This document shows positions 1 to 64,000 of a DNA stretch of 64,000 nucleotides, one piece after another (positions within the stretch are counted from its first letter, which is position 1; every line of letters begins with the position of its first letter). Below the pieces are notes generated by a model. The model saw only the letters and a list, made by a program, of their open reading frames with translations. It had not been told where the DNA came from and made no database searches. The stretch is from Nitrospirota bacterium (GTDB lineage: Bacteria; Nitrospirota; Thermodesulfovibrionia; Thermodesulfovibrionales; JdFR-88): NCBI GenBank assembly GCA_021813405.1, contig JAKAKS010000006.1, positions 1-64,000 on the forward strand. The letters run 5' to 3'. The position numbers and the translations under genes were made by a program.

Positions 1-226
1 TACTCCCATATTCTTTTGTTAATCCACATAAGCATGTTTCCTAAATGGCGCGGACTTGAGGGAGAAGCATGCTATCGAAAGTTCTCCTAAGTTCGTGTGG
101 TATCCTGGACTGTTGACTGGAGCAATTTCAAGAAAGACGCCATGTTTCTCCATGATAAAGAAAATAGCTGAAGTCGCAAGCGACATCGGATATCAGGTAT
201 TCTCAACACTCCATCCCCCCAAAAAA

Positions 227-271
227 CATGACATGGACTTCATGACCTATGTAATATGGACAATGTCATGG
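227..271 (+). repeat. 45-bp dispersed repeat, copy 1
   Basis: This stretch matches 24198-24242 (opposite strand) at 39 of 45 positions by hand alignment. It is an imperfect palindrome that begins CATGACAT and ends ATGTCATGG. In one frame both copies encode a similar peptide, HDMDFMTYVIWTMSW here, and three of the six differences are silent. It is either an extragenic palindromic element or the fossil of a short coding sequence. Confidence 0.6.
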
Positions 272-338
272 TCTCCCGTGTTATTAATAGGGCGGTTAGG
301 CCCTTTTGGGGCGGTGTTCTTTGAAAACTGCTGGAGGG

Positions 339-397
339 ATTCCGGGCAAACCGGGGACCCCCGAAAAGCTGTAGCTTTTTGGGGTGGAAGCCGGAAT
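339..397. repeat. Palindromic element interrupted by a second hairpin
   Basis: The outer arms ATTCCGG (339-345) and CCGGAAT (391-397) are perfect inverted repeats. Between them, 357-385 forms its own hairpin with ACCCC/GGGGT and AAAAGC/GCTTTT arms. The outer element resembles the compact hairpin at 28449-28467, so this copy may carry an insertion. No function is known. Confidence 0.4.
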
Positions 398-700
398 AAC
401 ATGCAAGGGTACTGGCACCGGATCAAGCGCGGGGAGGCTTGAGATTGCCGCGCTGCGCTCGCAACAACTGGAAAGGGGCCGGAATGAACAGACTGAACAA
501 AAAACCTGGCTTAAGCAGCCGGAATTAAATGAAAATCTCAAAAAAGACTGAACATATAAAAAAAGGTGGTGGTAGCAAAGCCGCTGGATACCGGTTTTCA
601 ACGGCATTACGCCGAAATGGACCGCTGGAACAAATGGAACAAAATTCTGGCGGCAACATACTGAATTTCAAGCAAAACCCCGAAATGGCTGGAACTTACA

Positions 701-735
701 AAAGAAAAAAGGAACGCTGCGGGAGCGGATACCGC
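701..735 (-). terminator. Possible weak terminator after cheY
   Basis: On the minus strand, a small AGCGG-TAT-CCGCT hairpin just beyond the cheY stop is followed about 15 nt later by a T-rich run (complement of AAAGAAAAAA). The hairpin is short and the T-run is not adjacent, so this is only a candidate end for the chemosensory operon transcript. Confidence 0.3.
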
Positions 736-1101
736 TTACTTTAAGAATTCTCCAACCAGCTTCACCAGTTGCTGGGTCTGGATGGGCTTTGTAAGGTATG
801 CGTTGGCCCCGATGGAAAGCGCCCGTTTCTTGTCCTCCTCGGCGCCCTCCGTGGTTATCATTATGATGGGAACATCCTTGAAGGCCGGGTTTCCGCGGAC
901 AAGGCTGACAAGCTTTATCCCGTCCATCACCGGCATGTTTATGTCGGCAAGAATAAGGTCCATCTTTTCGGAGGACAGCTTTTTGAGCGCGTCCACTCCG
1001 TCTGTTGCCTCAAACACCCTGCAAGCAGGCACCCTTTTCATGGCGAATGTTATAAGCTGCCTCATTGTAGGTGAATCCTCGACCACCAGTATGTTAGGCA
1101 C
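736..1101 (-). CDS. CheY-like single-domain response regulator
   Basis: This 121-residue protein is a stand-alone receiver domain. The acidic pair E8/D9, the phosphoacceptor D53 (LADINMP), the T83/T84 switch region (MITTEG) and K105 (LTKP) are all in place. There is no output domain, so it should act as a diffusible phospho-relay protein in chemosensory signalling. The start is GTG, with AAGGAG about 11 nt upstream. It is the last gene of the che operon, just after the GAF-domain gene. The cognate kinase CheA is not encoded in this window. Confidence 0.93.
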   Translation of the reverse strand: MPNILVVEDSPTMRQLITFAMKRVPACRVFEATDGVDALKKLSSEKMDLILADINMPVMDGIKLVSLVRGNPAFKDVPIIMITTEGAEEDKKRALSIGANAYLTKPIQTQQLVKLVGEFLK

Positions 1102-1119
1102 AGTGCATTTAACTCCTTG

Positions 1120-1935
1120 CTATTTCCTGGGCTTCTCTTTCAGCAGATCGAGAAAGCCCTGTATTGTGGTCAGTTTTCTCTCAGACTGCGTATAGAGCCT
1201 GGATGCGAATATGGCCGTTGCCGCATGGCCTGCCAGCAGGTTGAAAAGCTCGTAATCCACATGGGAGAACTTTTCTTTCTGTCTTAGCAATGAATAGATG
1301 ACTATTGCGCCTAGCACATGCTCTTTTATCTTGAGCGGTATGCAGGCTATCGGCTCCGCCGGCGAGCCTGGAGAAGAAATATCCTCCCTGAAAAAGCTCT
1401 CCCCGCTCTTGCAGGTCCTGCCCACAAGGCCTTCGTCCAGCATAACGCGGGGCAGGCCCTCTACGGACATCCCCTCGGCCGCAACCGGCTCCAGCTCGTT
1501 TGTTTTTTCTTCCAGAAGGTATATCCCGAAGCGCTCTGCCCCTACAAGGTTTATTATTATCTCCAGCACTATCCTCAGGACTTCGCCGAAATCCAGTGTG
1601 GAGTGCAGCTGGTAGCTGGCAACGTACAGGTTTGCAAGGTTATTGTTCTCCTGCTCCACCTCTACATATCTTGTTGCGAAATCCTTGTTCTCTTCCTCTA
1701 CCTGCGCAAAACGCTCCCTCAGCGACTTGAGCTCGTCTTCGTAAACCTTTATCCTCTCCTGGAATATCTGCGCCGCGGCCGAATCGCCGCTCCTTGAAAA
1801 AGCCTCTTCAAGCTCGGCCACACGGAACCGGAGCCGCTCGTTCTCCGCCAGCAGGTTCTTTGTGAACTCCTCGCCTTTTTTGAATACCTGGAGGAATTCC
1901 TCCACTTTTCTGTCGATTTCTTCCACTTGAATCAA
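1120..1935 (-). CDS. Coiled-coil GAF-domain protein in che operon
   Basis: The 271-residue protein has a long N-terminal coiled coil (about residues 1-105, with heptads of E, L, K and R) followed by a GAF domain (about 105-250). No kinase, GGDEF or HD output domain is present. GAF domains bind small ligands or mediate dimerisation; the ligand cannot be read from sequence. The TTG start overlaps the cheB stop as TTGA, indicating translational coupling. Its place between cheB and cheY suggests an accessory sensory or scaffolding role in this chemosensory system. Confidence 0.8.
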   Translation of the reverse strand: MIQVEEIDRKVEEFLQVFKKGEEFTKNLLAENERLRFRVAELEEAFSRSGDSAAAQIFQERIKVYEDELKSLRERFAQVEEENKDFATRYVEVEQENNNLANLYVASYQLHSTLDFGEVLRIVLEIIINLVGAERFGIYLLEEKTNELEPVAAEGMSVEGLPRVMLDEGLVGRTCKSGESFFREDISSPGSPAEPIACIPLKIKEHVLGAIVIYSLLRQKEKFSHVDYELFNLLAGHAATAIFASRLYTQSERKLTTIQGFLDLLKEKPRK

Positions 1936-2981
1936 GCTCCGTATTTAGTAACCCGGATCAGTTCCCCGGAAACCTCGGTCAGTGGCAGAACCTTTGCGGC
2001 GGCCCCTGCCTTTATCGCTTCCCTGGGCATGCCAAACACTATTGCGGTCTCCTGCGATTCCGCTATAGTATATCCGCCCCTGTGTTTTATTTCCAGCATG
2101 CCTTCCTTGCCGTCATTGCCCATGCCGGTCAGCAATACCCCAAGGGACCTTTCACCGTATACCTCGGCAACGGACTTCATCATTATATCCACGGACGGCA
2201 CGTACCTGTCTTCCGGGGCCGCCTGCTTCAGGGATATCCTTACAGATGTGCCCCTCTTTTTAAATGTCATATGCGCCCCTCCGGGGCAGATATAGGCCCT
2301 CGCCGGCTCAACCTCTTCCCCATCGCGCGCCTCGCTTATTCCTATTTTGGCAAGCTTGTCCAGCCTCTCGGCAAGCGGCCCGGTAAACCCCCTGGGCATA
2401 TGCTGGCTTATCACCAGGGCCGAGGGGAAGTTGTCCGGCAGCTTTGTAAGGATTATCTGGAGGGCGGCCGGCCCGCCCGTGGAGGACCCTATCGCGGCTA
2501 TGTCAACAGGGCCCCTGGGAATGGCCTCCGCCTGGGGTTCAGGCGCGGGCGCAAGCAGCCGCAGGTTCCTGGAAAGCACCTCGATGTTAAGCCCCCTGAT
2601 CGCATTTACCTTTTCAATGAGGCTCTTTTCTATGTTCTTAAGTTCAGCCGAGGCTTTTTTGGACGGCTTGCCTATGAAGTCCGCCGCCCCAAGCTCCAGC
2701 GCCTCAAATACCGTCCTGGAATCCGATTGTGCGCTCACCACGATAACAGGGGTGGGCTTCTGTATCATGATCCACCTTAAAAAGCTGAACCCGTCCATTT
2801 CGGGCATTTCAAGATCCAGGGTAATAAGGTCCGGCTTCAGCCGGAGGGTCTTGGCTATCGCATCTATGCCGTTGGTGGCAATGTCCAGCACTTCCACACC
2901 GGGGCAATTCTCCAGCATGGTTTTGATCGTCTGCCTGCTGAACGCGGAATCGTCAACTACCAGGGCTTTTAGCGGCCTCAT
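1932..2981 (-). CDS. cheB: CheB, chemoreceptor glutamate methylesterase/deamidase
   Basis: CheB removes methyl groups from chemoreceptor glutamates and can deamidate glutamines. The receiver domain (about 1-120) has phosphoacceptor D56 in TLDLEMP. The C-terminal methylesterase domain (about 155-345) shows the GSSTGGP serine motif (S167), H194 in SQHMPRG and D290 in GMGND, matching the Ser-His-Asp triad. At 349 residues it is full length. The start overlaps the cheR stop as ATGA, so adaptation enzymes are translated together. Phosphorylation would require a CheA encoded elsewhere. Confidence 0.96.
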   Translation of the reverse strand: MRPLKALVVDDSAFSRQTIKTMLENCPGVEVLDIATNGIDAIAKTLRLKPDLITLDLEMPEMDGFSFLRWIMIQKPTPVIVVSAQSDSRTVFEALELGAADFIGKPSKKASAELKNIEKSLIEKVNAIRGLNIEVLSRNLRLLAPAPEPQAEAIPRGPVDIAAIGSSTGGPAALQIILTKLPDNFPSALVISQHMPRGFTGPLAERLDKLAKIGISEARDGEEVEPARAYICPGGAHMTFKKRGTSVRISLKQAAPEDRYVPSVDIMMKSVAEVYGERSLGVLLTGMGNDGKEGMLEIKHRGGYTIAESQETAIVFGMPREAIKAGAAAKVLPLTEVSGELIRVTKYGA

Positions 2982-3883
2982 TTTGTCCTTTCTCTTAAAA
3001 AGCCCGGCATTGCCCCGGCCTCGTAGCCGGTGGCGGACTTATGCGGTTTCTGGTATACCATATCATGTTTTAAATGCCTGAGGCTGAATGAGGATGTTAT
3101 GCTCATCAAGGACTCCGCATGGCCAAGCAGCAGAAAGCCCTTATCCGAGAGCCTTTCAAAAAATCCCCCCACCACCGCCTTCCTTGCGTCCTGGCTAAAA
3201 TAGATGAGCACGTTCCTGCAAAATATGACGTCCACCTTTCCAACCAGCCCTGTCTTTCCGGAGTCAAGCAGGTTGATGCAGCTGAACGTCACGTTGCGCT
3301 TCACCTCGTCTTTTATCCGCAGCGTGTTCTCGTCCTCGCGCTCGAAGTATTTTTTTATGTAATACTCCTGTGTGGTCCTGAAGGAATTTTTCCTGTAAAC
3401 CCCGCGCCTGGCGGCCGCCAGCACCCTCTGGTTTATATCGCTTGCTATTATTTCAACCTCAAGCCCATTGGCAGGAATCCCTTTTTCCAGAAGCAGCATG
3501 GCCAGGGTGTAAGGCTCCTCGCCGGAGGAACACCCGGCAGACCATATCCTGAATTTCCTGCCGGATGGTCCGGACGCCAGCACCTCAGGTATTATCTCTT
3601 CGGAAAACGCCTGGAGCTGGGACTGCTCCCTGAAAAAATACGTTTCATTCACGGTGATCAGGTCCAGCACGGCGGTAAGCTCTTCGGCCCTGTCCCTGTC
3701 ATAAAGGAGGAGCCTGTAATAGTCCCGGAAATTATCCAGATGCCGCTGCTCCAGCCTCCTGGCCAGCCTTTTTTCCAGCAGGAATTTGGAGGACTCATCA
3801 AAACTTATCCCGCAATAGTTCCGAATGAGATCGCTCAGCAGCCGGAATTCGTGTTCGGGGAGCTTGATTTCCTTTTCAGGCAT
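2978..3883 (-). CDS. cheR: CheR, chemoreceptor methyltransferase
   Basis: CheR methylates chemoreceptor glutamates with S-adenosylmethionine. The N-terminal helical CheR domain begins about residue 5 (LPEHEFRLLSDLI), and the SAM-binding motif is visible as WSAGCSSGEEPYTLA, followed by FCRNVLIYF. I chose the ATG that overlaps the HEAT gene stop; a TTG 12 nt upstream (3895) is possible. Length is about 301 residues, normal for the family. Neither MCP in this operon ends in an NWETF-like CheR-docking pentapeptide. Confidence 0.95.
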   Translation of the reverse strand: MPEKEIKLPEHEFRLLSDLIRNYCGISFDESSKFLLEKRLARRLEQRHLDNFRDYYRLLLYDRDRAEELTAVLDLITVNETYFFREQSQLQAFSEEIIPEVLASGPSGRKFRIWSAGCSSGEEPYTLAMLLLEKGIPANGLEVEIIASDINQRVLAAARRGVYRKNSFRTTQEYYIKKYFEREDENTLRIKDEVKRNVTFSCINLLDSGKTGLVGKVDVIFCRNVLIYFSQDARKAVVGGFFERLSDKGFLLLGHAESLMSITSSFSLRHLKHDMVYQKPHKSATGYEAGAMPGFLRERTK

Positions 3884-5882
3884 CCTTAAGACCAAGCGCC
3901 TTTCTTACAGCCTTCAGCACAACGGGGTCCTCTTCGGAATCAAGCATGGGTTCCAGCTGCGCCCTGGCTTCAGGATCCATTGCGGCGGCCTCCACGGCGG
4001 CCATCCTGGTGGCCCAGTCAGCGTCCTTCAGGAACCCTGAAAGCAGATCGCGGAAGGCGCCACCCACAGCCCCCATGTCCGCCAACGCCTTTATGGCTGC
4101 CCTCCTTATCTCGGCATCTTCGTAGGAGAGCATGCGCGTAATCGCCCTGCGCGCTTCATCCCCGCCTATCATGCCGAGGGATTTTACCGCCATGGCAACA
4201 ACAAATCCGTTTTTATCCGGCAGCAGGCGCACAAGACACTGTGCAGCCGACTTGTCGCCCAGAACCCCAAGCGCGTTTGCCGCAGCCGCCCGCACCATGT
4301 CCACATGGTCCTCCAGAAGCATGCACAACCTGTCCACGGCTTCGGGGCCGCCAAGCGAACCAAGAGACAGCGCTGCGGAAGCCCTTATATCCGGATCCTC
4401 ATCGGACAGGGCCGATATAAGGTGTTTTACGCACTGCGGAGTGCCGGTTCCGGCAAGGGCCGCCACCGCCGCCTTCCTGACGGGGGGCATCTCGTCTTTA
4501 AGCGCGAAACCCATATCCTGGACAAGATGGTCCAATCTGAGTTTGCCGATCAGCGTTATCATATTTTTCCTGACCGGCATCTCCCTGCTTTCAAGCCCCT
4601 TGCGCAATCTATTTTCATCCAGGAACTGCCTGAGCCTGGCCAGGGCTGCCACGGCCTCTTCCTGAACATCCTCGTAGGGGTCCTCAAAAAGCCGCATTAT
4701 ATGATCAACAGCTTCAGGTCTGCCGCAGCCGGAGAGCCCCAGCGCCGCTATGGACCTGATATGGCCGTCCTCATCCGAAAGCAGGTTTAAAAAATAATCA
4801 TAACAGGCGGGGTTTGAAATGCGCGCCGCCACTGCAACAGCCCCCCTGCGCACCAGATGGTCCTTGTGCTCAAACCATGGGAAGATAGCCAAAGGTTCTT
4901 TTTCAAGAATCAAGATCAGGGCCTGGGCGGCGGACTCCGCAAACTCCTCGCGTGCGCCCGCTTCCAGAAGGCCCTGGATGGCAGTCGGGTCTTTTAATAA
5001 GCCCAAAAATAAAATGGCCGCTGTCTTTGCCTCGGCGTCCTCACCAAGGACGAATCCCTCCAGAAAAGAAACGGCGTGGCCGCCAAGGCTGTTTTTTATC
5101 CCGGTGGCTATCTCTCCTTCAAAACCGCCTTTTTTGCAAAGCCTGTAAAGCGCAAGAAGGGCCGCCTGCTGCACCGCTTTGGACTGGTCCGCAAGATAAG
5201 GCGCTATCAGCCCTGCTGCACCCGCGCCTCCGGTAGCGCCCAGCGCCTTTAGCGCAGGCCCGCGCAGGGGCTTTCTGCCAAGCGCTTTTATCAGGGCCGG
5301 CACGGCTCTGGCATCCCCGATCCTGCCAAGGGCGTCCGCGGCGGGATAGGCCATCCAAATGTCCTCGTTTTCAAGTATGCCTATGAGGGCATCGATGACG
5401 GAGGGCTCCCCAACCCTGCCCAGGTGCTCGACAGCCGATGCCTTCACGTTCTCGTTTTCGTCCCGCAGGGCCTTCAAAAAGACCGGCAAGCTCCGGGAAT
5501 CGCGGAACTCGCCCAGTATGTCTATAACAAATTTCCTTACGTCTGCATTATCGGAATCAAACGCCTCAACCAGCCAGGGGACCGCCTTTTTATTCAGCGC
5601 AAGCAGTGTTTCGATTGCCGCGTTCCTGGCCCCGGCATTGTCCTCCAGGTAAAGCAGTTTTATCAGGCTTGGCACATATGCTTCAGGTGCGAACCTGGCC
5701 ATAAGTATTTCCTGCGCGCTTTTGCGTACCCTCCAGCTTGGGTCCAGCATTGCCTGGACAAGCAACTCCACGCAACCCCCCAGCCGCCCGCCTTCGCAAT
5801 CTGCCTGCCGGAGGCCCTGGACGGCCGCAATCCTGGTCTCTATGTCAGCGCTTTCCATGTTTTTCCGGATGTCTTCCATCAT
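3876..5882 (-). CDS. HEAT-repeat protein in che operon
   Basis: The 668-residue protein is made almost entirely of about 31-residue HEAT/PBS-lyase-like repeats with the pattern D-x-VR-xx-AA-xAL-G-x-L/I-G-D, for example VRAAAANALGVLGD and IRASAALSLGSLGG. There is no signal peptide or membrane segment, so it is predicted to be a cytoplasmic alpha-solenoid for protein-protein binding. HEAT proteins occur next to che genes in some deltaproteobacterial clusters; the partner is unknown. It sits between cheW and cheR and overlaps cheR, supporting a structural or adaptor role. Confidence 0.85.
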   Translation of the reverse strand: MMEDIRKNMESADIETRIAAVQGLRQADCEGGRLGGCVELLVQAMLDPSWRVRKSAQEILMARFAPEAYVPSLIKLLYLEDNAGARNAAIETLLALNKKAVPWLVEAFDSDNADVRKFVIDILGEFRDSRSLPVFLKALRDENENVKASAVEHLGRVGEPSVIDALIGILENEDIWMAYPAADALGRIGDARAVPALIKALGRKPLRGPALKALGATGGAGAAGLIAPYLADQSKAVQQAALLALYRLCKKGGFEGEIATGIKNSLGGHAVSFLEGFVLGEDAEAKTAAILFLGLLKDPTAIQGLLEAGAREEFAESAAQALILILEKEPLAIFPWFEHKDHLVRRGAVAVAARISNPACYDYFLNLLSDEDGHIRSIAALGLSGCGRPEAVDHIMRLFEDPYEDVQEEAVAALARLRQFLDENRLRKGLESREMPVRKNMITLIGKLRLDHLVQDMGFALKDEMPPVRKAAVAALAGTGTPQCVKHLISALSDEDPDIRASAALSLGSLGGPEAVDRLCMLLEDHVDMVRAAAANALGVLGDKSAAQCLVRLLPDKNGFVVAMAVKSLGMIGGDEARRAITRMLSYEDAEIRRAAIKALADMGAVGGAFRDLLSGFLKDADWATRMAAVEAAAMDPEARAQLEPMLDSEEDPVVLKAVRKALGLKDA

Positions 5883-5942
5883 GTTATCTGATCTGCCGCG
5901 CCGGGCTGAAATGCCAGCCGGTTAATGAGGAAGCGGAAGTAG

Positions 5943-6386
5943 TCATTTCCTGAGGGCAGACAGATTTATCTGCTCCTCGGAAGATATGACCCTCTCCATG
6001 TTAAGGAGAATGGCAATCCTGTCCTGGTCCAGTTTGGCAAGCCCTTTCAAATACTCAGTCCTGATCCCGCGGAATATTTCGGGAGGCGAGGAAAGATCGC
6101 CGGGGACAAAACCTTTGATCTCCATTACCTCGTCCACTACAAGGCCGGTCTTTTCAGGGCATCGCACTATTACTACTCTTTCTTTTTTTGGCATGGAGCC
6201 CAGCCCGAACCTTTTCCTTAGGTCCACCAGCGGCACCAGTTCTCCCCTGACGTTTATCACGCCGACTATGTACTCCGGGGTCTCGGGCAAATGGTTGGCC
6301 TGAGGCAGGTTAAGTATTTCCACAACCCTGCCGATGCCTACCCCGAACAGTTCGTCACTTAGCCTGAATATTATGAACTTTTCCAT
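5943..6386 (-). CDS. cheW: CheW-like coupling protein
   Basis: CheW links chemoreceptors to the CheA kinase at the inner membrane. This 147-residue protein is one CheW domain, with typical features: [14 protein letters not shown] at the N-terminus, [19 protein letters not shown], and a closing beta strand region. The ATG lies inside the end of the upstream MCP gene (32-bp overlap), so the two are probably coupled. A second, longer CheW (11315-12292) opens the operon, so the two may serve different receptors or array positions. Confidence 0.94.
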
Positions 6387-8448
6387 TTAACCTGAATTTC
6401 TGCACCTCGCGCGACAGGGCTTCCACCTCCGCCTGGAGTGTTGTAAGCGAATAACTTATCTCTTCCGTGTCCCTGAGGGTCCTGAGGCCTATTACCTGTA
6501 TCTGCTCCACCGAGGAGACCACCTCCTTGCTGGACTGCTGCTGCTTGTCTATTATCTTCTTCATTCCCGATATCCGCTCGTTGGCGGTTTCAAGGTTTTC
6601 CGAAATATGCTTTGTCCCCTGGGCCTGTCCGTAAGTGCCCATCTTGGTAGCCTCTGCTATCTCCCTTACCTCGCTCATCTTGTCCAGAAGGAAACCCGTG
6701 CCTTTGGACTGTTCACCTGTGGCCCTTGCCATTTCGAAAACCATGTCCCTGATGTGCTCAACAGCCAAGGTAATCTGTTGTAGGGCCCTGCCCTGCTCTT
6801 CAGTTGCCCGCTGGATTGTATGGGCCATCTTGGCCGAGTCCTGCGCGGCCGTAACTATGCCTGCCGTAGAGGTGCCGGCCTTATAGAATATCTCCATGCC
6901 GGATTCCAGCAATAAAAGCATCTGCCCGATGGAGTCCACGGTCTGGCTTATCTCCTTGCTGATGGTCTTGACTATACCTTCTATCTCCTTGGTAGATGCC
7001 GCGGTCCGTTCGCTAAGGGCGTGTATTTCGTCGGCAACTACCGAGAACCCTTTGCCGTATTCGCCGGCCTGGGCCGCAAGGATGGCCGCATTCAGGCTCA
7101 GGAGATTGGTCTGCTCCGTTACGTTCCGGATGATGGAGAGTATGCCCCCTATGTCCTTGCTGCGCGTACCCAGCCTGGAAACTATATCCGAAGAGAATTT
7201 AATTTTTTCGGCTATCTGCTCCATCTTTTCTATGGCCTCGGCCACCACGATCACGCCTTCTTCGGCCGCGGCCTTCCTGACCTGGTCGGCAAGCTTGCTG
7301 GACTCGGCCGCGCCTTTTTCTATCTCTTTCACGGAGGACCCCACCTCTTCCACGGAGGCCGAGGTCTGCTCGATTGAGGAAAGGGCGTTCTGGGCATTTT
7401 CAGATATCTTGCCTGCGGCGGCGGTAAGCTCCTCCACCGCGGCATAGGAGTCATCAACGGCCTGGAATAGTTTTCCAGTGCTTGCCGCAATCTCATCGGC
7501 GGTGGCCCTTACCTCCAGAAGCGAGGTAACGTTTTCAGAGGAGAATTCAAGCAGTTCCTCCGTCCCGCTTTTTACACTGTCCTGGAACTCGCCCGCCTTC
7601 TGCAGGGCCATGAATATGTCCGAAACGGCGCTGCCCTGCTCCTGCACGCCTGTGTTAACGCTTGAAAACACCTTGCTTATCTGCCGGATGGCCATACCAA
7701 CGTCGGAAGAGGACTGGCTGAGCTGGGCGATTGTTATGCCAAGGTTTTCCTTCAAGTGCCGCAATCCCTCGGTGATTGAGCCCATCTCGTCGGCCCCCCC
7801 GGCCTCTATCTCCACAGTCAGGTCGCCCTTTGCCAGGGCGCCCAGCTTCTGGTTTATGCCGTTTATCGGGTAGCCAATCTTCCTCTGGAAGAAATAAAAT
7901 GCTATAAAAGCTATAAGAACCAGCACGGACATCTGGGCCAGCGGGAATATAAGCAGCGCCCTCCTTATCTGGCTGTTGGCGTCCGCTGCGGAGTAATGTA
8001 CTTCTATGCTGCCTTCCCTGCCCCCTGAGGCAGAAATAACCGGCGTGGACAATGTACCGGTAGCGGGGAGAAAGAAAAACCCTCCTTTGCCCTGATTTTC
8101 CGGTTCGCCCCTGAGCTGCCGCTGGCTGATTGTAGTGCCATTTGCATCAAGCGCCCTTACCGAGATTATGTTTTTATCACTGTCCGGAAGAGACTGGAAC
8201 GCATGGTCTATGTCTCCGAAATCCGAAGCTGTAAAGGCCTGCGACGCCACCCCAGACAGAAGAAGCGAAACTCCCCTCACCCTGCTTTCAAGGTCCCTGC
8301 CATGGCTGGTCTTCTGCATATGCAGCACCCATACCCAAAGGGCCCCCTGGCAGACCACCAGCGTGGCCAGCAGGATAAGGATGAAATTCCTCGAAATTTT
8401 CTTCTTGAACGAAAACCCGTACATCATATCAGCATCAGGTCTTTCCAT
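6355..8448 (-). CDS. Methyl-accepting chemotaxis protein
   Basis: This 697-residue chemoreceptor has an N-terminal membrane segment (about 18-40), a periplasmic region of about 125 residues, a second membrane segment (about 168-188, [18 protein letters not shown]), a HAMP domain ([17 protein letters not shown]) and a long cytoplasmic coiled coil. The kinase-interaction tip reads [19 protein letters not shown]. The periplasmic sensor domain has no motif I recognise. The start ATG follows AGGAGA. It lies 15 bp after the larger MCP gene and overlaps cheW. Confidence 0.93.
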
Positions 8449-8463
8449 ATTGAAACAAATCTC

Positions 8464-11334
8464 CTAGCCGGTGATCCCCATTTTTTTCATCAGCTCCATT
8501 ATCTGGCTATAGTCGCCGTCCTCAGCCTCCATGAAACCCGTATACGAGGCATCTATCGATTCGATTATGGCCTTTTGCCTGGGATTATGGAAGCTAAGGG
8601 CAAGAAGAGCTTTTCTCAAGCCGGCCTCCACTTCAGGCTCAATACCTTCCCTTACGGTTATATTGAATTCGGGTATATCCGGCGAAACCTTTATAAAGGC
8701 AAGCCCCTCGCCCCTGAATTTCTGCGCTATGGACTCCATTATCCCGCCCGCATCAAAATCACCCTTAAGGACGGCATGCGCCACGTCATGATGGTGGCCA
8801 AGGAAATTGTAATAGGAAAGGTCCTTCAGCTCTATGCCCTCTTCCTGCAGCACTGCCCTGGGCATTAAATGGCTGGAGGTTGAATTAATATCTCCAAAAG
8901 CAAACGACCTGCCCCTTAAATCCTTCAGGGATTTTACCGTGCCGTTTGCCTTAGCCACTATAACCGAATGGTGAAAGGGCTTACCGCCCCTCAGCGCCTT
9001 TACCAGCACCCTGGCCCCATATGCGGTGCGTGCCTGGATATAAGTGGACGGCGTAAGGTAGGAAAAATCGGTTATGCCCTTGCCCAGTTCCCCCACGGCC
9101 GATTCAAAATCCGGGGCCACTTTCAGTTCAACTTTCCTGCCAAGCGTTTCCGAGAGATAAGCGGCAAGCGGGCTGAATTTCCTGTACATCTCCGCCGGAG
9201 ACTCCAGCGGCACAATTCCGAACCGCAGTGTGCCGTGGTCCGCCGATGCAAGCGTGAAGTGCTGCATCTCCGCGTTCATAAGGTCCGCCTTCTGCAAAAG
9301 CCCCCTTAGCGTTCTGTTTATCCTGAAGGAAAGATCCCTGGATTTTGCGGGTATCTCCTTTATTTTCTCAACAGAGGCCCATATCTGGCCAGCCCCGGTC
9401 TTCTGCTCGTTTATCGCCTTGGCGATGTGCTGGCTTTTTTCGGACACCACGTCAAGCGCCTGGGAAATCTGCCTGCTGCTTTCGGCCTGCTGCCCTGTGG
9501 TGCTCCGCACCTGGACTGAGGCGTCCTTCATCCGCTCCGCCGCGGAGATGATAAGCGCCACCCCTTTGGACTGCTCGGATGTGGCCCTGGCCATCCGCCC
9601 CACCATCACCCTCATGCCCTCAACCGCCTCCGATACAAGCCTTGCGCTCCTGGCCTGCTCGGACGTGGTCCTCTCTATAGAGCCCACCATCTCCGAGGAG
9701 CGTTTGGAGCTGTCCAGAATTTTCTTTAATGACTGGTCGGCATCGCCTACCAATGAAAGCCCCTGGTCAACTGCCCCCATTCCTTCTTTCATGGAGTCCA
9801 CGGCCGTCTTCACCTCGGCGCGTACCGCATCTATCAAAGACGCTATCTCCTGGGTTGAAACGCCTGTCCGTTCGGCCAGGCCCTTTATCTCGTCGGCAAC
9901 AACCGAAAAACCCTTCCCCTTTTCACCAGCCTGGGCGGCCAGTATTGCTGCGTTCAGCGCCAGCAGGGTGGTCTGTTCGGTTATCTCATCTATAACGGTG
10001 AGTATCTTGCCTATCTCCTCGGACCTCCCGCCAAGTTTCTTCAGCGCCGAAGCAGTGGAATCCACGGAGACTTTTATCTGCTGCATCCCTTCCTTTGTCT
10101 TCTCAACGGCGGAAACGCCAAGCTGGGAAACCTCAATGGCAACGTTTTCAGAAAACTTGGAGGACTCCTTTGCCTTCTCTTCCACTTCCTTTATGGACTG
10201 CATTATCTCTGTAATGGAGGAAATCGTGTTGTCGGAGGTCTCGGCAAGCTCGTTCGCTCCTCCGGCCACTTCCTTGAGCGTGGCGGAAAGCTCTTCAATG
10301 GAGGAGCCGGTCTCGTCAACAGCACCGGTGAGCATGTTTGCCATCTCAGAGATGCTCTCAATGGAGGCCGCAATCTCCTCTGTGGATGCGGCAGTCTCTT
10401 CCATGGAGGCAACTAGGCTGTCCACGCTCTCGGCTATCTCTGTTATGGCCGCATTAAGCTGCTCAACGGATGTTGATATATCCGCTATGGCCTCCGATTC
10501 TGTCTGGGTGAACCCGGACAGCTTGTCCGAATCCTTCTCCACATTGGAGGCGGCCAGGGCGATGTCCCTGGAAAGGTCCTTCACCCTTACAAGGACGTTG
10601 CTGATCGAAGACAGGGCGGCCCGGATCGATTTCTGGAGTGAGCCCAGCTCATCCCTGGAATCCACGCCGCCATCATACGAGAGGTCCCCGATGGCCAGCT
10701 TGCGGGCGGCGGACTCCATCCTCTGCACCCTGGCTATCACAACCCTGTTCAAGATCATCCAGAACAGGAATCCCAGGCCAATGGCCCCCAGTATGCTGCC
10801 GCCAAGGATGATGTATGTAAATTCCGAGATGCTTGCATATTCCTCATTGAGGTTGGCCGAAACCTTCACCACACCGCGCAGCGGAAGGTTATCGGAATGG
10901 CACTGGCGGCAGGCCCGCTTGTTTTCAAGCGGCGCATAAAGGACGGACTCTCTGCCACGCCTTAATATCAGAGGGCGTCCGCCGTTCCACTTCAACTGCT
11001 GGATGATGCCAGCCTCGGTAACAGGAGACTGCGGATTGAATGCCTCCCTGCCCTGCCAATTGTAAACGGTAACAGAGTCCAGCGATTTTATTTTCTTGTA
11101 CGCGGGAAGGGCCAGGGCGGCCGCGCTGGGCTGGCCGGTAAGCATTGCGCTTTCGATGTTAGCCCTTATAAGCTCGGATACGGCAACCAGTTTCTGGTCG
11201 CCAATCTCATAAATTTCCTTCCGCTGTTTTGAAAGCACAACAAGATTTATGAGGATAATGCCCAGAATCAGAATGACAAAGCCGGCCCCGAAAATCTTGA
11301 ATTCCAGCTTGTCCCTAAACCGCATCTTTGACAC
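8464..11334 (-). CDS. Chemoreceptor with CxxCH motif and C-terminal PhnD-like domain
   Basis: The protein (956 residues) has TM1 (about 16-34), a periplasmic domain with CRQCH at 142-146, which fits a covalent heme-c site, TM2 (about 174-196), HAMP, and an MCP signalling hairpin with tip [19 protein letters not shown] (about 453-471). From residue 702 to the end there is a full periplasmic-binding-protein-like domain of the phosphonate/phosphite (PhnD) type: [46 protein letters not shown]. By topology this binding domain is cytoplasmic, which is unusual. It could sense an internal ligand while the N-terminal domain reports redox or gas; both are inference. Confidence 0.9.
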
Positions 11335-12292
11335 TCAAAACCTCGCCGGTCTTCATAACCGAGATAAAATTCCCATCCACCAGGGCCACGCCCTCCAGAT
11401 ATTTCACTTCTATCTCGGACAGGTGGGCAGGCGGCTCCTGCACCGACGCGGCCGGTATCCTCAGCACGTCCTCCACCATATCAACGCTTACGCCTATGGA
11501 ACCCTTCGGCCCGCGCAATATGAGCACGCGGGAGTATTTTCCAGACACACTTTCGCCTTTAAGCCCCAGTCTTGTCTTGAGGTCCATCACTGGTATTATC
11601 TTGCCCCTCAGCGAGCTTACCCCGCTGATGTAAGCCACAACCCTGGGCACCCTGGTTACCTGCTGAGGCTTTAAAATCTCCTCTATATCTTCTATCCTGA
11701 AGGCGTAATCCTCGCCACTCAGCTTGAAGGTAAGCAGCTCAATATTCTTCTGGCGGGTTTTTTCTTTTTCCTGTTCCGCTTCATCCTGTACAGCGCCCGC
11801 CGTTTGCTTAGCCTCTGCAGGCCCCGTCTGTTCTGAGGCAACCGGATGTTGCCCTTCCTGCTGGCCGCAAGAATCCTGCCGCGCCTGCTCCTTTATAGCA
11901 GCCGCGGTTTCGTCCTCAGTTGACAAGCTTTGTTCCCCTGATTCGGCCTGGTTTACGGCATGGCTTTCAGCGGCCAATTCATCCAGCGAAATCGTCTCGA
12001 AATCATCGGACGCGTTGTTGGCTAACTGCTGGGTCTGCGGTTGGGATTGCAGGCTGTCCTGGTCCTCATGCCCGGCATGGGCAGCCGGTTCTTCCGGAGC
12101 GTTTATTTCGACAGGGCGAGCGCTTATTTCCCGGCCTTGGCCGGGAAATGCTTCCGAGGCAACGGCGTCTTGACCGGACTGCGCGCCTGAAATCCCTTCT
12201 TCTTCAGAAGACTTTTCCGCAGTGCCGCCTGCCCCTTCAGCCGCCTTTTGCCTGGCCTCCCTCAGCTTTTTCCTGATCTTTGCGAGGTCCAT
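11315..12292 (-). CDS. cheW: CheW-like protein with long acidic N-terminal extension
   Basis: The C-terminal about 145 residues form a CheW domain ([20 protein letters not shown], then [19 protein letters not shown]). The N-terminal about 180 residues are low complexity, rich in Glu, Gln and Ala, and probably disordered apart from a basic stretch at residues 1-17. At 325 residues it is about twice the usual CheW length. It is the first gene of the operon, with GGGGAGG before the ATG, and overlaps the large MCP gene by 20 bp. The tail may tether or space the array; that is inference. Confidence 0.9.
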
Positions 12293-12404
12293 CTGCCTCC
12301 CCTTTAAAGGTATTAAATTGTCACATAAACATTGCTGAAAAGTAAAGAAACATACAATTAAATACAGGGCTGTTGACCGGCCTTATATTTACCCGGCGCA
12401 CAAC

Positions 12405-12442
12405 ACCGCATACGGCGCCGCATAACGCCGCATAACGGCGCA
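12405..12442. repeat. Short direct repeats of CGCCGCATAA type
   Basis: The intergenic region between the che operon and argS contains degenerate tandem units (CCGCATACGG, CGCCGCATAA, CGCCGCATAACGG) directly upstream of the predicted argS promoter. They could be regulator half-sites or simple slippage products. I see no other evidence of function. Confidence 0.4.
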
Positions 12443-12471
12443 TTGACTTGCACTGGCGGGGCGCTTAAACT
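12443..12471 (+). promoter_or_regulatory. Predicted sigma70-type promoter of argS
   Basis: TTGACT (12443-12448) and TAAACT (12466-12471) are separated by exactly 17 nt. The ATG of argS begins 9 nt after the -10 hexamer and no Shine-Dalgarno sequence is present, so the transcript should start within a few nucleotides of the start codon (leaderless mRNA). Confidence 0.6.
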
Positions 12472-12479
12472 TAAAGACC

Positions 12480-14150
12480 ATGTTTGCATCAGTTGAAAAC
12501 AGCTTGCGCCAGGCACTGAAGGCCCTTGGCATGGAGCCCCCGGAGCGGATAGAGGTGGGTGCCCCAAGAGAGGAAGCCTGGGGGGACCTGTCCACGCCCA
12601 TAGCCATGTCCCTCGCCAAACAACTGAAAAAACCGCCCAGGGAGATAGCCCAGGCCATAGCGGCAAAGCTCACGGAAGCTGGCGGCGCGGCGTTTGAAAA
12701 AGTGGAGATCGCCGGGCCGGGTTTCATAAACGTCACCTTCAGCGGGGATTTCATTGTGGAGAAACTGGGCCGGATACTTTCACAAGGGCAGGCCTTTTTA
12801 AGGGCTGATATCGGCAAGGGGAAAACCGTACAGGTGGAGTTTGTAAGCGCAAACCCCACCGGCCCGTTGCACCTTGGCCATGGCAGGGGAGCGGCCGTTG
12901 GCGCGGCGCTTTCAAACCTGCTAGCCGCGGCTGGCTTCAGGGTCACAAAAGAATATTATGTAAATGACGCGGGCAGGCAGGTTGCGCTGCTTGGCGAGTC
13001 CGTGTTTGCAAGATATCAGGAGCTCTGCGAAGCAGATTATCCATTCCCGGATGATGGCTACCGGGGCGATTACATCATGGACATTGCGCGCCAGATAACA
13101 GAGGCAGAAGGGGACAAACACAAAGGCCAGGATTTCGCGCAGGCGGGAAATTACTTCACGGAGAAGTCCTGTGCGATGATGCTTGCCGCCATAAAGAAAG
13201 ACCTTGAAGGTTTTGGCGTGGCCTTTGATATCTGGCAGAGCGAGAAAGAGCTCTATAAAAAAAGGGAAGGCGGGGAAAGCGAAGTTGATGACACCATCAA
13301 TTCCCTCCGCGCAAAGGGTTTCGTTTACGACAGCGAGGGCGCGGTATGGTTCAAGGCAACCCTGTTTGGCGATGAAAAAGACCGCGTGCTTAAAAAAGGT
13401 GGCGGCCAGTACACGTATTTTGCCTCCGATATCGCTTATCACAAATTGAAAGTGGACGCCGGCTATGACGAGCTGATAGACATCTGGGGGGCCGACCACC
13501 ACGGCTACATACCGCGCGTTAAGGCCGCGCTGGAAGCGCTTGGTTACAACAGGGAAAAGCTTCGCGTGCTGCTGGTGCAGATTGTAAACCTCTTGCGCGG
13601 CGGCAAACCGGTGCAGATGTCCAAGCGGGCGGGCGAGTTCGTTACCCTGAAGGAAGTGATAGACGAGGTTGGCGCGGACACAACAAAGTTCATATTCCTT
13701 ACCCGCAGGCCGGACAGCCATCTGGATTTCGACCTGGAAACAGCGAAGGCGGCATCGGCGGAAAACCCAGTATATTACGTTCAGTACGCATTTGCCCGGA
13801 TAAACAGCATATTCAGGCATGCGCGCGAAAAAGGGATACCCGAGGGCGAGGCGCGCACCGGCCAGGCGGACCTCCGGCTGCTTTCAGAACCTGAAGAATT
13901 GAAGCTGGCCAAAAAGCTGCTTGCATATCCCACGGTTTTTGAAGGCGCCGCGCGCGCCCATGAGCCGCACCGGATTACCTATTACCTTCAGGAACTGGCC
14001 GGGCTATTCCATCCTTATTACAACCGTCATAAGGTGGTTACCGATGACACCGGACTCACCCTCGCACGCCTGGCACTGGTTGAAGCCATCAGCACCGTCC
14101 TTAAGGACGGCCTATCAATTCTGGGCGTCTCGGCCCCGGAGCGGATGTAA
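12480..14150 (+). CDS. argS: Arginyl-tRNA synthetase
   Basis: This class I synthetase charges tRNA-Arg with arginine using ATP. The 556-residue protein has the N-terminal Add-1 domain, the HIGH signature as PTGPLHLGHGRG, the KMSKS-equivalent QMSKRAGEFVTL and a C-terminal helical DALR anticodon-binding domain (about 440-556). The first Met gives the standard family N-terminus. It is divergent from the che operon and appears to be expressed from its own promoter as a leaderless message. A tRNA-Arg(UCU) gene lies at 63366. Confidence 0.97.
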   Translation: MFASVENSLRQALKALGMEPPERIEVGAPREEAWGDLSTPIAMSLAKQLKKPPREIAQAIAAKLTEAGGAAFEKVEIAGPGFINVTFSGDFIVEKLGRILSQGQAFLRADIGKGKTVQVEFVSANPTGPLHLGHGRGAAVGAALSNLLAAAGFRVTKEYYVNDAGRQVALLGESVFARYQELCEADYPFPDDGYRGDYIMDIARQITEAEGDKHKGQDFAQAGNYFTEKSCAMMLAAIKKDLEGFGVAFDIWQSEKELYKKREGGESEVDDTINSLRAKGFVYDSEGAVWFKATLFGDEKDRVLKKGGGQYTYFASDIAYHKLKVDAGYDELIDIWGADHHGYIPRVKAALEALGYNREKLRVLLVQIVNLLRGGKPVQMSKRAGEFVTLKEVIDEVGADTTKFIFLTRRPDSHLDFDLETAKAASAENPVYYVQYAFARINSIFRHAREKGIPEGEARTGQADLRLLSEPEELKLAKKLLAYPTVFEGAARAHEPHRITYYLQELAGLFHPYYNRHKVVTDDTGLTLARLALVEAISTVLKDGLSILGVSAPERM

Positions 14151-14252
14151 TTTAAGCCGTAAAGATATTTGCCGGCACGCAGGGTACGCAGAAAATCAAA
14201 ATATAAAATTAAGTATTGCGCCGCTTTAAATTCTTAAAAAATGGCTGCAAGT

Positions 14253-14795
14253 TCAATTATCTATCGCATCCAGCCTGATTGTGAGATACAGGGTCTTGCC
14301 CGCAAGCGGATTGTTTAAATCCAGCACCACGGTATTTTTCTTTACCGCTAAAATCTTTACCGGTATTTTCCCTCCGCTGGGGCCCAGCCTGTAGGAAATG
14401 GACATCCCGGGCTGTATGCCAGATGGCAAATCGCTGCTTGGCAGTTCAACTACTTTTTTGGGGTCATACTGGCCAAATCCTTCCTCAGGAGTCAAGACAA
14501 CTTTCTTTTGCTGCCCAGGCCTCATCCCGATTACGGCTTTGTCGAACCCGGGCACGACCTGGTGCGCGCCTACCCTGAATACAAAAGATTTCATTTCTCT
14601 TGTGTCATGAATTACCCTGCCATCCGCCATCAGAACATATTCCGTGGTAATCAAATCACCTTTTTTTACTCCATCGTCCACCGGTTGTGTCCCGCTTGTG
14701 GCGCACGAGCCGCAAAGGAGAGCTGTTAAAAATACAGCGCCCGTCCAAAAAATTTCCTTTATACGCGCAATAAAGATGCCGGCTCCATTTTCCAT
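14253..14795 (-). CDS. FKBP-type peptidyl-prolyl isomerase, exported
   Basis: The protein (180 residues) has an N-terminal hydrophobic segment ending LLCGSC, possibly a non-standard lipobox, then an FKBP domain of the SlyD-like branch: GDLITTEYVLMADGRVIHDT, QVVPGFDKAVIGMRPGQQKKV and an insert-in-flap region LPSGIQPGMSI, ending DLNNPLAGKTLYLTI. It probably helps fold proteins in the periplasm, tethered to the membrane. GGAGGAC precedes the ATG by 8 nt. It is transcribed divergently from the aminotransferase gene across twin palindromes at 14873-14928. Confidence 0.88.
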   Translation of the reverse strand: MENGAGIFIARIKEIFWTGAVFLTALLCGSCATSGTQPVDDGVKKGDLITTEYVLMADGRVIHDTREMKSFVFRVGAHQVVPGFDKAVIGMRPGQQKKVVLTPEEGFGQYDPKKVVELPSSDLPSGIQPGMSISYRLGPSGGKIPVKILAVKKNTVVLDLNNPLAGKTLYLTIRLDAIDN

Positions 14796-14872
14796 TGTCT
14801 ATTGTCCTCCATCCAAACTGACTCCGGGCACAAAGGCGTATCGGAATCATATACGTTCATTTTAATGATTGC

Positions 14873-14892
14873 TATACTGTTTTAACAGTATA
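14873..14892. promoter_or_regulatory. Palindrome TATACTGTT-TT-AACAGTATA, candidate operator 1
   Basis: This is a perfect 9-bp inverted repeat with a 2-bp centre, containing the half-sites TACTGT and ACAGTA. It lies in the divergent FKBP/aminotransferase intergenic region. The same half-sites recur in the second site 37 bp away centre to centre, which suggests a repressor or activator binding pair. Confidence 0.5.
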
Positions 14893-14910
14893 CCTTTTTA
14901 GATTTCAACT

Positions 14911-14928
14911 TACTGTTATCTGACAGTA
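14911..14928. promoter_or_regulatory. Palindrome TACTGT-N6-ACAGTA, candidate operator 2
   Basis: This inverted repeat shares the hexamer half-sites of the site at 14873-14892 but has a 6-bp rather than 4-bp spacer. It lies about 63 bp upstream of the predicted -10 element of the aminotransferase gene. The cognate regulator is not identifiable in the window. Confidence 0.45.
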
Positions 14929-14990
14929 CCAATCTTGGAACTGCGTAACAAAATCAGGGCAAATAACTGATGATTTAAAATTTGGAATGA

Positions 14991-14996
14991 TATAAA
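14991..14996 (+). promoter_or_regulatory. Predicted -10 element of aminotransferase gene
   Basis: TATAAA ends 8 nt before the ATG at 15005, with no Shine-Dalgarno sequence between. The -35 region (TGATGA, 17 nt upstream) is weak. The arrangement predicts a leaderless transcript, as for argS. Confidence 0.45.
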
Positions 14997-15004
14997 ATAT
15001 CACG

Positions 15005-15922
15005 ATGCTGGAAAAGACAAGCAAGATATGGATGGACGGCAAGCTGGTGGGCTGGGACGAGGCGAAGGTGCATGTGCTTACTCATTCCCTGCATTACGGG
15101 CTTACCGTATTTGAAGGCATCCGCTGTTATAAGACGCATAAAGGCCCGGCTGTATTCAGGCTGCCGGAGCACGTAAAGAGGCTCTTCGGCTCCGCCCACA
15201 TATTCCAGATGGAAGTTCCTTACTCCGAGGAGCAGATATCAAAGGCCATACTTCAGACGGTAAAGGCAAACAGAATATCGGAATGCTACATAAGGCCGAT
15301 TATATACCTTGGCTACGGGGTAATGGGCCTTTACGCAAAGAACTCCCCGGTAAACGTGTCGATAGCTTTGTGGCCATGGGGGGCCTATCTTGGTGACAAA
15401 GGCCTCAGGGAAGGAATAAGGCTGAAAACGTCCTCCTTTGTCAGGGGGCATGTGAACTCCAACATGTCCATGGCAAAGGTTGGCGGGTATTACGTTAATT
15501 CCCAGCTTGCCAAGAGTGAGGCTGTGGCCTGTGGATATGAAGAGGCACTGCTCCTAGATACAGAAGGTTATGTCTCCGAGGCAAGCGGGGCAAACGTGTT
15601 CATGGTAAGAAACGGGATTTTAAAAACAACACCGCTTACTTCCATACTGGAAGGAATAACCAGGAACACCATCCTTGATCTGGCCACAGATATAGGGTTT
15701 AAGGTGCGGGAAGAAAGGTTTACGCGCGACGAGGTGTATATTGCAGACGAGGCGTTTCTTACCGGCACTGCCGCGGAGATCACGCCAATCCGGGAACTGG
15801 ACGGCAGGACCATCGGCGCGGGCAAGCCTGGAAAGATGACCAAGGCCCTCCAGGAAGCCTTCTTTTCGGTTGTAAAAGGCAAGGCGCGTAAATACTCCCG
15901 CTGGCTTACTGCCGTTAAATAG
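15005..15922 (+). CDS. ilvE: Branched-chain amino acid aminotransferase
   Basis: This is a 305-residue class IV PLP-dependent aminotransferase, which transfers amino groups between glutamate and branched-chain 2-oxo acids. The N-terminus [20 protein letters not shown] and [13 protein letters not shown]-type motif ([14 protein letters not shown]) are characteristic of IlvE. The PLP lysine lies in [14 protein letters not shown], and [10 protein letters not shown] and [13 protein letters not shown] are conserved phosphate- and substrate-binding segments. It stands alone with no other ilv/leu genes nearby. The upstream twin palindromes and leaderless promoter suggest dedicated regulation. Confidence 0.95.
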
Positions 15923-16006
15923 ATTATTAAACAGATTTAATCCGGGCACCTGCCGGCAGCGCTCAAAAATTTCCGCTCACTCTAAACGGGGGGCCTTCAA
16001 AAAACT

Positions 16007-17218
16007 TTGCCGAAGCTGTTTGAAGAGACCCGAATCAAATCCCTGCTTTTGAAAAACCGCATTGTACGGTCGGCCACTCATGAGGGCATGTCCGATGAGG
16101 CCGGATTCCCTGGGAAAGAGCTTTTTGCGCTTTATGAAAGGCTGGCCAGAGGCGGCGCCGGGCTTATCATAACCGGCTACGCATTTGTATCACGGGAAGG
16201 CAACTCCAATTTCAAAGGCATGCAGGGAATAGACCGGGACGGGCACATACCGGCATACCGCGCGCTGGTAAACCACGTGCACTCGCATGGCGCAAAGATA
16301 GCGATGCAGATAGCCCATTGCGGAAGACAGACCACCAGCGAGGCCGCCGGGACCCAACCTATCGCTCCGTCGCCCGTAAAGGACAAGGCTTTGTTTGTCA
16401 CACCAAGGCAAATGAATGAAGACGACATTGAGAGGATAATAGAGGCCTTTGCGCAGGCGGCCAGGAGGGCCATGGAAAGCGGCTTTGACGCTGTGCAGAT
16501 ACATGGCGCTCACGGCTATCTTGTAAACCAGTTCCTTTCCCCTTACACCAACCGGAGGAAGGACCAGTGGGGCGGGCCGGTTGAAAACCGGATGCGGATT
16601 GTTTCTGAAATTCACAGCCGCTGCCGCAAGGAGATTGGCCATGATTTCCCTCTGCTGATAAAAATCAACGGATACGACAATATGAAAAAAGGCCTGAAGA
16701 TTGGCGAGGCCGTTATAATGGCACAGATGATTGCCGCTATGGGCTTTGACGGAATTGAAGTAAGCTGCGGAATTTTTGACGACAACCAGTCCACTATCCG
16801 CGGTGACCTGCCGGTTGAAGCGATACTGGATGAATGGGACATGTACAAGAGAAAAAATCCCGTTTACCGCACTTTCATGAGATACCTTGGCCGGAAGGTC
16901 GTAAAACCTGCGCCGTTTAGCCAGGCGTATAATCTGGAGGCCGCCATGGCCATAAAGAATGCGGTGGACATTCCGGTGTTCGTGGTTGGAGGCATGACAG
17001 ACCCTTCATCAATGGAGCGAATAATCGCAGACAGGGCCGCAGATTACATCAGCATGTCCAGGGCGCTTATAGCGGATCCAGAATTTCCTGAAAAAATACG
17101 GGCGGGAAGTAAAGCCCTCTCACAGTGCACACATTGCAACCTATGCACGGCTTATCTGGCTACAAAACCGCTGCGCTGTTATCGGGGCAAGCGGATTACT
17201 GCCAATCAGGCCGTTTAG
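16007..17218 (+). CDS. NADH:flavin oxidoreductase, Old Yellow Enzyme family
   Basis: The 403-residue TIM-barrel flavoprotein has the family pattern: LFEETRIKSLLLKNRIVRSATHE at the start, MQIAHCGRQT, GFDAVQIHGAHGYLVNQFLSPYTNRR and late FMN-binding ADYISMSRALIADPE. The C-terminus carries CTHCNLC and a further Cys, resembling the 4Fe-4S ligands of 2,4-dienoyl-CoA reductase, but the FAD/NAD domains that follow in that family are missing. The start is TTG with GGGGGG about 10 nt upstream. The substrate is unknown, probably an alpha,beta-unsaturated carbonyl or acyl-CoA. Confidence 0.9.
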   Translation: MPKLFEETRIKSLLLKNRIVRSATHEGMSDEAGFPGKELFALYERLARGGAGLIITGYAFVSREGNSNFKGMQGIDRDGHIPAYRALVNHVHSHGAKIAMQIAHCGRQTTSEAAGTQPIAPSPVKDKALFVTPRQMNEDDIERIIEAFAQAARRAMESGFDAVQIHGAHGYLVNQFLSPYTNRRKDQWGGPVENRMRIVSEIHSRCRKEIGHDFPLLIKINGYDNMKKGLKIGEAVIMAQMIAAMGFDGIEVSCGIFDDNQSTIRGDLPVEAILDEWDMYKRKNPVYRTFMRYLGRKVVKPAPFSQAYNLEAAMAIKNAVDIPVFVVGGMTDPSSMERIIADRAADYISMSRALIADPEFPEKIRAGSKALSQCTHCNLCTAYLATKPLRCYRGKRITANQAV

Positions 17219-17289
17219 CTCTGCAAACAAGCTTGTAAAAAAATCTCTTCCTGATAGAATTTAGACAATTTAAAACAGGAGGTATTCAG

Positions 17290-17727
17290 ATGCCGGAAAG
17301 AAAATCAGAGGCCATATGGAACGGAGGGCTTAAAAACGGCAAAGGCACAGTAAAGCTGGGCAGCGGGATTTTTCAGGGGCCTTATTCGTTCCAGTCGCGG
17401 TTCGAGCAGGGACAAGGCACAAATCCGGAGGAGTTGATCGCGGCCGCGCACGCGGGCTGCTTTTCAATGGCCCTTTCCATGCTGCTGGAACAGGCCGGGT
17501 ACAAGCCGGAGCAGATCAAGACCACTGCAAACGTGCATATAGATAAATCGGGCGACGGTTTCAGGATCACAAAAAGCGAGCTGGAATGCGATGCTCAGGT
17601 GCCAGGCATAAACGATACTGAATTCCAAAAACAGGCGGACGCGGCAAAAAAGAACTGCCCGGTCTCCCAGGCGCTTGGCGGCGTGCAGATAACGCTTAAG
17701 ACGAGGCTGGCCACGCTTAAGGCATGA
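17290..17727 (+). CDS. OsmC/Ohr family peroxiredoxin-like protein
   Basis: OsmC proteins reduce organic hydroperoxides with two reactive cysteines. This 145-residue protein shows both: AAAHAGCFSMALS (first Cys) and KKNCPVSQAL (second Cys). The N-terminal strand WNGGLKNGKGTVKLGSG and length are standard for the OsmC subfamily. A strong AGGAGGT precedes the ATG by about 7 nt. It is a single gene followed by a hairpin at 17762-17781. It adds to the peroxide defence encoded at 21773-23919. Confidence 0.93.
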   Translation: MPERKSEAIWNGGLKNGKGTVKLGSGIFQGPYSFQSRFEQGQGTNPEELIAAAHAGCFSMALSMLLEQAGYKPEQIKTTANVHIDKSGDGFRITKSELECDAQVPGINDTEFQKQADAAKKNCPVSQALGGVQITLKTRLATLKA

Positions 17728-17761
17728 GGCTAACTATCACTTAAAATCCAGTTCTTAACCA

Positions 17762-17781
17762 GGGCGGGCCAGGGCCCGCCC
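17762..17781 (+). terminator. GC-rich hairpin after osmC-like gene
   Basis: GGGCGGGC and GCCCGCCC are perfect 8-bp arms with a 4-nt loop. The downstream run is only moderately T-rich (ATTCAGTTTAG), so it is a plausible but imperfect intrinsic terminator. Confidence 0.5.
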
Positions 17782-17820
17782 ATTCAGTTTAGATTGCGCC
17801 ATAACCGCCGTTCCTTCCGA

Positions 17821-17849
17821 TTGACTGTACATGCCTTGATTGTTAGCCT
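17821..17849 (+). promoter_or_regulatory. Predicted promoter of HhH gene
   Basis: TTGACT (17821-17826) and TAGCCT (17844-17849) are separated by 17 nt. They lie about 75 bp upstream of the ATG at 17922, which has its own AAGGAGG ribosome-binding site. Confidence 0.4.
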
Positions 17850-17921
17850 TTAATCAGCAATGGCGGGAAGTAGACCCGCAAGCCGTCCGGTGTTGCCGGA
17901 TTATTTTCAAGGAGGCATACC

Positions 17922-18176
17922 ATGCCAAAGACTTCCAAGCAGGCGGCGAAAACCCTAAACATCAACAGCGCAAGCCAAAGCGAGCTTGCAAGCCTCCAGA
18001 TGGTGGGGGCCACCAGGGCCAGGGACCTTGTCAGTTACAGGCAGAAGAACGGCCCCTTTGAAAACTGGAACAGCCTCAAGAAAGTGCCCGGCTTCTCAAA
18101 CCAGCTTATACAGGAGCTGAAAAGCAGTGGAGCAACACTTGGAGGCGAAGAGGAAGAGGGCGAAGAGGAATGGTGA
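17922..18176 (+). CDS. Small helix-hairpin-helix (ComEA-like) protein
   Basis: The 84-residue protein consists of a tandem HhH module (LNINSASQSELASLQMVG, then LVSYRQKNGPFENWNSLKKVPG) as in the C-terminal half of ComEA, followed by an acidic tail (GEEEEGEEEW). The N-terminus is basic (MPKTSKQAAKT) and there is no signal peptide or membrane anchor, so it is probably a cytoplasmic DNA-binding protein rather than a DNA-uptake receptor. AAGGAGG lies 7 nt before the ATG. Hairpins flank the gene on both sides, so it is likely monocistronic. Confidence 0.85.
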   Translation: MPKTSKQAAKTLNINSASQSELASLQMVGATRARDLVSYRQKNGPFENWNSLKKVPGFSNQLIQELKSSGATLGGEEEEGEEEW

Positions 18177-18214
18177 GGAAGCGGAACTAACCGGACCCAG
18201 CCTCCGCCCTTATG

Positions 18215-18243
18215 CGGCATAGGGGGACAATCCCCCTGTGCCG
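18215..18243 (+). terminator. Strong hairpin between HhH and BrkB genes
   Basis: CGGCA-T-AGGGGGA pairs with TCCCCCT-G-TGCCG around a short loop. The following sequence (TTCTAAA) is not a long T-run, so this may be a processing hairpin or a weak terminator. Confidence 0.45.
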
Positions 18244-18271
18244 TTCTAAAGACAGGCCCACTGACGGGTGA

Positions 18272-18277
18272 TAAACT
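18272..18277 (+). promoter_or_regulatory. Predicted -10 element of brkB-like gene
   Basis: TAAACT ends 6 nt before the ATG at 18284, and AAGACA lies 17 nt upstream as a partial -35. No Shine-Dalgarno sequence is present, again predicting a leaderless transcript. Confidence 0.4.
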
Positions 18278-18283
18278 ATACAC

Positions 18284-19636
18284 ATGCTCTCCACTTATGA
18301 AATTAAATCAAGGCTGCTCAAGAGACTCTGGGCAAGAGATTTGAATTCATATCGCTGGCCATTACGCTTTGCGGTGCTGTCGGCCAGGCTTTCGCACGTG
18401 GCGGTAAACGCTTACCAGGACAAGCAGTTGTCGAATACGGCAATGAGCCTTGTGTACACAACTTTTCTGAGCCTTGTGCCGTTTCTGGCGCTAAGCTTCT
18501 CGGTACTTACGGCCTTCGGCGTCCAGAACCAGATTGCCCCATATATCCTGACGCTTCTGGCCCCGTTTGGAGAGCAGGGCCGGATTATAACCGGCAGGCT
18601 GCTGGACTATATAAATCACTTAAAGATCGGCGTGCTGGGCACCGCAGGGCTTGTGGGTCTGCTGTACACGTCCGTGTCGCTTATTCAAAAGATCGAAAAC
18701 GCCCTCAATTACATATGGAAATCGAAGCAAACAAGAAGTCTGATCAGGAGGTTCACGGATTATCTAAGCGTAATCCTGATAGGCCCGGTGCTGGTGTTTA
18801 CCGCTTTCGCGATGACATCGGCCTTCATGAACAGCAAGATCGCATACAGGATTACTTCCATCGAAGCGATTGGCCCTGTCATCTATTTTTTAGGAAAGCT
18901 CACCCCGTATTTTCTGGTTTCGGCTGCATTTGCGTTCATGTACGCATTCCTGCCCACAACAAGAGTAAGCATAAAGGCCGCCTTCACGGGAGGTGTTGTG
19001 GGCGGCATCCTGTGGCAAAGCGCAAGCTGGCTATTTGCGGAATTCACCATTTCATCAACCAGCTATCCGGCCATCTACTCGGGTATCGCCATCCTTCTTC
19101 TGTTCGCAATCTGGACGGGGCTTAACTGGCAGATATTTCTTATAGGCGCGGCTGTATCTTTCCACATGCAATATCCCCAGTTCCCGTTTATTTCGCAGGA
19201 GCCTCTTGTGCTTAGCGCCAGGCTGCATGAAAAGCTCTCTCTTTTATGCGCCTACCTGATAGCCGACAGTTTCTATTTCAATAAAACGCCCTGGTCTACC
19301 GATTCTCTTGTCGTATATACCGGAGCGCCACTGGAAGCCGTGCAGCAGGTGCTTAACACTCTGGCTGCAAACGGGTTTATTACCAAATCCGCGTCGGGAG
19401 AAACCTTTGTGCCCGCCAGGCCCGTGAACAGGATAAAGATAGCCGAAGTGGCAGAAGCGGCACGAGCGGCCTGGGAAACCGAATACCCGGTAAACTTTAT
19501 CCGGGCATTGCCGCCCATTGTAGAAGAAGTGTCTGCCGGGATTTCAGAATCGATTTCTGCCTCCCTGAAAAACAAGACCGTGGAGGACCTTGTGACTGGC
19601 TCCATGGCAACGGAGCGCAGTTATTCCATTTATTGA
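18284..19636 (+). CDS. YihY/BrkB family inner-membrane protein
   Basis: The 450-residue protein has about six hydrophobic segments in the first 300 residues, with the family pattern SNTAMSLVYTTFLSLVPFLALSF at the start and YSGIAILLLFAIWTGLNWQIFLIGAAVSF near the end of the membrane domain. The remaining about 150 residues are cytoplasmic and contain a winged-helix-like segment (APLEAVQQVLNTLAANGFI). The family is widespread and its function is unsettled, with roles proposed in transport and envelope lipid movement. It converges on the asmA-like gene with a 7-bp overlap. Confidence 0.9.
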   Translation: MLSTYEIKSRLLKRLWARDLNSYRWPLRFAVLSARLSHVAVNAYQDKQLSNTAMSLVYTTFLSLVPFLALSFSVLTAFGVQNQIAPYILTLLAPFGEQGRIITGRLLDYINHLKIGVLGTAGLVGLLYTSVSLIQKIENALNYIWKSKQTRSLIRRFTDYLSVILIGPVLVFTAFAMTSAFMNSKIAYRITSIEAIGPVIYFLGKLTPYFLVSAAFAFMYAFLPTTRVSIKAAFTGGVVGGILWQSASWLFAEFTISSTSYPAIYSGIAILLLFAIWTGLNWQIFLIGAAVSFHMQYPQFPFISQEPLVLSARLHEKLSLLCAYLIADSFYFNKTPWSTDSLVVYTGAPLEAVQQVLNTLAANGFITKSASGETFVPARPVNRIKIAEVAEAARAAWETEYPVNFIRALPPIVEEVSAGISESISASLKNKTVEDLVTGSMATERSYSIY

Positions 19637-21237
19637 AACAGCCTTTTCAGCGCGCCGGGCAGCGGAGTATTCTGATTGGCCCCTCCCGGTAAAAATCTTT
19701 TCTTTAACTCCTGCTCTATCTTTTTCCCGGCCTGCTTGCCAAGAGCGGCCTGGTTTAAGGAAACGGCTGGTTTGCTGGCTGTGCCTTTCACCACAAAAGG
19801 CAAAACAGTCCAGCCGCTCTGGTTTTGCAAATACGCCTTGTATCTTCCGCCTGGCAGCTTTGCCGAAACGCCCGGCGGAAGTTTCAGATCGAAAGCGGCG
19901 CCAAGCGCTTCATTATACAAAGTCAATTTACCGGCTATGGGGTTTATCTCCATGTTTTGCGACAGCATCAATCCGTTAAATGTGATAACCCCGTCCGCGG
20001 CGCTGAAATTCAGCCTTGATGTGCCAAATGACGGGGCCGCCAGTTCCGGCGCCTGGAGAATCGAGGCAATCTGGCTTGTAATGGCGGATTTTTTTATCCT
20101 GAGCTTGCTCAGATTGGCCTGGCCGTTCCCGTTGAGTGTCCGCTTTGGGTCCGCCATGCTCACCGACATTACAGCCTTGAAGGAACCGGCTATGTCCGCC
20201 CTGGCCCCCTGCTGAAAACCCGAAGATATGGGGTTTAATGAAAAATTCCCTCCGGCCATCCGGTAGACTGCAAGGAAATCCTTGAACGTGATGCCTTTAT
20301 ATGTGGCCACTCCCACGGTTATCCTGCCATCGGCCGTAAATTTTGAAGTTGCGGCAGAGGGCGGCGCGGCCTTGCCTATTTTAGCGGGGGCCGGCTTGCC
20401 GGAAGGCGGCGCTTTTTTCATCTTTCCAAGCGCAGCCATAATCCTGTCCAGATTCAGGGTGGCCGCCTGCGCATTCACAGTGGCCACGGGGGCCTTCATG
20501 AAATTTTTAACGGCCCCGGTAACGTCTATTTTGTCGTTGCCGATAACCGCATTCAGGGCCAGCGTCATATCGTTGTTGAAATCTATCTTCCCCGATGTAT
20601 CAGCTTCCAGCCCGCCTATTACGGTTTTCATCGATTTGATATTCAGTGTCCCTGATACGGCGTATCCCGTCCCGGCCTGCTGAAGCCCGAACCTGGCATC
20701 TGCGGCCACCCCAATATTTGGAAGGGCCCCAAGCCTGTCTATGAACTGGGCCTGCGCGTTTTTTATAACTATGCTGTTTGCTTCGATTGTAAGCGGAAAG
20801 GCCTTCTTTTGCGCGGGGGCCTGCGCTGCCGGCTTCTGCGCTTCCATCCGTGCAACTATATCGCTGAAGTTATATTTGCCGTTTTTCCCCCTGATCACAA
20901 TAACATAAGGGGAGACCAGTTCTAATTTTGAGATGACAAGCTGCTTATGAAGAAGAGGCCAGAATTCATAGCTGAGCAGGAACTCCCCGGCCTTAAGGAA
21001 ATCGGTTTTGCCGCCGCTCTCTTTCAACGAAATGTTTTTTACGATAATCCCCTTGAAGATTGAAATGTTTATCTGTGATATGCTGGCCTCCCTCCCGGTT
21101 GCGGCCTCAATCTTTGGCAGCACGATAGTTTTAAGACGGTCCGAGGTGAAATAGCTTTTAACAAATATGGACGCGGCGGCCACAAGCACAATCAAAACCA
21201 CGATCACGGCCGCAATCACATAAAGCAGCTTTTTCAT
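19630..21237 (-). CDS. AsmA-family envelope protein
   Basis: The 535-residue protein starts with one membrane segment (LLYVIAAVIVVLIVLVAAAS) followed by a periplasmic AsmA domain (TGREASISQINISIFKGIIVKNI, LLHKQLVISKLELVSPYV) and beta-strand repeats. A low-complexity Ala/Pro/Lys linker lies near residues 280-300. AsmA-like proteins are thought to move phospholipids between inner and outer membranes, so this supports a diderm cell. AAGGAGCG precedes the ATG. It is convergent with the BrkB gene. Confidence 0.88.
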   Translation of the reverse strand: MKKLLYVIAAVIVVLIVLVAAASIFVKSYFTSDRLKTIVLPKIEAATGREASISQINISIFKGIIVKNISLKESGGKTDFLKAGEFLLSYEFWPLLHKQLVISKLELVSPYVIVIRGKNGKYNFSDIVARMEAQKPAAQAPAQKKAFPLTIEANSIVIKNAQAQFIDRLGALPNIGVAADARFGLQQAGTGYAVSGTLNIKSMKTVIGGLEADTSGKIDFNNDMTLALNAVIGNDKIDVTGAVKNFMKAPVATVNAQAATLNLDRIMAALGKMKKAPPSGKPAPAKIGKAAPPSAATSKFTADGRITVGVATYKGITFKDFLAVYRMAGGNFSLNPISSGFQQGARADIAGSFKAVMSVSMADPKRTLNGNGQANLSKLRIKKSAITSQIASILQAPELAAPSFGTSRLNFSAADGVITFNGLMLSQNMEINPIAGKLTLYNEALGAAFDLKLPPGVSAKLPGGRYKAYLQNQSGWTVLPFVVKGTASKPAVSLNQAALGKQAGKKIEQELKKRFLPGGANQNTPLPGALKRLFQ

Positions 21238-21341
21238 TTGAACGCTCCTTGCCCGGGGATTGGGGTAAACCCTGCTTAAATGCTAGAAAAGCGGGCCTGA
21301 GGTGTCAAGGAATATAGTTGCTTAAAAACTTGGCCCAGGTC

Positions 21342-21704
21342 CTATTCCTGGAATTCCGTTCTCACCAGGGCAAGTATGGAGGAGTATGGGACAATAACGT
21401 ATTTCTTGTTTTCGAATTCTATGTCCACAGCCTCGCTCTTCAGATATATGGCGTAATCGCCCTCGGCCGCCTCGATGGGGAAGTACCTTGGGGGCCGTCT
21501 TTTCTGTGTCCAGGGCTCGTCAAAGGCGCCGGACTCCGGCATGGGATACCCCGGCCCTGTTTTAATAACCTTGCCTCCACGCGCCCTCTCCTTCTCCTTT
21601 ACGTTCGGGGGCAGGTAAAGCCCGGCCGCGCTCTTTTCAGAGTCCTCATCGGGCTCTATAAGCACACGGTCCCCAGTCATTATCAGGTTCTTTATCGCTT
21701 TCAT
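21342..21704 (-). CDS. GroES-like co-chaperonin (Cpn10 family)
   Basis: The 120-residue protein has the Cpn10 pattern: GDRVLIEPDEDSEKSAAGLYLP at the N-terminus, GGKVIKTGPG, and VPYSSILALVR at the end. It is longer than typical GroES (about 95 residues) owing to an insert (EPWTQKRRPPRYFPIEA). No groEL is present in the window. It is the last gene of the oxidative-stress operon after rubrerythrin, so it may be a diverged paralogue with a specialised client; that is inference. Confidence 0.82.
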   Translation of the reverse strand: MKAIKNLIMTGDRVLIEPDEDSEKSAAGLYLPPNVKEKERARGGKVIKTGPGYPMPESGAFDEPWTQKRRPPRYFPIEAAEGDYAIYLKSEAVDIEFENKKYVIVPYSSILALVRTEFQE

Positions 21705-21772
21705 CAGGTTATTCTAACATGGCAGGAGGGCAAGGCCCGCACACATACGGGCCTTGCCCGGGGGGGGCTTGC

Positions 21773-22288
21773 TTAATCTATCTTTTTAAACGCCTTCTTC
21801 TTCGCCTTGCAAAGCGGGCATTCATCCAGGGCCTCTCCCTCAACGGTATAACCGCACACCTCGCATACGTAATACTGCTTTTCGGCCTTGTCTTCCATTG
21901 CGGCAAGCGCTTGTTTGAAAAGCTCCGCGTGCCCCCTTTCGGAATCTATCGCGTACTGAAAACTCCTCAGCGCCTGGCTGTTGCCCTCGGCCTTGGCGTC
22001 CTCTATCATGCGCGGGTACATTGTTTCAAACTCGAAGGTCTCGCCGTTGATGGCTTCGCCAAGGTTTTCTTTTGTGCTCTTTACCGCCCCCAGCGCCTTG
22101 AGATGGTTGTGCGAATGGATGGCCTCGGCCTCGGCAGCGGCCCTGAAAAGCCTTGCCGCGTTTTTAAAGCCCTCGGCATCCGCCTTTATCGCAAACAGCA
22201 GATATTTCCTGAACGCCTGTGATTCCCCGGCAAACGCCCCCCTCAAGTCCTGCACAGCCTTTGATTCAGTTGCAGCGGTTCCAGCCAT
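21773..22288 (-). CDS. Rubrerythrin
   Basis: Rubrerythrin reduces hydrogen peroxide in anaerobes. The 171-residue protein has an N-terminal ferritin-like di-iron four-helix domain (LRGAFAGESQAFRKYLLFA, RAAAEAEAIHSHNHL, SERGHAELFKQAL) and a C-terminal rubredoxin domain with two Cys pairs (YVCEVCGYTVEG and CPLC). All expected iron ligands appear to be present. It follows SOD by about 16 bp in the Fur/PerR operon, so superoxide is converted to peroxide and then to water. Confidence 0.96.
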   Translation of the reverse strand: MAGTAATESKAVQDLRGAFAGESQAFRKYLLFAIKADAEGFKNAARLFRAAAEAEAIHSHNHLKALGAVKSTKENLGEAINGETFEFETMYPRMIEDAKAEGNSQALRSFQYAIDSERGHAELFKQALAAMEDKAEKQYYVCEVCGYTVEGEALDECPLCKAKKKAFKKID

Positions 22289-22304
22289 TATTATTTTCTC
22301 CTCT

Positions 22305-22874
22305 TTATATTCTGGAATTTACAGTGCCCCAGTTGATGTTTTTGAAAAAAGCCTCTATATAATCTGCCCTTTTGAGTCCGTAATCGGTAAGATACGCGTG
22401 TTCGAAAACGTCCATGATAAGCACCGGTGTACAGCCCGCCGGATGGGAAACGTCGTGCTCGTTAATCCAGAAATTTATAAGCTTGCCGGAGCGCGGGTCC
22501 TTGTAAAGCGCCACCCATCCGATGCCGCGCATCATGCCTGCCGCCTTGAATTCCTTTTTCCAATTGTCAAAGCTGCCAAAGCTTGCCTCTATCTCTTTCA
22601 CTATCTTCCCGTCAGGCGCGCCGGAACCGCCCAAATTCTCGAAATAAAGCTCGTGCAGCCTCATGCCGTTGAATTCCCACCCAAGCCTTCTTTTCATCTC
22701 GGAAAATTCCGGCGTGGGGGCGCCGTCGCCCGGCCCGGCCGCAAGTTTTTCCAGAAGCTTGTTTGTATTGGCAACATACCCCTGGTAAAGCGTAAAATGA
22801 TTTTTAAGGATTGCCTCGCCAAACCCCTCCATCTTACCTACCAAGGCAGAATAGTCCCTGGCCTCATAACCCAT
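22305..22874 (-). CDS. sodB: Fe/Mn superoxide dismutase
   Basis: The enzyme converts superoxide to peroxide and oxygen. The 189-residue protein has metal ligands in KNHFTLYQGYV, LHELYFENLGG and LIMDVFEHAYLTDYG. I chose the ATG at 22874, which is preceded by AGGAGGA, over the ORF-track start 27 nt upstream. The C-terminus is slightly divergent from classical SodB, so metal preference is uncertain. It is cytoplasmic, without a signal peptide, and lies between the Cys4 miniprotein and rubrerythrin genes. Confidence 0.93.
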   Translation of the reverse strand: MGYEARDYSALVGKMEGFGEAILKNHFTLYQGYVANTNKLLEKLAAGPGDGAPTPEFSEMKRRLGWEFNGMRLHELYFENLGGSGAPDGKIVKEIEASFGSFDNWKKEFKAAGMMRGIGWVALYKDPRSGKLINFWINEHDVSHPAGCTPVLIMDVFEHAYLTDYGLKRADYIEAFFKNINWGTVNSRI

Positions 22875-22917
22875 CGATTCTCCTCCTTTAGCTCCCCGCA
22901 AAATCAGCGCGGGTTTT

Positions 22918-23058
22918 TCAGTGCAGCGTCAGTTCTTTTTTAAAAACCTTGAAGCCGCAAACCTCGCATACCGCTTCTTTTATCGCCCAGATGTCCACAT
23001 CGCTGCCGCATACCGGGCATGTAACGAAGATAAACTCAGCAAACGTGCTTTCCCTCAT
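22918..23058 (-). CDS. 46-residue Cys4 (zinc-ribbon or rubredoxin-like) miniprotein
   Basis: This gene is too short for the ORF track. ATG at 23058, preceded by GGAGGAAAGCAA, opens a 46-codon frame reading MRESTFAEFIFVTCPVCGSD, then a second Cys pair CEVCGFKVF, and ends TGA at 22918. The C-x2-C-x15-C-x2-C spacing matches a single metal site, either structural zinc or a rubredoxin-type Fe(Cys)4 like the short-spaced site of rubrerythrin. It overlaps the upstream 149-codon gene by 23 bp, so translation is probably coupled. Its position between a Fur/PerR regulator and SOD suggests a role in peroxide or metal homeostasis. Confidence 0.75.
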   Translation of the reverse strand: MRESTFAEFIFVTCPVCGSDVDIWAIKEAVCEVCGFKVFKKELTLH

Positions 23059-23485
23059 TTGCTTTCCTCCATCCGCTTTTTGAGAGGCGTTCCATACGGT
23101 CCATTGTCCATCTTCTGAACTCCCGCACGTACCTCAGCTTGTCCTGCCCGCACATCTCCAGCAGTTGCTTCTTTTCCTTCGCGGATTCTTCCACGTCGCC
23201 CGGATAAACACCCTTCCATGTGCACCACCCCCCGTCAAATATATATTCCGGCGTCAGCCTCACGTTTCTTGGCAGCTTGGCGGCGGCGAACGCGGCTATC
23301 TCCATGTCATAATCTATTACCCATCCGTTGTCCGTCACCATGGTGCCGGAATCAAGCGCCACGCTTCCGGAGCAAACAGGGCAGTACAGGGCTTTTACGA
23401 CCTCCGGGGGCATCATCTCGTCCTTCAGGTTTATGCTTGCCGCAGCGCGCCCGCATTCGCATATGATCTTATGGTCTACGCACAT
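23036..23485 (-). CDS. Conserved-looking Cys-containing protein of unknown function
   Basis: I do not recognise the family. The 149-residue protein has an N-terminal CECGRAAASINL segment and YCPVCSG, together a possible Cys4 metal site, then VTDNGWVIDYDMEIAAFAAAK and a basic C-terminal helix (YVREFRRWTMDRMERLSKSGW). No signal peptide or membrane segment is present. It begins just after the Fur-family gene and overlaps the Cys4 miniprotein gene, so it is part of the oxidative-stress operon. Confidence 0.75.
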   Translation of the reverse strand: MCVDHKIICECGRAAASINLKDEMMPPEVVKALYCPVCSGSVALDSGTMVTDNGWVIDYDMEIAAFAAAKLPRNVRLTPEYIFDGGWCTWKGVYPGDVEESAKEKKQLLEMCGQDKLRYVREFRRWTMDRMERLSKSGWRKANEGKHVC

Positions 23486-23490
23486 TTCAG

Positions 23491-23919
23491 TTAGCCCTCC
23501 TGGCCTGTTTTTTTCTGGTCTTTATTTTGTCCGCAAGCGGGACAGATACCGTAAAACTCCACATGATTGCCCGTGATCTGGTAACCGCCTGCCACCTGGC
23601 CGGGCAGATCAAGGACAAAATCATAAACGATATCTGACACCCGCTTGCACCCAAGGCAGATTAAATGATGATGGGGCCTGGTGTCCGGATCGTACCGTTT
23701 CTTGGCCGGGTCGATCGTAAGTTCCAGCAGGCTTCCCTTATCTTTCAGGGCCGCAAGCGTGTTATATACCGTGGCCACCGAAATTGAAGGGAACCTCTTG
23801 GCAACGGCCTCGTAAATCTCCTCCGCGGAAGGATGCGATGTGTTGCCCTTCAAAAAGTCCAGTATCGCCATCCTCTGCGGCGTTGCCTTCAGCCCTATGT
23901 CTTTAAGCGCTTTGTTCAT
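23491..23919 (-). CDS. Fur family regulator, PerR-like
   Basis: The 142-residue protein has a winged-helix DNA-binding domain (LKATPQRMAILDFLKGNTSH, ISVATVYNTLAALKDKG) and a C-terminal metal-binding dimerisation domain with HHHLICLGC and CPACG, the two Cys pairs of the structural zinc site. Members respond to iron (Fur), peroxide (PerR) or zinc (Zur). The adjacent SOD and rubrerythrin genes favour a PerR-like role. A near-perfect palindrome (23928-23943) lies 9 bp before the ATG and could be its autoregulatory site. Confidence 0.93.
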   Translation of the reverse strand: MNKALKDIGLKATPQRMAILDFLKGNTSHPSAEEIYEAVAKRFPSISVATVYNTLAALKDKGSLLELTIDPAKKRYDPDTRPHHHLICLGCKRVSDIVYDFVLDLPGQVAGGYQITGNHVEFYGICPACGQNKDQKKTGQEG

Positions 23920-23927
23920 TTGTCATT

Positions 23928-23943
23928 ATTCTAAATTAAGAAT
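23928..23943. promoter_or_regulatory. Candidate Fur/PerR box
   Basis: ATTCTAAATTAAGAAT is a 16-bp palindrome with one mismatched pair, AT-rich like known Per and Fur boxes. It lies immediately upstream of the Fur-family gene, so the regulator probably controls the whole SOD/rubrerythrin operon. Confidence 0.55.
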
Positions 23944-24197
23944 TATTCTTTGTCAAGATAAATTTTTAATAAAAATCATTTTTAGCCACAACTAAACTTT
24001 AGCCCGGTTTGTTCCCGGAAAACATGATCAAAGTCATAATTGCGCCCCATCCCGGCCCCTTTTTTTTATATGTTCCAGCCGTAATACGGATGTGCCTGAT
24101 TTAAAATGGATTTTTCGTAATTTTTCTGTTCCTTACGTTCAATCTGTTCCCGGCATGTTTTTGAAGCCCCCCTCCGCGTCTTGTATACCATAAGGCA

Positions 24198-24242
24198 CCA
24201 TGACATAGTCCATATGACATGCGTCAGGAAGTCCACGTCATG
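24198..24242 (-). repeat. 45-bp dispersed repeat, copy 2
   Basis: This matches 227-271 on the opposite strand at 39 of 45 positions and encodes the related peptide HDVDFLTHVIWTMSW in the corresponding frame. Both copies are in gene-poor DNA. The mirrored CCATGAC and GTCATGG ends can pair. Confidence 0.6.
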
Positions 24243-24345
24243 GGGGATTCCCTGACCACGTCTTCCTACCATGTAAACTCACGGGAGAGGGTGATGCGGG
24301 AACTCCCCCGAATTTAATTTTTAAGCCTTTGACGCACCTGGGACA

Positions 24346-24495
24346 GCGGGGCGGTTAGTGAGCGAAGTGGCCGGGCGAGCCGTATCGGACCTTTGGCGAA
24401 GCGGCGCCGTTTGCCGTATTCATGTGAGCAGCGGGACACAGACCTTCAATTTACCAAAGCGAGACGAGGGTTAACGGAGACAAACACCGCCCCGC
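24346..24495. other. 150-nt block closed by a 10-bp inverted repeat
   Basis: GCGGGGCGGT (24346-24355) and ACCGCCCCGC (24486-24495) are perfect inverted repeats. Inside are further complementary pairs: GGCGAA/TTTGCC (24395-24400 and 24410-24415) and CTTT/AAAG (24391-24394 and 24456-24459). It may be a structured RNA or the remnant of a small element with terminal inverted repeats. No adjacent terminator or promoter is clear. Confidence 0.35.
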
Positions 24496-24586
24496 GAGAA
24501 AAGGAAAAAACTCAAATGAGAGATTCCGGCATATCGGCGAATGCCGCCAAAAATCAAAATTTATTTCCGATTAAGTGAAACAGGTT

Positions 24587-25480
24587 CTAATACACCATCC
24601 TTAATTTTTCCTTGGCAATCTCAACAGTAAGCGGCCCCTTGCCTATGTAATCCCCGTCCGCCTGCACGTGGGGCGTTCCGCTTATCTGTATGCTGGAGCA
24701 ACTTGTATACAGTACGCCTTTCATCGTTGTATGCGCACCGGCAAGAAAGCCCAGCGCGAACCTGAGAATATCCAGCTTTCCAAATCCACGCACGGCCACG
24801 GCGTACAGATACGGGGTCGAAATGTCCGCGTCCGGCGCGGCTTTCATATAGCCGCCGTACCGCGCGCCCTTGCACACGATAACACTGGAGGCCGCTATCT
24901 GCCGCCCGCCGTCTATTTTTAAAGACAGGCGCTCCGGCTTCCAGCCGCCAAGGAGTTTCAGGCCGCCCATTATATATCCAGTTTTTCCGGGGGAGCCTTT
25001 GGCCGCCGTTGCTACCCTGTAAACGGCCTCGCCGTCGAAGCCCACGCCAGCCATCAGCAGGAACTTCCTTTCCAGCCCGTTTTCAAACCCCAGATGCCCC
25101 AGATATACCGGCCTGGCCCCGCCTTTTTTCATCCGGCCGGCTATCAGCCTTGCCGCGCCTTCCACATTGCCGGGTATGTGAAGCTCCTTGGCAAGCACGT
25201 TGGTTGTGCCGGTTGGGATTATGCCCATGGCCGCCCCGGAACCTGCAAGCCCGTTTGCCACCTCATTGAAAGTGCCGTCGCCTCCGGCGGCAACTACAAT
25301 ATCCATACCCTCCTGCGCCGCCTTTTTTGCCAGCTCGATGCCATGGCCTTTATGGGCGGTCTGAAGAGGCTGTGTTTTTATCCCGGCCTCTTCCAGAAGC
25401 CGGACGGCAAGGGCAACTTTTTTCTGCGAGCCCCTTAGCGATGCCGGGTTCCAGATGATGCAGGCGTTCATAAAGGGCAT
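24587..25480 (-). CDS. Diacylglycerol/lipid kinase family protein (YegS-like)
   Basis: The 297-residue protein has the DAGK catalytic domain with the nucleotide-binding GGDGTFNEVANGL motif (about residues 65-77), followed by GIIPTGTTNVLAKEL and a C-terminal beta-rich domain. Members phosphorylate diacylglycerol, sphingoid bases or related lipids at the membrane; the substrate here is unknown. It overlaps the end of bioW by 13 bp, so it is in the same transcription unit, although a link to biotin synthesis is not obvious. Confidence 0.9.
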   Translation of the reverse strand: MPFMNACIIWNPASLRGSQKKVALAVRLLEEAGIKTQPLQTAHKGHGIELAKKAAQEGMDIVVAAGGDGTFNEVANGLAGSGAAMGIIPTGTTNVLAKELHIPGNVEGAARLIAGRMKKGGARPVYLGHLGFENGLERKFLLMAGVGFDGEAVYRVATAAKGSPGKTGYIMGGLKLLGGWKPERLSLKIDGGRQIAASSVIVCKGARYGGYMKAAPDADISTPYLYAVAVRGFGKLDILRFALGFLAGAHTTMKGVLYTSCSSIQISGTPHVQADGDYIGKGPLTVEIAKEKLRMVY

Positions 25481-26226
25481 ATCTCCCCACGCATGCGCCC
25501 TGCCCTGCTGATGATTACCGGTTCCCGCTCAAGATAATCAATAACGGCTTCCACCGGCGCATCCTTTTCAAGAAAGAAGGCCCGCCCGCCTTCCGGGGAT
25601 TTTTTGGGCTTCAGGTTTTCAATCCGCACGTAGCCGTTTTTTCTGCTGGAAACGTACCCGGTGGCATATTCCGGATCGTCGGAAACGCAGAACTCCGCCA
25701 AGATAAACGGACAGCTTGCAACCTTGGCCGCAAGCAGCATCGCCTCAAATGCCCGCCGGTGCGTTATGCCGCATCCGGCCAGCTTTTTTTGAAGCGTTTT
25801 CTGCGCACCCGGCGTAATGCCGAAAACAGATGCGCGGACGCCCCTTTTTTTGGATGTGTCCAGCCGCCTTCCGGTTTCGGCACAAAGGAGGGCTGCCCCG
25901 CGCATGGCCGGCGGACGGATTGCGGCAAGGGCGGCCCTGATGGCGCGGCTGGAAATGCCGGCATCTTTCAAAAAAACTTCGGCGGCGCTCCTGGCGTCCG
26001 CAACTGATGCCGACTTTACAGTGCTTACCGGAAGCGCGCTTATCATCTTTGGCTTCAGCGGAATTGGCTCAATGCTCAGGTAGATGCCGCCCGGGCGGGT
26101 TTTAAGGCGCATGGCCCGTTCAACCATGGCTGAGGCCGCGCCCTGGACATCTTTTGCGCCGAATATGCCCTCGGCCCCCGATAAATGCAGCCCGTCTTTT
26201 TCCGCCCTCATCCGGACCGAATACAT
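25468..26226 (-). CDS. bioW: 6-carboxyhexanoate-CoA ligase (pimeloyl-CoA synthetase)
   Basis: BioW activates pimelate to pimeloyl-CoA with ATP, supplying the first committed intermediate of biotin synthesis. The 252-residue protein has the family N-terminus YSVRMRAEKDGLHLSGAEGI and the later segments MRGAALLCAETGRRLD and DDPEYATGYVSSRKNGYVRI. Length is normal. It is 21 bp from bioB, upstream in the operon. bioF, bioA and bioD are not in the window, so the middle steps must be encoded elsewhere. Confidence 0.93.
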   Translation of the reverse strand: MYSVRMRAEKDGLHLSGAEGIFGAKDVQGAASAMVERAMRLKTRPGGIYLSIEPIPLKPKMISALPVSTVKSASVADARSAAEVFLKDAGISSRAIRAALAAIRPPAMRGAALLCAETGRRLDTSKKRGVRASVFGITPGAQKTLQKKLAGCGITHRRAFEAMLLAAKVASCPFILAEFCVSDDPEYATGYVSSRKNGYVRIENLKPKKSPEGGRAFFLEKDAPVEAVIDYLEREPVIISRAGRMRGEICPL

Positions 26227-26247
26227 TTTATTGCTTTGGCCGGCCCC

Positions 26248-27234
26248 TCATGCTGGCAGGAGACCGAAATCTTTTATCAGCCTGTGGTCCGCTTCCGGTT
26301 GCCTGCCGGATTTGGTCAGGTAATTGCCGGTGAGTATGCCGTCCGCCCCGGCCGCAAATACAAATGAATTGAACTCGCCTAAACATTGCAGCCTGCCGCC
26401 GCATACCCGGATTTCGCGCTGGGGCAGAAGCAGCCTGTAAACGCTTATTATCTTAAGCGCCTCCAGAGGGGGCAGCATGGCGGATTTTGCAAGCCTTGTG
26501 CCCTTCACAGGTATAAGGAAGTTTATTGGAACGGAGTCGGCCTCCAGCCGTTTTATTTCCAATGCCATGTCCACCCTGTCTTCCCAGGTTTCGCCAATGC
26601 CGAAGAGGCCGCCGCAGCAGAGTGACAGCCCCGCCCGTTTTGCCGCCTCCGCCGTCTTTACCTTCTCTTTATATGAGTGAGTGGTGCATACATGGGGAAA
26701 AAACCTTTCCGAGGTTTCCAGGTTGTTATGGTAGCGCTCCAGCCCGGCGTCTTTTAAAAGCCTGAGATCCTCCGCGGACAATATCCCAAGGGTTGCGCAT
26801 GGCAGCATTCCGGTTTTTCTTATTTCGGTGATGGCTTTGGCAATGGAGGCCAGCTCTTTTTTTGACGGCTTTTTCCCGCTTGTAACCACGCAGAAACGCC
26901 TTGCGCCCGCCTCATGGGCCTTCTTTGCATTGAATGCCATTTCTTTTACCGGCATCAGCGGATAGGATTTTATGCCGCTTCTGGCCTTGCCGGACTGGGC
27001 GCAGTAAGCGCAGTCCTCCGGGCATCCGCCCGATTTTGCGTTTACGATGGCGCATATATCCACAAGATTGCCGCGCTGTGCCTGGCGCACGGCATTTGCC
27101 AGAGCAAAAAGCCTGATCAGCGCATGGCCTTCCAGCCTTGCTGCGGCAAGCGCGGCCTCTTTTGATATGCCCTTGCCGGTGAACGCGCCGGGGCAGGCCA
27201 GTTCCTCCGTGGACTTCAGGATGGAGAAGTACAT
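26248..27234 (-). CDS. bioB: Biotin synthase
   Basis: BioB is a radical SAM enzyme that inserts sulfur into dethiobiotin. The 328-residue protein has the cluster motif GGCPEDCAYCAQS (CxxxCxxC), then YHNNLETSERFFPHVCTTHSYKEKV and CCGGLFGIGETWEDRVDMA, with the typical C-terminal INFLIPVKGTRLA. Together with bioW it indicates that the cell starts biotin from free pimelate. It shares a minus-strand unit with the upstream acylphosphatase gene. Confidence 0.96.
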   Translation of the reverse strand: MYFSILKSTEELACPGAFTGKGISKEAALAAARLEGHALIRLFALANAVRQAQRGNLVDICAIVNAKSGGCPEDCAYCAQSGKARSGIKSYPLMPVKEMAFNAKKAHEAGARRFCVVTSGKKPSKKELASIAKAITEIRKTGMLPCATLGILSAEDLRLLKDAGLERYHNNLETSERFFPHVCTTHSYKEKVKTAEAAKRAGLSLCCGGLFGIGETWEDRVDMALEIKRLEADSVPINFLIPVKGTRLAKSAMLPPLEALKIISVYRLLLPQREIRVCGGRLQCLGEFNSFVFAAGADGILTGNYLTKSGRQPEADHRLIKDFGLLPA

Positions 27235-27268
27235 AACGGGTTATTTTGGGGCAATCGCACAGCCGGGG

Positions 27269-27559
27269 TCAATATCTTACCGAAAATCCCCGGAATTCCC
27301 CGCTGTAAGGCTCCCATTTTATGTTCATATCTTCCACGCTGGCATGGGGCGGCCCCTGCCGGCAAATATTCAAGGTTTCTTTTACAAGGGGTTCTGCCCC
27401 CTCGAACACGGCTTCCACGGAGCCGTCCGGCAGGTTTTTTACAAAACCGCTTACATCCAGGGCGGCTGCGGTCTGCTGGGTGAAGGAGCGGAAGAACACG
27501 CCCTGCACCCTGCCCCTGAATATCACGCGCGCCCTGGCCATCTGGTAAGCTTCTTCCAT
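27269..27559 (-). CDS. acyP: Acylphosphatase
   Basis: This small enzyme hydrolyses acyl phosphates. The 96-residue protein has the conserved Arg loop in FRGRVQGVFFRSFTQQTA and the Asn region GFVKNLPDGSVEAVFEG, with a C-terminal FRGFSVRY. An internal ATG (MARARV) would give a 90-residue product with the usual N-terminus. I kept the first ATG because a TATAAT (27567-27572, minus) ends 7 nt upstream and there is no Shine-Dalgarno sequence. It precedes bioB. Confidence 0.92.
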   Translation of the reverse strand: MEEAYQMARARVIFRGRVQGVFFRSFTQQTAAALDVSGFVKNLPDGSVEAVFEGAEPLVKETLNICRQGPPHASVEDMNIKWEPYSGEFRGFSVRY

Positions 27560-27566
27560 ACGACGA

Positions 27567-27572
27567 ATTATA
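27567..27572 (-). promoter_or_regulatory. Predicted -10 element of acylphosphatase/bioB unit
   Basis: On the minus strand a perfect TATAAT ends 7 nt before the ATG at 27559. The -35 is weak. It would drive acyP, bioB, bioW and the lipid kinase, with a leaderless first gene. Confidence 0.45.
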
Positions 27573-27717
27573 GCAAAAAAGCTATTGCAAACTTTACTTT
27601 TCTTTGAGACAATCTGGCATTAGGATCCTTCGACAAAAACCTGCTGTTTTTTATTTGAAATGCCGCTTATGATAAAGATGACGGGAGTACGCGGCATCAA
27701 ATCCCGGAGGTGTAAAA

Positions 27718-28050
27718 ATGAAATTTTCAGCCATCCAATGGAGATATTCCGTAAAAGCCGTCCTTCTGGCAATGTTTTTCCTGACCGCCGCCCAGATAGG
27801 GTTCAACATCGGCTATGCGTCAGGCGCGGTGCATGCGCATGACAAGGCATTGAAAGAGTCCAGGCTGTTTTATCAGAACTTTATAGGCAAGCTTAAATCC
27901 GGCAAGGCCTTCAAACTATGGTCGCTGAAAATGGTGCCGGTAAACAAACGGCAGGTAAATATCTGCCAGGACAACAAAAAGTGGCTGGGGGCCGGGAGCG
28001 CCGAGGACTATAATCTGAGATACGCCACGGACCGGCAAGCCGGTTCCTGA
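27718..28050 (+). CDS. Small membrane-anchored or exported protein of unknown function
   Basis: I do not recognise this 110-residue protein. Residues about 12-38 form a hydrophobic segment (AVLLAMFFLTAAQIGFNIGY) that could be a signal anchor or signal peptide, followed by a basic soluble domain with one Cys (QVNICQDNKKWLGAGSAEDYN). CCGGAGGTG lies 7 nt before the ATG. It ends just before the tandem repeats and promoter of the cobalamin operon and is probably monocistronic. Confidence 0.65.
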   Translation: MKFSAIQWRYSVKAVLLAMFFLTAAQIGFNIGYASGAVHAHDKALKESRLFYQNFIGKLKSGKAFKLWSLKMVPVNKRQVNICQDNKKWLGAGSAEDYNLRYATDRQAGS

Positions 28051-28056
28051 GATTCA

Positions 28057-28090
28057 ACCGGGCCGATGCCGACACCGGGCCGATGCCGAT
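28057..28090. repeat. Tandem 17-bp direct repeat
   Basis: ACCGGGCCGATGCCGA(C/T) occurs twice in tandem (28057-28073 and 28074-28090), and the second copy abuts the -35 hexamer of the cobalamin operon promoter. It could be a regulator binding site or a recent duplication. Confidence 0.6.
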
Positions 28091-28120
28091 TTGACATTTG
28101 CGGCCCCAACTGATTAAATT
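28091..28120 (+). promoter_or_regulatory. Predicted promoter of cobalamin operon
   Basis: A consensus TTGACA (28091-28096) and TAAATT (28115-28120) are separated by 18 nt. The expected transcription start (about 28127) is just before the riboswitch aptamer. Confidence 0.6.
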
Positions 28121-28121
28121 A

Positions 28122-28312
28122 TGCCCGAAGCCGCAGGCGCCTTTGTCCAGACTACGGACAAGGCGAAAAGGGAATCCCGTGAAATTCGGGAGCGGTCCCG
28201 CCGCTGTAACCGGGGACAAAAACCTTCGGTAAAGCCACTGTGCCTTATTAAGGGCATGGGAAGGCGAAGGTGAGGATGAACCGGGAGCCAGAAGACCTGC
28301 CTGCAGGCGCGT
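28122..28312 (+). promoter_or_regulatory. Cobalamin (AdoCbl) riboswitch aptamer
   Basis: The conserved boxes are visible in order: a P2-type hairpin (CGCCTTTGTCC/GGACAAGGCG), AAAAGGGAA, GAGCGGTCCCGCCGCTGTAA-type core, GCCACTG, GGGAAGGC, GATGA and the B12 box AGCCAGAAGACCTGCC (28286-28301). The aptamer binds a cobalamin and controls the downstream cbi operon. The intrinsic terminator at 28386-28427 is the likely expression platform, so vitamin sufficiency should stop transcription before cbiA. Confidence 0.93.
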
Positions 28313-28385
28313 AAAAACTTCTCTCGGAAGAAGGAAGGACGGGGATGGTAAACCCGTCCGGCAAGGGATGAAGCAAACTGGGTGC

Positions 28386-28427
28386 AATCCCGATGGTCCA
28401 AACGGCCATCGGGATTTTTTGTTTTTT
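28386..28427 (+). terminator. Riboswitch-controlled intrinsic terminator
   Basis: AATCCCGATGG and CCATCGGGATT form a perfect 11-bp stem followed by TTTTTGTTTTTT. It lies between the cobalamin aptamer and cbiA and is the probable expression platform. Confidence 0.85.
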
Positions 28428-28448
28428 AACGGCAAAACTAAAAAGGGA

Positions 28449-28467
28449 TTCCGGACAAGCCGGAATA
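28449..28467. repeat. Short palindrome ATTCCGG-ACAAG-CCGGAAT
   Basis: A perfect 7-bp inverted repeat with a 5-nt loop lies between the riboswitch terminator and the cbiA ribosome-binding site. A related, interrupted copy is at 339-397 and a diverged one at 41901-41917. Confidence 0.5.
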
Positions 28468-28489
28468 CAGAAGCAAAACCGGAGGTTTT

Positions 28490-29806
28490 TTGCTGGTTTT
28501 AGCAGGCGTAAAGAGCGGATGCGGCAAGAGCACGGCCACCATTGGCATTATGGGGGCACTTGGAAAGCTGGAGCTTTCGGTGCAGCCCTTCAAGGCGGGG
28601 CCGGATTTCATAGATGCGGGCCTGCACGGGCTGGTATGCAAAAGGCCCTCACGGAATCTGGACATCTGGATGTGCGGGGAAAATTACGTGCTGGATTGCG
28701 CAACAAGGCATTCAAACGGTGCGGACGCGGCGGTAACCGAAGGCGTTATGGGCCTTTTTGACGGCGGGGACAGGAGCACGGACGCGCTTGCGGCTTTTCT
28801 GGGCGCAAATGTGGTTCTGGTTGTGGACGCCTACGGAATGGCCGAAAGCGCCGCGGCCCTTGTGCGCGGCTTTAACGCGCACGGGCACGGGCTTAAAGGG
28901 GTGATATTCAACAGGGTATCTTCCGCAGGGCATCTTGAAAGGCTCTCAAAATCCTGCCCCGTGCCGGTGCTGGGTTACCTGCCATCAGGGGAGGCTTTTG
29001 GCATCCCCTCAAGGCATCTGGGGCTGAAGACCGCTGAAGAAATGCCCCTTGCGCCGCCATCCCTTGAAAAACTGATCAATACCGTTATGGCCAACTTCAA
29101 CATGGAAGAGCTTGCGCGTCTGGCAAGGCCGGTCTTTAGAGCGGAAGATGCAGAAAAACCGTTTGAACCCGGGAAAGCTTCCCAAAAGGCAAAGCTGGCG
29201 GTAGCCTGGGATGCGGCCTTCTCGTTTTATTACAGGGACAATCTGGACATGTTTGAGCAGGCCGGCGCGCAATTGTGCTTCTTCAGCCCATTAAAAAATG
29301 AAACCCCGGAGGCCGGCGCCGGGGCGGTTTATATCGGGGGCGGGTACCCGGAGCTTTACGCAAAACAGCTCTCCGCAAATTTTTCCACCCGCAATTTTAT
29401 CAAAAACTGGGCCGAAGACGGCCGCCCTATTTATGCCGAATGCGGCGGGCTTATGTACCTTGGCCAAACCATTGAGGCAGACGGCGCGGATTATGCGATG
29501 TGCGGCGTGCTGCCAATTTCCTCAAGCCTTGGGAAAAGGCCCGTGCTTGGCTACAGGCAATGCAGTTTTAAGGAGCCATGCCTGCTTGGCGCGCCGGGCC
29601 AGGCGATAAGAGGGCATGAGTTCCATTACAGCAGGATTGGTAACATCTGGGACAAAAAAGGCGTTTCATTTAATGTGATGGGGGGAAATGAAGGGGCGGA
29701 GATTTCGTCCGCACTGTATAAAAACACGCTGGCCACTTATACGCACGTTCACTTCGGGTCCAATCCGGAGGCCGCCCGGAATTTAGTCCAAAGCGCAGGA
29801 GGATAG
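28490..29806 (+). CDS. cbiA: Cobyrinate a,c-diamide synthase
   Basis: CbiA amidates the a and c side chains of (cobalt-)cobyrinate using glutamine and ATP. The 438-residue protein has an N-terminal P-loop (GVKSGCGKSTATIGIMGAL), a dethiobiotin-synthetase-like domain and a C-terminal class I amidotransferase domain with YAECGGLMYLG (nucleophile Cys) and the closing HVHFGSNPEA. The start is TTG, 5 nt after GGAGG. It is the first gene after the riboswitch terminator. Confidence 0.96.
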   Translation: MLVLAGVKSGCGKSTATIGIMGALGKLELSVQPFKAGPDFIDAGLHGLVCKRPSRNLDIWMCGENYVLDCATRHSNGADAAVTEGVMGLFDGGDRSTDALAAFLGANVVLVVDAYGMAESAAALVRGFNAHGHGLKGVIFNRVSSAGHLERLSKSCPVPVLGYLPSGEAFGIPSRHLGLKTAEEMPLAPPSLEKLINTVMANFNMEELARLARPVFRAEDAEKPFEPGKASQKAKLAVAWDAAFSFYYRDNLDMFEQAGAQLCFFSPLKNETPEAGAGAVYIGGGYPELYAKQLSANFSTRNFIKNWAEDGRPIYAECGGLMYLGQTIEADGADYAMCGVLPISSSLGKRPVLGYRQCSFKEPCLLGAPGQAIRGHEFHYSRIGNIWDKKGVSFNVMGGNEGAEISSALYKNTLATYTHVHFGSNPEAARNLVQSAGG

Positions 29807-30784
29807 ATGGAAAAGATAATACTTGTGGGGCATGGCAGCCCGCGCAAAGAGGCCAACAGGATGGAGATGGTGGGCAAGCTCCTCCACGCCTCCATGCACC
29901 CGGGCTGCGCCGGAAACTGCGTGCGGGTGTGCTATCTTCAGTTTGAAAAACCGGGGCTTGAAGAGACCCTGGCTGAAGCGGCCGGAAGCGGCGCGGAAAA
30001 AATCATTGTGCACCCTTTCTTTTTAAACGACGGCATGCATGTGACAAAAGACATACCGGAGGCCATCGCGGGCGTAAAATCATCAAGCCCCGCAACGGAG
30101 TTCATCCTTTCGGAACCGCTTGGCGTCTCTGCCGAACTGGTTGATGTGGCAAGGGAAAGGATAATGGAGGCATGCGGGCTTGTGCCGCCGCAGGAGATAG
30201 AAAACAGGAGCTTTGAAAAGATAAACCGCATCTTCAAAAATGGCATGTCCGGCGTCCCGGATAATGTAAAACCCATAGTGCGCAGGGTTGTCCACGCCAC
30301 GGCCGACCCCGAATACATAAGCGGGCTTATCTTCCACCCGGATGCCATAAATGCCGGAATAGAGGCGGTACGGGCGGGGATGGACGTGGTTACGGATGTG
30401 GAGATGGCCGCAGCCGGGATAAACGAAAAGGCTTTAAAAAAGTTCGGCGGCAGGGTAGTCTGCTCCATAAGGGGAATAAAAAGCGAAAAAGGCAAAACCA
30501 GGGCGGAAGCCGGTATGGAACAGGTCATCGGCGGCAATACCGGCATCGTCGCCATAGGCAACGCCCCCACCGCGCTTCTGGCCTGCATAAAAAAGATGAG
30601 GGCGAATGCAGCCGTCCCCAGGCTTGTAGTGGGCGTGCCAGTCGGTTTTGTAAGGGCGGTGGAAGCCAAGGCGCTTCTGGCCGCGCAGAAATTCCCGCAT
30701 ATAACAAACGCCGGGCGCAAGGGCGGAAGCCCCGCGGCGGCCGCAATAGTAAACGCGATAATAAAACTGGCGGAGGGAAAATGA
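29807..30784 (+). CDS. CbiX-CbiC fusion: cobaltochelatase plus cobalt-precorrin-8 methylmutase
   Basis: Residues about 1-120 form a short CbiX-type sirohydrochlorin cobaltochelatase (ILVGHGSPRKEANRMEMV, HPFFLNDGMHVTKDIP). Residues about 135-325 form CbiC (MSGVPDNVKPIVRRVVHATADPEY, IGNAPTALLACI, VGVPVGFVRAVEAK), which moves a methyl group to give cobyrinate. The two domains act at the start and end of corrin-ring building. The ATG follows AGGAGG and the cbiA TAG directly; the end overlaps cbiM as ATGA. Confidence 0.93.
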   Translation: MEKIILVGHGSPRKEANRMEMVGKLLHASMHPGCAGNCVRVCYLQFEKPGLEETLAEAAGSGAEKIIVHPFFLNDGMHVTKDIPEAIAGVKSSSPATEFILSEPLGVSAELVDVARERIMEACGLVPPQEIENRSFEKINRIFKNGMSGVPDNVKPIVRRVVHATADPEYISGLIFHPDAINAGIEAVRAGMDVVTDVEMAAAGINEKALKKFGGRVVCSIRGIKSEKGKTRAEAGMEQVIGGNTGIVAIGNAPTALLACIKKMRANAAVPRLVVGVPVGFVRAVEAKALLAAQKFPHITNAGRKGGSPAAAAIVNAIIKLAEGK

Positions 30785-31548
30785 AACACAAATCCGGGGC
30801 CGTCTTGCTGTTGGCCATGGCCCTGCTGATTCCCGCAAACGCCTATGCCATGCACATTGAAGACGGCATCCTGCCGCCAAGCGCATGGATTTTGTGGTAT
30901 GGCGTAACGATACTCTTTATTATTCCCGGGATAAGGGAAATCAAAAGAAGGGTGCAGGAAAACCTGTCTTACAAGCCGTTTCTGGCCATGATCGGGGTTG
31001 CGGTATTCGTGATCTCGTCCATGCACCTGCCGGTGCCTGTGACCGGCTCCTGCTCGCACCCGTGCGGAACGCCGCTTGCGGCCATTGTTGTGGGCCCATT
31101 CGCAACAGCGGTAATATCCGCCATAGTGCTGTTTTTTCAGGCTTTGTTTCTTGGGCACGGGGGGATTACCACCATCGGGGCCAACGATTTCTCGATGGGC
31201 ATAGCAGGTGGCATTTCCGGATACCTTTGCTGGAAAATCCTCACCCGGTTTAATGCGCCTTTATGGCTTGCGGGCGGCATTGCGGGTTTTACCGGCGATG
31301 TGACGACATATCTTACATCCGCTTTCGAACTTGCCTTGAACCTGCACGGCCATATATCGCTGTTAAGGCAGTGGATGATCTTCTTCGCTGGTTATGGCCC
31401 CACGCAATTGCCTTTGGCCGTTGCGGAGGCCATTTTTACAGCCGCCGTATTGCAGGTGATGTATAACCGCCGCCCGGACCTGTTGCCCGGCATAACAGGC
31501 AGGAGAGGGATTTTTAGCAAAAACGCGAATGCGGAGGCGCGGGGATAA
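30781..31548 (+). CDS. cbiM: Cobalt ECF-type transporter component CbiM
   Basis: CbiM is the substrate-specific membrane component for cobalt uptake. The 255-residue protein has an N-terminal leader ending NAYA, then the metal-binding MHIEDGILPPSAWILWYG (the His behind the start is a cobalt ligand), and several membrane helices including MHLPVPVTGSCSHPCGTPL. Its start overlaps the cbiC end. Cobalt import is thus co-regulated by the riboswitch with ring synthesis. Confidence 0.95.
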   Translation: MKHKSGAVLLLAMALLIPANAYAMHIEDGILPPSAWILWYGVTILFIIPGIREIKRRVQENLSYKPFLAMIGVAVFVISSMHLPVPVTGSCSHPCGTPLAAIVVGPFATAVISAIVLFFQALFLGHGGITTIGANDFSMGIAGGISGYLCWKILTRFNAPLWLAGGIAGFTGDVTTYLTSAFELALNLHGHISLLRQWMIFFAGYGPTQLPLAVAEAIFTAAVLQVMYNRRPDLLPGITGRRGIFSKNANAEARG

Positions 31549-31553
31549 AACAG

Positions 31554-31874
31554 ATGGAACCGGACAAGAATGGCGTTGCGGAAAGCACCGCCTGGTTTGA
31601 CCCCTTCACCCGCTGGATGCTGATAATAATGTTGGCCGTCCTGGCAATGATTTTCATTGCGGCAAAATACATGGACCTGCACGGCATGCCGGCGGGCGGC
31701 ACGGACGATGCCGTAAACGCCATGGCTTCGCACGCAGCGCACGCATCGGCCCATCCTTTTGTAAACCTGCCGGGAGACGCGCAGGTTGGGGCCTTCTCGA
31801 TCGCCAATTTTTTTGCCGGGCTGATAGTGGGGCATAACTGGCAGAAGCTCTTCGGCAGAAAAAAAGAAAACTGA
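31554..31874 (+). CDS. Small two-helix membrane protein in the CbiN position
   Basis: The 106-residue protein has one strong membrane helix (WMLIIMLAVLAMIFIAAKYM) and a second weaker one near the C-terminus (AFSIANFFAGLIVGHNW), separated by a His-rich loop (HGMP..ASHAAHASAHPF). CbiN proteins are small two-helix partners of CbiM, and this gene sits exactly where cbiN is expected, but I do not see the typical CbiN sequence. The His-rich loop could bind cobalt. Functional CbiN analogue is inference. Confidence 0.7.
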   Translation: MEPDKNGVAESTAWFDPFTRWMLIIMLAVLAMIFIAAKYMDLHGMPAGGTDDAVNAMASHAAHASAHPFVNLPGDAQVGAFSIANFFAGLIVGHNWQKLFGRKKEN

Positions 31875-31875
31875 T

Positions 31876-32670
31876 ATGCAAATTACCACATATAACCAGT
31901 GCGCGGAGAAAACTTATTTCCACCGGATGGACGGGCGGATAAAGACAGGCATCCTGCTGAGCGCCATCGTCATCTCCAGCCTTCTGACCAGGCTACCCCT
32001 GGAAGCCGCGGCCTTTCTCACCGCCATGGCGCTTATGTTCACTTTGCGCCTGCCGCTTAAAAAAGTGCTGCTGCGCATGTCCGTCCCGTTCGGTGTGGCA
32101 TGGCTGGTCCTTCTTAGCCTGATATTCACAACCGGCCATATGGCAATTGGCGCGATCACCGTATGGCATATCCACCTGCCTGTTTACCGGGAAGGGCTTG
32201 CGCTTGGCTTTCTGATAATGCTGCGGATACTCACGGCGGTATCTTTTGCCATGCTGCTTTCCTTTTCAACCCCGATGTCTGAAATACTGGCAACGCTTCG
32301 CCTTTTTAAAATGCCCGCAGTGGTCCTGGACCTGGCGGAAATGATTTACAGGTATGTTTTCTCGCTGGGCGAAATTGCCCTGACAATGCGCAAGGCCCAG
32401 CGCGCGCGGGGAGGCGAAGGGCTTCCCTGGCACAGGCAGGCGAAGGACACGGGAATAATCGCAGGAAACATTATGATAAAGGCGTTCGACCGCGGCGTAA
32501 GGGTTTACAAGGCCATGCTTGCACGCGGATACGATGAAAACGCCAAAACCCCGCCCTACTATACCGCTCCCATTCCGGCAAAGGACAAATTGGCCGGGCT
32601 CCTGGCGGGCGCGGCCCTGTTATCCCTGCTGGTATGCAATTTTACAGCCGGCTGGAAAGGATTTTTCTAA
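31876..32670 (+). CDS. cbiQ: Cobalt ECF transporter T component CbiQ
   Basis: CbiQ is the transmembrane coupling (T) component that links CbiM to the ATPase. The 264-residue protein has multiple hydrophobic segments and the coupling-helix motifs around QRARGGE and KAMLARGYD, the Ala-Arg-Gly signatures of EcfT proteins. It begins 2 nt after the small CbiN-position gene and is followed at once by cbiO. Confidence 0.94.
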   Translation: MQITTYNQCAEKTYFHRMDGRIKTGILLSAIVISSLLTRLPLEAAAFLTAMALMFTLRLPLKKVLLRMSVPFGVAWLVLLSLIFTTGHMAIGAITVWHIHLPVYREGLALGFLIMLRILTAVSFAMLLSFSTPMSEILATLRLFKMPAVVLDLAEMIYRYVFSLGEIALTMRKAQRARGGEGLPWHRQAKDTGIIAGNIMIKAFDRGVRVYKAMLARGYDENAKTPPYYTAPIPAKDKLAGLLAGAALLSLLVCNFTAGWKGFF

Positions 32671-32674
32671 ACAC

Positions 32675-33523
32675 GTGGACCTGATAACGCTGCAGTCCGT
32701 AAGTTTTACATACCCGGATGGCACGCGCGCGCTTACAAATGTAGATATATTCATCAGGGCCGGCGAAAGAGTGGCCGTACTCGGGGCCAACGGCGCCGGC
32801 AAATCCACCCTCTTTCAGTTGTTTAACGGGCTTTTACAGCCGGCGCACGGGACAGTCAGGGTGAAAGGCAGGGCAGTTGAAAAAGCGCACCTGAAGGAAG
32901 TGCGCCGCATGATCGGCATGGTATTCCAGGACCCCGACGATCAGCTTTTTTCAAGCACGGTGCGCCAGGAGATTGCCTATGGCCTTATCAACCTGGGGCT
33001 GAAGGGCGAGCATATTGAACAGGCAACCGCCTGGGCGCTGAAGGTAACAGGGCTGGAGGGCTACGAAAACAAAAGCCCTTTCAATTTAAGCGGGGGCGAG
33101 AAAAAACGAGTGGCGCTGGCCAGTGTGCTTGCCATGCAGCCCGAGATGCTGGTGCTGGACGAACCGGCCTCCTCGCTGGACCCTCTTGGCGCGGCCCGTA
33201 TAATAGACCTGTTAAACAGCATTAACAGTGAACTTGGCATTACCATTGTTTTTGCCACCCATGACGTTGATGCCGTACCGCTTCTGGCGGACCGCGTTTA
33301 CGTGATAGACAAGGGCGAAATAAAATTGTCCGGTCCAACGGCTGAGGTGTTCGCCCAAAAGGACCTCCTGCGCGCCCATAACCTGAGGCTGCCACGCGTG
33401 GCGCATCTGGCGGAATTACTGGAGCGGGAAGGCGCTTGCCGGTTTCCATCACCGCCCCTTACCATAGGCCAGGCCAAAAGGGCGCTTATGGAGCAAATGG
33501 CCAGAAAGGGAGCGGAAAAGTGA
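32675..33523 (+). CDS. cbiO: Cobalt ECF transporter ATPase CbiO
   Basis: The ABC ATPase powers cobalt import. Walker A is GANGAGKST, the signature is NLSGGEKKRVALA and Walker B is MLVLDEPASSLDP, with the switch His in FATHDVD. The ORF track starts at 32519, inside cbiQ, but the family N-terminus (LITLQSVSFTYPDGTRAL) indicates the GTG at 32675, 4 nt after the cbiQ stop; that gives 282 residues. The end overlaps cbiD as GTGA. Confidence 0.95.
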   Translation: MDLITLQSVSFTYPDGTRALTNVDIFIRAGERVAVLGANGAGKSTLFQLFNGLLQPAHGTVRVKGRAVEKAHLKEVRRMIGMVFQDPDDQLFSSTVRQEIAYGLINLGLKGEHIEQATAWALKVTGLEGYENKSPFNLSGGEKKRVALASVLAMQPEMLVLDEPASSLDPLGAARIIDLLNSINSELGITIVFATHDVDAVPLLADRVYVIDKGEIKLSGPTAEVFAQKDLLRAHNLRLPRVAHLAELLEREGACRFPSPPLTIGQAKRALMEQMARKGAEK

Positions 33524-34590
33524 CCGGCGAAAAAAGGAAAAGAACCCTGCGCTCCGGGTTTACCACCGGGGCCTGCGCCGCGGCGGCGGCCAAAGGGGCC
33601 GTCCTTTTCATGGCGGGGAAAAGACCGCGCTCGGTTGAAATCCCGATGCCGGAGGCCAGCGGCATGAAGAGGGCAAAATTCAAACTGCTGGGCGGCAGGG
33701 ATGCAGACGGCGCCTGGGCAGCGGTAATAAAGGATGCAGGGGACGACCCGGACGTGACAAATGGCGCGGAGATAAAGGCGCTGGCAAGGCCGGGCGCGGC
33801 GGAAGACATCCTTATAAAAGGCGGCGAAGGCGTGGGTACTGTAACAAGGCCGGGGCTTTCCGTGCCCGTAGGCGCGCCCGCCATAACGCCGGTGCCGCTC
33901 AGGATGATAACGGAAGCGGCCCGTGAGGCCAGGGCCGAAGCAGGCGTAGAGGCCGGCGTTGAGATAATTGTAACCGTGCCGGAAGGCAGGCGGCTTGCGG
34001 AAAAAACGCTTAACTCCAGGCTGGGCGTTGTAGGCGGCATCTCGATTCTGGGCACAACTGGGATTGTGAAACCACTGTCCGGCGAGGCGTGGAAGGCCAC
34101 TATAAAATCATCCCTGAATGTTGCGCAGGCATCGGGGCTGAAGGAAGTTGTGCTGTCGGCCGGAAGGACCTCCGAGGCCGCGCATATGAAGGACAAAAAA
34201 CTGGCCATGCCGGAGACCGCCTACGTGCTGATGGGCGATTACGTGGAGTTCAGCCTGAAGGAAGCCGGGGCAGGCGGGTTTAAGCGCATTCACCTGTGCG
34301 CGCAATGGGCCAAGATGCTCAAAATCGCCATGGGCACGCCGGACACCCACGTGCGGGCGGGCGCGTTAAACATTAATAAGGCGGTTGAATTTCTGGATAA
34401 TCTTGGCATCGCCCTTCCTGAAAGGGATTATAATACCGCAAGGGAGATCATGGATTTTATAAAAAAACCCGGCGGGCTGAAAAAGGTATGCGCCGCGGCG
34501 GCCAGATATGCCAGAAAGATATCCGGGGCCGGCGGCGTAAGCACATGGCTTGTGTCCTACGAAGGGGAGATAATTGCGGGAAGCAACTAA
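33520..34590 (+). CDS. cbiD: Cobalt-precorrin-5B C1-methyltransferase CbiD
   Basis: CbiD methylates C1 of cobalt-precorrin-5B in the anaerobic pathway. The 356-residue protein starts with the diagnostic TLRSGFTTGACAAAAAKGA; further motifs are GEGVGTVTRPGLSVPVGAPAI-type glycine loops and GTTGIVKPLSGEAW. I chose GTG at 33520, overlapping the cbiO stop, over the ORF-track start at 33436. CbiD has no counterpart in the oxygen-dependent route, so its presence identifies the anaerobic pathway. Confidence 0.95.
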   Translation: MTGEKRKRTLRSGFTTGACAAAAAKGAVLFMAGKRPRSVEIPMPEASGMKRAKFKLLGGRDADGAWAAVIKDAGDDPDVTNGAEIKALARPGAAEDILIKGGEGVGTVTRPGLSVPVGAPAITPVPLRMITEAAREARAEAGVEAGVEIIVTVPEGRRLAEKTLNSRLGVVGGISILGTTGIVKPLSGEAWKATIKSSLNVAQASGLKEVVLSAGRTSEAAHMKDKKLAMPETAYVLMGDYVEFSLKEAGAGGFKRIHLCAQWAKMLKIAMGTPDTHVRAGALNINKAVEFLDNLGIALPERDYNTAREIMDFIKKPGGLKKVCAAAARYARKISGAGGVSTWLVSYEGEIIAGSN

Positions 34591-35830
34591 GGGGCCCAGT
34601 CCCATAGGGGCAGGCCCCCTCATATCCATTATCGGAATCGGGCCGGGCAGCCCAATATCAAAGGAAGCCATGAGCCGGCTTGATGCGTCATCTGCCATAC
34701 TGGCGTCCAAACGGCTTGCCGGGTTATTCAACAGGATAACCGGAACGGAAAAATTCAGCCCGCGCGTTAAGGTGATTAATGATGTGCAGGAGACCGTCCG
34801 TTTCCTTAAAAAATACAAAAAGGCGGCGGCGGTGCTCGCCTCCGGAGACCCGCTATTCTACGGCATCGGAAGGATGCTGGCCAAAAGCTTCCCGCCGGAC
34901 AGACTGGAATTTTTTCCGGCTGTTTCTTCCGTTCAGTTGGCATTTTCCAGGTTAGGCGTGCCGTGGGAGGATGCTTTTTTTGTAAGCCTGCATGGAAAAA
35001 TGGAAAGGGAGTGGACTGCGCGGGACCTGCCGCTGCTGGCCGGGTTAAAGCGGAAATTGGCGATACTTACCGGGGGCGAAAACACCCCCGCCAGGATAGC
35101 AAAGCATCTGCCGCCTGATACCCGCGTTTATGTAATGGAGCGCCTTGGGCATCCTGATGAAAAAATGACGGAGGGCCGGCCGCAGGACATATCCGGAGGA
35201 AAACGTAAATTCCTGGAACCAAACATCATGATAGCGCTTGCCGGAAATGAAAACGGCCCGTTTGTCCCGCTTGGCCTTTCGGAAAACGAGATCGAACATA
35301 CAAAGGGGCTTATAACCAAAGATGAGGTGAGGGCCGCCGCGCTGCACGCCCTGGCCCTGCCCGCCGGCGGCGTATTCTGGGACATCGGCGCTGGTTCCGG
35401 GTCCGTTTCCATAGAGGCTAAACGGCTATGCCCCGCCCTCAAGGTATATGCGATAGAAAAGACAAAAAAACTATGCCGGATGATTGCATCGAATGCCGGC
35501 AAATTCAGGGCCGAGGATATCAGGGTAATCTCCGGCGCGGCCCCGGATGCGCTTGAGGGGCTTCCAGCCCCCTGCCGCGTATTTATCGGCGGCGGCGGAG
35601 GCAGGCTGCCGGAGATCATAAGCCATGTTTCGCCCCTTATGGAAAAAGGCAGGGTTGTTATCACCGCCGTCACTGTCGAAACGCTGGATACGGCCCTGAA
35701 AAAATTAAGGGAAAACGGGTTTACGGTAAGCGCGTCGTCCATATCGGTTGCGCGGGCGGAAGATATTACAGGCGGAAATACTTTCTTCAGGGCGCTAAAC
35801 CCGGTATTCATTATAAAAGGAGTGCGATGA
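34574..35830 (+). CDS. cbiET: CbiET: fused precorrin-7 C5- and C15-methyltransferase/decarboxylase
   Basis: The 418-residue protein joins CbiE (about 1-205; ISIIGIGPGSPISKEAMSRL, LASGDPLFYGIGRML) and CbiT (about 225-418; GGVFWDIGAGSGSVSIEAKR). It methylates C5 and C15 and decarboxylates the acetate side chain at C12. The start appears to be TTG at 34574, overlapping the end of cbiD; no strong Shine-Dalgarno is seen, suggesting translational coupling. The fusion is common in cobalamin producers. Confidence 0.94.
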   Translation: MREATKGPSPIGAGPLISIIGIGPGSPISKEAMSRLDASSAILASKRLAGLFNRITGTEKFSPRVKVINDVQETVRFLKKYKKAAAVLASGDPLFYGIGRMLAKSFPPDRLEFFPAVSSVQLAFSRLGVPWEDAFFVSLHGKMEREWTARDLPLLAGLKRKLAILTGGENTPARIAKHLPPDTRVYVMERLGHPDEKMTEGRPQDISGGKRKFLEPNIMIALAGNENGPFVPLGLSENEIEHTKGLITKDEVRAAALHALALPAGGVFWDIGAGSGSVSIEAKRLCPALKVYAIEKTKKLCRMIASNAGKFRAEDIRVISGAAPDALEGLPAPCRVFIGGGGGRLPEIISHVSPLMEKGRVVITAVTVETLDTALKKLRENGFTVSASSISVARAEDITGGNTFFRALNPVFIIKGVR

Positions 35831-36534
35831 AAGGCAAACTTTACGCGGTGGGCGTTGGCCCCGGCGACCCGGAGCTGCTCACTATCAAAGCCGCAAGAAT
35901 TATCCGGCAGTGCCGCGACATTGCCATGCCCAAAGGCGCGAAAACCGAGGGGCTTGCCTTGCAGATTGCCAGGGCGGCGGCAGGGCCGGAACTTTTTGGC
36001 AAGAACATAATGGAGATAGATTTCCCGATGGTAAAAAATCTTTCCCCGCGGGATTTACGGCCGGGCGCGGAAGCGGTGCTAAGCGTTCTGAATGAAGGCA
36101 GGGATGTTGCCTTTCTCACCCTTGGGGACCCGTGCCTTTACAGCACGTTTTTCAGGCTGGCCGGGGCCATTCAGGAAATCTCATCCGCAATAGAGATGGA
36201 AATAGTGCCCGGCGTAAGTTCCGTAAACGCGTCCGCCGCTCTATCAAAGACTCCGCTTGCCATCGCGGACCAGAAGGTTGCCATAGTGCCCGCCGTATTT
36301 GGAATGGGAGACTGGCTGGATTCCACCCTGAGGGATTTCGATACGGTCATATTGCTAAAGGTTCACAGCGTTCTTGGCGCGGTCAAGAAAAAGCTGGCGG
36401 AAATGGCGCTTATGGACAGCGCGGTATTCGTGGCCAGGGCCGGGCTGCAAGGGGAAAAGTCCTGCCCCCTTAACCAGACCCACGAAGACGGGGCCGATTA
36501 TTTCTCCATAGTGATAATAAGGAAGGCAAAATGA
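35827..36534 (+). CDS. cbiL: Cobalt-precorrin-2 C20-methyltransferase CbiL
   Basis: CbiL methylates C20 of cobalt-factor II/precorrin-2. The 235-residue tetrapyrrole methyltransferase has YAVGVGPGDPELLTIKAARI, TLGDPCLYSTFFRLAG and VPGVSSVNASAALSKTPLAI. It follows cbiET with an ATGA overlap and ends overlapping cbiF in the same way. Confidence 0.94.
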   Translation: MKGKLYAVGVGPGDPELLTIKAARIIRQCRDIAMPKGAKTEGLALQIARAAAGPELFGKNIMEIDFPMVKNLSPRDLRPGAEAVLSVLNEGRDVAFLTLGDPCLYSTFFRLAGAIQEISSAIEMEIVPGVSSVNASAALSKTPLAIADQKVAIVPAVFGMGDWLDSTLRDFDTVILLKVHSVLGAVKKKLAEMALMDSAVFVARAGLQGEKSCPLNQTHEDGADYFSIVIIRKAK

Positions 36535-37289
36535 AAACGGTATACTTCATCGGCGCGGGGCCGGGCGACCCGGAACTTCTCACATTAAAGGGAAGAAGAC
36601 TTCTTGATGAGGCGGATGTGATCGTATATGCCGGAAGCCTTGTAAACAAAAAACTGCTGGACGGCACAACGGCGCAATTATACGATTCTGCCGGGATGAC
36701 GCTGGAAGAAATAGTAAAAGTGCTATCTGACGCATCGCGCTCCGGCAAGCTGGCCGTAAGGCTGCACTCCGGGGACACATCCATATTCAGCGCCGTATCG
36801 GAACAGTCTGCCGCGCTTGCAAAGGAAGGCATCCAGTGCCAGATGGTGCCGGGCGTGTCTTCCCTTGGGGCCGGGGCGGCAGCGCTTGGGCAGGAACTTA
36901 CGATACCGGAGGTCTCCCAGTCCGTGATAATCACCAGGATGGCCGGCAGAACGCCCGTGCCCGATGCCGAATCCGTCAGAAGCTTTGCCGCCCACCGGGC
37001 CACAATGGCGATATTTCTTAGCGTGGACATGATAGACGCGCTGGCGCTGGAGCTTGTCGGGGGCGGCTATTCCAAATCCACGCCGGCCGCGGTGGTTGAA
37101 AAGGCGTCCCGCCCGGATGAGCGGGTGGTGCGCGGCACGCTTTCAACCATAGCCAAAAAAGTACAGGAAGCGGGCATAAGAAAAACCGCCATCGTGTACG
37201 TTGGGGACGCGCTGAAGGCGTCTTCAAAAGGCCTGCCAAAAAAATCGAAACTGTACGACAAGGATTTCAAGCATGGCTCAAGGAAATGA
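36531..37289 (+). CDS. cbiF: Cobalt-precorrin-4 C11-methyltransferase CbiF
   Basis: CbiF methylates C11. The 252-residue protein has the family N-terminus YFIGAGPGDPELLTLKGRRL, then VIVYAGSLVNKKLL, RLHSGDTSIFSAVSEQ and VPGVSSLGAGAAALGQELT. Its start overlaps cbiL (ATGA) and its end overlaps the cbiG-H gene by 17 bp. Confidence 0.94.
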   Translation: MKTVYFIGAGPGDPELLTLKGRRLLDEADVIVYAGSLVNKKLLDGTTAQLYDSAGMTLEEIVKVLSDASRSGKLAVRLHSGDTSIFSAVSEQSAALAKEGIQCQMVPGVSSLGAGAAALGQELTIPEVSQSVIITRMAGRTPVPDAESVRSFAAHRATMAIFLSVDMIDALALELVGGGYSKSTPAAVVEKASRPDERVVRGTLSTIAKKVQEAGIRKTAIVYVGDALKASSKGLPKKSKLYDKDFKHGSRK

Positions 37290-39009
37290 GATCTGCATTA
37301 TCCATGTAAGCCAGAAGGGAAAGGCGCTTGCGGGCAGGATAAAGGAAACCCTGTACCCTGAAGCGCGGGTGGAAAAATTCTCAAAAGACCTCACTGAAAA
37401 ATTATGGCCTGAATCAAGGGCGCTTGTGTTCATATCGGCTTCCGGAATCGCCGTAAGGGCCATTGCGCCGCATATAAAGAGCAAGCTTGAAGACCCCGCT
37501 GTAATTGTGATGGATGAAAACGGGAAGCACGTAATAAGCCTTCTGTCGGGCCATGCCGGAGGGGCAAACAGGATGGCTGCGGACATAGCGGCCGCAATTG
37601 GCGCCGCCCCGGTTATCACCACGGCAACGGACACCGCCGGGCTTACGCCAATTGACGTATTTGCGGCGGAGCGCGGTTTTAAAATTGAAAACCATGATGC
37701 GCTTAAGAATGTTTCGGCGCGGCATGCCCGGCAGGGCAAAATAGAAGTATTCACGGATATTGAAATGGCTTTGCCGGAAGATTATGTAAAAACGGGCGCG
37801 CCGGAAGAAGCGTCAGTGATCATATCGGCCAGGGTATTGAATACTGATGTGTCCGGTGGCCGTCTGCTTTTAAGGCCGCGCTGCCTCTGCCTTGGCATAG
37901 GGCTAAACAGCGGGACCGGGGCCCAAGAGATAGAAGGCGCGGTGCGCACCGCATTGTCGGAGGCCGGGTTTTCCTTGCTGTCTGTTTCTGAAATCGGCAC
38001 ACATATTAAAAAAGTGGACGAAAAAGGCTTGCAGGATTTCGCCCGGAAACACGGGCTTAAAATCCGCGGCTTTTCCAATGAGGAGCTAAACGCCGTTAAA
38101 GAGGTAAAACCGTCCGAAGCCGCACTGAAGGCGATAGGCGCAAACGCCGTGGCGGAGCCGTCGGCTATCCTTGCGTCTGGCGGCCAACTCATCGCCCCAA
38201 AAAAAATATCGGGCAACGTCACCGTTGCGGCTGCCGGGACAAAACCGGAGAGAATTCTGTACATAATAGGGATAGGCCCTGGAGGCGCAGGCCATATAAC
38301 GCCCAAGGCGCTGGATGCCATCAGGGCGTGCGGAAAGATAATCGGATATAAAACGTACCTTTCGCAGATCGCCACGCTTATAAGAGGTAAAGACGCGATA
38401 GAGTCCTCGATGACCGAGGAGGTTGAAAGGGCCAAACAGGCCGTGGCGCTTGCGGCGGCAGGTGAAAAGGTGGCGCTTATCAGCGGAGGGGATGCGGGCG
38501 TATACGGCATGGCCGGCCTGGCGCTGGACGTTGCATCCAGATCCGGCCTGGACGTGCAGGTTCAGGTTATCCCCGGCGTTCCCGCGCTTGCCGCGTGCGC
38601 TTCAGTATTAGGCGCGCCTTTGATGTCGGACTTTGCCGCCATCAGCCTTTCAGACAGGCTTACCCCGTGGGAAGTTATAGAAAAAAGGCTTGAAGCCGCG
38701 GCGGCCTCCGATTTCGTTATCGTTTTGTACAACCCCAAAAGCGGCGGCAGGCGGGGGCATCTGGACAAGGCGCGGCAGATCATCCTCAGGCACAGGCCAG
38801 GGGAAACGGCGGCCGCTATTGTAAGGGCAGCAACGCGCCCTGATGAATCATACAGCGTATCCACATTGGCGGATATGCCCGCAGAGCAAGCGGACATGCA
38901 ATGCACGATATTCATAGGCAACTCCCAGACCCGCGTTTATTCAACTGGGCAAAACGGGCTTAAAAGGATGGTCACCCCGCGAGGATATGAAAGGAAATAT
39001 ACACTCTAG
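37273..39009 (+). CDS. CbiG-CbiH fusion: cobalt-precorrin-5A hydrolase and C17-methyltransferase
   Basis: Residues about 1-325 form CbiG (ALVFISASGIAVRAIAPHIK, VISLLSGHAGGANRMA, GIGLNSGTGAQEI), which opens the delta-lactone ring. Residues about 335-578 form CbiH (LYIIGIGPGGAGHITPKALD, ISGGDAGVYGMAGLAL, VIPGVPALAACASVLGAPL), which methylates C17 and contracts the ring. At 578 residues both halves are complete. Neighbouring reactions are thus carried on one polypeptide. Confidence 0.94.
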   Translation: MAQGNEICIIHVSQKGKALAGRIKETLYPEARVEKFSKDLTEKLWPESRALVFISASGIAVRAIAPHIKSKLEDPAVIVMDENGKHVISLLSGHAGGANRMAADIAAAIGAAPVITTATDTAGLTPIDVFAAERGFKIENHDALKNVSARHARQGKIEVFTDIEMALPEDYVKTGAPEEASVIISARVLNTDVSGGRLLLRPRCLCLGIGLNSGTGAQEIEGAVRTALSEAGFSLLSVSEIGTHIKKVDEKGLQDFARKHGLKIRGFSNEELNAVKEVKPSEAALKAIGANAVAEPSAILASGGQLIAPKKISGNVTVAAAGTKPERILYIIGIGPGGAGHITPKALDAIRACGKIIGYKTYLSQIATLIRGKDAIESSMTEEVERAKQAVALAAAGEKVALISGGDAGVYGMAGLALDVASRSGLDVQVQVIPGVPALAACASVLGAPLMSDFAAISLSDRLTPWEVIEKRLEAAAASDFVIVLYNPKSGGRRGHLDKARQIILRHRPGETAAAIVRAATRPDESYSVSTLADMPAEQADMQCTIFIGNSQTRVYSTGQNGLKRMVTPRGYERKYTL

Positions 39010-40177
39010 GGGGGCCGCTTTTTTATGGGACGAGTCCTTCCTGTGGGGCCTTGCAGCCTTCCGGGCGCTGAAGGCAAACGGTCTGCAATTCGGGCTTCTG
39101 CGCTGCGATGATGTCAAACGGGGCGCGCTCGCCGGTTACAGCCTGCTCTTTGTTCCAGGCGGATGGGCCTCCAACAAGTTAAAGGCGCTGGGGCCGGAAG
39201 GCGCGCTGGCCGTGCGGGAATTCGTTGAGGCCGGAGGAAACTACTTTGGAATCTGCGGCGGCGCCGGGCTTGCAACAGCAGAAGGCCTGGGCCTGTTACC
39301 CGTCGCAAGGCGGCCCCTGAAAGAGCGCGTTCCCTCATTAAGCGGGCGTGTGCGCTCCAGGCTGATTAGCCATCCAATATGGGGCAGCGGAGAAAAACAA
39401 CACGAGGAATTTCATATCTGGTGGCCCTCCCAGTTCGTAGTCAGTGGAGAAAACACCCGCGTACTTGCGGAATTTGACGGCCCAACGGAAGACACGTTCA
39501 GTTCGGATATCAAGGCCGCCGGGATAAAGGACTGGACCTCACTGGAGCAATCATACGGGCTGAATCTTGACCCGGCAAAAATGCATGGAGACCCGCTGGC
39601 GGTTGAGGGGCAATACGGGCGCGGAAATGTGCTGGCATCCCTCATTCATTTCGACACGCCAGATGACGCGGCAGGCCGGGCAGTGCTTGGCAATATCTGG
39701 CGCTATCTGGGCGGGACCGCTTCAGGCGCCACGGCTGAAACAGAAGCGCTCAGGGCAGGCAGGCGGTGCGCTGCATTGCTTGGGCCAATTGAAGAACTGA
39801 TGGCCTTCGGGCTGGAAAATTCGCTTTGGAGCCCGCGGGGCTGGATTATCCAGTGGAGAAGGGGTGTAAGGGGGCTTGAGTACGCCACGCTTTACGAGAT
39901 GGCAAAAGAGCTTGCCGCAATGGCAAATGGCGCCCCAGACACCAGGCTTGATGAGCTTTCGCAAAGGCTTGGCATGTTTTGCCGGAAGGCTAAGGCCCTT
40001 TTAACCATGGAAAAGGCCGCGCTCTCTTCAGGAGAGGCGCTCTCTTACTCCAGTGCGCCGTCCCCGGAGATGAAGGCATTAAGAGAGGAGCTGTTTTCCA
40101 GCTCCAAAAGCCACGGCGGCGAATTCAAAAAAATACTGGATATCGCGGACAATCTTCTTTTCGAAACGCTTGAATAA
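38987..40177 (+). CDS. Glutamine-amidotransferase-like protein (BPL_N type) ending the cbi operon
   Basis: The N-terminal about 230 residues resemble the class I amidotransferase-like BPL_N domain: LLFVPGGWASNKLKALG, a nucleophile elbow YFGICGGAGLATAEGLGL, and a later HEEFHIWWPSQF. The remaining about 160 residues are mostly helical and unassigned. No glutaminase partner or ligase domain is present. It overlaps the cbiG-H end by 23 bp, so it is co-transcribed with cobalamin genes, but it does not match CbiP or CbiJ as I know them. Role unknown. Confidence 0.8.
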   Translation: MKGNIHSRGAAFLWDESFLWGLAAFRALKANGLQFGLLRCDDVKRGALAGYSLLFVPGGWASNKLKALGPEGALAVREFVEAGGNYFGICGGAGLATAEGLGLLPVARRPLKERVPSLSGRVRSRLISHPIWGSGEKQHEEFHIWWPSQFVVSGENTRVLAEFDGPTEDTFSSDIKAAGIKDWTSLEQSYGLNLDPAKMHGDPLAVEGQYGRGNVLASLIHFDTPDDAAGRAVLGNIWRYLGGTASGATAETEALRAGRRCAALLGPIEELMAFGLENSLWSPRGWIIQWRRGVRGLEYATLYEMAKELAAMANGAPDTRLDELSQRLGMFCRKAKALLTMEKAALSSGEALSYSSAPSPEMKALREELFSSSKSHGGEFKKILDIADNLLFETLE

Positions 40178-40211
40178 AAAGAAAGGGGCCGGATTGCGCC
40201 GGCCCCTTTTA
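40178..40211. terminator. Bidirectional intrinsic terminator
   Basis: AAAGGGGCCGG (40182-40192) pairs with CCGGCCCCTTTT (40199-40210); the stem is flanked by A-rich and T-rich sequence, so it can terminate both the cbi operon (plus) and pstS (minus). Confidence 0.85.
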
Positions 40212-40230
40212 ACCTGCGAAGAGACCGCTA

Positions 40231-41244
40231 TTAGTAACGGATGCCGTGCGATTTCCAGTATGCCCTTATCTTGTTTTTAAGGGACAACGGAAGGGGCACA
40301 TACGTAAGTTTTTCAGCTTGTCCATCGCCGGTTTTATATGCCCAGTCAAAGAACTTTACAACCTTTCCATTCGACTGCGGCTGTTCCATATTAAGAAGAA
40401 TAAACGTGCCGCCCGCAATCGGCCAGGAGGTCTTGCCAGGGGCGTTTACCAGCCAAAGGTCAAAGTCGGTCCTGGGATTGAAGGCCGCCTTGCCGGCGGC
40501 GTCCTTAAATGCCTGGAATGTGGGCGAAACGTAAACGCCAGCCTTGTTTTTCATAAGCACGTAGGCCATGTGTTCCTGCAGTATGTAGGCGAACTCCACA
40601 TACCCCATGGAGTACTGGACTCTTCTCACGTAGTTGGCCACACCCTCACTGCCCTTTGCTCCGATGCCGGTGGGCCATTTAACAGACACGCCAGCCCCCA
40701 CTTCGGACTTCCACGCCGGGCTTATCGCGCTTAAATAATTGGTGAAGATCGCGGTGGTCCCGGAACCTTCAGACCTGTGGATAACGGTTATGGCGTGCGC
40801 CGGAAGGTTAACCCCGGGGTTCAGTGCTTTTATAGCCGGATCGTTCCAGTACTTTATCTGCCCCAGGAATATTCTGGAAAGTGTGGGGCCGTCCATCTTG
40901 ATCTGGCCGGCCCTGATGCCCGGAATATTTACGACGGGCACAACGCCGCCTATAACGGTGGGGAACTGGATAAGGTGGCTTGACCTTAGTTCTGCCGGTG
41001 TAAGCGGAGCGTCAGACGCGCCGAAATCAACGGTCTTGCTTTTAATCTGCTGTATGCCGCCGCCCGAACCGATGCTCTGGTAATTGAGTTTGACCCCGGT
41101 CGTCTTAGCATACGTGTACGCCCATGCAGAATATATCGGCTGTGCAAACGTGGACCCGGCGCCGTTCAATGTCCCGGCCGCCTGCGCGAACCCGGCCGCA
41201 AAGACAAGCGCCAGAACCGCTACAACACTTAAAAGTCTCTTCAT
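40231..41244 (-). CDS. pstS: Phosphate ABC transporter substrate-binding protein PstS
   Basis: PstS binds phosphate in the periplasm. The protein (337 residues from the chosen ATG) has a signal peptide (MKRLLSVVAVLALVFAAGFA), then LNGAGSTFAQPIYSAWAYTY, YQSIGSGGGIQQIKSKTVDFGASDAPL and RSEGSGTTAIFTNYL, the phosphate-contacting segments. AAGGAGG lies 9 nt before the ATG at 41244; the ORF-track start 27 nt upstream is less likely. pstC, pstA, pstB and phoU are not nearby, which is unusual. Confidence 0.95.
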   Translation of the reverse strand: MKRLLSVVAVLALVFAAGFAQAAGTLNGAGSTFAQPIYSAWAYTYAKTTGVKLNYQSIGSGGGIQQIKSKTVDFGASDAPLTPAELRSSHLIQFPTVIGGVVPVVNIPGIRAGQIKMDGPTLSRIFLGQIKYWNDPAIKALNPGVNLPAHAITVIHRSEGSGTTAIFTNYLSAISPAWKSEVGAGVSVKWPTGIGAKGSEGVANYVRRVQYSMGYVEFAYILQEHMAYVLMKNKAGVYVSPTFQAFKDAAGKAAFNPRTDFDLWLVNAPGKTSWPIAGGTFILLNMEQPQSNGKVVKFFDWAYKTGDGQAEKLTYVPLPLSLKNKIRAYWKSHGIRY

Positions 41245-41305
41245 ATTAAAACCTCCTTTGGATTTTTGCATGCTGAGAATTACTGATTCAGTTTAAAGCA
41301 CCCTG

Positions 41306-41324
41306 TGTTACGGAAATATTACAA
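41306..41324 (-). promoter_or_regulatory. Pho-box-like site upstream of pstS
   Basis: On the minus strand, TTGTAAT and CCGTAAC are spaced 11 bp apart, the spacing of PhoB repeats, and lie about 62 bp before the pstS ATG. The match to the consensus is partial. Confidence 0.4.
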
Positions 41325-41344
41325 AAAAGTGAAATTTCGAAGAA

Positions 41345-41990
41345 GTACTTGTGCTATTTACCCTGCCTAAGCATTCCGGCAAGCTCCGGCGGCAGGCCGT
41401 TTCCGATAATAGCTTTTGCAACCTCGTATCGCATTCTGAGGAAATCCGTTTTCACAGCGCCGGGCGTTATCTCTATCATCACACACACAGCTCCCCGCCT
41501 TCCAGCAGCTTCAGCATCCCCACCCTCATAAAGTGGTGAACAGGAAGAGTTTACAGCCCAGGCAAAGGCGATAGCGGACCCCACAAGAGCCTTAAAAATT
41601 GAATGGTGCCTCCAGCCATTGCGTGCATAATCCGGATACAGCCCAATTGAGCGGTGTAGACAATGTAAACAGGGATAAGCCGCCAGGCTGAATGTAAGAA
41701 GGGCGTTTGCCCTGCCGTTTTTGATACGGCGGGGCCGGAAAAGTCCATAAGCGCAATCAGTTACCGCACGCAGTTCCAAAGCGCGGAAGGCAGCCGCTCT
41801 TTTTTAAGCCCATTGGCATACTTGTTGCTTTTTTAATTCCGGGCTTTAATCAATTATTGCCACGCAGACTAAACCCGCTTTTAAATAAATCATCGTGGAA
41901 CTCCGGCAAGCCCGGAGAAATACAAGCACCTGATCTGCCTGCCCGGCATTTGATGGTTGCGCCCGGGCTGTCCTAGAAAGGAGGGCGTTG
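41345..41990. other. Intergenic segment with one doubtful minus-strand ORF
   Basis: This 646-bp stretch between pstS and the PqqD-like gene has no well-supported gene. It contains the doubtful ORF at 41354-41779 and a short hairpin CTCCGG/CCGGAG (41901-41917). Confidence 0.45.
41354..41779 (-). CDS. Doubtful ORF, unknown protein
   Basis: This 141-codon frame begins with TTG and has no visible ribosome-binding site. Its C-terminal 40 residues (MIEITPGAVKTDFLRMRYEV and on to a stop) look protein-like, but the N-terminal part is Cys/His-rich and unlike a normal fold. It could be a decayed gene or chance. I recognise no family. Confidence 0.25.
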   Translation of the reverse strand: MELRAVTDCAYGLFRPRRIKNGRANALLTFSLAAYPCLHCLHRSIGLYPDYARNGWRHHSIFKALVGSAIAFAWAVNSSCSPLYEGGDAEAAGRRGAVCVMIEITPGAVKTDFLRMRYEVAKAIIGNGLPPELAGMLRQGK

Positions 41991-42257
41991 ATGGGCTGTT
42001 ACAAAAACAAGTCTGTTTTGTTCACAGGACTTGAGGAGGGCGGCATTCTGCTGGACCTGGACACCAAAGCCTTTTTCAGCCTCACCGAAACAGGAGCAAG
42101 GATATGGAGCCTGCTGTACGGCGGCTTATGCGCGGCGGACATAGCAAAAAAGCTGTCAGCCGAATTCAGCGCCAGCCAGGAAAAAACACTTGTAAGCACA
42201 GACCGGCTGATAAAAGAGCTGGAGAAACACAGGCTGATTGTCAGGGGACGTGGATGA
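41991..42257 (+). CDS. Orphan PqqD-like protein (RiPP recognition element fold)
   Basis: The 88-residue protein matches the PqqD-like pattern: GGILLDLDTKAFFSLTETGARIWSLL, then an alpha-helical part (ADIAKKLSAEF) and a C-terminal helix (LIKELEKHRLI). PqqD-like domains bind leader peptides for radical-SAM or other peptide-modifying enzymes. No such enzyme or clear precursor peptide is in the window. AGGAGG precedes the ATG by 7 nt; the in-frame TTG one codon upstream is less likely. Confidence 0.85.
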   Translation: MGCYKNKSVLFTGLEEGGILLDLDTKAFFSLTETGARIWSLLYGGLCAADIAKKLSAEFSASQEKTLVSTDRLIKELEKHRLIVRGRG

Positions 42258-42510
42258 TTTCAACCAGCAGTCAGGGAAAAAGCTCTTGGTAACGGGGGGC
42301 TTGAGATAAAGGCATTTTCCGGCGGCCCTTTTTTTTTGCCCGCCCTTTTTATCTTCTGGCAAGGCATGGCAAAAGCGCGGCCAGGACTTACCGTGCCCGA
42401 TCAATATTCTGTTTTTCCGGACCACACCCCTGCCCGCTTATTTGACAACAATCCGCCACCGTGATAATTAAAAATTAGACTTTCTCCCGGACACAAGGAG
42501 TAAAAAACCC

Positions 42511-43578
42511 ATGCGGATTGCGATGATCTCCCCTTTATACGAAAGCGTTCCCCCAAAACTTTACGGCGGCACCGAAAGAGTAGTGCATTATCTTACCGAG
42601 GAGCTTGTAAAGGCGGGGCACGATGTTACGCTGTTTGCCTCGGCGGATTCACAAACGTCCGCCAGGCTTGCAGGCGGCTGCGGGCCGGCCCTGCGGCTGG
42701 ACGAAACCTGCCGCGACCCGCTTGCGCACCATTTCATGATGTTTGAGAAGGTGCTTGAGATGCAGGAGGAGTTCGATGTGATCCACTCCAATGTGGACTA
42801 CATCGGCATGGCCTTTGGCAAAAGGACCACCAGGCCATTTGTTACAACGGTGCATGGAAGGCTGGATATGGAAGACACTGTGCGGGTGTATACGGCATAT
42901 AACGGGTTCCCGCTTGTATCAATTTCCAATGCCCAGCGCCTCCCGCTTCCGGAGGCAAACTGGGCGGACACAATTTATCATGGCCTGCCGGAAAACCTGT
43001 ACAGCCTGAGGGAGCAGCCAGGCGATTACCTGGCGTTTATCGGCCGGATATCACCGGAGAAGTGCGTGGACTCCGCCATAAGGATAGCCGTGCTGGCCGG
43101 GATACCGCTGAAGATAGCGGCAAAGGTGGACAAGGCGGACAAAAAATATTTTGAAACCATTATAAAGCCGCTTCTTGCCCACCCGCTTGTGGAGTTTGTA
43201 GGAGAGGTAAATGACCGGGAAAAAGACGAACTGGCCGGAAACGCGCTGGCCTTTCTGCACCCGGTGGACTGGCCAGAGCCATTCGGGCTTGCGATGATAG
43301 AGGCCATGGCATGCGGCACGCCGGTGCTGGGGAGAAAACGGGGGTCCATACCGGAGGTTATTGATAACGGGATTACCGGCTTCATATTCGAGCGCGACGA
43401 AGACGCCGTAAAAATTCTCAAAGACGCCATACCCGGCCTGGACAGGCGCAGGTGCAGGGCGCACTTCGAGAAGCGCTTCTCCGCAGCAAGGATGGCGGCG
43501 GACTACCACCGGGTTTACGAAAGGTTGGCGGGGGAAACGGCCGGCGTTTACAGGAGAAAAATGCATGCCAGCGGTTAA
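42511..43578 (+). CDS. Glycosyltransferase family 4
   Basis: The 355-residue GT-B enzyme has the N-terminal donor/acceptor region ISPLYESVPPKLYGGTERVVHYL, then FIGRISPEKCVDSAIRIA and the sugar-nucleotide motif EPFGLAMIEAMACGTPVLG (E-x7-E). It should transfer a sugar from a nucleotide donor in the cytoplasm. Donor and acceptor are unknown, but overlap of its 3' end with a glycogen-debranching-type gene points to glucan or related storage carbohydrate metabolism. AAGGAG lies about 10 nt before the ATG. Confidence 0.92.
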   Translation: MRIAMISPLYESVPPKLYGGTERVVHYLTEELVKAGHDVTLFASADSQTSARLAGGCGPALRLDETCRDPLAHHFMMFEKVLEMQEEFDVIHSNVDYIGMAFGKRTTRPFVTTVHGRLDMEDTVRVYTAYNGFPLVSISNAQRLPLPEANWADTIYHGLPENLYSLREQPGDYLAFIGRISPEKCVDSAIRIAVLAGIPLKIAAKVDKADKKYFETIIKPLLAHPLVEFVGEVNDREKDELAGNALAFLHPVDWPEPFGLAMIEAMACGTPVLGRKRGSIPEVIDNGITGFIFERDEDAVKILKDAIPGLDRRRCRAHFEKRFSAARMAADYHRVYERLAGETAGVYRRKMHASG

Positions 43579-45802
43579 GGAAGCCACCAGGCCAAAAAAG
43601 AGGAAGCCGGATAAAACAGCCGCCAGGCGCGGGCAGAAACAGGAGGACAGGTTTTATATCATTGCCGGGGAGTCTATGATCGACCCCCGGAGGCTGATTA
43701 TAAAACAGGGAAGCGCGTTCGGAGTATTCGACCGCTTCGGTGAAATCCTGCCCGTGGGGAAGGGCGACCAGGGGCTGTATCACGAAGGCACGCGCTTTCT
43801 TTCCAGGTACGAGCTGAAGGTGAACGGCAAGAGGCCCCTTCTGCTTTCTTCCGGCGTGGACGAGAACAATATAATGCTTACGGTGGACCTTACCAACGCC
43901 GATATATACGTTGACGGAAAGGAGGCGCTGAAGCGGGACTCTGTCCATATCATGAGGTCCAGGCTGCTCAGTGACGGGGCTTGCCTGGAATTCATAAGAA
44001 TAAAAAACTTCGGGACAGAGGGCGTCTCCCTGAGGCTGGATTTATTGCTGGACTCTGACTTCGGCGACATATTCGAGGTACGCGGGCTTAGAAGGGCGAA
44101 GCGCGGAAAGATGCTGGCGCGCGAGGCGTTAAAGGACGGCGTGAAGCTGTCCTACGCGGGGCTGGACGGGATAACCCGCTCCACAACTGCAAAGTTCTCG
44201 CCTCCTCCGGACGGCTTTGACGCCCAGAAGAATCCTTTTTTTGAGATTGGCCTTGCCCCCGGCGCCACTGTTAACTTTGAAACAAGCATCTCTTTTTTAA
44301 CCGGCAATGAAAAAGCGCTTTCTTCACCGCACCAAAACGGTTTCAGAAAAGCAGTAAACAAGGCAAACAGGGAGGCGCTGGAGTTCGACGGCCAATCCTG
44401 CGGCATTTTCACCTCCAACCAGCAGTTCAATGAGTCTGTAAAGAGGGGCATTTCGGACATAAGAATGATGCTCACAAAGACAGGGCACGGGTTGTATCCA
44501 TACGGGGGCATCCCGTGGTACAGCACCGCGTTTGGAAGGGACGGCATCATAACCGCGCTGGAAACGCTCTGGATAAACCCGGAGATAGCCAGGGGCGTAT
44601 TGAAATACCTTGCGGCCAGGCAGGCCAGGGACTTCGATATGAAACGCGCCGCTGAACCCGGCAAGATACTGCACGAAACAAGAGATGGGGAGATGGCCAA
44701 CCTGGGCGAAATACCTTTTGCGCTTTACTATGGCAGCGTGGATTCAACTCCGTTATTTCTGATGCTGGCAGGCGAGTACTGGAAGCGCACGGGCGACCTG
44801 GAATCCATACGGAAGCTTTGGGAGCACATAGAGCTTGCGCTTTTGTGGATGGACAACTATGGGGACGTGGACGGCGACGGCTTCCTGGAATACATGCCCG
44901 ATAAAAACGGGCTGATAAACCAGGGCTGGAAGGACTCGGCGGACTCCGTTTTCCACAAAACCGGTGAATTTCCAGAAGGGCCGGTGGCGCTATGTGAGGT
45001 GCAGGGCTACTGCTACGCCGCCAAAAAGCACGTTGCGGCGCTTGCCATGCAGATAGACAAGCAGGAGCTTGCCAGAAGGCTTTCGCTGGAAGCCGATGAA
45101 TTAAGGGAAAACTTCGACCGCTTTTTCTGGGATTCAAAAATGGGCGCTTACGCACTGGCGCTTGACGGCAACAAGAAGCCATGCCGCGTACTTGCCTCCA
45201 ATGCAGGGCATTGCCTTTATTCCGGTATAGCGCATAATAACCGTGCGAGGTCGGTGGCCAGGGCATTGACCGGGGACTGGATGTTTTCAGGCTGGGGGAT
45301 ACGCACGCTGTCGTCCAGGGAAGCGCGTTACAATCCCATTTCCTACCACAACGGCTCCGTATGGCCGCACGACAACGCTATAATAGCCGCCGGATTCCTC
45401 AAATACGGGCTGAAACACGAGTTCACGGACGTGTTTACGGCGCTTTTCGAGGCGTCCGTCTATATGCAATTCCAGCGCCTGCCGGAGCTGTTCTGCGGCT
45501 TCCACAGAAGGCGCGGCCAGGCGCCAACACTTTACCCCGTGGCATGCACGCCCCAGACGTGGGCCTCGGGGGCGCTGCTTATGATGCTAAAGTCCGCGCT
45601 GGGGCTGGAGTTCGAGCCGGCGGAAAAGAGGATTATCCTCAGAAACCCCGTGCTGCCGCCTTTTCTGCAATGGGTAACGCTCAAAAAACTGCCGTTAACG
45701 GACGGGAAGAGCGTGGACCTGAATATAAAAAGCTACGGCGAGGGGGTAACAATTGAAGTTGCCAGAAAACCGGTGGACGTAAGCATAACGGTGTACAAAT
45801 GA
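43565..45802 (+). CDS. Amylo-alpha-1,6-glucosidase / glycogen debranching-type enzyme
   Basis: The 745-residue protein has a basic N-terminal extension, an N-terminal debranching domain (FGVFDRFGEILPVGKGDQGLYHEGTRFLSRYEL, about 50-260) and a C-terminal (alpha/alpha)6 glycosidase domain (GIPWYSTAFGRDGIITALETLW, WKDSADSVFHKTG, SYHNGSVWPHDNAIIAAGF). These are features of bacterial enzymes that cut alpha-1,6 branches in glucans. It overlaps the glycosyltransferase gene by 14 bp. No signal peptide is seen. Confidence 0.92.
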   Translation: MPAVKEATRPKKRKPDKTAARRGQKQEDRFYIIAGESMIDPRRLIIKQGSAFGVFDRFGEILPVGKGDQGLYHEGTRFLSRYELKVNGKRPLLLSSGVDENNIMLTVDLTNADIYVDGKEALKRDSVHIMRSRLLSDGACLEFIRIKNFGTEGVSLRLDLLLDSDFGDIFEVRGLRRAKRGKMLAREALKDGVKLSYAGLDGITRSTTAKFSPPPDGFDAQKNPFFEIGLAPGATVNFETSISFLTGNEKALSSPHQNGFRKAVNKANREALEFDGQSCGIFTSNQQFNESVKRGISDIRMMLTKTGHGLYPYGGIPWYSTAFGRDGIITALETLWINPEIARGVLKYLAARQARDFDMKRAAEPGKILHETRDGEMANLGEIPFALYYGSVDSTPLFLMLAGEYWKRTGDLESIRKLWEHIELALLWMDNYGDVDGDGFLEYMPDKNGLINQGWKDSADSVFHKTGEFPEGPVALCEVQGYCYAAKKHVAALAMQIDKQELARRLSLEADELRENFDRFFWDSKMGAYALALDGNKKPCRVLASNAGHCLYSGIAHNNRARSVARALTGDWMFSGWGIRTLSSREARYNPISYHNGSVWPHDNAIIAAGFLKYGLKHEFTDVFTALFEASVYMQFQRLPELFCGFHRRRGQAPTLYPVACTPQTWASGALLMMLKSALGLEFEPAEKRIILRNPVLPPFLQWVTLKKLPLTDGKSVDLNIKSYGEGVTIEVARKPVDVSITVYK

Positions 45803-45804
45803 AA

Positions 45805-46461
45805 TCAGCCAGCCAGGTGTTTTTTGAATGAGCCTGCCACTGTTGTGCCGATTACGGTCCCGATGATGGCCCCGGCAACAAAATCCGAAAACCAGTGAAT
45901 AGTCATCGACACCCCTATCCCTATGTAAAAGGCATAAACCAGAGCGGCTGCCCTTACCGCTTTATTGCCTGGGTAAAACGACCATATGGCCATGGACATG
46001 GCAAACGCGATAGTGGTATGCGATGAAGGCCAGCCCCAGAAGACGCCTCCCCTCAGGAACCCGAACCGGAACTCCCGGCTTCTTTCCATCAAAGGCATCA
46101 AGGAATGTCCCGGCCCCGGCCTGCCTGTAAATGCCTTGTAGAACGACGTAACAAAAAGCCCGATAATTACGGACTGGGCCATGGATATCGCGGCGCAGAC
46201 AACGCGCCGGTCCATAACCAGCCATCCGGCCATATATAGGGCCACCGGAAATATCATTGGCACAAACCATCCAAGACGCACAGCCGGCCAGAAATAGCCG
46301 GAAACGGGCCTCATGGCCTCAAAATAGCGCCAGTCCGTCCCGGTAGTTACAAGCAGCAGGGTGATAATGGCCGCAACCGCGTGCCACTTCAGATTGCGCC
46401 GCCAGAATACCCGGACAATATTGCGCGGAAGCGTGTAAAACAGTTCCCGTATCAGTATCAT
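45805..46461 (-). CDS. PAP2 family membrane phosphatase
   Basis: The protein has about five membrane segments and the PAP2 motifs: KAFTGRPGPGHS (K-x5-RP type), WPSSHTTIAFAMSM and SMTIHWFSDFVAG (catalytic His/Asp). It dephosphorylates lipid phosphates such as phosphatidate or undecaprenyl diphosphate. I chose ATG 46461 because a TAAAAT ends 8 nt upstream with no Shine-Dalgarno; GTG at 46500 (231 residues) is the alternative. It converges with the debranching enzyme gene. Confidence 0.88.
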   Translation of the reverse strand: MILIRELFYTLPRNIVRVFWRRNLKWHAVAAIITLLLVTTGTDWRYFEAMRPVSGYFWPAVRLGWFVPMIFPVALYMAGWLVMDRRVVCAAISMAQSVIIGLFVTSFYKAFTGRPGPGHSLMPLMERSREFRFGFLRGGVFWGWPSSHTTIAFAMSMAIWSFYPGNKAVRAAALVYAFYIGIGVSMTIHWFSDFVAGAIIGTVIGTTVAGSFKKHLAG

Positions 46462-46469
46462 TACAGGTA

Positions 46470-46475
46470 ATTTTA
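46470..46475 (-). promoter_or_regulatory. Possible -10 element of PAP2 gene
   Basis: TAAAAT on the minus strand ends 8 nt before the ATG at 46461. The -35 is weak, and use of the upstream GTG would exclude this promoter. Confidence 0.3.
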
Positions 46476-46539
46476 GCACTGTAGCCGTCTGCTCCACCAA
46501 TCACGTCAACGGCGCATAAAAAGAGAGCAACAGCGCCTA

Positions 46540-46583
46540 AGATTTTTACGCCCCGGCGCCTATATAATTTATCTTAAAAATCT
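46540..46583. promoter_or_regulatory. Inverted repeat AGATTTTTA/TAAAAATCT around a TATAAT
   Basis: Perfect 9-bp arms at 46540-46548 and 46575-46583 flank a TATAAT (46563-46568) upstream of the 78-codon gene. A dimeric regulator binding both arms could control this promoter. Confidence 0.4.
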
Positions 46584-46644
46584 ATAAGGGCTGGATGAAA
46601 AGTCCTGCTTCCAAAAAACCTTCTTCACCCATGCTGGAGGGGCC

Positions 46645-46881
46645 ATGGACATGAAAGCGCTTGCAGAAGCAATCATCCTTCAATCGCTGGAAGACCTTTG
46701 GGACGAACGCCACCGCAACGAAAGCCTTGCGTTCTTTAACGGCAGCGGCTTCGGGATGTGTTCCCGGATCGCCGGCATGGGGCAGGCCGAAAAAAAGGCG
46801 TTAAATGAACTCTTCGGCCAAATGGGAATAAACGTCCCCGCAAGCGCACAGGAAGAGGAGCCGGAAAAGGTTACGATATAG
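46645..46881 (+). CDS. Small hypothetical protein
   Basis: The 78-residue protein has no family I recognise. It starts MDMKALAEAIILQSLEDLWD, has a middle segment FFNGSGFGMCSRIAGM with one Cys, and an acidic C-terminus (EEEPEKVTI). It appears soluble and helical. GGAGGGG precedes the start; the first ATG at 46645 and a second two codons later are both possible. It ends overlapping the fabD 3' end on the other strand by 11 bp. Confidence 0.7.
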   Translation: MDMKALAEAIILQSLEDLWDERHRNESLAFFNGSGFGMCSRIAGMGQAEKKALNELFGQMGINVPASAQEEEPEKVTI

Positions 46882-47806
46882 AACTGATTGCGGCCAGTGT
46901 CTTTTCCAGGCTGGCGCTGTCCTGCACGTTAAGAACTGTTGCGCCAGGCAGCGTGCGTTTCACCAGCCCCGAAAGCACCGTCCCCGGCCCGGCCTCTATG
47001 AAAACGTTGATGCCCTGCCCGGACATCAAAATAAGCGAGTCTTCCCACAGAACGGGGTTTGATATCTGCTTTACAAGCGCGGCCATTAGCGCTCCGGCGG
47101 TGGTAAGAAGCGCCGCGTCCGCATTGCCAACCACGGGGACCTGAGGGGCTGAAAAAGAGGCCCCGGAAAGAAATTCAGCAAGCTTGGCCCCCGCCTTTTC
47201 CATCAGCCTGCAATGCGAAGGCACGCTAACCTCAAGCTGCACAACACGCTTGGCCCCAGCCGCTTTCAACATTGGCATGGCCTCTTCAACCGCGGCACGC
47301 TCACCCGATATCACTATCTGCCCGGGGCAGTTGAAGTTGGCGGGCCCGGCGTATCCGCTTTTTACCTCCGCGCAGACCTTTGTGACGGTTTCCCTTGGAA
47401 GCCCGAGCACGGCTGCCATAAGCCCGGCCCCAACCGGCACGGCCTCCTGCATAAGCCTTCCTCTAAGCTCCGTAATCAGCAAGGCATCTTCAAATGATAC
47501 GGCCCCGGCCGCAACCGCAGCGGTATATTCGCCAAGGCTGTGCCCGGCCAGCACGGCTGGCGCAACCCCTTTTGCCGTGAGGACTTTGTAAGCGGCATAT
47601 CCGGCAGTAAGCAGGCAAGGCTGAGTGCGGACAGTTTCGTTCAGGCTTTCCGCAGGCCCGTTGAAAGAGAGCCCGGCCACATCGTAGCCAAGCACCTTCG
47701 ATGCGGTTTCATAGACCTCTCTGGCTTCGGGGAAATTATCGCACAGGTCCTTGCCCATGCCCACGGACTGCGCGCCCTGGCCAGGAAATAGAAAGGCGGC
47801 CTTCAT
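46871..47806 (-). CDS. fabD: Malonyl-CoA:ACP transacylase
   Basis: FabD loads malonyl groups onto acyl carrier protein for fatty acid synthesis. From ATG 47806 the protein is 311 residues: MKAAFLFPGQGAQSVGMGKD, catalytic AGHSLGEYTAAVAAG (GHSLG Ser) and the later VPSHCRLM (His). The ORF track adds 84 residues upstream that are a read-through of the etfA 3' region. It is the last gene of the ACAD/Etf operon; other fab genes are not nearby. Confidence 0.95.
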   Translation of the reverse strand: MKAAFLFPGQGAQSVGMGKDLCDNFPEAREVYETASKVLGYDVAGLSFNGPAESLNETVRTQPCLLTAGYAAYKVLTAKGVAPAVLAGHSLGEYTAAVAAGAVSFEDALLITELRGRLMQEAVPVGAGLMAAVLGLPRETVTKVCAEVKSGYAGPANFNCPGQIVISGERAAVEEAMPMLKAAGAKRVVQLEVSVPSHCRLMEKAGAKLAEFLSGASFSAPQVPVVGNADAALLTTAGALMAALVKQISNPVLWEDSLILMSGQGINVFIEAGPGTVLSGLVKRTLPGATVLNVQDSASLEKTLAAISSIS

Positions 47807-47811
47807 ACCGG

Positions 47812-49038
47812 TCAGGCCCCCCGGCGCTCTTTTATCTTTTTTACAAGCAGCGGGATTATCTCGAAGATATCCCCCACAACCCCAAGGCTGGCCACATTGA
47901 ATATAGGGGCCTCCGGGTTTTTGTTGATGGCGATTATCGTGTCGGAGGACTGCATCCCCACCAGGTGCTGCACCGCACCCGATATGCCGCAAGCTATGTA
48001 AAGTTTTGGGCATACGGTTTTCCCGGTCTGCCCTACCTGGTGGCAGTATGGTATCCACCCTTCATCCACAGCCGCCCTGGAGGAGCCCACCGCTCCGCCA
48101 ATCAGGCCGGCAAGCTCATGGAGCATCTGGAAGCCTTCCTGCCCTTTAAGCCCCCTGCCGCCGGATACAATAATGTCCGCCTCGTGCAGGTTCACCTTCT
48201 GCGCGTCATCCGCAGAGCGCACGCACTCTATAACCTTTGTGCGGCTTTTCAGGCTCTCCACGTCCGTTTCAACCGGGATGATCCTGCCGGTTTTTTCCCT
48301 TTCCGGGTTATAATCGGCCCTCTTCATCACCCTGGGCCTTACAGTGGCCATCTGCGGGCGGTGCCTGGGCGCAAGGATGCTTGCCATTATGTTGCCGCCG
48401 TAAGCCGGGCGGGTTTGTATCAGGTTTTTCTGTTCGCTTTCGGCATCTATCTCCAGCGAGGTGCAGTCCGCGGTAAGCCCGGTGCGCAGCCTGGCCGCCA
48501 CCCTGGGAAAGAAGGACCTCCCTATGGCGGTTGCCCCGGCAAGGATCACCTCAGGCTTGTGCTTCAGGGCAAGCGATGACAAAAGACGCGCGTAAGGCTC
48601 GTCATTAAACGCATCGAATGCCGGGTTGGCGGCATGGAAAACCTTGTCCGCGCCCCATTTTAAAAGCTCGCGCGCCTCTTCGTCAGAACCGCCGAAAAGC
48701 ACGGCGCAAAGCTCCGAGCCTCTTGCATCGGCCAGCCGCCTTCCAGCGCCCAGCAACTCATAGGCAACCGGGGCCACTTCGGACGACTGCGGGCCGGTCT
48801 GCTTCCTTTCCGCAAATACCCATATGTCCTTGCAGCCGGCAAACGGGTTTTTCTCCGATGGCTCGTCTTCGCCGGTTGAAAGCGCGCCCGCTTCGCAGGC
48901 CGTCAGGCAGGCCGAGCACATCTGGCAGTATTCGGATATATCGGCCTTTTCTCCTTTAATCGATATGGCATCAAACGGGCACGTGGTTACGCAGAACCCG
49001 CACCCGGTGCACTTTTCTTTACTTACTTTTACAGGCAT
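47812..49038 (-). CDS. etfA: Electron transfer flavoprotein alpha subunit with N-terminal ferredoxin domain
   Basis: Residues about 1-65 carry two 4Fe-4S motifs (CTGCGFCVTTCPFDAI and CQMCSACLTACEAG). The rest is EtfA with the C-terminal FAD domain (GSSRAAVDEGWIPYCHQVGQTG, KLYIACGISGAVQHLVGM, IIAINKNPEAPIF). Ferredoxin-fused EtfA occurs in CarE of caffeyl-CoA reductase and in some lactate dehydrogenase-linked Etfs. With etfB (10-bp overlap) and the adjacent ACAD it may form an electron-bifurcating complex. Total 408 residues. Confidence 0.95.
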   Translation of the reverse strand: MPVKVSKEKCTGCGFCVTTCPFDAISIKGEKADISEYCQMCSACLTACEAGALSTGEDEPSEKNPFAGCKDIWVFAERKQTGPQSSEVAPVAYELLGAGRRLADARGSELCAVLFGGSDEEARELLKWGADKVFHAANPAFDAFNDEPYARLLSSLALKHKPEVILAGATAIGRSFFPRVAARLRTGLTADCTSLEIDAESEQKNLIQTRPAYGGNIMASILAPRHRPQMATVRPRVMKRADYNPEREKTGRIIPVETDVESLKSRTKVIECVRSADDAQKVNLHEADIIVSGGRGLKGQEGFQMLHELAGLIGGAVGSSRAAVDEGWIPYCHQVGQTGKTVCPKLYIACGISGAVQHLVGMQSSDTIIAINKNPEAPIFNVASLGVVGDIFEIIPLLVKKIKERRGA

Positions 49039-49823
49039 TTTCTCTCCACAAGCTCTTTAATAATGGCATCAACCTGCTCTTCAATAGAGCCTTCAGCCAT
49101 CCTGCGGCCCGTCCTGGCGGACGGCGTGAATATCTTTTTCACCTGCGTGGGAGAGCCTTTAAAGCCGGCCTCCTCTTCCGAAACACCCAGGTCCGCAAGC
49201 CCCAGTTTTTTTATCTCAATCTTCTTTGCCGCCATCTTTCCTTTAAGCGATGGCAGACGCGGGGTGTTCAGTTCCCTTACCACGGTGATAAGGCATGGAA
49301 GCTCCGCCTCCACAACGTCATGGCCGTCGTCCATCATCCTTTCGGCCCTTATTACGGCCTCGCTTATCCCGCTTATTTTTTTAACGTAGGAAATATGCGG
49401 GATATCCAGGAACTCGGCCACTTCCGGCCCCACCTGGGCGGTGTCCCCATCTATGGCCTGCTTGCCGCAGATGATAATGTCCGCCCCGATCTTCGATATG
49501 GCCGCGGAAAGCGCCCTTGATGTGGCAAGCGTGTCGCCGCCCGCAAACTCACGGCCAGAAACCAGCGCGGCCTCATCCACGCCAAAGGACACAGCCTCCC
49601 TCAGTGCGGATTCCGCCTGCGGCGGGCCCATGGTAAGCACGCAGACACTGCAGGCGGCGCTGCTTCCCAACTGCTCTTTAATGGAGAGGGCAGCCTCTAT
49701 CGCATGCATGTCGAACGGGTTAATGATGGAAGGCACGCCCTCGCGCACAAGTGCGCCGGTTTCCGGATTTATCTTTACCTCAGATGTGTCCGGTACCTGT
49801 TTGATGCAAACTACTATACGCAT
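49029..49823 (-). CDS. etfB: Electron transfer flavoprotein beta subunit
   Basis: The 264-residue protein has the EtfB fold: RIVVCIKQVPDTSEVKINPETG at the start, NPFDMHAIEAALSIKE, ADIIICGKQAIDGDTAQVGPEVAEFL and the C-terminal LPCLITVVRELNTPRLPSLKG. It pairs with EtfA, and in bifurcating Etfs binds the bifurcating FAD. The start directly abuts the acyl-CoA dehydrogenase stop, so both are translated together. Confidence 0.95.
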   Translation of the reverse strand: MRIVVCIKQVPDTSEVKINPETGALVREGVPSIINPFDMHAIEAALSIKEQLGSSAACSVCVLTMGPPQAESALREAVSFGVDEAALVSGREFAGGDTLATSRALSAAISKIGADIIICGKQAIDGDTAQVGPEVAEFLDIPHISYVKKISGISEAVIRAERMMDDGHDVVEAELPCLITVVRELNTPRLPSLKGKMAAKKIEIKKLGLADLGVSEEEAGFKGSPTQVKKIFTPSARTGRRMAEGSIEEQVDAIIKELVERKCL

Positions 49824-50990
49824 TTATTTCCCCTTTGATGCCGCCGCGGACTCCTTTATAAGCGCCTGGGCGATTACGTTTCTTTGTATCTGGTTTGTGC
49901 CTTCGTATATCTGGAGAATCTTGGCGTCGCGCATCATTTTTTCAACGGGGTACTCCTTCATGTAGCCGGAGCCTCCCATTACCTGCACGGCGTTGGTTGT
50001 AACCCTCATGGCAACATCAGTAGCGAAAAGTTTTGCCATTGCCGACGCCCTGGTTACGTCCTTTGCGCCGGAATCTATGTACCTGGCGGCAGCGTAAACC
50101 AGCGCCCTTGCGGCCTCGGTTTCCGTGGCCATATCGGCCAGCATATGCTGTATCGCCTGGAAGCTGATAATCGGATGGCCGAATTGCACTCTTTGCCGGG
50201 CAAATTTCAGGGCTTCGTCTATTGCGCCCTGCGCCACGCCCACTCCCTGAGCGCCAACGCCCGCGCGGGAGTTATCCAGTGTTTTCATAGCCACTATAAA
50301 GCCCATCCCCTCACGCGCAATGATGTTTGCCTTGGGGATTTTGCAGTCCTCAAACACAAGCTCCCTTGTGGCCGAGGCCCTTATGCCCATCTTGTGCTCT
50401 TTCTTGCCAAAGGTGAAGCCGGGCGTGCCTTTTTCCACCACAAAGGCAGAAGCGCCCCTTGCGCCCTTGGTTTTATCGGTAATGGCGATTACGGTGTATA
50501 TCTCCGCCTCACCGCCGTTGGTTATCCACTGTTTGGTGCCGTTCAGCACGTAATAGTCACCGTCGGCCCTGGCGGTGGTCTGAATGCCGCCCGCGTCGCT
50601 TCCGGCGTTTGCCTCGGTAAGCCCGAAGGCCACAAGCTTTTTCCCGGCCGCTATATCCGGCAGATATTTCTTTTTCTGCTCGTCCGTGCCAAAAAGAAGC
50701 AGCGGATAAGTACCAAGCGCGTTTGCCGCATAGGTAGTGGCCACGCCCACACAGGCCTTGGAAAGCTCCTCCACGGCCAGCGCAAGCTCAAAGGCCCCTT
50801 TGCCAAGCCCGCCGTACTCCTCAGGGATAAAAAGCCCGAACAGGTCGCTCTGGGCCAGCGCCTTCATTATTTCCCAGGGAAACTCCTCTTTCTCGTCCAG
50901 TTCCTCCCGCACAGGCACCACCTTTTCAACGGCGATCTGCCTGGCCAGGTCCTTTATCATCAATTGTTCTTCAGAAAGAAAATAGTCCAT
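49824..50990 (-). CDS. Acyl-CoA dehydrogenase
   Basis: The 388-residue flavoprotein oxidises or reduces acyl-CoA at the alpha-beta bond, with Etf as partner. Motifs are FGLTEANAGSDAGGIQTTA, KQWITNGGEAEIYTV, and the C-terminal MMRDAKILQIYEGTNQIQRNVIA, in which the Glu of YEGT is the expected catalytic base. Length is typical of short/medium-chain enzymes. It heads the ACAD-etfB-etfA-fabD block, the gene order of CarCDE. Confidence 0.95.
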   Translation of the reverse strand: MDYFLSEEQLMIKDLARQIAVEKVVPVREELDEKEEFPWEIMKALAQSDLFGLFIPEEYGGLGKGAFELALAVEELSKACVGVATTYAANALGTYPLLLFGTDEQKKKYLPDIAAGKKLVAFGLTEANAGSDAGGIQTTARADGDYYVLNGTKQWITNGGEAEIYTVIAITDKTKGARGASAFVVEKGTPGFTFGKKEHKMGIRASATRELVFEDCKIPKANIIAREGMGFIVAMKTLDNSRAGVGAQGVGVAQGAIDEALKFARQRVQFGHPIISFQAIQHMLADMATETEAARALVYAAARYIDSGAKDVTRASAMAKLFATDVAMRVTTNAVQVMGGSGYMKEYPVEKMMRDAKILQIYEGTNQIQRNVIAQALIKESAAASKGK

Positions 50991-51032
50991 GGCGGTAAAA
51001 GAAAACCTCCTTGGCGGAAATTTTTGGTTCTA

Positions 51033-51455
51033 TTATATCTCCGGTATCTCGAGCGCGGAGAAGAAAAACGGTATCTCGTACGCGGCAGACTTCTCGCTGT
51101 CGGAGCCATGCACGGCATTGCGCTCTATGTTAGTGGCAAAAGTGGCCCTTATCGTGCCGGGTGCGGCGTCCTTGGGATTGGTTGCGCCCATGATGTCGCG
51201 CACGCGCTTAATAGCGTCCTGCCCTTCCAGCACCAGGGGCACTATCGGGCCTTCGCTCATGAAGGTTGCCAGTTCGTTGTAAAAAGGCCTCTCCTTGTGG
51301 ACAATGTAAAAAGCCTTGGCCTCCTCCATGGAGAGCTTCATCATCTTCAAGGCCCTTATCTTAAGCCCCGCATCCTCGAAATATTTAAGTATTGCCCCCA
51401 CCGCGTTCTTCTGCACGGCGTCCGGCTTGATTATCGAAAGAGTCCTTTGAACCAT
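51033..51455 (-). CDS. ndk: Nucleoside diphosphate kinase
   Basis: Ndk equalises nucleoside triphosphate pools through a phospho-His. The 140-residue protein begins [19 protein letters not shown]; the catalytic His lies in RNAVHGSDS, and [19 protein letters not shown] is the nucleotide-binding region. I chose ATG 51455, preceded by GGAGGAAC; the ORF-track start is 33 nt upstream. It sits between mdh and the ACAD gene. Confidence 0.97.
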
Positions 51456-51477
51456 TGTTCCTCCAGTTGACGTTGTA

Positions 51478-52410
51478 TTAAATCCCAAGCTTGCCGCAAA
51501 GCGCCTTTACGGCTTCGGCCGACTTTGAAAAGCCTTCGGCTTCCGCCGCCGAAAGCGGCGCCTCTATTATCCGCTCCACGCCCCCGCGCCCCAGCACAAC
51601 AGGCACACCGGCGTAGACCCCGCTATTTTTGTATTGGCCTTCCAGATAAGCCGCGCACGGTAAAACCCTCTTCTCATCCAGAAGCACGGATTTAACCATC
51701 TCGAAAACAGACATGGCTGGCGCATAATACGCGCTGCCGGTCTTTAACAGTGAAACTATCTCCGCACCGCCGTTCCTGGTGCGCTCTATTAAAGATTTTA
51801 TCTTCTCGCCCGGAAGCAGTTTTGAAAGCGGGATGCCTTTTACATTGATAAGGGCCTCCACCGGCACCATCTGGTCACCATGGCCGCCAAGCACCTGCGC
51901 TTCGATATCCTTAGGGGCAACCCCGGTCTCCATCGCGATAAACGCCCGCAGCCTCGCCGAATCCAGGACGCCTCCCATGCCGAACACCCTGTTTGATGGG
52001 AAGCCGGATTTCTTCCATGAAAGCTGGGTCATGGCGTCCACCGGGTTTGTTACAACTATGAATATTGCATGGGGAGAAAGTTTGGCCAGCTCCGCTGCAA
52101 GCCCGCCAACGATTTGGGCATTTGTCTTTAAAAGGTCATCCCTGGACATGCCGGGCTTCCTTGCAAGCCCCGCCGTAATAACCGCTATATCCGAGCCCGC
52201 CGTATCCGCAAGCGAATTGGAGCCTGTTACCTTTGATGAGGAGCCCCACAGCGGGCAGGCCTCCTGAATGTCCAGCGCCTTGCCTTGCGGCATCCCTTCG
52301 GCAATGTCGTATAGGACAACATCGCATATTCCGGACTGGGCCGCAAGCTGGGCCGCCTGGGCCCCGACGTTCCCGGCCCCTATTATGGAGAGTTTGGCTT
52401 TTGCAGTCAT
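51478..52410 (-). CDS. mdh: Malate dehydrogenase (LDH-like type)
   Basis: The NAD-dependent enzyme interconverts malate and oxaloacetate. From ATG 52410 it is 310 residues: [16 protein letters not shown] (Rossmann), [21 protein letters not shown] (substrate Arg loop), [14 protein letters not shown] and the catalytic His in [11 protein letters not shown]. It belongs to the lactate/malate group typical of Mdh type 3. A TATAAT lies just upstream with TTGCGC 18 nt before it, giving a very short leader. mdh is the first gene of the ndk/ACAD/Etf block. Confidence 0.95.
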
Positions 52411-52537
52411 ATTTTTTTGAAACATCATTATAAAAGAGGCGCGGCAATAAGCGCAAGGAGGGCCGCTGTAATAAAAAAAGGGGAGCTTGCGCTCCCCCCG
52501 AAGGTTTTGATTCACCCTCCCTAACTGCAAATCCTGC

Positions 52538-54520
52538 CTAGCGTATTGTGACGGTTCCGGCCGTACCGGGGGGTGTGCCAGAACCTCCGGTCACGCTTGG
52601 CGTCGGCCCCGTGTTGTAAGTGTTAAGCAGATAGGAATCCATATATACATCCCCGCCGTTGCCGCCGTTTGCCTGGCCGTTTCCACCGTTTGCGGATATA
52701 TTTCCGCTATTGAGAACCGTCTGCCCGGCGATGAAGACGCTTTCCTGGCTCCCCGCGCCGCCTAATTGAAATGGATATACGGTTTGTGCACTTGCGGAAC
52801 CGCCATTGCCGCCCGAACCGGCGTTAAGGTTCATGCTGCCGGTAATGTTGGCGATTGCACCTGAGACATTATTATTGCCATAGGTGCTTAAATTAGCGTT
52901 GTAATACGCGGCAGCCTCGATGTCCACCAACCCGCCGTTTCCGCCGTAATACGAATTGGCGCTTGAGTCTGTTACCGCGCCGCCCTGGTTGCTCACGTCC
53001 GGCTGGAAGGTGATGCTGCCGGCCGGCAGAAGCGCGTCCGTGGTGTAGTCGGTGGGCGAATAGGTATAAAGATATACTCCGCCATTGCCGGCGTTTCCGC
53101 CGCCCGCGTAGCCGTTGCCGGCGTTCATCGCAATCGAACCGGTGGTATAGAAGGCAACGGACGCGCTTGCGTTATAATTTCCGCTCAAATAGCCAATATA
53201 ATTATTAGCTTCAATCTCGATGCCTGAATAATTGGAGTTGGGAGCACTGCTTTCCCCGTTTCCGCCGTTTAAATTAAACTGAGAGTCCACCTGAATAGCT
53301 CCAACTGACGGCACCGGATTGGTTTCGTCATCGCCATCTGAAAAGAACTCCACCTTGGCCGCCTCTCCGCCGTATCCGGTGCCGGTGGAATTTCCGCCAT
53401 TGCCATTTATCGTGGCGTTCACGTATTCCATGCCCTGCGCCCATGTGTGGAAATCAACCAGGCCATGGCCGCCACCGTTTCCGGTCCCGTTGCCGCCGGA
53501 AACGTCTATCAGGCCGCTGGCAAGGATGTCCCCCTGAAGCCCGTTGGAGTTCGCCTGGTCGCAGCCTATCATGTACACGGAGCCGCCCATGCCGCCATTG
53601 CCGTTGCTGCCGTTGCCTCCCCTGGCGTAGAGGTAGCCGGAGTTATATACATTGCCGTAATCGGACGCAAGGGATATCCCTTGATTTCCGGAACCGCCGC
53701 CATCAGCGCTGCCGTCCCCGCCATTTGCCTCTATCGTGCCGGTGTTAACAGTGTAGCTGCTGGCCTCCATGTCCACGTAGCCGCCGTCCTTGCCGGCATC
53801 TCCGTTTGCGTTGAGCGTACCCTGATTTATTACGGTGCCGCCGCCCAGATAGATGCTGTCCCCGGCAGCGCCGGTTCTTGTGCCGTCAACCTCGCCCGAT
53901 GATCCGATCGTGATATTTCCCGTGGCGTTGACCGGCTGTGAGGATGTGCCGGCCTCTATGTCAAAATTGCCTCCGGTTGCCGTCGTGTTCACAAGCCCGT
54001 TTATGGTCAGATCATCGGCAAAAACCGCAACGCAGTTGCCGCCGCTGTTACCGGGCAGGGTAAGCGTGGCCCCCTGGTTAACAACAAGTCCTGTAACAGC
54101 CGTGGCGTTTGTATCTCCGGGGTCGGTAACTGGGGTGTTTGAGTCACCCGCAACGGAGCCCACATATATCTGGTCAGTATTGTCGGCTGAATTCATGAAA
54201 AGCCCGCCCGCCACGGGATTTTGATTAAGCTGGACTATGGTATTGGAGGATATGGTCACCCCATTAGCCCCATAATAGCTGGTGTAGGGAGGCAGGGTAA
54301 AGCTGGCGTCCACCGTCCCGCTGGAATTGATTATTATCGGCGCTCCGTAGGTGTACCCTGCTAACCAGCCCGGGCTGCCGCCAGTACCGGTTGCGCTGTT
54401 GCCGCCGTTCATCGATATTGTATTAGTAGGGGTAGCCGGCTGGGGGGCCTGGCGTCCGGTGCATCCAAAGCCCGAGGCCATCAGGGCCAAAGCCACTATA
54501 AAAAACGCTGCTCTTTTCAT
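52538..54520 (-). CDS. Exported Gly/Asn-rich repeat protein, predicted beta-helix
   Basis: The 660-residue protein (from ATG 54520, with a hydrophobic leader MKRAAFFIVALALMASGFGC, possibly a lipoprotein) contains at least eight imperfect repeats with cores such as ANGGNGQANGGNGGDVYM, ARGGNGSNGNGGMGGSVYM and SGGNGTGNGGGHGLVDF. Each unit ends in a hydrophobic beta strand, as in right-handed beta-helix surface proteins. It should be displayed on the cell surface or secreted. It shares a region with a small helical protein gene (17 bp upstream) and diverges from the DTG lipoprotein gene. Confidence 0.8.
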   Translation of the reverse strand: MKRAAFFIVALALMASGFGCTGRQAPQPATPTNTISMNGGNSATGTGGSPGWLAGYTYGAPIIINSSGTVDASFTLPPYTSYYGANGVTISSNTIVQLNQNPVAGGLFMNSADNTDQIYVGSVAGDSNTPVTDPGDTNATAVTGLVVNQGATLTLPGNSGGNCVAVFADDLTINGLVNTTATGGNFDIEAGTSSQPVNATGNITIGSSGEVDGTRTGAAGDSIYLGGGTVINQGTLNANGDAGKDGGYVDMEASSYTVNTGTIEANGGDGSADGGGSGNQGISLASDYGNVYNSGYLYARGGNGSNGNGGMGGSVYMIGCDQANSNGLQGDILASGLIDVSGGNGTGNGGGHGLVDFHTWAQGMEYVNATINGNGGNSTGTGYGGEAAKVEFFSDGDDETNPVPSVGAIQVDSQFNLNGGNGESSAPNSNYSGIEIEANNYIGYLSGNYNASASVAFYTTGSIAMNAGNGYAGGGNAGNGGVYLYTYSPTDYTTDALLPAGSITFQPDVSNQGGAVTDSSANSYYGGNGGLVDIEAAAYYNANLSTYGNNNVSGAIANITGSMNLNAGSGGNGGSASAQTVYPFQLGGAGSQESVFIAGQTVLNSGNISANGGNGQANGGNGGDVYMDSYLLNTYNTGPTPSVTGGSGTPPGTAGTVTIR

Positions 54521-54536
54521 TTGTATTACCCCTCCC

Positions 54537-54797
54537 CTAATTGCCGCTGGCGGCCTTGCGTGCCGCCAGCCTAGCTTCAATATTCTGCTGCCTGAGAGAC
54601 CTCTCTTGCACCCTGAGCGCCTTTAATTGATTCATCAGGGCCGGGATCTGGGAAGGATTTGCGCGCATCTGGGCCCTAAGGGTTTTTTCCTGTTCATGCA
54701 GCGCCTTGATCTGCGCCGCGTTGCCGCCTGCCGCCATTGCCGCCTGGGCCATCAGAAGCCCGGCAATAAGTACGCCTGAAACTACTGTCTTACGCAT
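54537..54797 (-). CDS. Small exported helical protein
   Basis: From ATG 54797 (preceded by GGAGGC) the protein is 86 residues: a signal peptide (MRKTVVSGVLIAGLLMAQAA, cleavage near AMA-AG), then a charged coiled-coil-like domain (QIKALHEQEKTLRAQMRANPSQ). I do not recognise a family. It lies 17 bp upstream of the Gly/Asn-rich repeat protein gene and is probably co-transcribed, so it may be a periplasmic partner. Confidence 0.72.
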   Translation of the reverse strand: MRKTVVSGVLIAGLLMAQAAMAAGGNAAQIKALHEQEKTLRAQMRANPSQIPALMNQLKALRVQERSLRQQNIEARLAARKAASGN

Positions 54798-54977
54798 GGT
54801 TGCCTCCTCAAAACAAAATTTGCTATCGTCCATCCTTGTGATGTTCTTAAGGAACTTACTTTGCCAAACGCACTTTGTAAAAATCAAGAAAAAAGTGGCC
54901 GGAATCACAAACTTCACATCATCTTTACCAAAACTTAACCACCCCCCTTTTCTCCCTTTCAAAACTGCAACCCGCAT

Positions 54978-55006
54978 TTGATTCATTTCACTGCATCTGT
55001 TAATGT
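54978..55006 (+). promoter_or_regulatory. Predicted promoter of DTG lipoprotein gene
   Basis: TTGATT (54978-54983) and TAATGT (55001-55006) are separated by 17 nt. The ATG at 55016 begins 10 nt after the -10 element and no Shine-Dalgarno is present, predicting a leaderless or nearly leaderless mRNA. Confidence 0.5.
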
Positions 55007-55015
55007 AAGTACCAG

Positions 55016-56737
55016 ATGCGCGCCATTCAGACATCAAGCCGCAATTCCTCAAAAATAATCCAGCTTTTTGCCGCCCTGTCTGTCACTGCCATTCTGGCCG
55101 CATGCGGCGCCGGCGGCGGGGGCGGAAGCAGCAGCGGAGGCCCAGGCGGCGGGGGTGGGTCTACAACCCAATTAACCATTACAGTGGGCAACAACTGGCA
55201 GACCGCCCAGGTGGAGACCGGCAGCGGCACTTTCCTTGCGAAGGCCTTCGGGCTGGTAAAAGACGCCGTAACACCCGACGAAGCGGCGGCGGCCATACCG
55301 TCCAACGTGGCCTCAATCGGTTTTATCATCACCGCTGCCGATATGGCGACAATCTCAACGAATGCGCCTGTTTCCGGCCAGACATCGATAACCGAAACAT
55401 TTAATGTGCCAAACGGCAATTTTAGGGCTGTCCGGGTAAACGCGATGGACGGCAATGGCGATGTGCTTTACACCGGCAATATAACGCTGAACCTGAACGG
55501 CGGCGCCGTAAGCCAGGACGTGGCAATGACAAACGCGCTGTGCTACACGCCCGTGTCCTCCAACCAGATGCCGGTATGCTTTGTAAACGCCACTCAGGAC
55601 GACAGTTTATACATTAACACCCCTTATGTAACGGTATACATCACAAACGCAAGCGGCGTATCCATGCCGTTCAACCTGCTTCTGGACACCGGCGCAACGG
55701 GCGTGCTTATAAACCAGGACGCGCTCCAGGCCGCCGGTGTAAATATAGCCCGGAATAATGGAAGTTTCTGCGGGCAATTTGGGGACAGTTCCATGTTCGG
55801 CGGATATGTGTCTAATGCAACTGTTGCTACGCTGGCGTCCGGCGGGTTGTCCACAAACAGCAGTTATCCGGTGGCCGTTAATCAGGACACAGCTCCCAAT
55901 AATTCCAATTACAGCTGCCCAGGCTTCACCCCCGGCAATGCAGGCTTCCCTTCCGGCGGGTTCCTCCAGGGCGATTTCGGGATGGGACTGTCACCTTCAT
56001 ACACTTTCGGCTATCCCTACACCACGCCGTCATTGCCTGCTTACCTGCCCGGCTATACCGACGGGTTTTTCCTCAGCTTTACGCCGATAACAACTTCAAA
56101 CGGCTCCAGTTACACAGGCAGCGGAACGATAACATACGGGCTGAGCGGCGGCACAACCGGATATTCCTTCTTCCCCAATGACGCAAGGCAATCGCAGGCG
56201 TTCCCGTCGATTGACGCCGAGTTCGGCGGGGTGATCAACGACCCCAGCTACACTCCAACTAATAATAATTATCTCGGGCAGAACTACTTCGCTCTCTTCG
56301 ATACCGGGTCCACCTTCATGTTCATGGGCGGTAACGCCATGTCCAATGCCGTTTCCGGCATGCCCACCATAGATTACTTGTCCAATTACGAGTATAATCA
56401 GGGGCTGTTCGGTACCGGCACGGCTCTTGTAAACGGCGGCTTGTTCATGACCATGGGGCTTTATAACGGTGCGGCCATGGGGATTTCCAACTTGGCCAGC
56501 TACGACCAGGGCGCAAGCTTTACAACCAGCCCTAATACAGGAAATTACCAGTTCTCAGGCAGTCTCTTTGGAACGCCACCCAACAACGGGTATATCCTGT
56601 TCAAAGACACCATCCTGGATTGGGACCCGATGTACGGTGTGGAGGACATGGGGATGTCTTACTTCTTTAACCACTCAATGTACTGGGCCAGCGATACATC
56701 AGCAAACGGCTGGGGCGTTGGGATGCAATTACCATGA
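55016..56737 (+). CDS. Lipoprotein with two DTG motifs, bilobal aspartic-protease-like
   Basis: The 573-residue protein has a lipobox (TAILAAC, Cys30), a Gly/Ser-rich linker (about 31-50) and two Asp-Thr-Gly motifs: NLLLDTGATGVLI (DTG 224-226) and ALFDTGSTFMFMGG (DTG 429-431), about 205 residues apart. Such paired DTG motifs are the active-site pattern of pepsin-like proteases; the region also resembles DUF3443-type proteins. It would be anchored on the outer side of a membrane. Proteolytic activity is not shown. The start overlaps nothing; the end overlaps the next small gene (ATGA). Confidence 0.85.
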   Translation: MRAIQTSSRNSSKIIQLFAALSVTAILAACGAGGGGGSSSGGPGGGGGSTTQLTITVGNNWQTAQVETGSGTFLAKAFGLVKDAVTPDEAAAAIPSNVASIGFIITAADMATISTNAPVSGQTSITETFNVPNGNFRAVRVNAMDGNGDVLYTGNITLNLNGGAVSQDVAMTNALCYTPVSSNQMPVCFVNATQDDSLYINTPYVTVYITNASGVSMPFNLLLDTGATGVLINQDALQAAGVNIARNNGSFCGQFGDSSMFGGYVSNATVATLASGGLSTNSSYPVAVNQDTAPNNSNYSCPGFTPGNAGFPSGGFLQGDFGMGLSPSYTFGYPYTTPSLPAYLPGYTDGFFLSFTPITTSNGSSYTGSGTITYGLSGGTTGYSFFPNDARQSQAFPSIDAEFGGVINDPSYTPTNNNYLGQNYFALFDTGSTFMFMGGNAMSNAVSGMPTIDYLSNYEYNQGLFGTGTALVNGGLFMTMGLYNGAAMGISNLASYDQGASFTTSPNTGNYQFSGSLFGTPPNNGYILFKDTILDWDPMYGVEDMGMSYFFNHSMYWASDTSANGWGVGMQLP

Positions 56738-57189
56738 AAAAGATATTGGCCGTTTCCATATTCTGCATACTTTTTGCCGCGCAAAGCTCCTTTGCGGCTG
56801 TGGGCGAAACATATAACCAGATGGCGCAGAGGTACGGCGCGCCCGGGCAGGTTTCCATAAAATTGGTGGCCGGCGCAAAGGACGCGGCTAGGTACACTGC
56901 CGCCGGAGCGAAGGGCTACAGCTTCAATATCAACAATTTAAAAATTTACGCGCTGTTCAATGCAAGCAACGTCTGCTTCAAAATGCTGGCCTTGCACAAC
57001 AGAATGCTGCCGGAAACTTCCGTTCTGGTAGGCCCGGCCGCAAACACCGCCCCGAAGGTGCTGCTCCGGATCCCAAGAAGGGCCATAGTGCTGCAATACG
57101 GCAGCGGGGCAAATGCGATTATATACAGGAGCTTCGGCCTGCCCGGCAACCTGAGCGCGGAGGCCACCAACAAGTCGCTGGAACCCTGA
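56734..57189 (+). CDS. Small secreted protein coupled to the DTG lipoprotein
   Basis: The 151-residue protein has a signal peptide (MKKILAVSIFCILFAAQSSF, cleavage near AFA-AV) and a mature part of about 130 residues (QMAQRYGAPGQVSIKLVAGA, ending with GLPGNLSAEATNKSLEP). Its ATG overlaps the stop of the DTG lipoprotein gene (ATGA), so translation is coupled. It has no recognised family; it could be a substrate, inhibitor or chaperone of the protease-like protein. Confidence 0.75.
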   Translation: MKKILAVSIFCILFAAQSSFAAVGETYNQMAQRYGAPGQVSIKLVAGAKDAARYTAAGAKGYSFNINNLKIYALFNASNVCFKMLALHNRMLPETSVLVGPAANTAPKVLLRIPRRAIVLQYGSGANAIIYRSFGLPGNLSAEATNKSLEP

Positions 57190-57250
57190 TAGTTTCATTT
57201 CTGCCCGCTCTCTGCCCACAACCCTGCCTTCTGCTTACCGTTATATAATT

Positions 57251-57886
57251 ATGAAAGACATGAAGCTTAATACTTTCGAAAGGTTTATCACCAATAGCGC
57301 GGTAAGGGGTTTCATGCAAAAGCGCGTGGAGGCCCCGCGCCTTAAAAAGTTCGCGCTAAAATCCGGATATCCATACTGCCTGGAGATTGGCGGCGGCACC
57401 GGCAGGGGCGGCGAGCTGATAATAGACGTTTTCGGCGCGGAAAAGGTGATTGTTACAGACATAGACCCGGCCCAGGCTGCCAAATCCAGGCAAAGGACAA
57501 GCAGGCTGGTGGCCGCCAGGCCGGAGTTAAAGGACAGGATAGATGTAAAGGTGGAAGACGCGATGGCCCTTTCGTTTGAGGACAACAGCTTCGACGCCGT
57601 CTTCGCCTTTGGCGTGATACACCACATGGAGGACTGGCGCAAGGCCATCCGCGAGATAAAACGGGTGCTGCGGCCAGGCGGCGAGTTTTTTTTCGATGAA
57701 CTGCTTGCCGGATTCCTCACCTCGTTTCCCACGCATATGCTTACCCGCCACCCCGAGGGCGGTATGTTTACAAAGGGCGATTTCCTTGGATACCTGATGG
57801 AAACAGGCATCCCCGCCGCCGGGTATAAGAGCATGGACGGCATCTGGATAACCGGCAACGCAGTTAAAAATGGCCGCGCGCAATAA
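57251..57886 (+). CDS. Class I SAM-dependent methyltransferase
   Basis: The protein (211 residues) is a Methyltransf_11-type domain: [20 protein letters not shown] (SAM motif I), [26 protein letters not shown] and [17 protein letters not shown]. Substrate is unknown. A TATAAT (57244-57249) lies one base before the first ATG; the second ATG at 57260, 10 nt past the -10, could be the true leaderless start. The 3' end overlaps the copper ATPase gene by 17 bp. Confidence 0.88.
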
Positions 57887-60359
57887 AGTGGACGGGAAGG
57901 CAAAGTATAAAAAAATAGAGGTCCCCGTAACGGGGATGACGTGCGCGGCGTGCTCTGCAAGGGTCCAGTCCGGCCTCTCCGGAATGGAGGGCATAAAATT
58001 CGTAAACGTGAACCTGGCCTCGGAGCGGGCCAGTGTTGATTTCAACCCTGAAATAACCTCCCCGGAAGCCATCATAAAAAAAATAGAAGACATTGGCTAT
58101 GGGGCAACCGTGGCCAAACAGACCATCCCGGTTACCGGCATGACGTGCGCGGCCTGTTCCGCCAGGGTGCAAAGGGAACTGGCCGGTGTGGATGGGGTGC
58201 TGAAGGCGGATGTAAATCTGGCAACGGAAAGCGCCACGGTGGAATACCTGCCAACCCAGGCCGGCTTCCGTGAACTGCGGGAGGCCATCAGGCGGGCCGG
58301 TTACGATGTACTAAAAACGCAACCGGGCGAGGATATTGTGGAGCGCGAACAGCGCGAGCGCGAGGCAAGATACCTTGCGCTTAAAAGAAAGGTTGTCACC
58401 GGGGCCGCGCTCTCAGTGCCGATATTCATACTTATGTACTCGCGCTTCCTGGGGCTGTTTGCAGGCCTGCCGCTGCGCGTAAATTTCATAATGCAGATGG
58501 CCCTTGCCACCCCCATCCAGTTCTGGATTGGCAGGCAGTTCTATTCCGGGGCGGTCTCCGCGGCCAGGCACCGCACCACAAACATGAACACGCTGATAGC
58601 CGTGGGGACGTCGGCGGCATACATATACAGCGCCATAGTGGTCTTCTTCCCGTCTTTCTTCATAGTGAAAGGCCTTATGCCCGCCGCTCACTTGGATGTT
58701 TACTTTGACACATCGGCGGCGATAATCGTTCTTATTCTCTTGGGAAGAACGCTTGAGGCCAGGGCGCGCGGCAAAACTTCCGATGCGGTAAAAAAACTGA
58801 TAGGGCTTGCCCCCAAGTCTGCCCGCGTTGTGCGAAACGGCGCGGAAACAGAAGTGCCGGTAGCCGACGTTGAGCCCGGTGACGTAATCTCCGTGAGGCC
58901 GGGGGAAAAGATACCTGCGGACGGCATAGTAACGGAGGGCTACTCTTCCGTTGACGAGTCCATGATAACCGGCGAGCCCATCCCGGTTGAAAAGCGGCCC
59001 GGCGGCAGCGTAACCGGGGGCGCTATCAACAAGACCGGCTCGTTTAAATTCGAGGCCGTAAAAGTGGGCAGGAACACCGTGCTGGCCGGCATCATAGAAA
59101 TGGTGCAACGAGCGCAAGGCTCCAAGCCCCCAATAGCCAGGCTGGCAGACACCATCTCGTCTTTCTTCGTGCCCGCCGTGATGGGGCTGGCCGCGCTCAC
59201 GTTTATAATCTGGTACGCCTTTGGGCCTCCGCCCGCCTTTACCTACGCGCTTCTTAATTTCATATCCGTGCTGATAATAGCCTGCCCGTGCGCCCTGGGG
59301 CTTGCAACCCCCACGTCCATTATGGTGGGCACCGGCAAGGGGGCCGAAAGCGGCATCCTCATCAGAAGCGGCGAGGCGCTTGAGGCCGCCCACAAGCTAA
59401 ATTGCATAGTGCTGGACAAAACCGGCACCGTCACACGCGGGGAACCGTCCGTAACGGACATAATCACCAACAATTCGATAACAGAGGATCAGGCGCTATA
59501 CTACGCCGCTTCGGCTGAAAAAACATCCGAGCATCCGCTGGCCGGGGCCTTCCTGAAAGCAGCGCGGGAATCCGGCATCAAACTGGGGGAGACCAGGCAG
59601 TTCCAGGCCATTGCCGGCCATGGCATAAAAGGCAGCGTTGATGGCAGGGAACTGCTGCTTGGCAATTTAAGGATGATGACGGACGAGGGCATAGACACGG
59701 GCCAGCTGGCCCCGGCTGCGGAAGGGCTTTCAAACGAGGGCAAAACACCGGTGTTTCTTGCCCTGGATAAAAAACCCGCCGCCGTGCTGGCCGTTGCCGA
59801 TACCCTGAAGGAGAATTCAAGAGAGGCCATAAAGGCGCTCAGGGACATGGGGCTGGAGGTAATCATCCTCACCGGAGACAACAAAAGGCCGGCCCAGGCC
59901 ATTGCCAGGCAGGCCGGGGCCGACAACGTTATCGCCGAGGTGCTGCCGGACCAGAAGGCCGAAGTTATAAAAAAGCTCCAGTCCGAAGGCAAAAAAGTGG
60001 GAATGGCTGGTGACGGCATAAACGATGCCCCTGCGCTTGCGCAGGCGGATGTTGGCATAGCCATGGGCACCGGAACGGACGTGGCGATAGAGGCCGCGGA
60101 TATTACGCTGATGGCCGGAGACTTAAGAGGCGTTGTGCGCGCAATCGCCCTTTCAAAGGCAACGCTTAAAAACATAAAGCAGAACCTATTCTGGGCCTTC
60201 GCGTACAACACAATTCTTATACCAGTTGCTGCCGGGGCGCTCTATCCTTTTTTTGGCACACTTTTAAGCCCGGTATATGCAGCGGCGGCCATGGGGATGT
60301 CCTCGGTTACAGTGGTAAGCAACGCACTAAGGCTCAGGAAATTCGCCCCTCCGGTTTAA
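57870..60359 (+). CDS. copA: Copper-translocating P1B-type ATPase
   Basis: The 829-residue pump has two N-terminal heavy-metal-associated domains ([15 protein letters not shown] and [15 protein letters not shown]), eight membrane helices, the intramembrane [10 protein letters not shown], phosphorylation motif [23 protein letters not shown] and [12 protein letters not shown]. The CPC motif and HMA pair fit Cu(I) export. No copper-responsive regulator (CueR, CsoR) is seen nearby. The start overlaps the methyltransferase end. Confidence 0.95.
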
Positions 60360-60440
60360 ACCGGATTCCTTGAATTTCCATTCATGCTTATGTGATAATC
60401 CCCCTTGCACACCTGATTTCGCGCTTAAAAAGGAGGTAAC

Positions 60441-62444
60441 GTGGGGAAAACTGAAGAGTTATCAATCAATGCCATCCGCATGCTGGCGGTGGATGCCGTG
60501 GAAAGGGCCAAATCCGGCCATCCGGGCATGCCGCTTGGCGATGCGGCGATGGCTTATGTGCTATGGACCAAGGCGTTAAGGCACGACCCTAAAAACCCCG
60601 CATGGGCCAACCGCGACCGTTTTGTGCTGTCTGCGGGCCATGGCTCCATGCTACTGTACTCGCTTCTGCACCTTACGGGTTACGGCATATCGCTTTCGGA
60701 CATAAAGGATTTCCGGCAGTGGGCAAGCAAAACCCCCGGCCATCCGGAGCATTGCCCCGAGTGCGGCATAGAGACCACTACCGGCCCTCTTGGCCAGGGG
60801 TTTGCCACTGGCGTTGGCATGGCCATGGCAGAGAAATATCTTGAAAAACTCTTCAACAAGCCCGGCTTCCCGGTTATAAACTACCGCATCTTCGGCATAC
60901 TGAGCGATGGGGACATGATGGAAGGCGTACAGTCCGAGGCCGCCTCCGTTGCGGGCCACCTTGGGCTTGGCAATATAGTTTATCTGTACTCCGACAACCG
61001 CATTACGATAGAAGGAAAAACAGACATCGCCTTTACGGAAGATGTGGCCAAACGGTTTGAGGCGTACGGCTGGCACGTGCAGAAGGCAAACGGGTATGAC
61101 ATTGGCGGGATCGAAAAGGCCATCAAAAATGCCGTAACCGAGAAGAACCGCCCTTCCCTTATAATCGCCAGGACCGTGCTGGCATATGGCTGCCCCACCC
61201 TCCAGGGCAATCCGGAGGCGCATGGCTCCCCTCTTGGCGAAAAGGAGATAGATCTGCTCAAGAAATCATGCGGCTGGCCAACCGGCAAAAAGTTCTATGT
61301 TCCGCGCGACGTCTATTCGCATATGAAAAAGTCTGCGGCAAAGGGCACGCAGGCGGCGGCAGGCTGGCGGCAGATGATGAAGGGGTATGCCAAAAAGCAT
61401 CCAGCCCAGTACGAATTATGGCAAAGGCTTTCATCCGGAAAAATTCTTCCGGAAGGTTTTGAAAAAGACATTCCCGAATTCAAGCCTGACGCGGGCGCCG
61501 TGGCCACAAGAAGCGCTTCCGGCAAGGTGTTAAACGCAATAGCCGCGCGCATGCCAAACCTGCTTGGCGGCTCCGCCGACCTGGCCCCCTCCAATAATAC
61601 GTACCTCAAAGGCCAGGATGACTTTCTTCCCGGCAAGCCCGGCAGAAACATCCACTTCGGCGTAAGGGAGCACGCCATGGGGGCAATTTCAAACGGCATG
61701 GCCCTCAGCGGAATGCTGGTGCCTTACTGCGGCACGTTCCTTGTGTTCTCCGATTTCACAAAACCGTCCATCAGGCTTTCCGCCCTGATGAACACCCATG
61801 TTATATACATCTTCACGCACGATTCCATCGGCCTTGGCGAAGACGGGCCCACGCACCAGCCAATAGAGCATCTGGCCGCGTTAAGGGCCATACCGGGGCT
61901 TACGGTAATCCGCCCGGCAGACGCCAACGAGACCGCCCAGGCCTGGAAACTGGCGCTTGAGAAGAACGGCCCCACATGCCTGATACTCTCCAGGGAAGGG
62001 CTGCCGGTAATAGACCGCAACGCAAAAGGCTTCACCCCGGCCTCCGGCATTGAAAGGGGCGGATACGTCCTTCTGGATTGCAAAGGCGCACCAGATATAA
62101 TCCTGATCAGCTCCGGAGCGCAGGTGCATCTGTGCGTAAAGGCGGCCCAGCTCCTGGGCGAAAAAGGCGTTAAAGCTAAAGTCGTAAACATGGCCAGCTT
62201 CGACCTGTTTGAATCTCAAACCAGGGCGTACAAGGACAAGGTGCTGCCTGCTTCGGTGTCCAAGCGGCTCTTCGTGGAGGCTGGCTCTCCGCTGGGGCTT
62301 CATAGGTATGCCGGGGACAAAGGCGAGGTACTTGCCATGGAGAGGTTTGGCGCATCCGCGCCCGGAAAAGTTGTCCTGGAAAAATTCGGTTTCACACCGG
62401 AAAACGTGGCCGCCAGGGCGATGAAGCTGGTTAAAGGGAAATAG
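60441..62444 (+). CDS. tkt: Transketolase
   Basis: The thiamine-diphosphate enzyme moves two-carbon units in the pentose phosphate pathway. The 667-residue protein has [38 protein letters not shown], the ThDP/Mg motif [21 protein letters not shown]...DNRITIEG, and [17 protein letters not shown] with the catalytic Glu. The start is GTG, 5 nt after AAAGGAGGT. It ends in a strong hairpin terminator. Confidence 0.97.
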
Positions 62445-62484
62445 AGGGTAAAACCGCTTCCGGGCTATTATTGATTTAACATGG

Positions 62485-62526
62485 AATCCGCCATTTCCGC
62501 AAAAGATGGAGTGGCGGATTTTTTAT
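62485..62526 (+). terminator. Intrinsic terminator after transketolase
   Basis: AATCCGCCA (62485-62493) and TGGCGGATT (62512-62520) form the stem, followed by TTTTATT. It ends the tkt transcript; the minus-strand side is not T-rich, so it is unlikely to serve the HAD gene. Confidence 0.8.
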
Positions 62527-63209
62527 TCTCCGGGGCCAAGCCCCAGACAGTTAAGGAGTTTTTTCAAATCGCTTAGATCCGGCAGCACGTAATCTGCCCC
62601 GGTGGCCGAAAGCTCATCAACGGAATATTTGCCGGTTGCAACCGCAACCGCAGCGGCCCCGTAGGGCTTTGCGCAGGAAACATCCCTTGGGGTGTCCCCC
62701 ACTACCACGCAATCGCTGAACGAAGAATTAAGCCCCTTAAGCGCCTGGAACCTCTTCAGCGCATACGGAAGCAGTTTGTCCCTGTCCGCGTCGTCGCTGC
62801 CGAAGGCCCCGAAACCGAAATAATTCCATATTCCAAGCGCGCCAAGTTTTATCCTTGCGCCCTGTTCGTAATTGCCGGTTAGAAGCCCCAAAGAGACCTG
62901 CCCCATGCCCTTCAGGGCGCTCAAGGCCTGGCTTACGCCCGGCATAAGCACCTTGCCCGGTTTTTCAATCTCGCGTTCCAGATACCTGATGTAGGTTTTC
63001 ATGAACACAGGGCCATTGCCGTCCATCGAAATTCCAAATTTGGCCAGCGCCTCGTCAAATATCTGCGGGTCCGTCTTGCCGGACATGCTTATAGCCCTGA
63101 ATGCGTCCGGAATGCCGAAGAGCTCCTCAAAGCTGTACTCCAGCGCCCGCCTGCCCGCGCCGCCGGAGTCCATCAATGTGCCATCTATGTCAAAAAGTAC
63201 AAGTTTCAT
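62523..63209 (-). CDS. HAD-superfamily phosphatase, phosphoglycolate phosphatase-like
   Basis: The protein (228 residues from ATG 63209; GTG two codons upstream also possible) has the HAD motifs LVLFDIDGTLMDSGG (I), LLTGN (II), K in the RIKLGA region and VVVGDTPRDVSCAKP (IV). A cap-domain insertion (about 20-80) places it with the subfamily I enzymes such as Gph. Substrate is a guess. AAAGGTG lies 4 nt before the ATG. Confidence 0.9.
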   Translation of the reverse strand: MKLVLFDIDGTLMDSGGAGRRALEYSFEELFGIPDAFRAISMSGKTDPQIFDEALAKFGISMDGNGPVFMKTYIRYLEREIEKPGKVLMPGVSQALSALKGMGQVSLGLLTGNYEQGARIKLGALGIWNYFGFGAFGSDDADRDKLLPYALKRFQALKGLNSSFSDCVVVGDTPRDVSCAKPYGAAAVAVATGKYSVDELSATGADYVLPDLSDLKKLLNCLGLGPGE

Positions 63210-63222
63210 TTTCACCTTTGGA

Positions 63223-63236
63223 TATAATATTATAAT
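63223..63236. promoter_or_regulatory. Overlapping TATAAT elements between HAD and tRNA genes
   Basis: Two TATAAT hexamers on the plus strand (63223-63228, 63231-63236), and the minus-strand ATTATAAT, occur in a 14-bp AT-rich patch. They could drive the HAD gene leftward or the tRNAs rightward. The -35 sequences are not clear. Confidence 0.3.
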
Positions 63237-63285
63237 CGTTGCATCAAGTTACAGGTTGAAGCCGTCCTTTGTCACTTGTATGCGC

Positions 63286-63360
<75 letters not shown>

Positions 63361-63365
63361 TACTA

Positions 63366-63439
<74 letters not shown>

Positions 63440-63466
63440 CTTTCTTTTTTCTCTTCAAATGAAATC

Positions 63467-64000
63467 TCAGGAAATATCCGGGCAAGCCCGTTTCACGCGC
63501 CTTGCCGGGTCCTGCCGGTAATAGGCTGCAAGCACGCGGTAGAGGTCCGGGGAATGCCTCTGCAAAACCATAGGACGGTCAAAGAACTCCTCCGTTGCCA
63601 CTGCGAAGAACTCGGCCTCGTTCTTGGCGCCATAGGCGTCCAGGAAGGTCTCAAGCCCCATTTCCGCAAGACGGCGCAGCCTTAAAAATTCGCGGGAACA
63701 GACGGCCACCCATTCGGCAAGCTGCGCCTGGCTGGTCATGGGCGGGGTGCCGTTTGCGGCCCCGTTAAGCATATCCAGTTTATGGGCAAACTCGTGGTAT
63801 ACCAGGTTGTGCCCCTGCTCCGGATGCCGCGCCCCGTGAATTACAGCATCCCACACAAGGATAACCGTCCCCCAGGTCAAAGCCTGCCCTAAAATAGGCC
63901 CGGAGGGCTCCACCGGGGCGGTCACAATCTCAAACACCCCGGGGCGGCGCTCCGGAAGCATTACAGTTGAGGGGTAAACCAGTATTGTATTTACATCCCG
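63467..64000 (-). CDS. MtfA-like zinc peptidase, partial
   Basis: The frame is open to the window edge, so the 5' end is missing. The visible part shows the MtfA signature YHEFAHKLDMLNG (HExxH zinc site), WDAVIHGARHPEQGHN, and EFFAVATEEFFDRP near the C-terminus, which supplies the third zinc-ligand region. MtfA is a cytosolic peptidase that in enterobacteria interacts with the repressor Mlc. Residues upstream of the ORF-track Met (RDVNTILVYPSTV) are in frame, so the start is further upstream. Confidence 0.9.
   Translation of the reverse strand, partial: RDVNTILVYPSTVMLPERRPGVFEIVTAPVEPSGPILGQALTWGTVILVWDAVIHGARHPEQGHNLVYHEFAHKLDMLNGAANGTPPMTSQAQLAEWVAVCSREFLRLRRLAEMGLETFLDAYGAKNEAEFFAVATEEFFDRPMVLQRHSPDLYRVLAAYYRQDPARRVKRACPDIS

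Follow-up and report, generated by a model that had tools for sequence, protein, structure and literature searches.

A divergent DUF3443-related lipoprotein with paired pepsin-like motifs and a small secreted partner encoded beside it in several bacterial lineages

Results and Discussion

Two divergent gene pairs encode four exported proteins

The window (the whole 64,000-nucleotide stretch of DNA that was analysed) comes from a Nitrospirota genome of 2.9 Mb. A sequence-only reading had described four open reading frames at 52538-57189, and we find all of them at those positions, all encoding exported proteins and arranged as two divergent gene pairs. On the forward strand, the first gene (55016..56737) encodes an exported lipoprotein of 573 aa with the lipobox LAAC and the motifs D224-T-G and D429-T-G; it resembles bilobal aspartic proteases and is a relative of DUF3443. 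The second gene (56734..57189, also forward) encodes a small secreted protein of 151 aa, a probable remote relative of DUF2844, and its start overlaps the stop of the protease gene by 4 nt. On the reverse strand lie a gene for a Gly/Asn-rich repeat lipoprotein (52538..54520; 660 aa from its ATG, Gly 20%, Asn 11%, with a lipoprotein-like start) and, upstream of it, a gene for a helical exported protein of 86 aa with a cleavable-type signal peptide (54537..54797). The nearest public record for the protease-like lipoprotein is from a Nitrospirae MAG (86% identity). Downstream of the block, at 57870-60359, is an ordinary copper-type P-ATPase gene with two heavy-metal-binding domains that overlaps a methyltransferase gene.

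The protease-like lipoprotein also has an N-terminal accessory domain at about residues 72-176 (55229..55543, forward strand), which has separate matches in many Nitrospirota genomes, confined to about residues 84-180. This domain is common to unrelated Nitrospirota lipoproteins and has been gained or lost between paralogues: it is absent from the paralogue, being missing in L019 and L030.

The lipoprotein aligns with DUF3443 proteins and with fungal pepsins

The two DTG motifs had been reported as 205 residues apart, and residues 224 and 429 are separated by exactly that distance. The motifs are not chance occurrences, because 19 diverse relatives all keep D224, T225, D429 and G431 and because, in a Pfam search, Asp_protease_2 (PF13650) covers the first motif and lobe at 1.7e-5, over its cut-off. 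Across the same 19-sequence alignment G229, G263, G319, G322 and G546 are also invariant. In a six-frame search the window scores 30.3 bits against the DUF3443 model (PF11925), over the cut-off of 25, and the model also matches family members L035 (1.3e-10) and L019 (8e-7); with the whole lipoprotein as hmmscan query, PF11925 is absent from the matches. The match is partial, spanning model positions 3-127 in the window protein and 196-277 in the paralogue, compared with 2-367 in canonical members. When a profile of nine relatives is aligned with Burkholderia DUF3443 proteins (hhalign), E is 1.7e-17 and both D-[TS]-G motifs are in register. Judged by these alignments, the lipoprotein belongs with the uncharacterised DUF3443 family as a divergent relative. 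The likeness extends to a Gly/Ser-rich lipoprotein N-terminus, a GILG-type loop, a C-terminal D-x-G-[LM]-P-F-F motif and an adjacent gene for a small secreted partner. The window protein differs in matching part of the DUF3443 model only and in having its partner downstream and undetected by the DUF2844 model.

A PDB search with the combined family profile matches rhizopuspepsins (E 1.5e-5 to 4e-5) and aspergillopepsin (2e-4). The aspergillopepsin alignment runs unbroken through the first DTG, the flap "YGDGSSASG", the glycine of the "GLLG" loop and the second DTG, with both aspartates collinear. Consistent with this relationship, the pepsin model PF00026 matches relative L092 over its cut-off (3.7e-6), the window protein being unmatched. 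At the position of the pepsin flap Tyr75, the alignment has Phe255 in window-type members and Tyr in L092. The psi-loop glycines G322 (GDFGMG, or GILG in relatives) and G546 are invariant, and hydrophobicity in the residues preceding G546 is only partial. In some DUF3443 relatives DTG is replaced by DTA. We recognise no propeptide. An AF2 model of the protease built from a 9-sequence alignment is poor, with a pLDDT of 31.8. It is the motif alignment, with DUF3443 on one side and fungal pepsins on the other, that makes a bilobal pepsin-like fold well supported as a prediction, and the earlier proposal of a bilobal pepsin-like site agrees with the collinearity of both putative catalytic motifs in these two comparisons. 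We reject a single-lobe retropepsin acting as a homodimer (family A2, PF13650-type), given the two invariant D-[TS]-G motifs in one chain.

The small secreted protein is a conserved neighbour of the protease

Of the 14 testable loci of window-type proteases, which span two phyla, 12 have an adjoining partner gene, in varying order and orientation; a locus cut by a contig end (G399) was left out of this count. In Nitrospirota the partner lies beside every window-type protease found (the window, its paralogue on contig C24, both copies in G234, and G118). In the second phylum it is adjacent at 7 of 9 testable loci, those without it being in G424 and G417; the pairs in G400 and on contig 67 of G398 are divergent rather than tandem. 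These second-phylum loci are not all independent, since the locus in G408 and one of those in G398 look almost the same. Comparing the distance matrices of protease and partner across 11 pairs gives r = 0.91, a value reached in 0 of 5000 permutations, which partly reflects shared ancestry; paralogous pairs inside one genome match too. Given the adjacency at 12 of 14 loci, the varying order and orientation, and the co-divergence, we regard protease and partner as a functional unit. The coupled secreted protein of the sequence-only reading is thus a conserved partner of the protease.

The partner's C-terminus is highly conserved (G-x-P-G-[DN]...L-x-P). Its AF2 model is of alpha/beta type with a pLDDT of 85.9. 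A Foldseek search with this model gives no significant match (best E 0.05, prob 0.60), PepSY-like DUF2874 and BLIP-like folds being among the matches, and because these are non-significant we claim no inhibitor fold for the partner.

Partner paralogues that lack a protease occur directly upstream of prepilin-type genes in the second phylum (L093, L094, L132, L133, L134, L145 and L146), which may point to a connection with type IV pili or pseudopili. Because these protease-less paralogues adjoin pilin genes, the partner may have another role. In the second phylum the pair is also flanked by type II secretion genes, with a weak GspM-like match at L031:4895-5509 and a strong GspE match at L033:4870-5295.

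The pair resembles that of DUF3443 and DUF2844

We searched 396 Nitrospirota genomes with HMMs and find DUF3443 in 39 and DUF2844 in 36. All but one of the 37 Nitrospirota DUF2844 genes (36/37) have a DUF3443 gene on their own strand less than 0.7 kb away; DUF2844 is the upstream gene in 32 cases and the downstream one in 4. By HMM search, DUF2844 is present at the DUF3443 loci L103, L105, L106 and L108. On Burkholderiales plasmid records, DUF2844 lies just upstream of DUF3443 in 3 of 5; these records were reached with a DUF3443-like bait sequence, and a tblastn search of the paralogue against plasmids returned nothing useful. The canonical pair is carried, for example, by plasmid pBN2 of the environmental strain Paraburkholderia aromaticivorans BN5. 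The window's genus has DUF3443-type proteins and lacks DUF2844, and the window-type partner stands in its place. In one genome, the DUF3443 gene beside an intact DUF2844 gene carries an in-frame TAA (G144:C35:12450-13655).

The DUF2844 HMM (PF11005) has no match in members of the partner family or in G000. Profile comparison by hhalign aligns the partner with DUF2844 at E 2e-5 (13 and 7 sequences), whereas with 3 sequences only the alignment is not significant (E 0.06); significance comes with the deeper alignments. For the mature parts, E is 3.2e-4 with none of 200 shuffles as good, and a second comparison gives 1.3e-4 and a score of 32.0, against 16.7 for the best of 100 shuffles. With moderate confidence, we take the partner to be a diverged, remote relative of DUF2844. 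Both are small secreted proteins encoded beside a DUF3443-type gene, and their C-terminal halves align; the window partner differs in falling below Pfam detection and in having an invariant Cys81 and a G-x-P-G...L-x-P tail.

The repeat and helical genes recur beside the pair in two genera

The repeat protein has no Pfam, NCBIfam or PDB match, and its earlier label of "beta-helix" is a guess from composition. The repeat and helical genes adjoin the pair in the same order in one locus of the same genus (L029) and one of another genus (L030), two genera in all. In L030 the flanking genes differ from those of the window and identity is 45-55%, the helical protein having a 49% identical counterpart at the same position; the repeat gene is there split into two reading frames (L030:5266-7136), either an assembly error or a decayed gene. 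Neither gene lies beside the second protease pair of the same genome, and neither is seen beside second-phylum pairs as far as the contigs reach. Relatives of the repeat lipoprotein occur with no protease or helical gene next to them in G109, G068, G284, G048 and G118:C27, and we reject the repeat protein as an obligatory component on this ground. A four-gene cassette in the window's lineage is weakly supported.

Two other observations concern the surroundings of these genes. Repeat-lipoprotein relatives at L189:1-658 and L190:58-2940 lie beside genes that, judged by eye, are type II secretion-like (secretin, GspC-like). The paralogous pair of the same genome is followed by a gene for a secreted protein of about 445 aa (L096:7752-9089), conserved in L097, which has no Pfam match and is possibly an outer-membrane barrel.

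A proposed protease-partner system and its alternatives

The bilobal motif architecture, the export signals, the near-obligate pairing in variable order and the co-divergence can be read from the sequences themselves. We consider it probable that the first forward gene (55016..56737) codes for a two-lobed aspartic protease of the DUF3443/pepsin type, exported and lipid-anchored, and the second for its dedicated secreted partner of the DUF2844 type, likely a regulator. Each lobe would give one D-T-G aspartate (D224, D429) to a single active site, and the predicted protease would act on proteins at the cell surface or in the periplasm. Its partner, made by translational coupling, most likely binds and controls the protease in trans, either as an inhibitor or as a folding factor; we propose a dedicated regulator acting in trans because the protease has no recognisable propeptide and because the partner is kept adjoining whatever the gene order. 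The repeat lipoprotein and the helical protein would form an accessory cassette that two genera keep, perhaps serving there as a local substrate or scaffold. More tentatively, and as a possibility that we would not yet call probable, DUF3443+DUF2844 pairs and window-type pairs together may be widespread, undescribed, exported bacterial pepsins without a propeptide, each under the control of its own secreted inhibitor or chaperone from the neighbouring gene.

The main rival to this proposal casts the partner as the principal substrate or as a structural element, such as a subunit of a fibre that resembles a type IV pilus or a type II secretion structure and is trimmed by the protease. This rival owes its standing to the separate partner-paralogue subfamily that heads minor-prepilin operons in the second phylum (G401, G402, G404, G405, G406), and it would fit the highly conserved C-terminus of the partner as well as the L033 locus, where the partner gene shares 4 nt with a prepilin gene and the pair adjoins a T2SS ATPase gene. 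However, the prepilin-linked paralogues form a subfamily of their own, the order with pili is not kept in Nitrospirota or Burkholderiales, and we noticed no pilin-like genes beside the pairs in the window genome. We consider this reading unlikely. It is improbable that the lipoprotein is instead a non-catalytic binding protein with a bilobal pepsin fold: such a role could account for the Phe at the flap Tyr75 position and for the DTA variants among DUF3443 members, but both aspartates are invariant in 19 of 19 aligned members, which would be unexpected for a pseudo-enzyme.

The sequence-only reading had joined all four genes into a single system, in which a protease of the block processes a surface repeat protein that has a helical partner. 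That a second genus has this four-gene order again, between other flanking genes and at 45-55% identity, speaks weakly for this idea. As the defining idea it is not supported, given a second pair in the same genome with no repeat protein, second-phylum pairs with none seen beside them as far as the contigs reach, and repeat relatives in five places with no adjoining protease. We judge a single four-gene system quite improbable and retain a surface structure with a processing protease of its own as a lineage-specific possibility only.

Returning to the protease with its dedicated partner, the proposal would make two orphan families into one testable enzyme-partner system, in which it can be asked whether the partner restrains or folds the protease. 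The system is present in Burkholderiales, in Nitrospirota and in a third phylum of MAGs. In the literature that we searched, with subscription papers thinly covered, no paper names DUF3443 or DUF2844. The recurrence of the pairing across many bacteria under two "unknown function" names suggests a widespread protease system, undescribed as far as this literature goes.

Bacterial pepsin homologues have previously been described as rare, limited to seven species and devoid of signal peptides (PMC2761423), and the one that has been localised, shewasin D, is mainly cytoplasmic (PMC4814920); the exported family contrasts with both descriptions. The window protein shares with peptidase family A1 (pepsin), including the bacterial shewasins, two lobes, two D-T/S-G motifs, a flap and a psi-loop glycine. 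Unlike these pepsins, it has a partner gene, is exported as a lipoprotein and carries Phe at the Tyr75 position; being exported lipoproteins with a near-obligate partner sets the family apart from the bacterial pepsins described. Another parallel is Rlo of Pseudomonas aeruginosa, a secreted retropepsin-like protein that is likewise an exported bacterial aspartic protease encoded with accessory genes (PMC12239564). Rlo differs in being retropepsin-like and in having as operon partners a transglutaminase-like membrane protein and an ATP-grasp protein, with no small DUF2844-like protein (PMC12239564).
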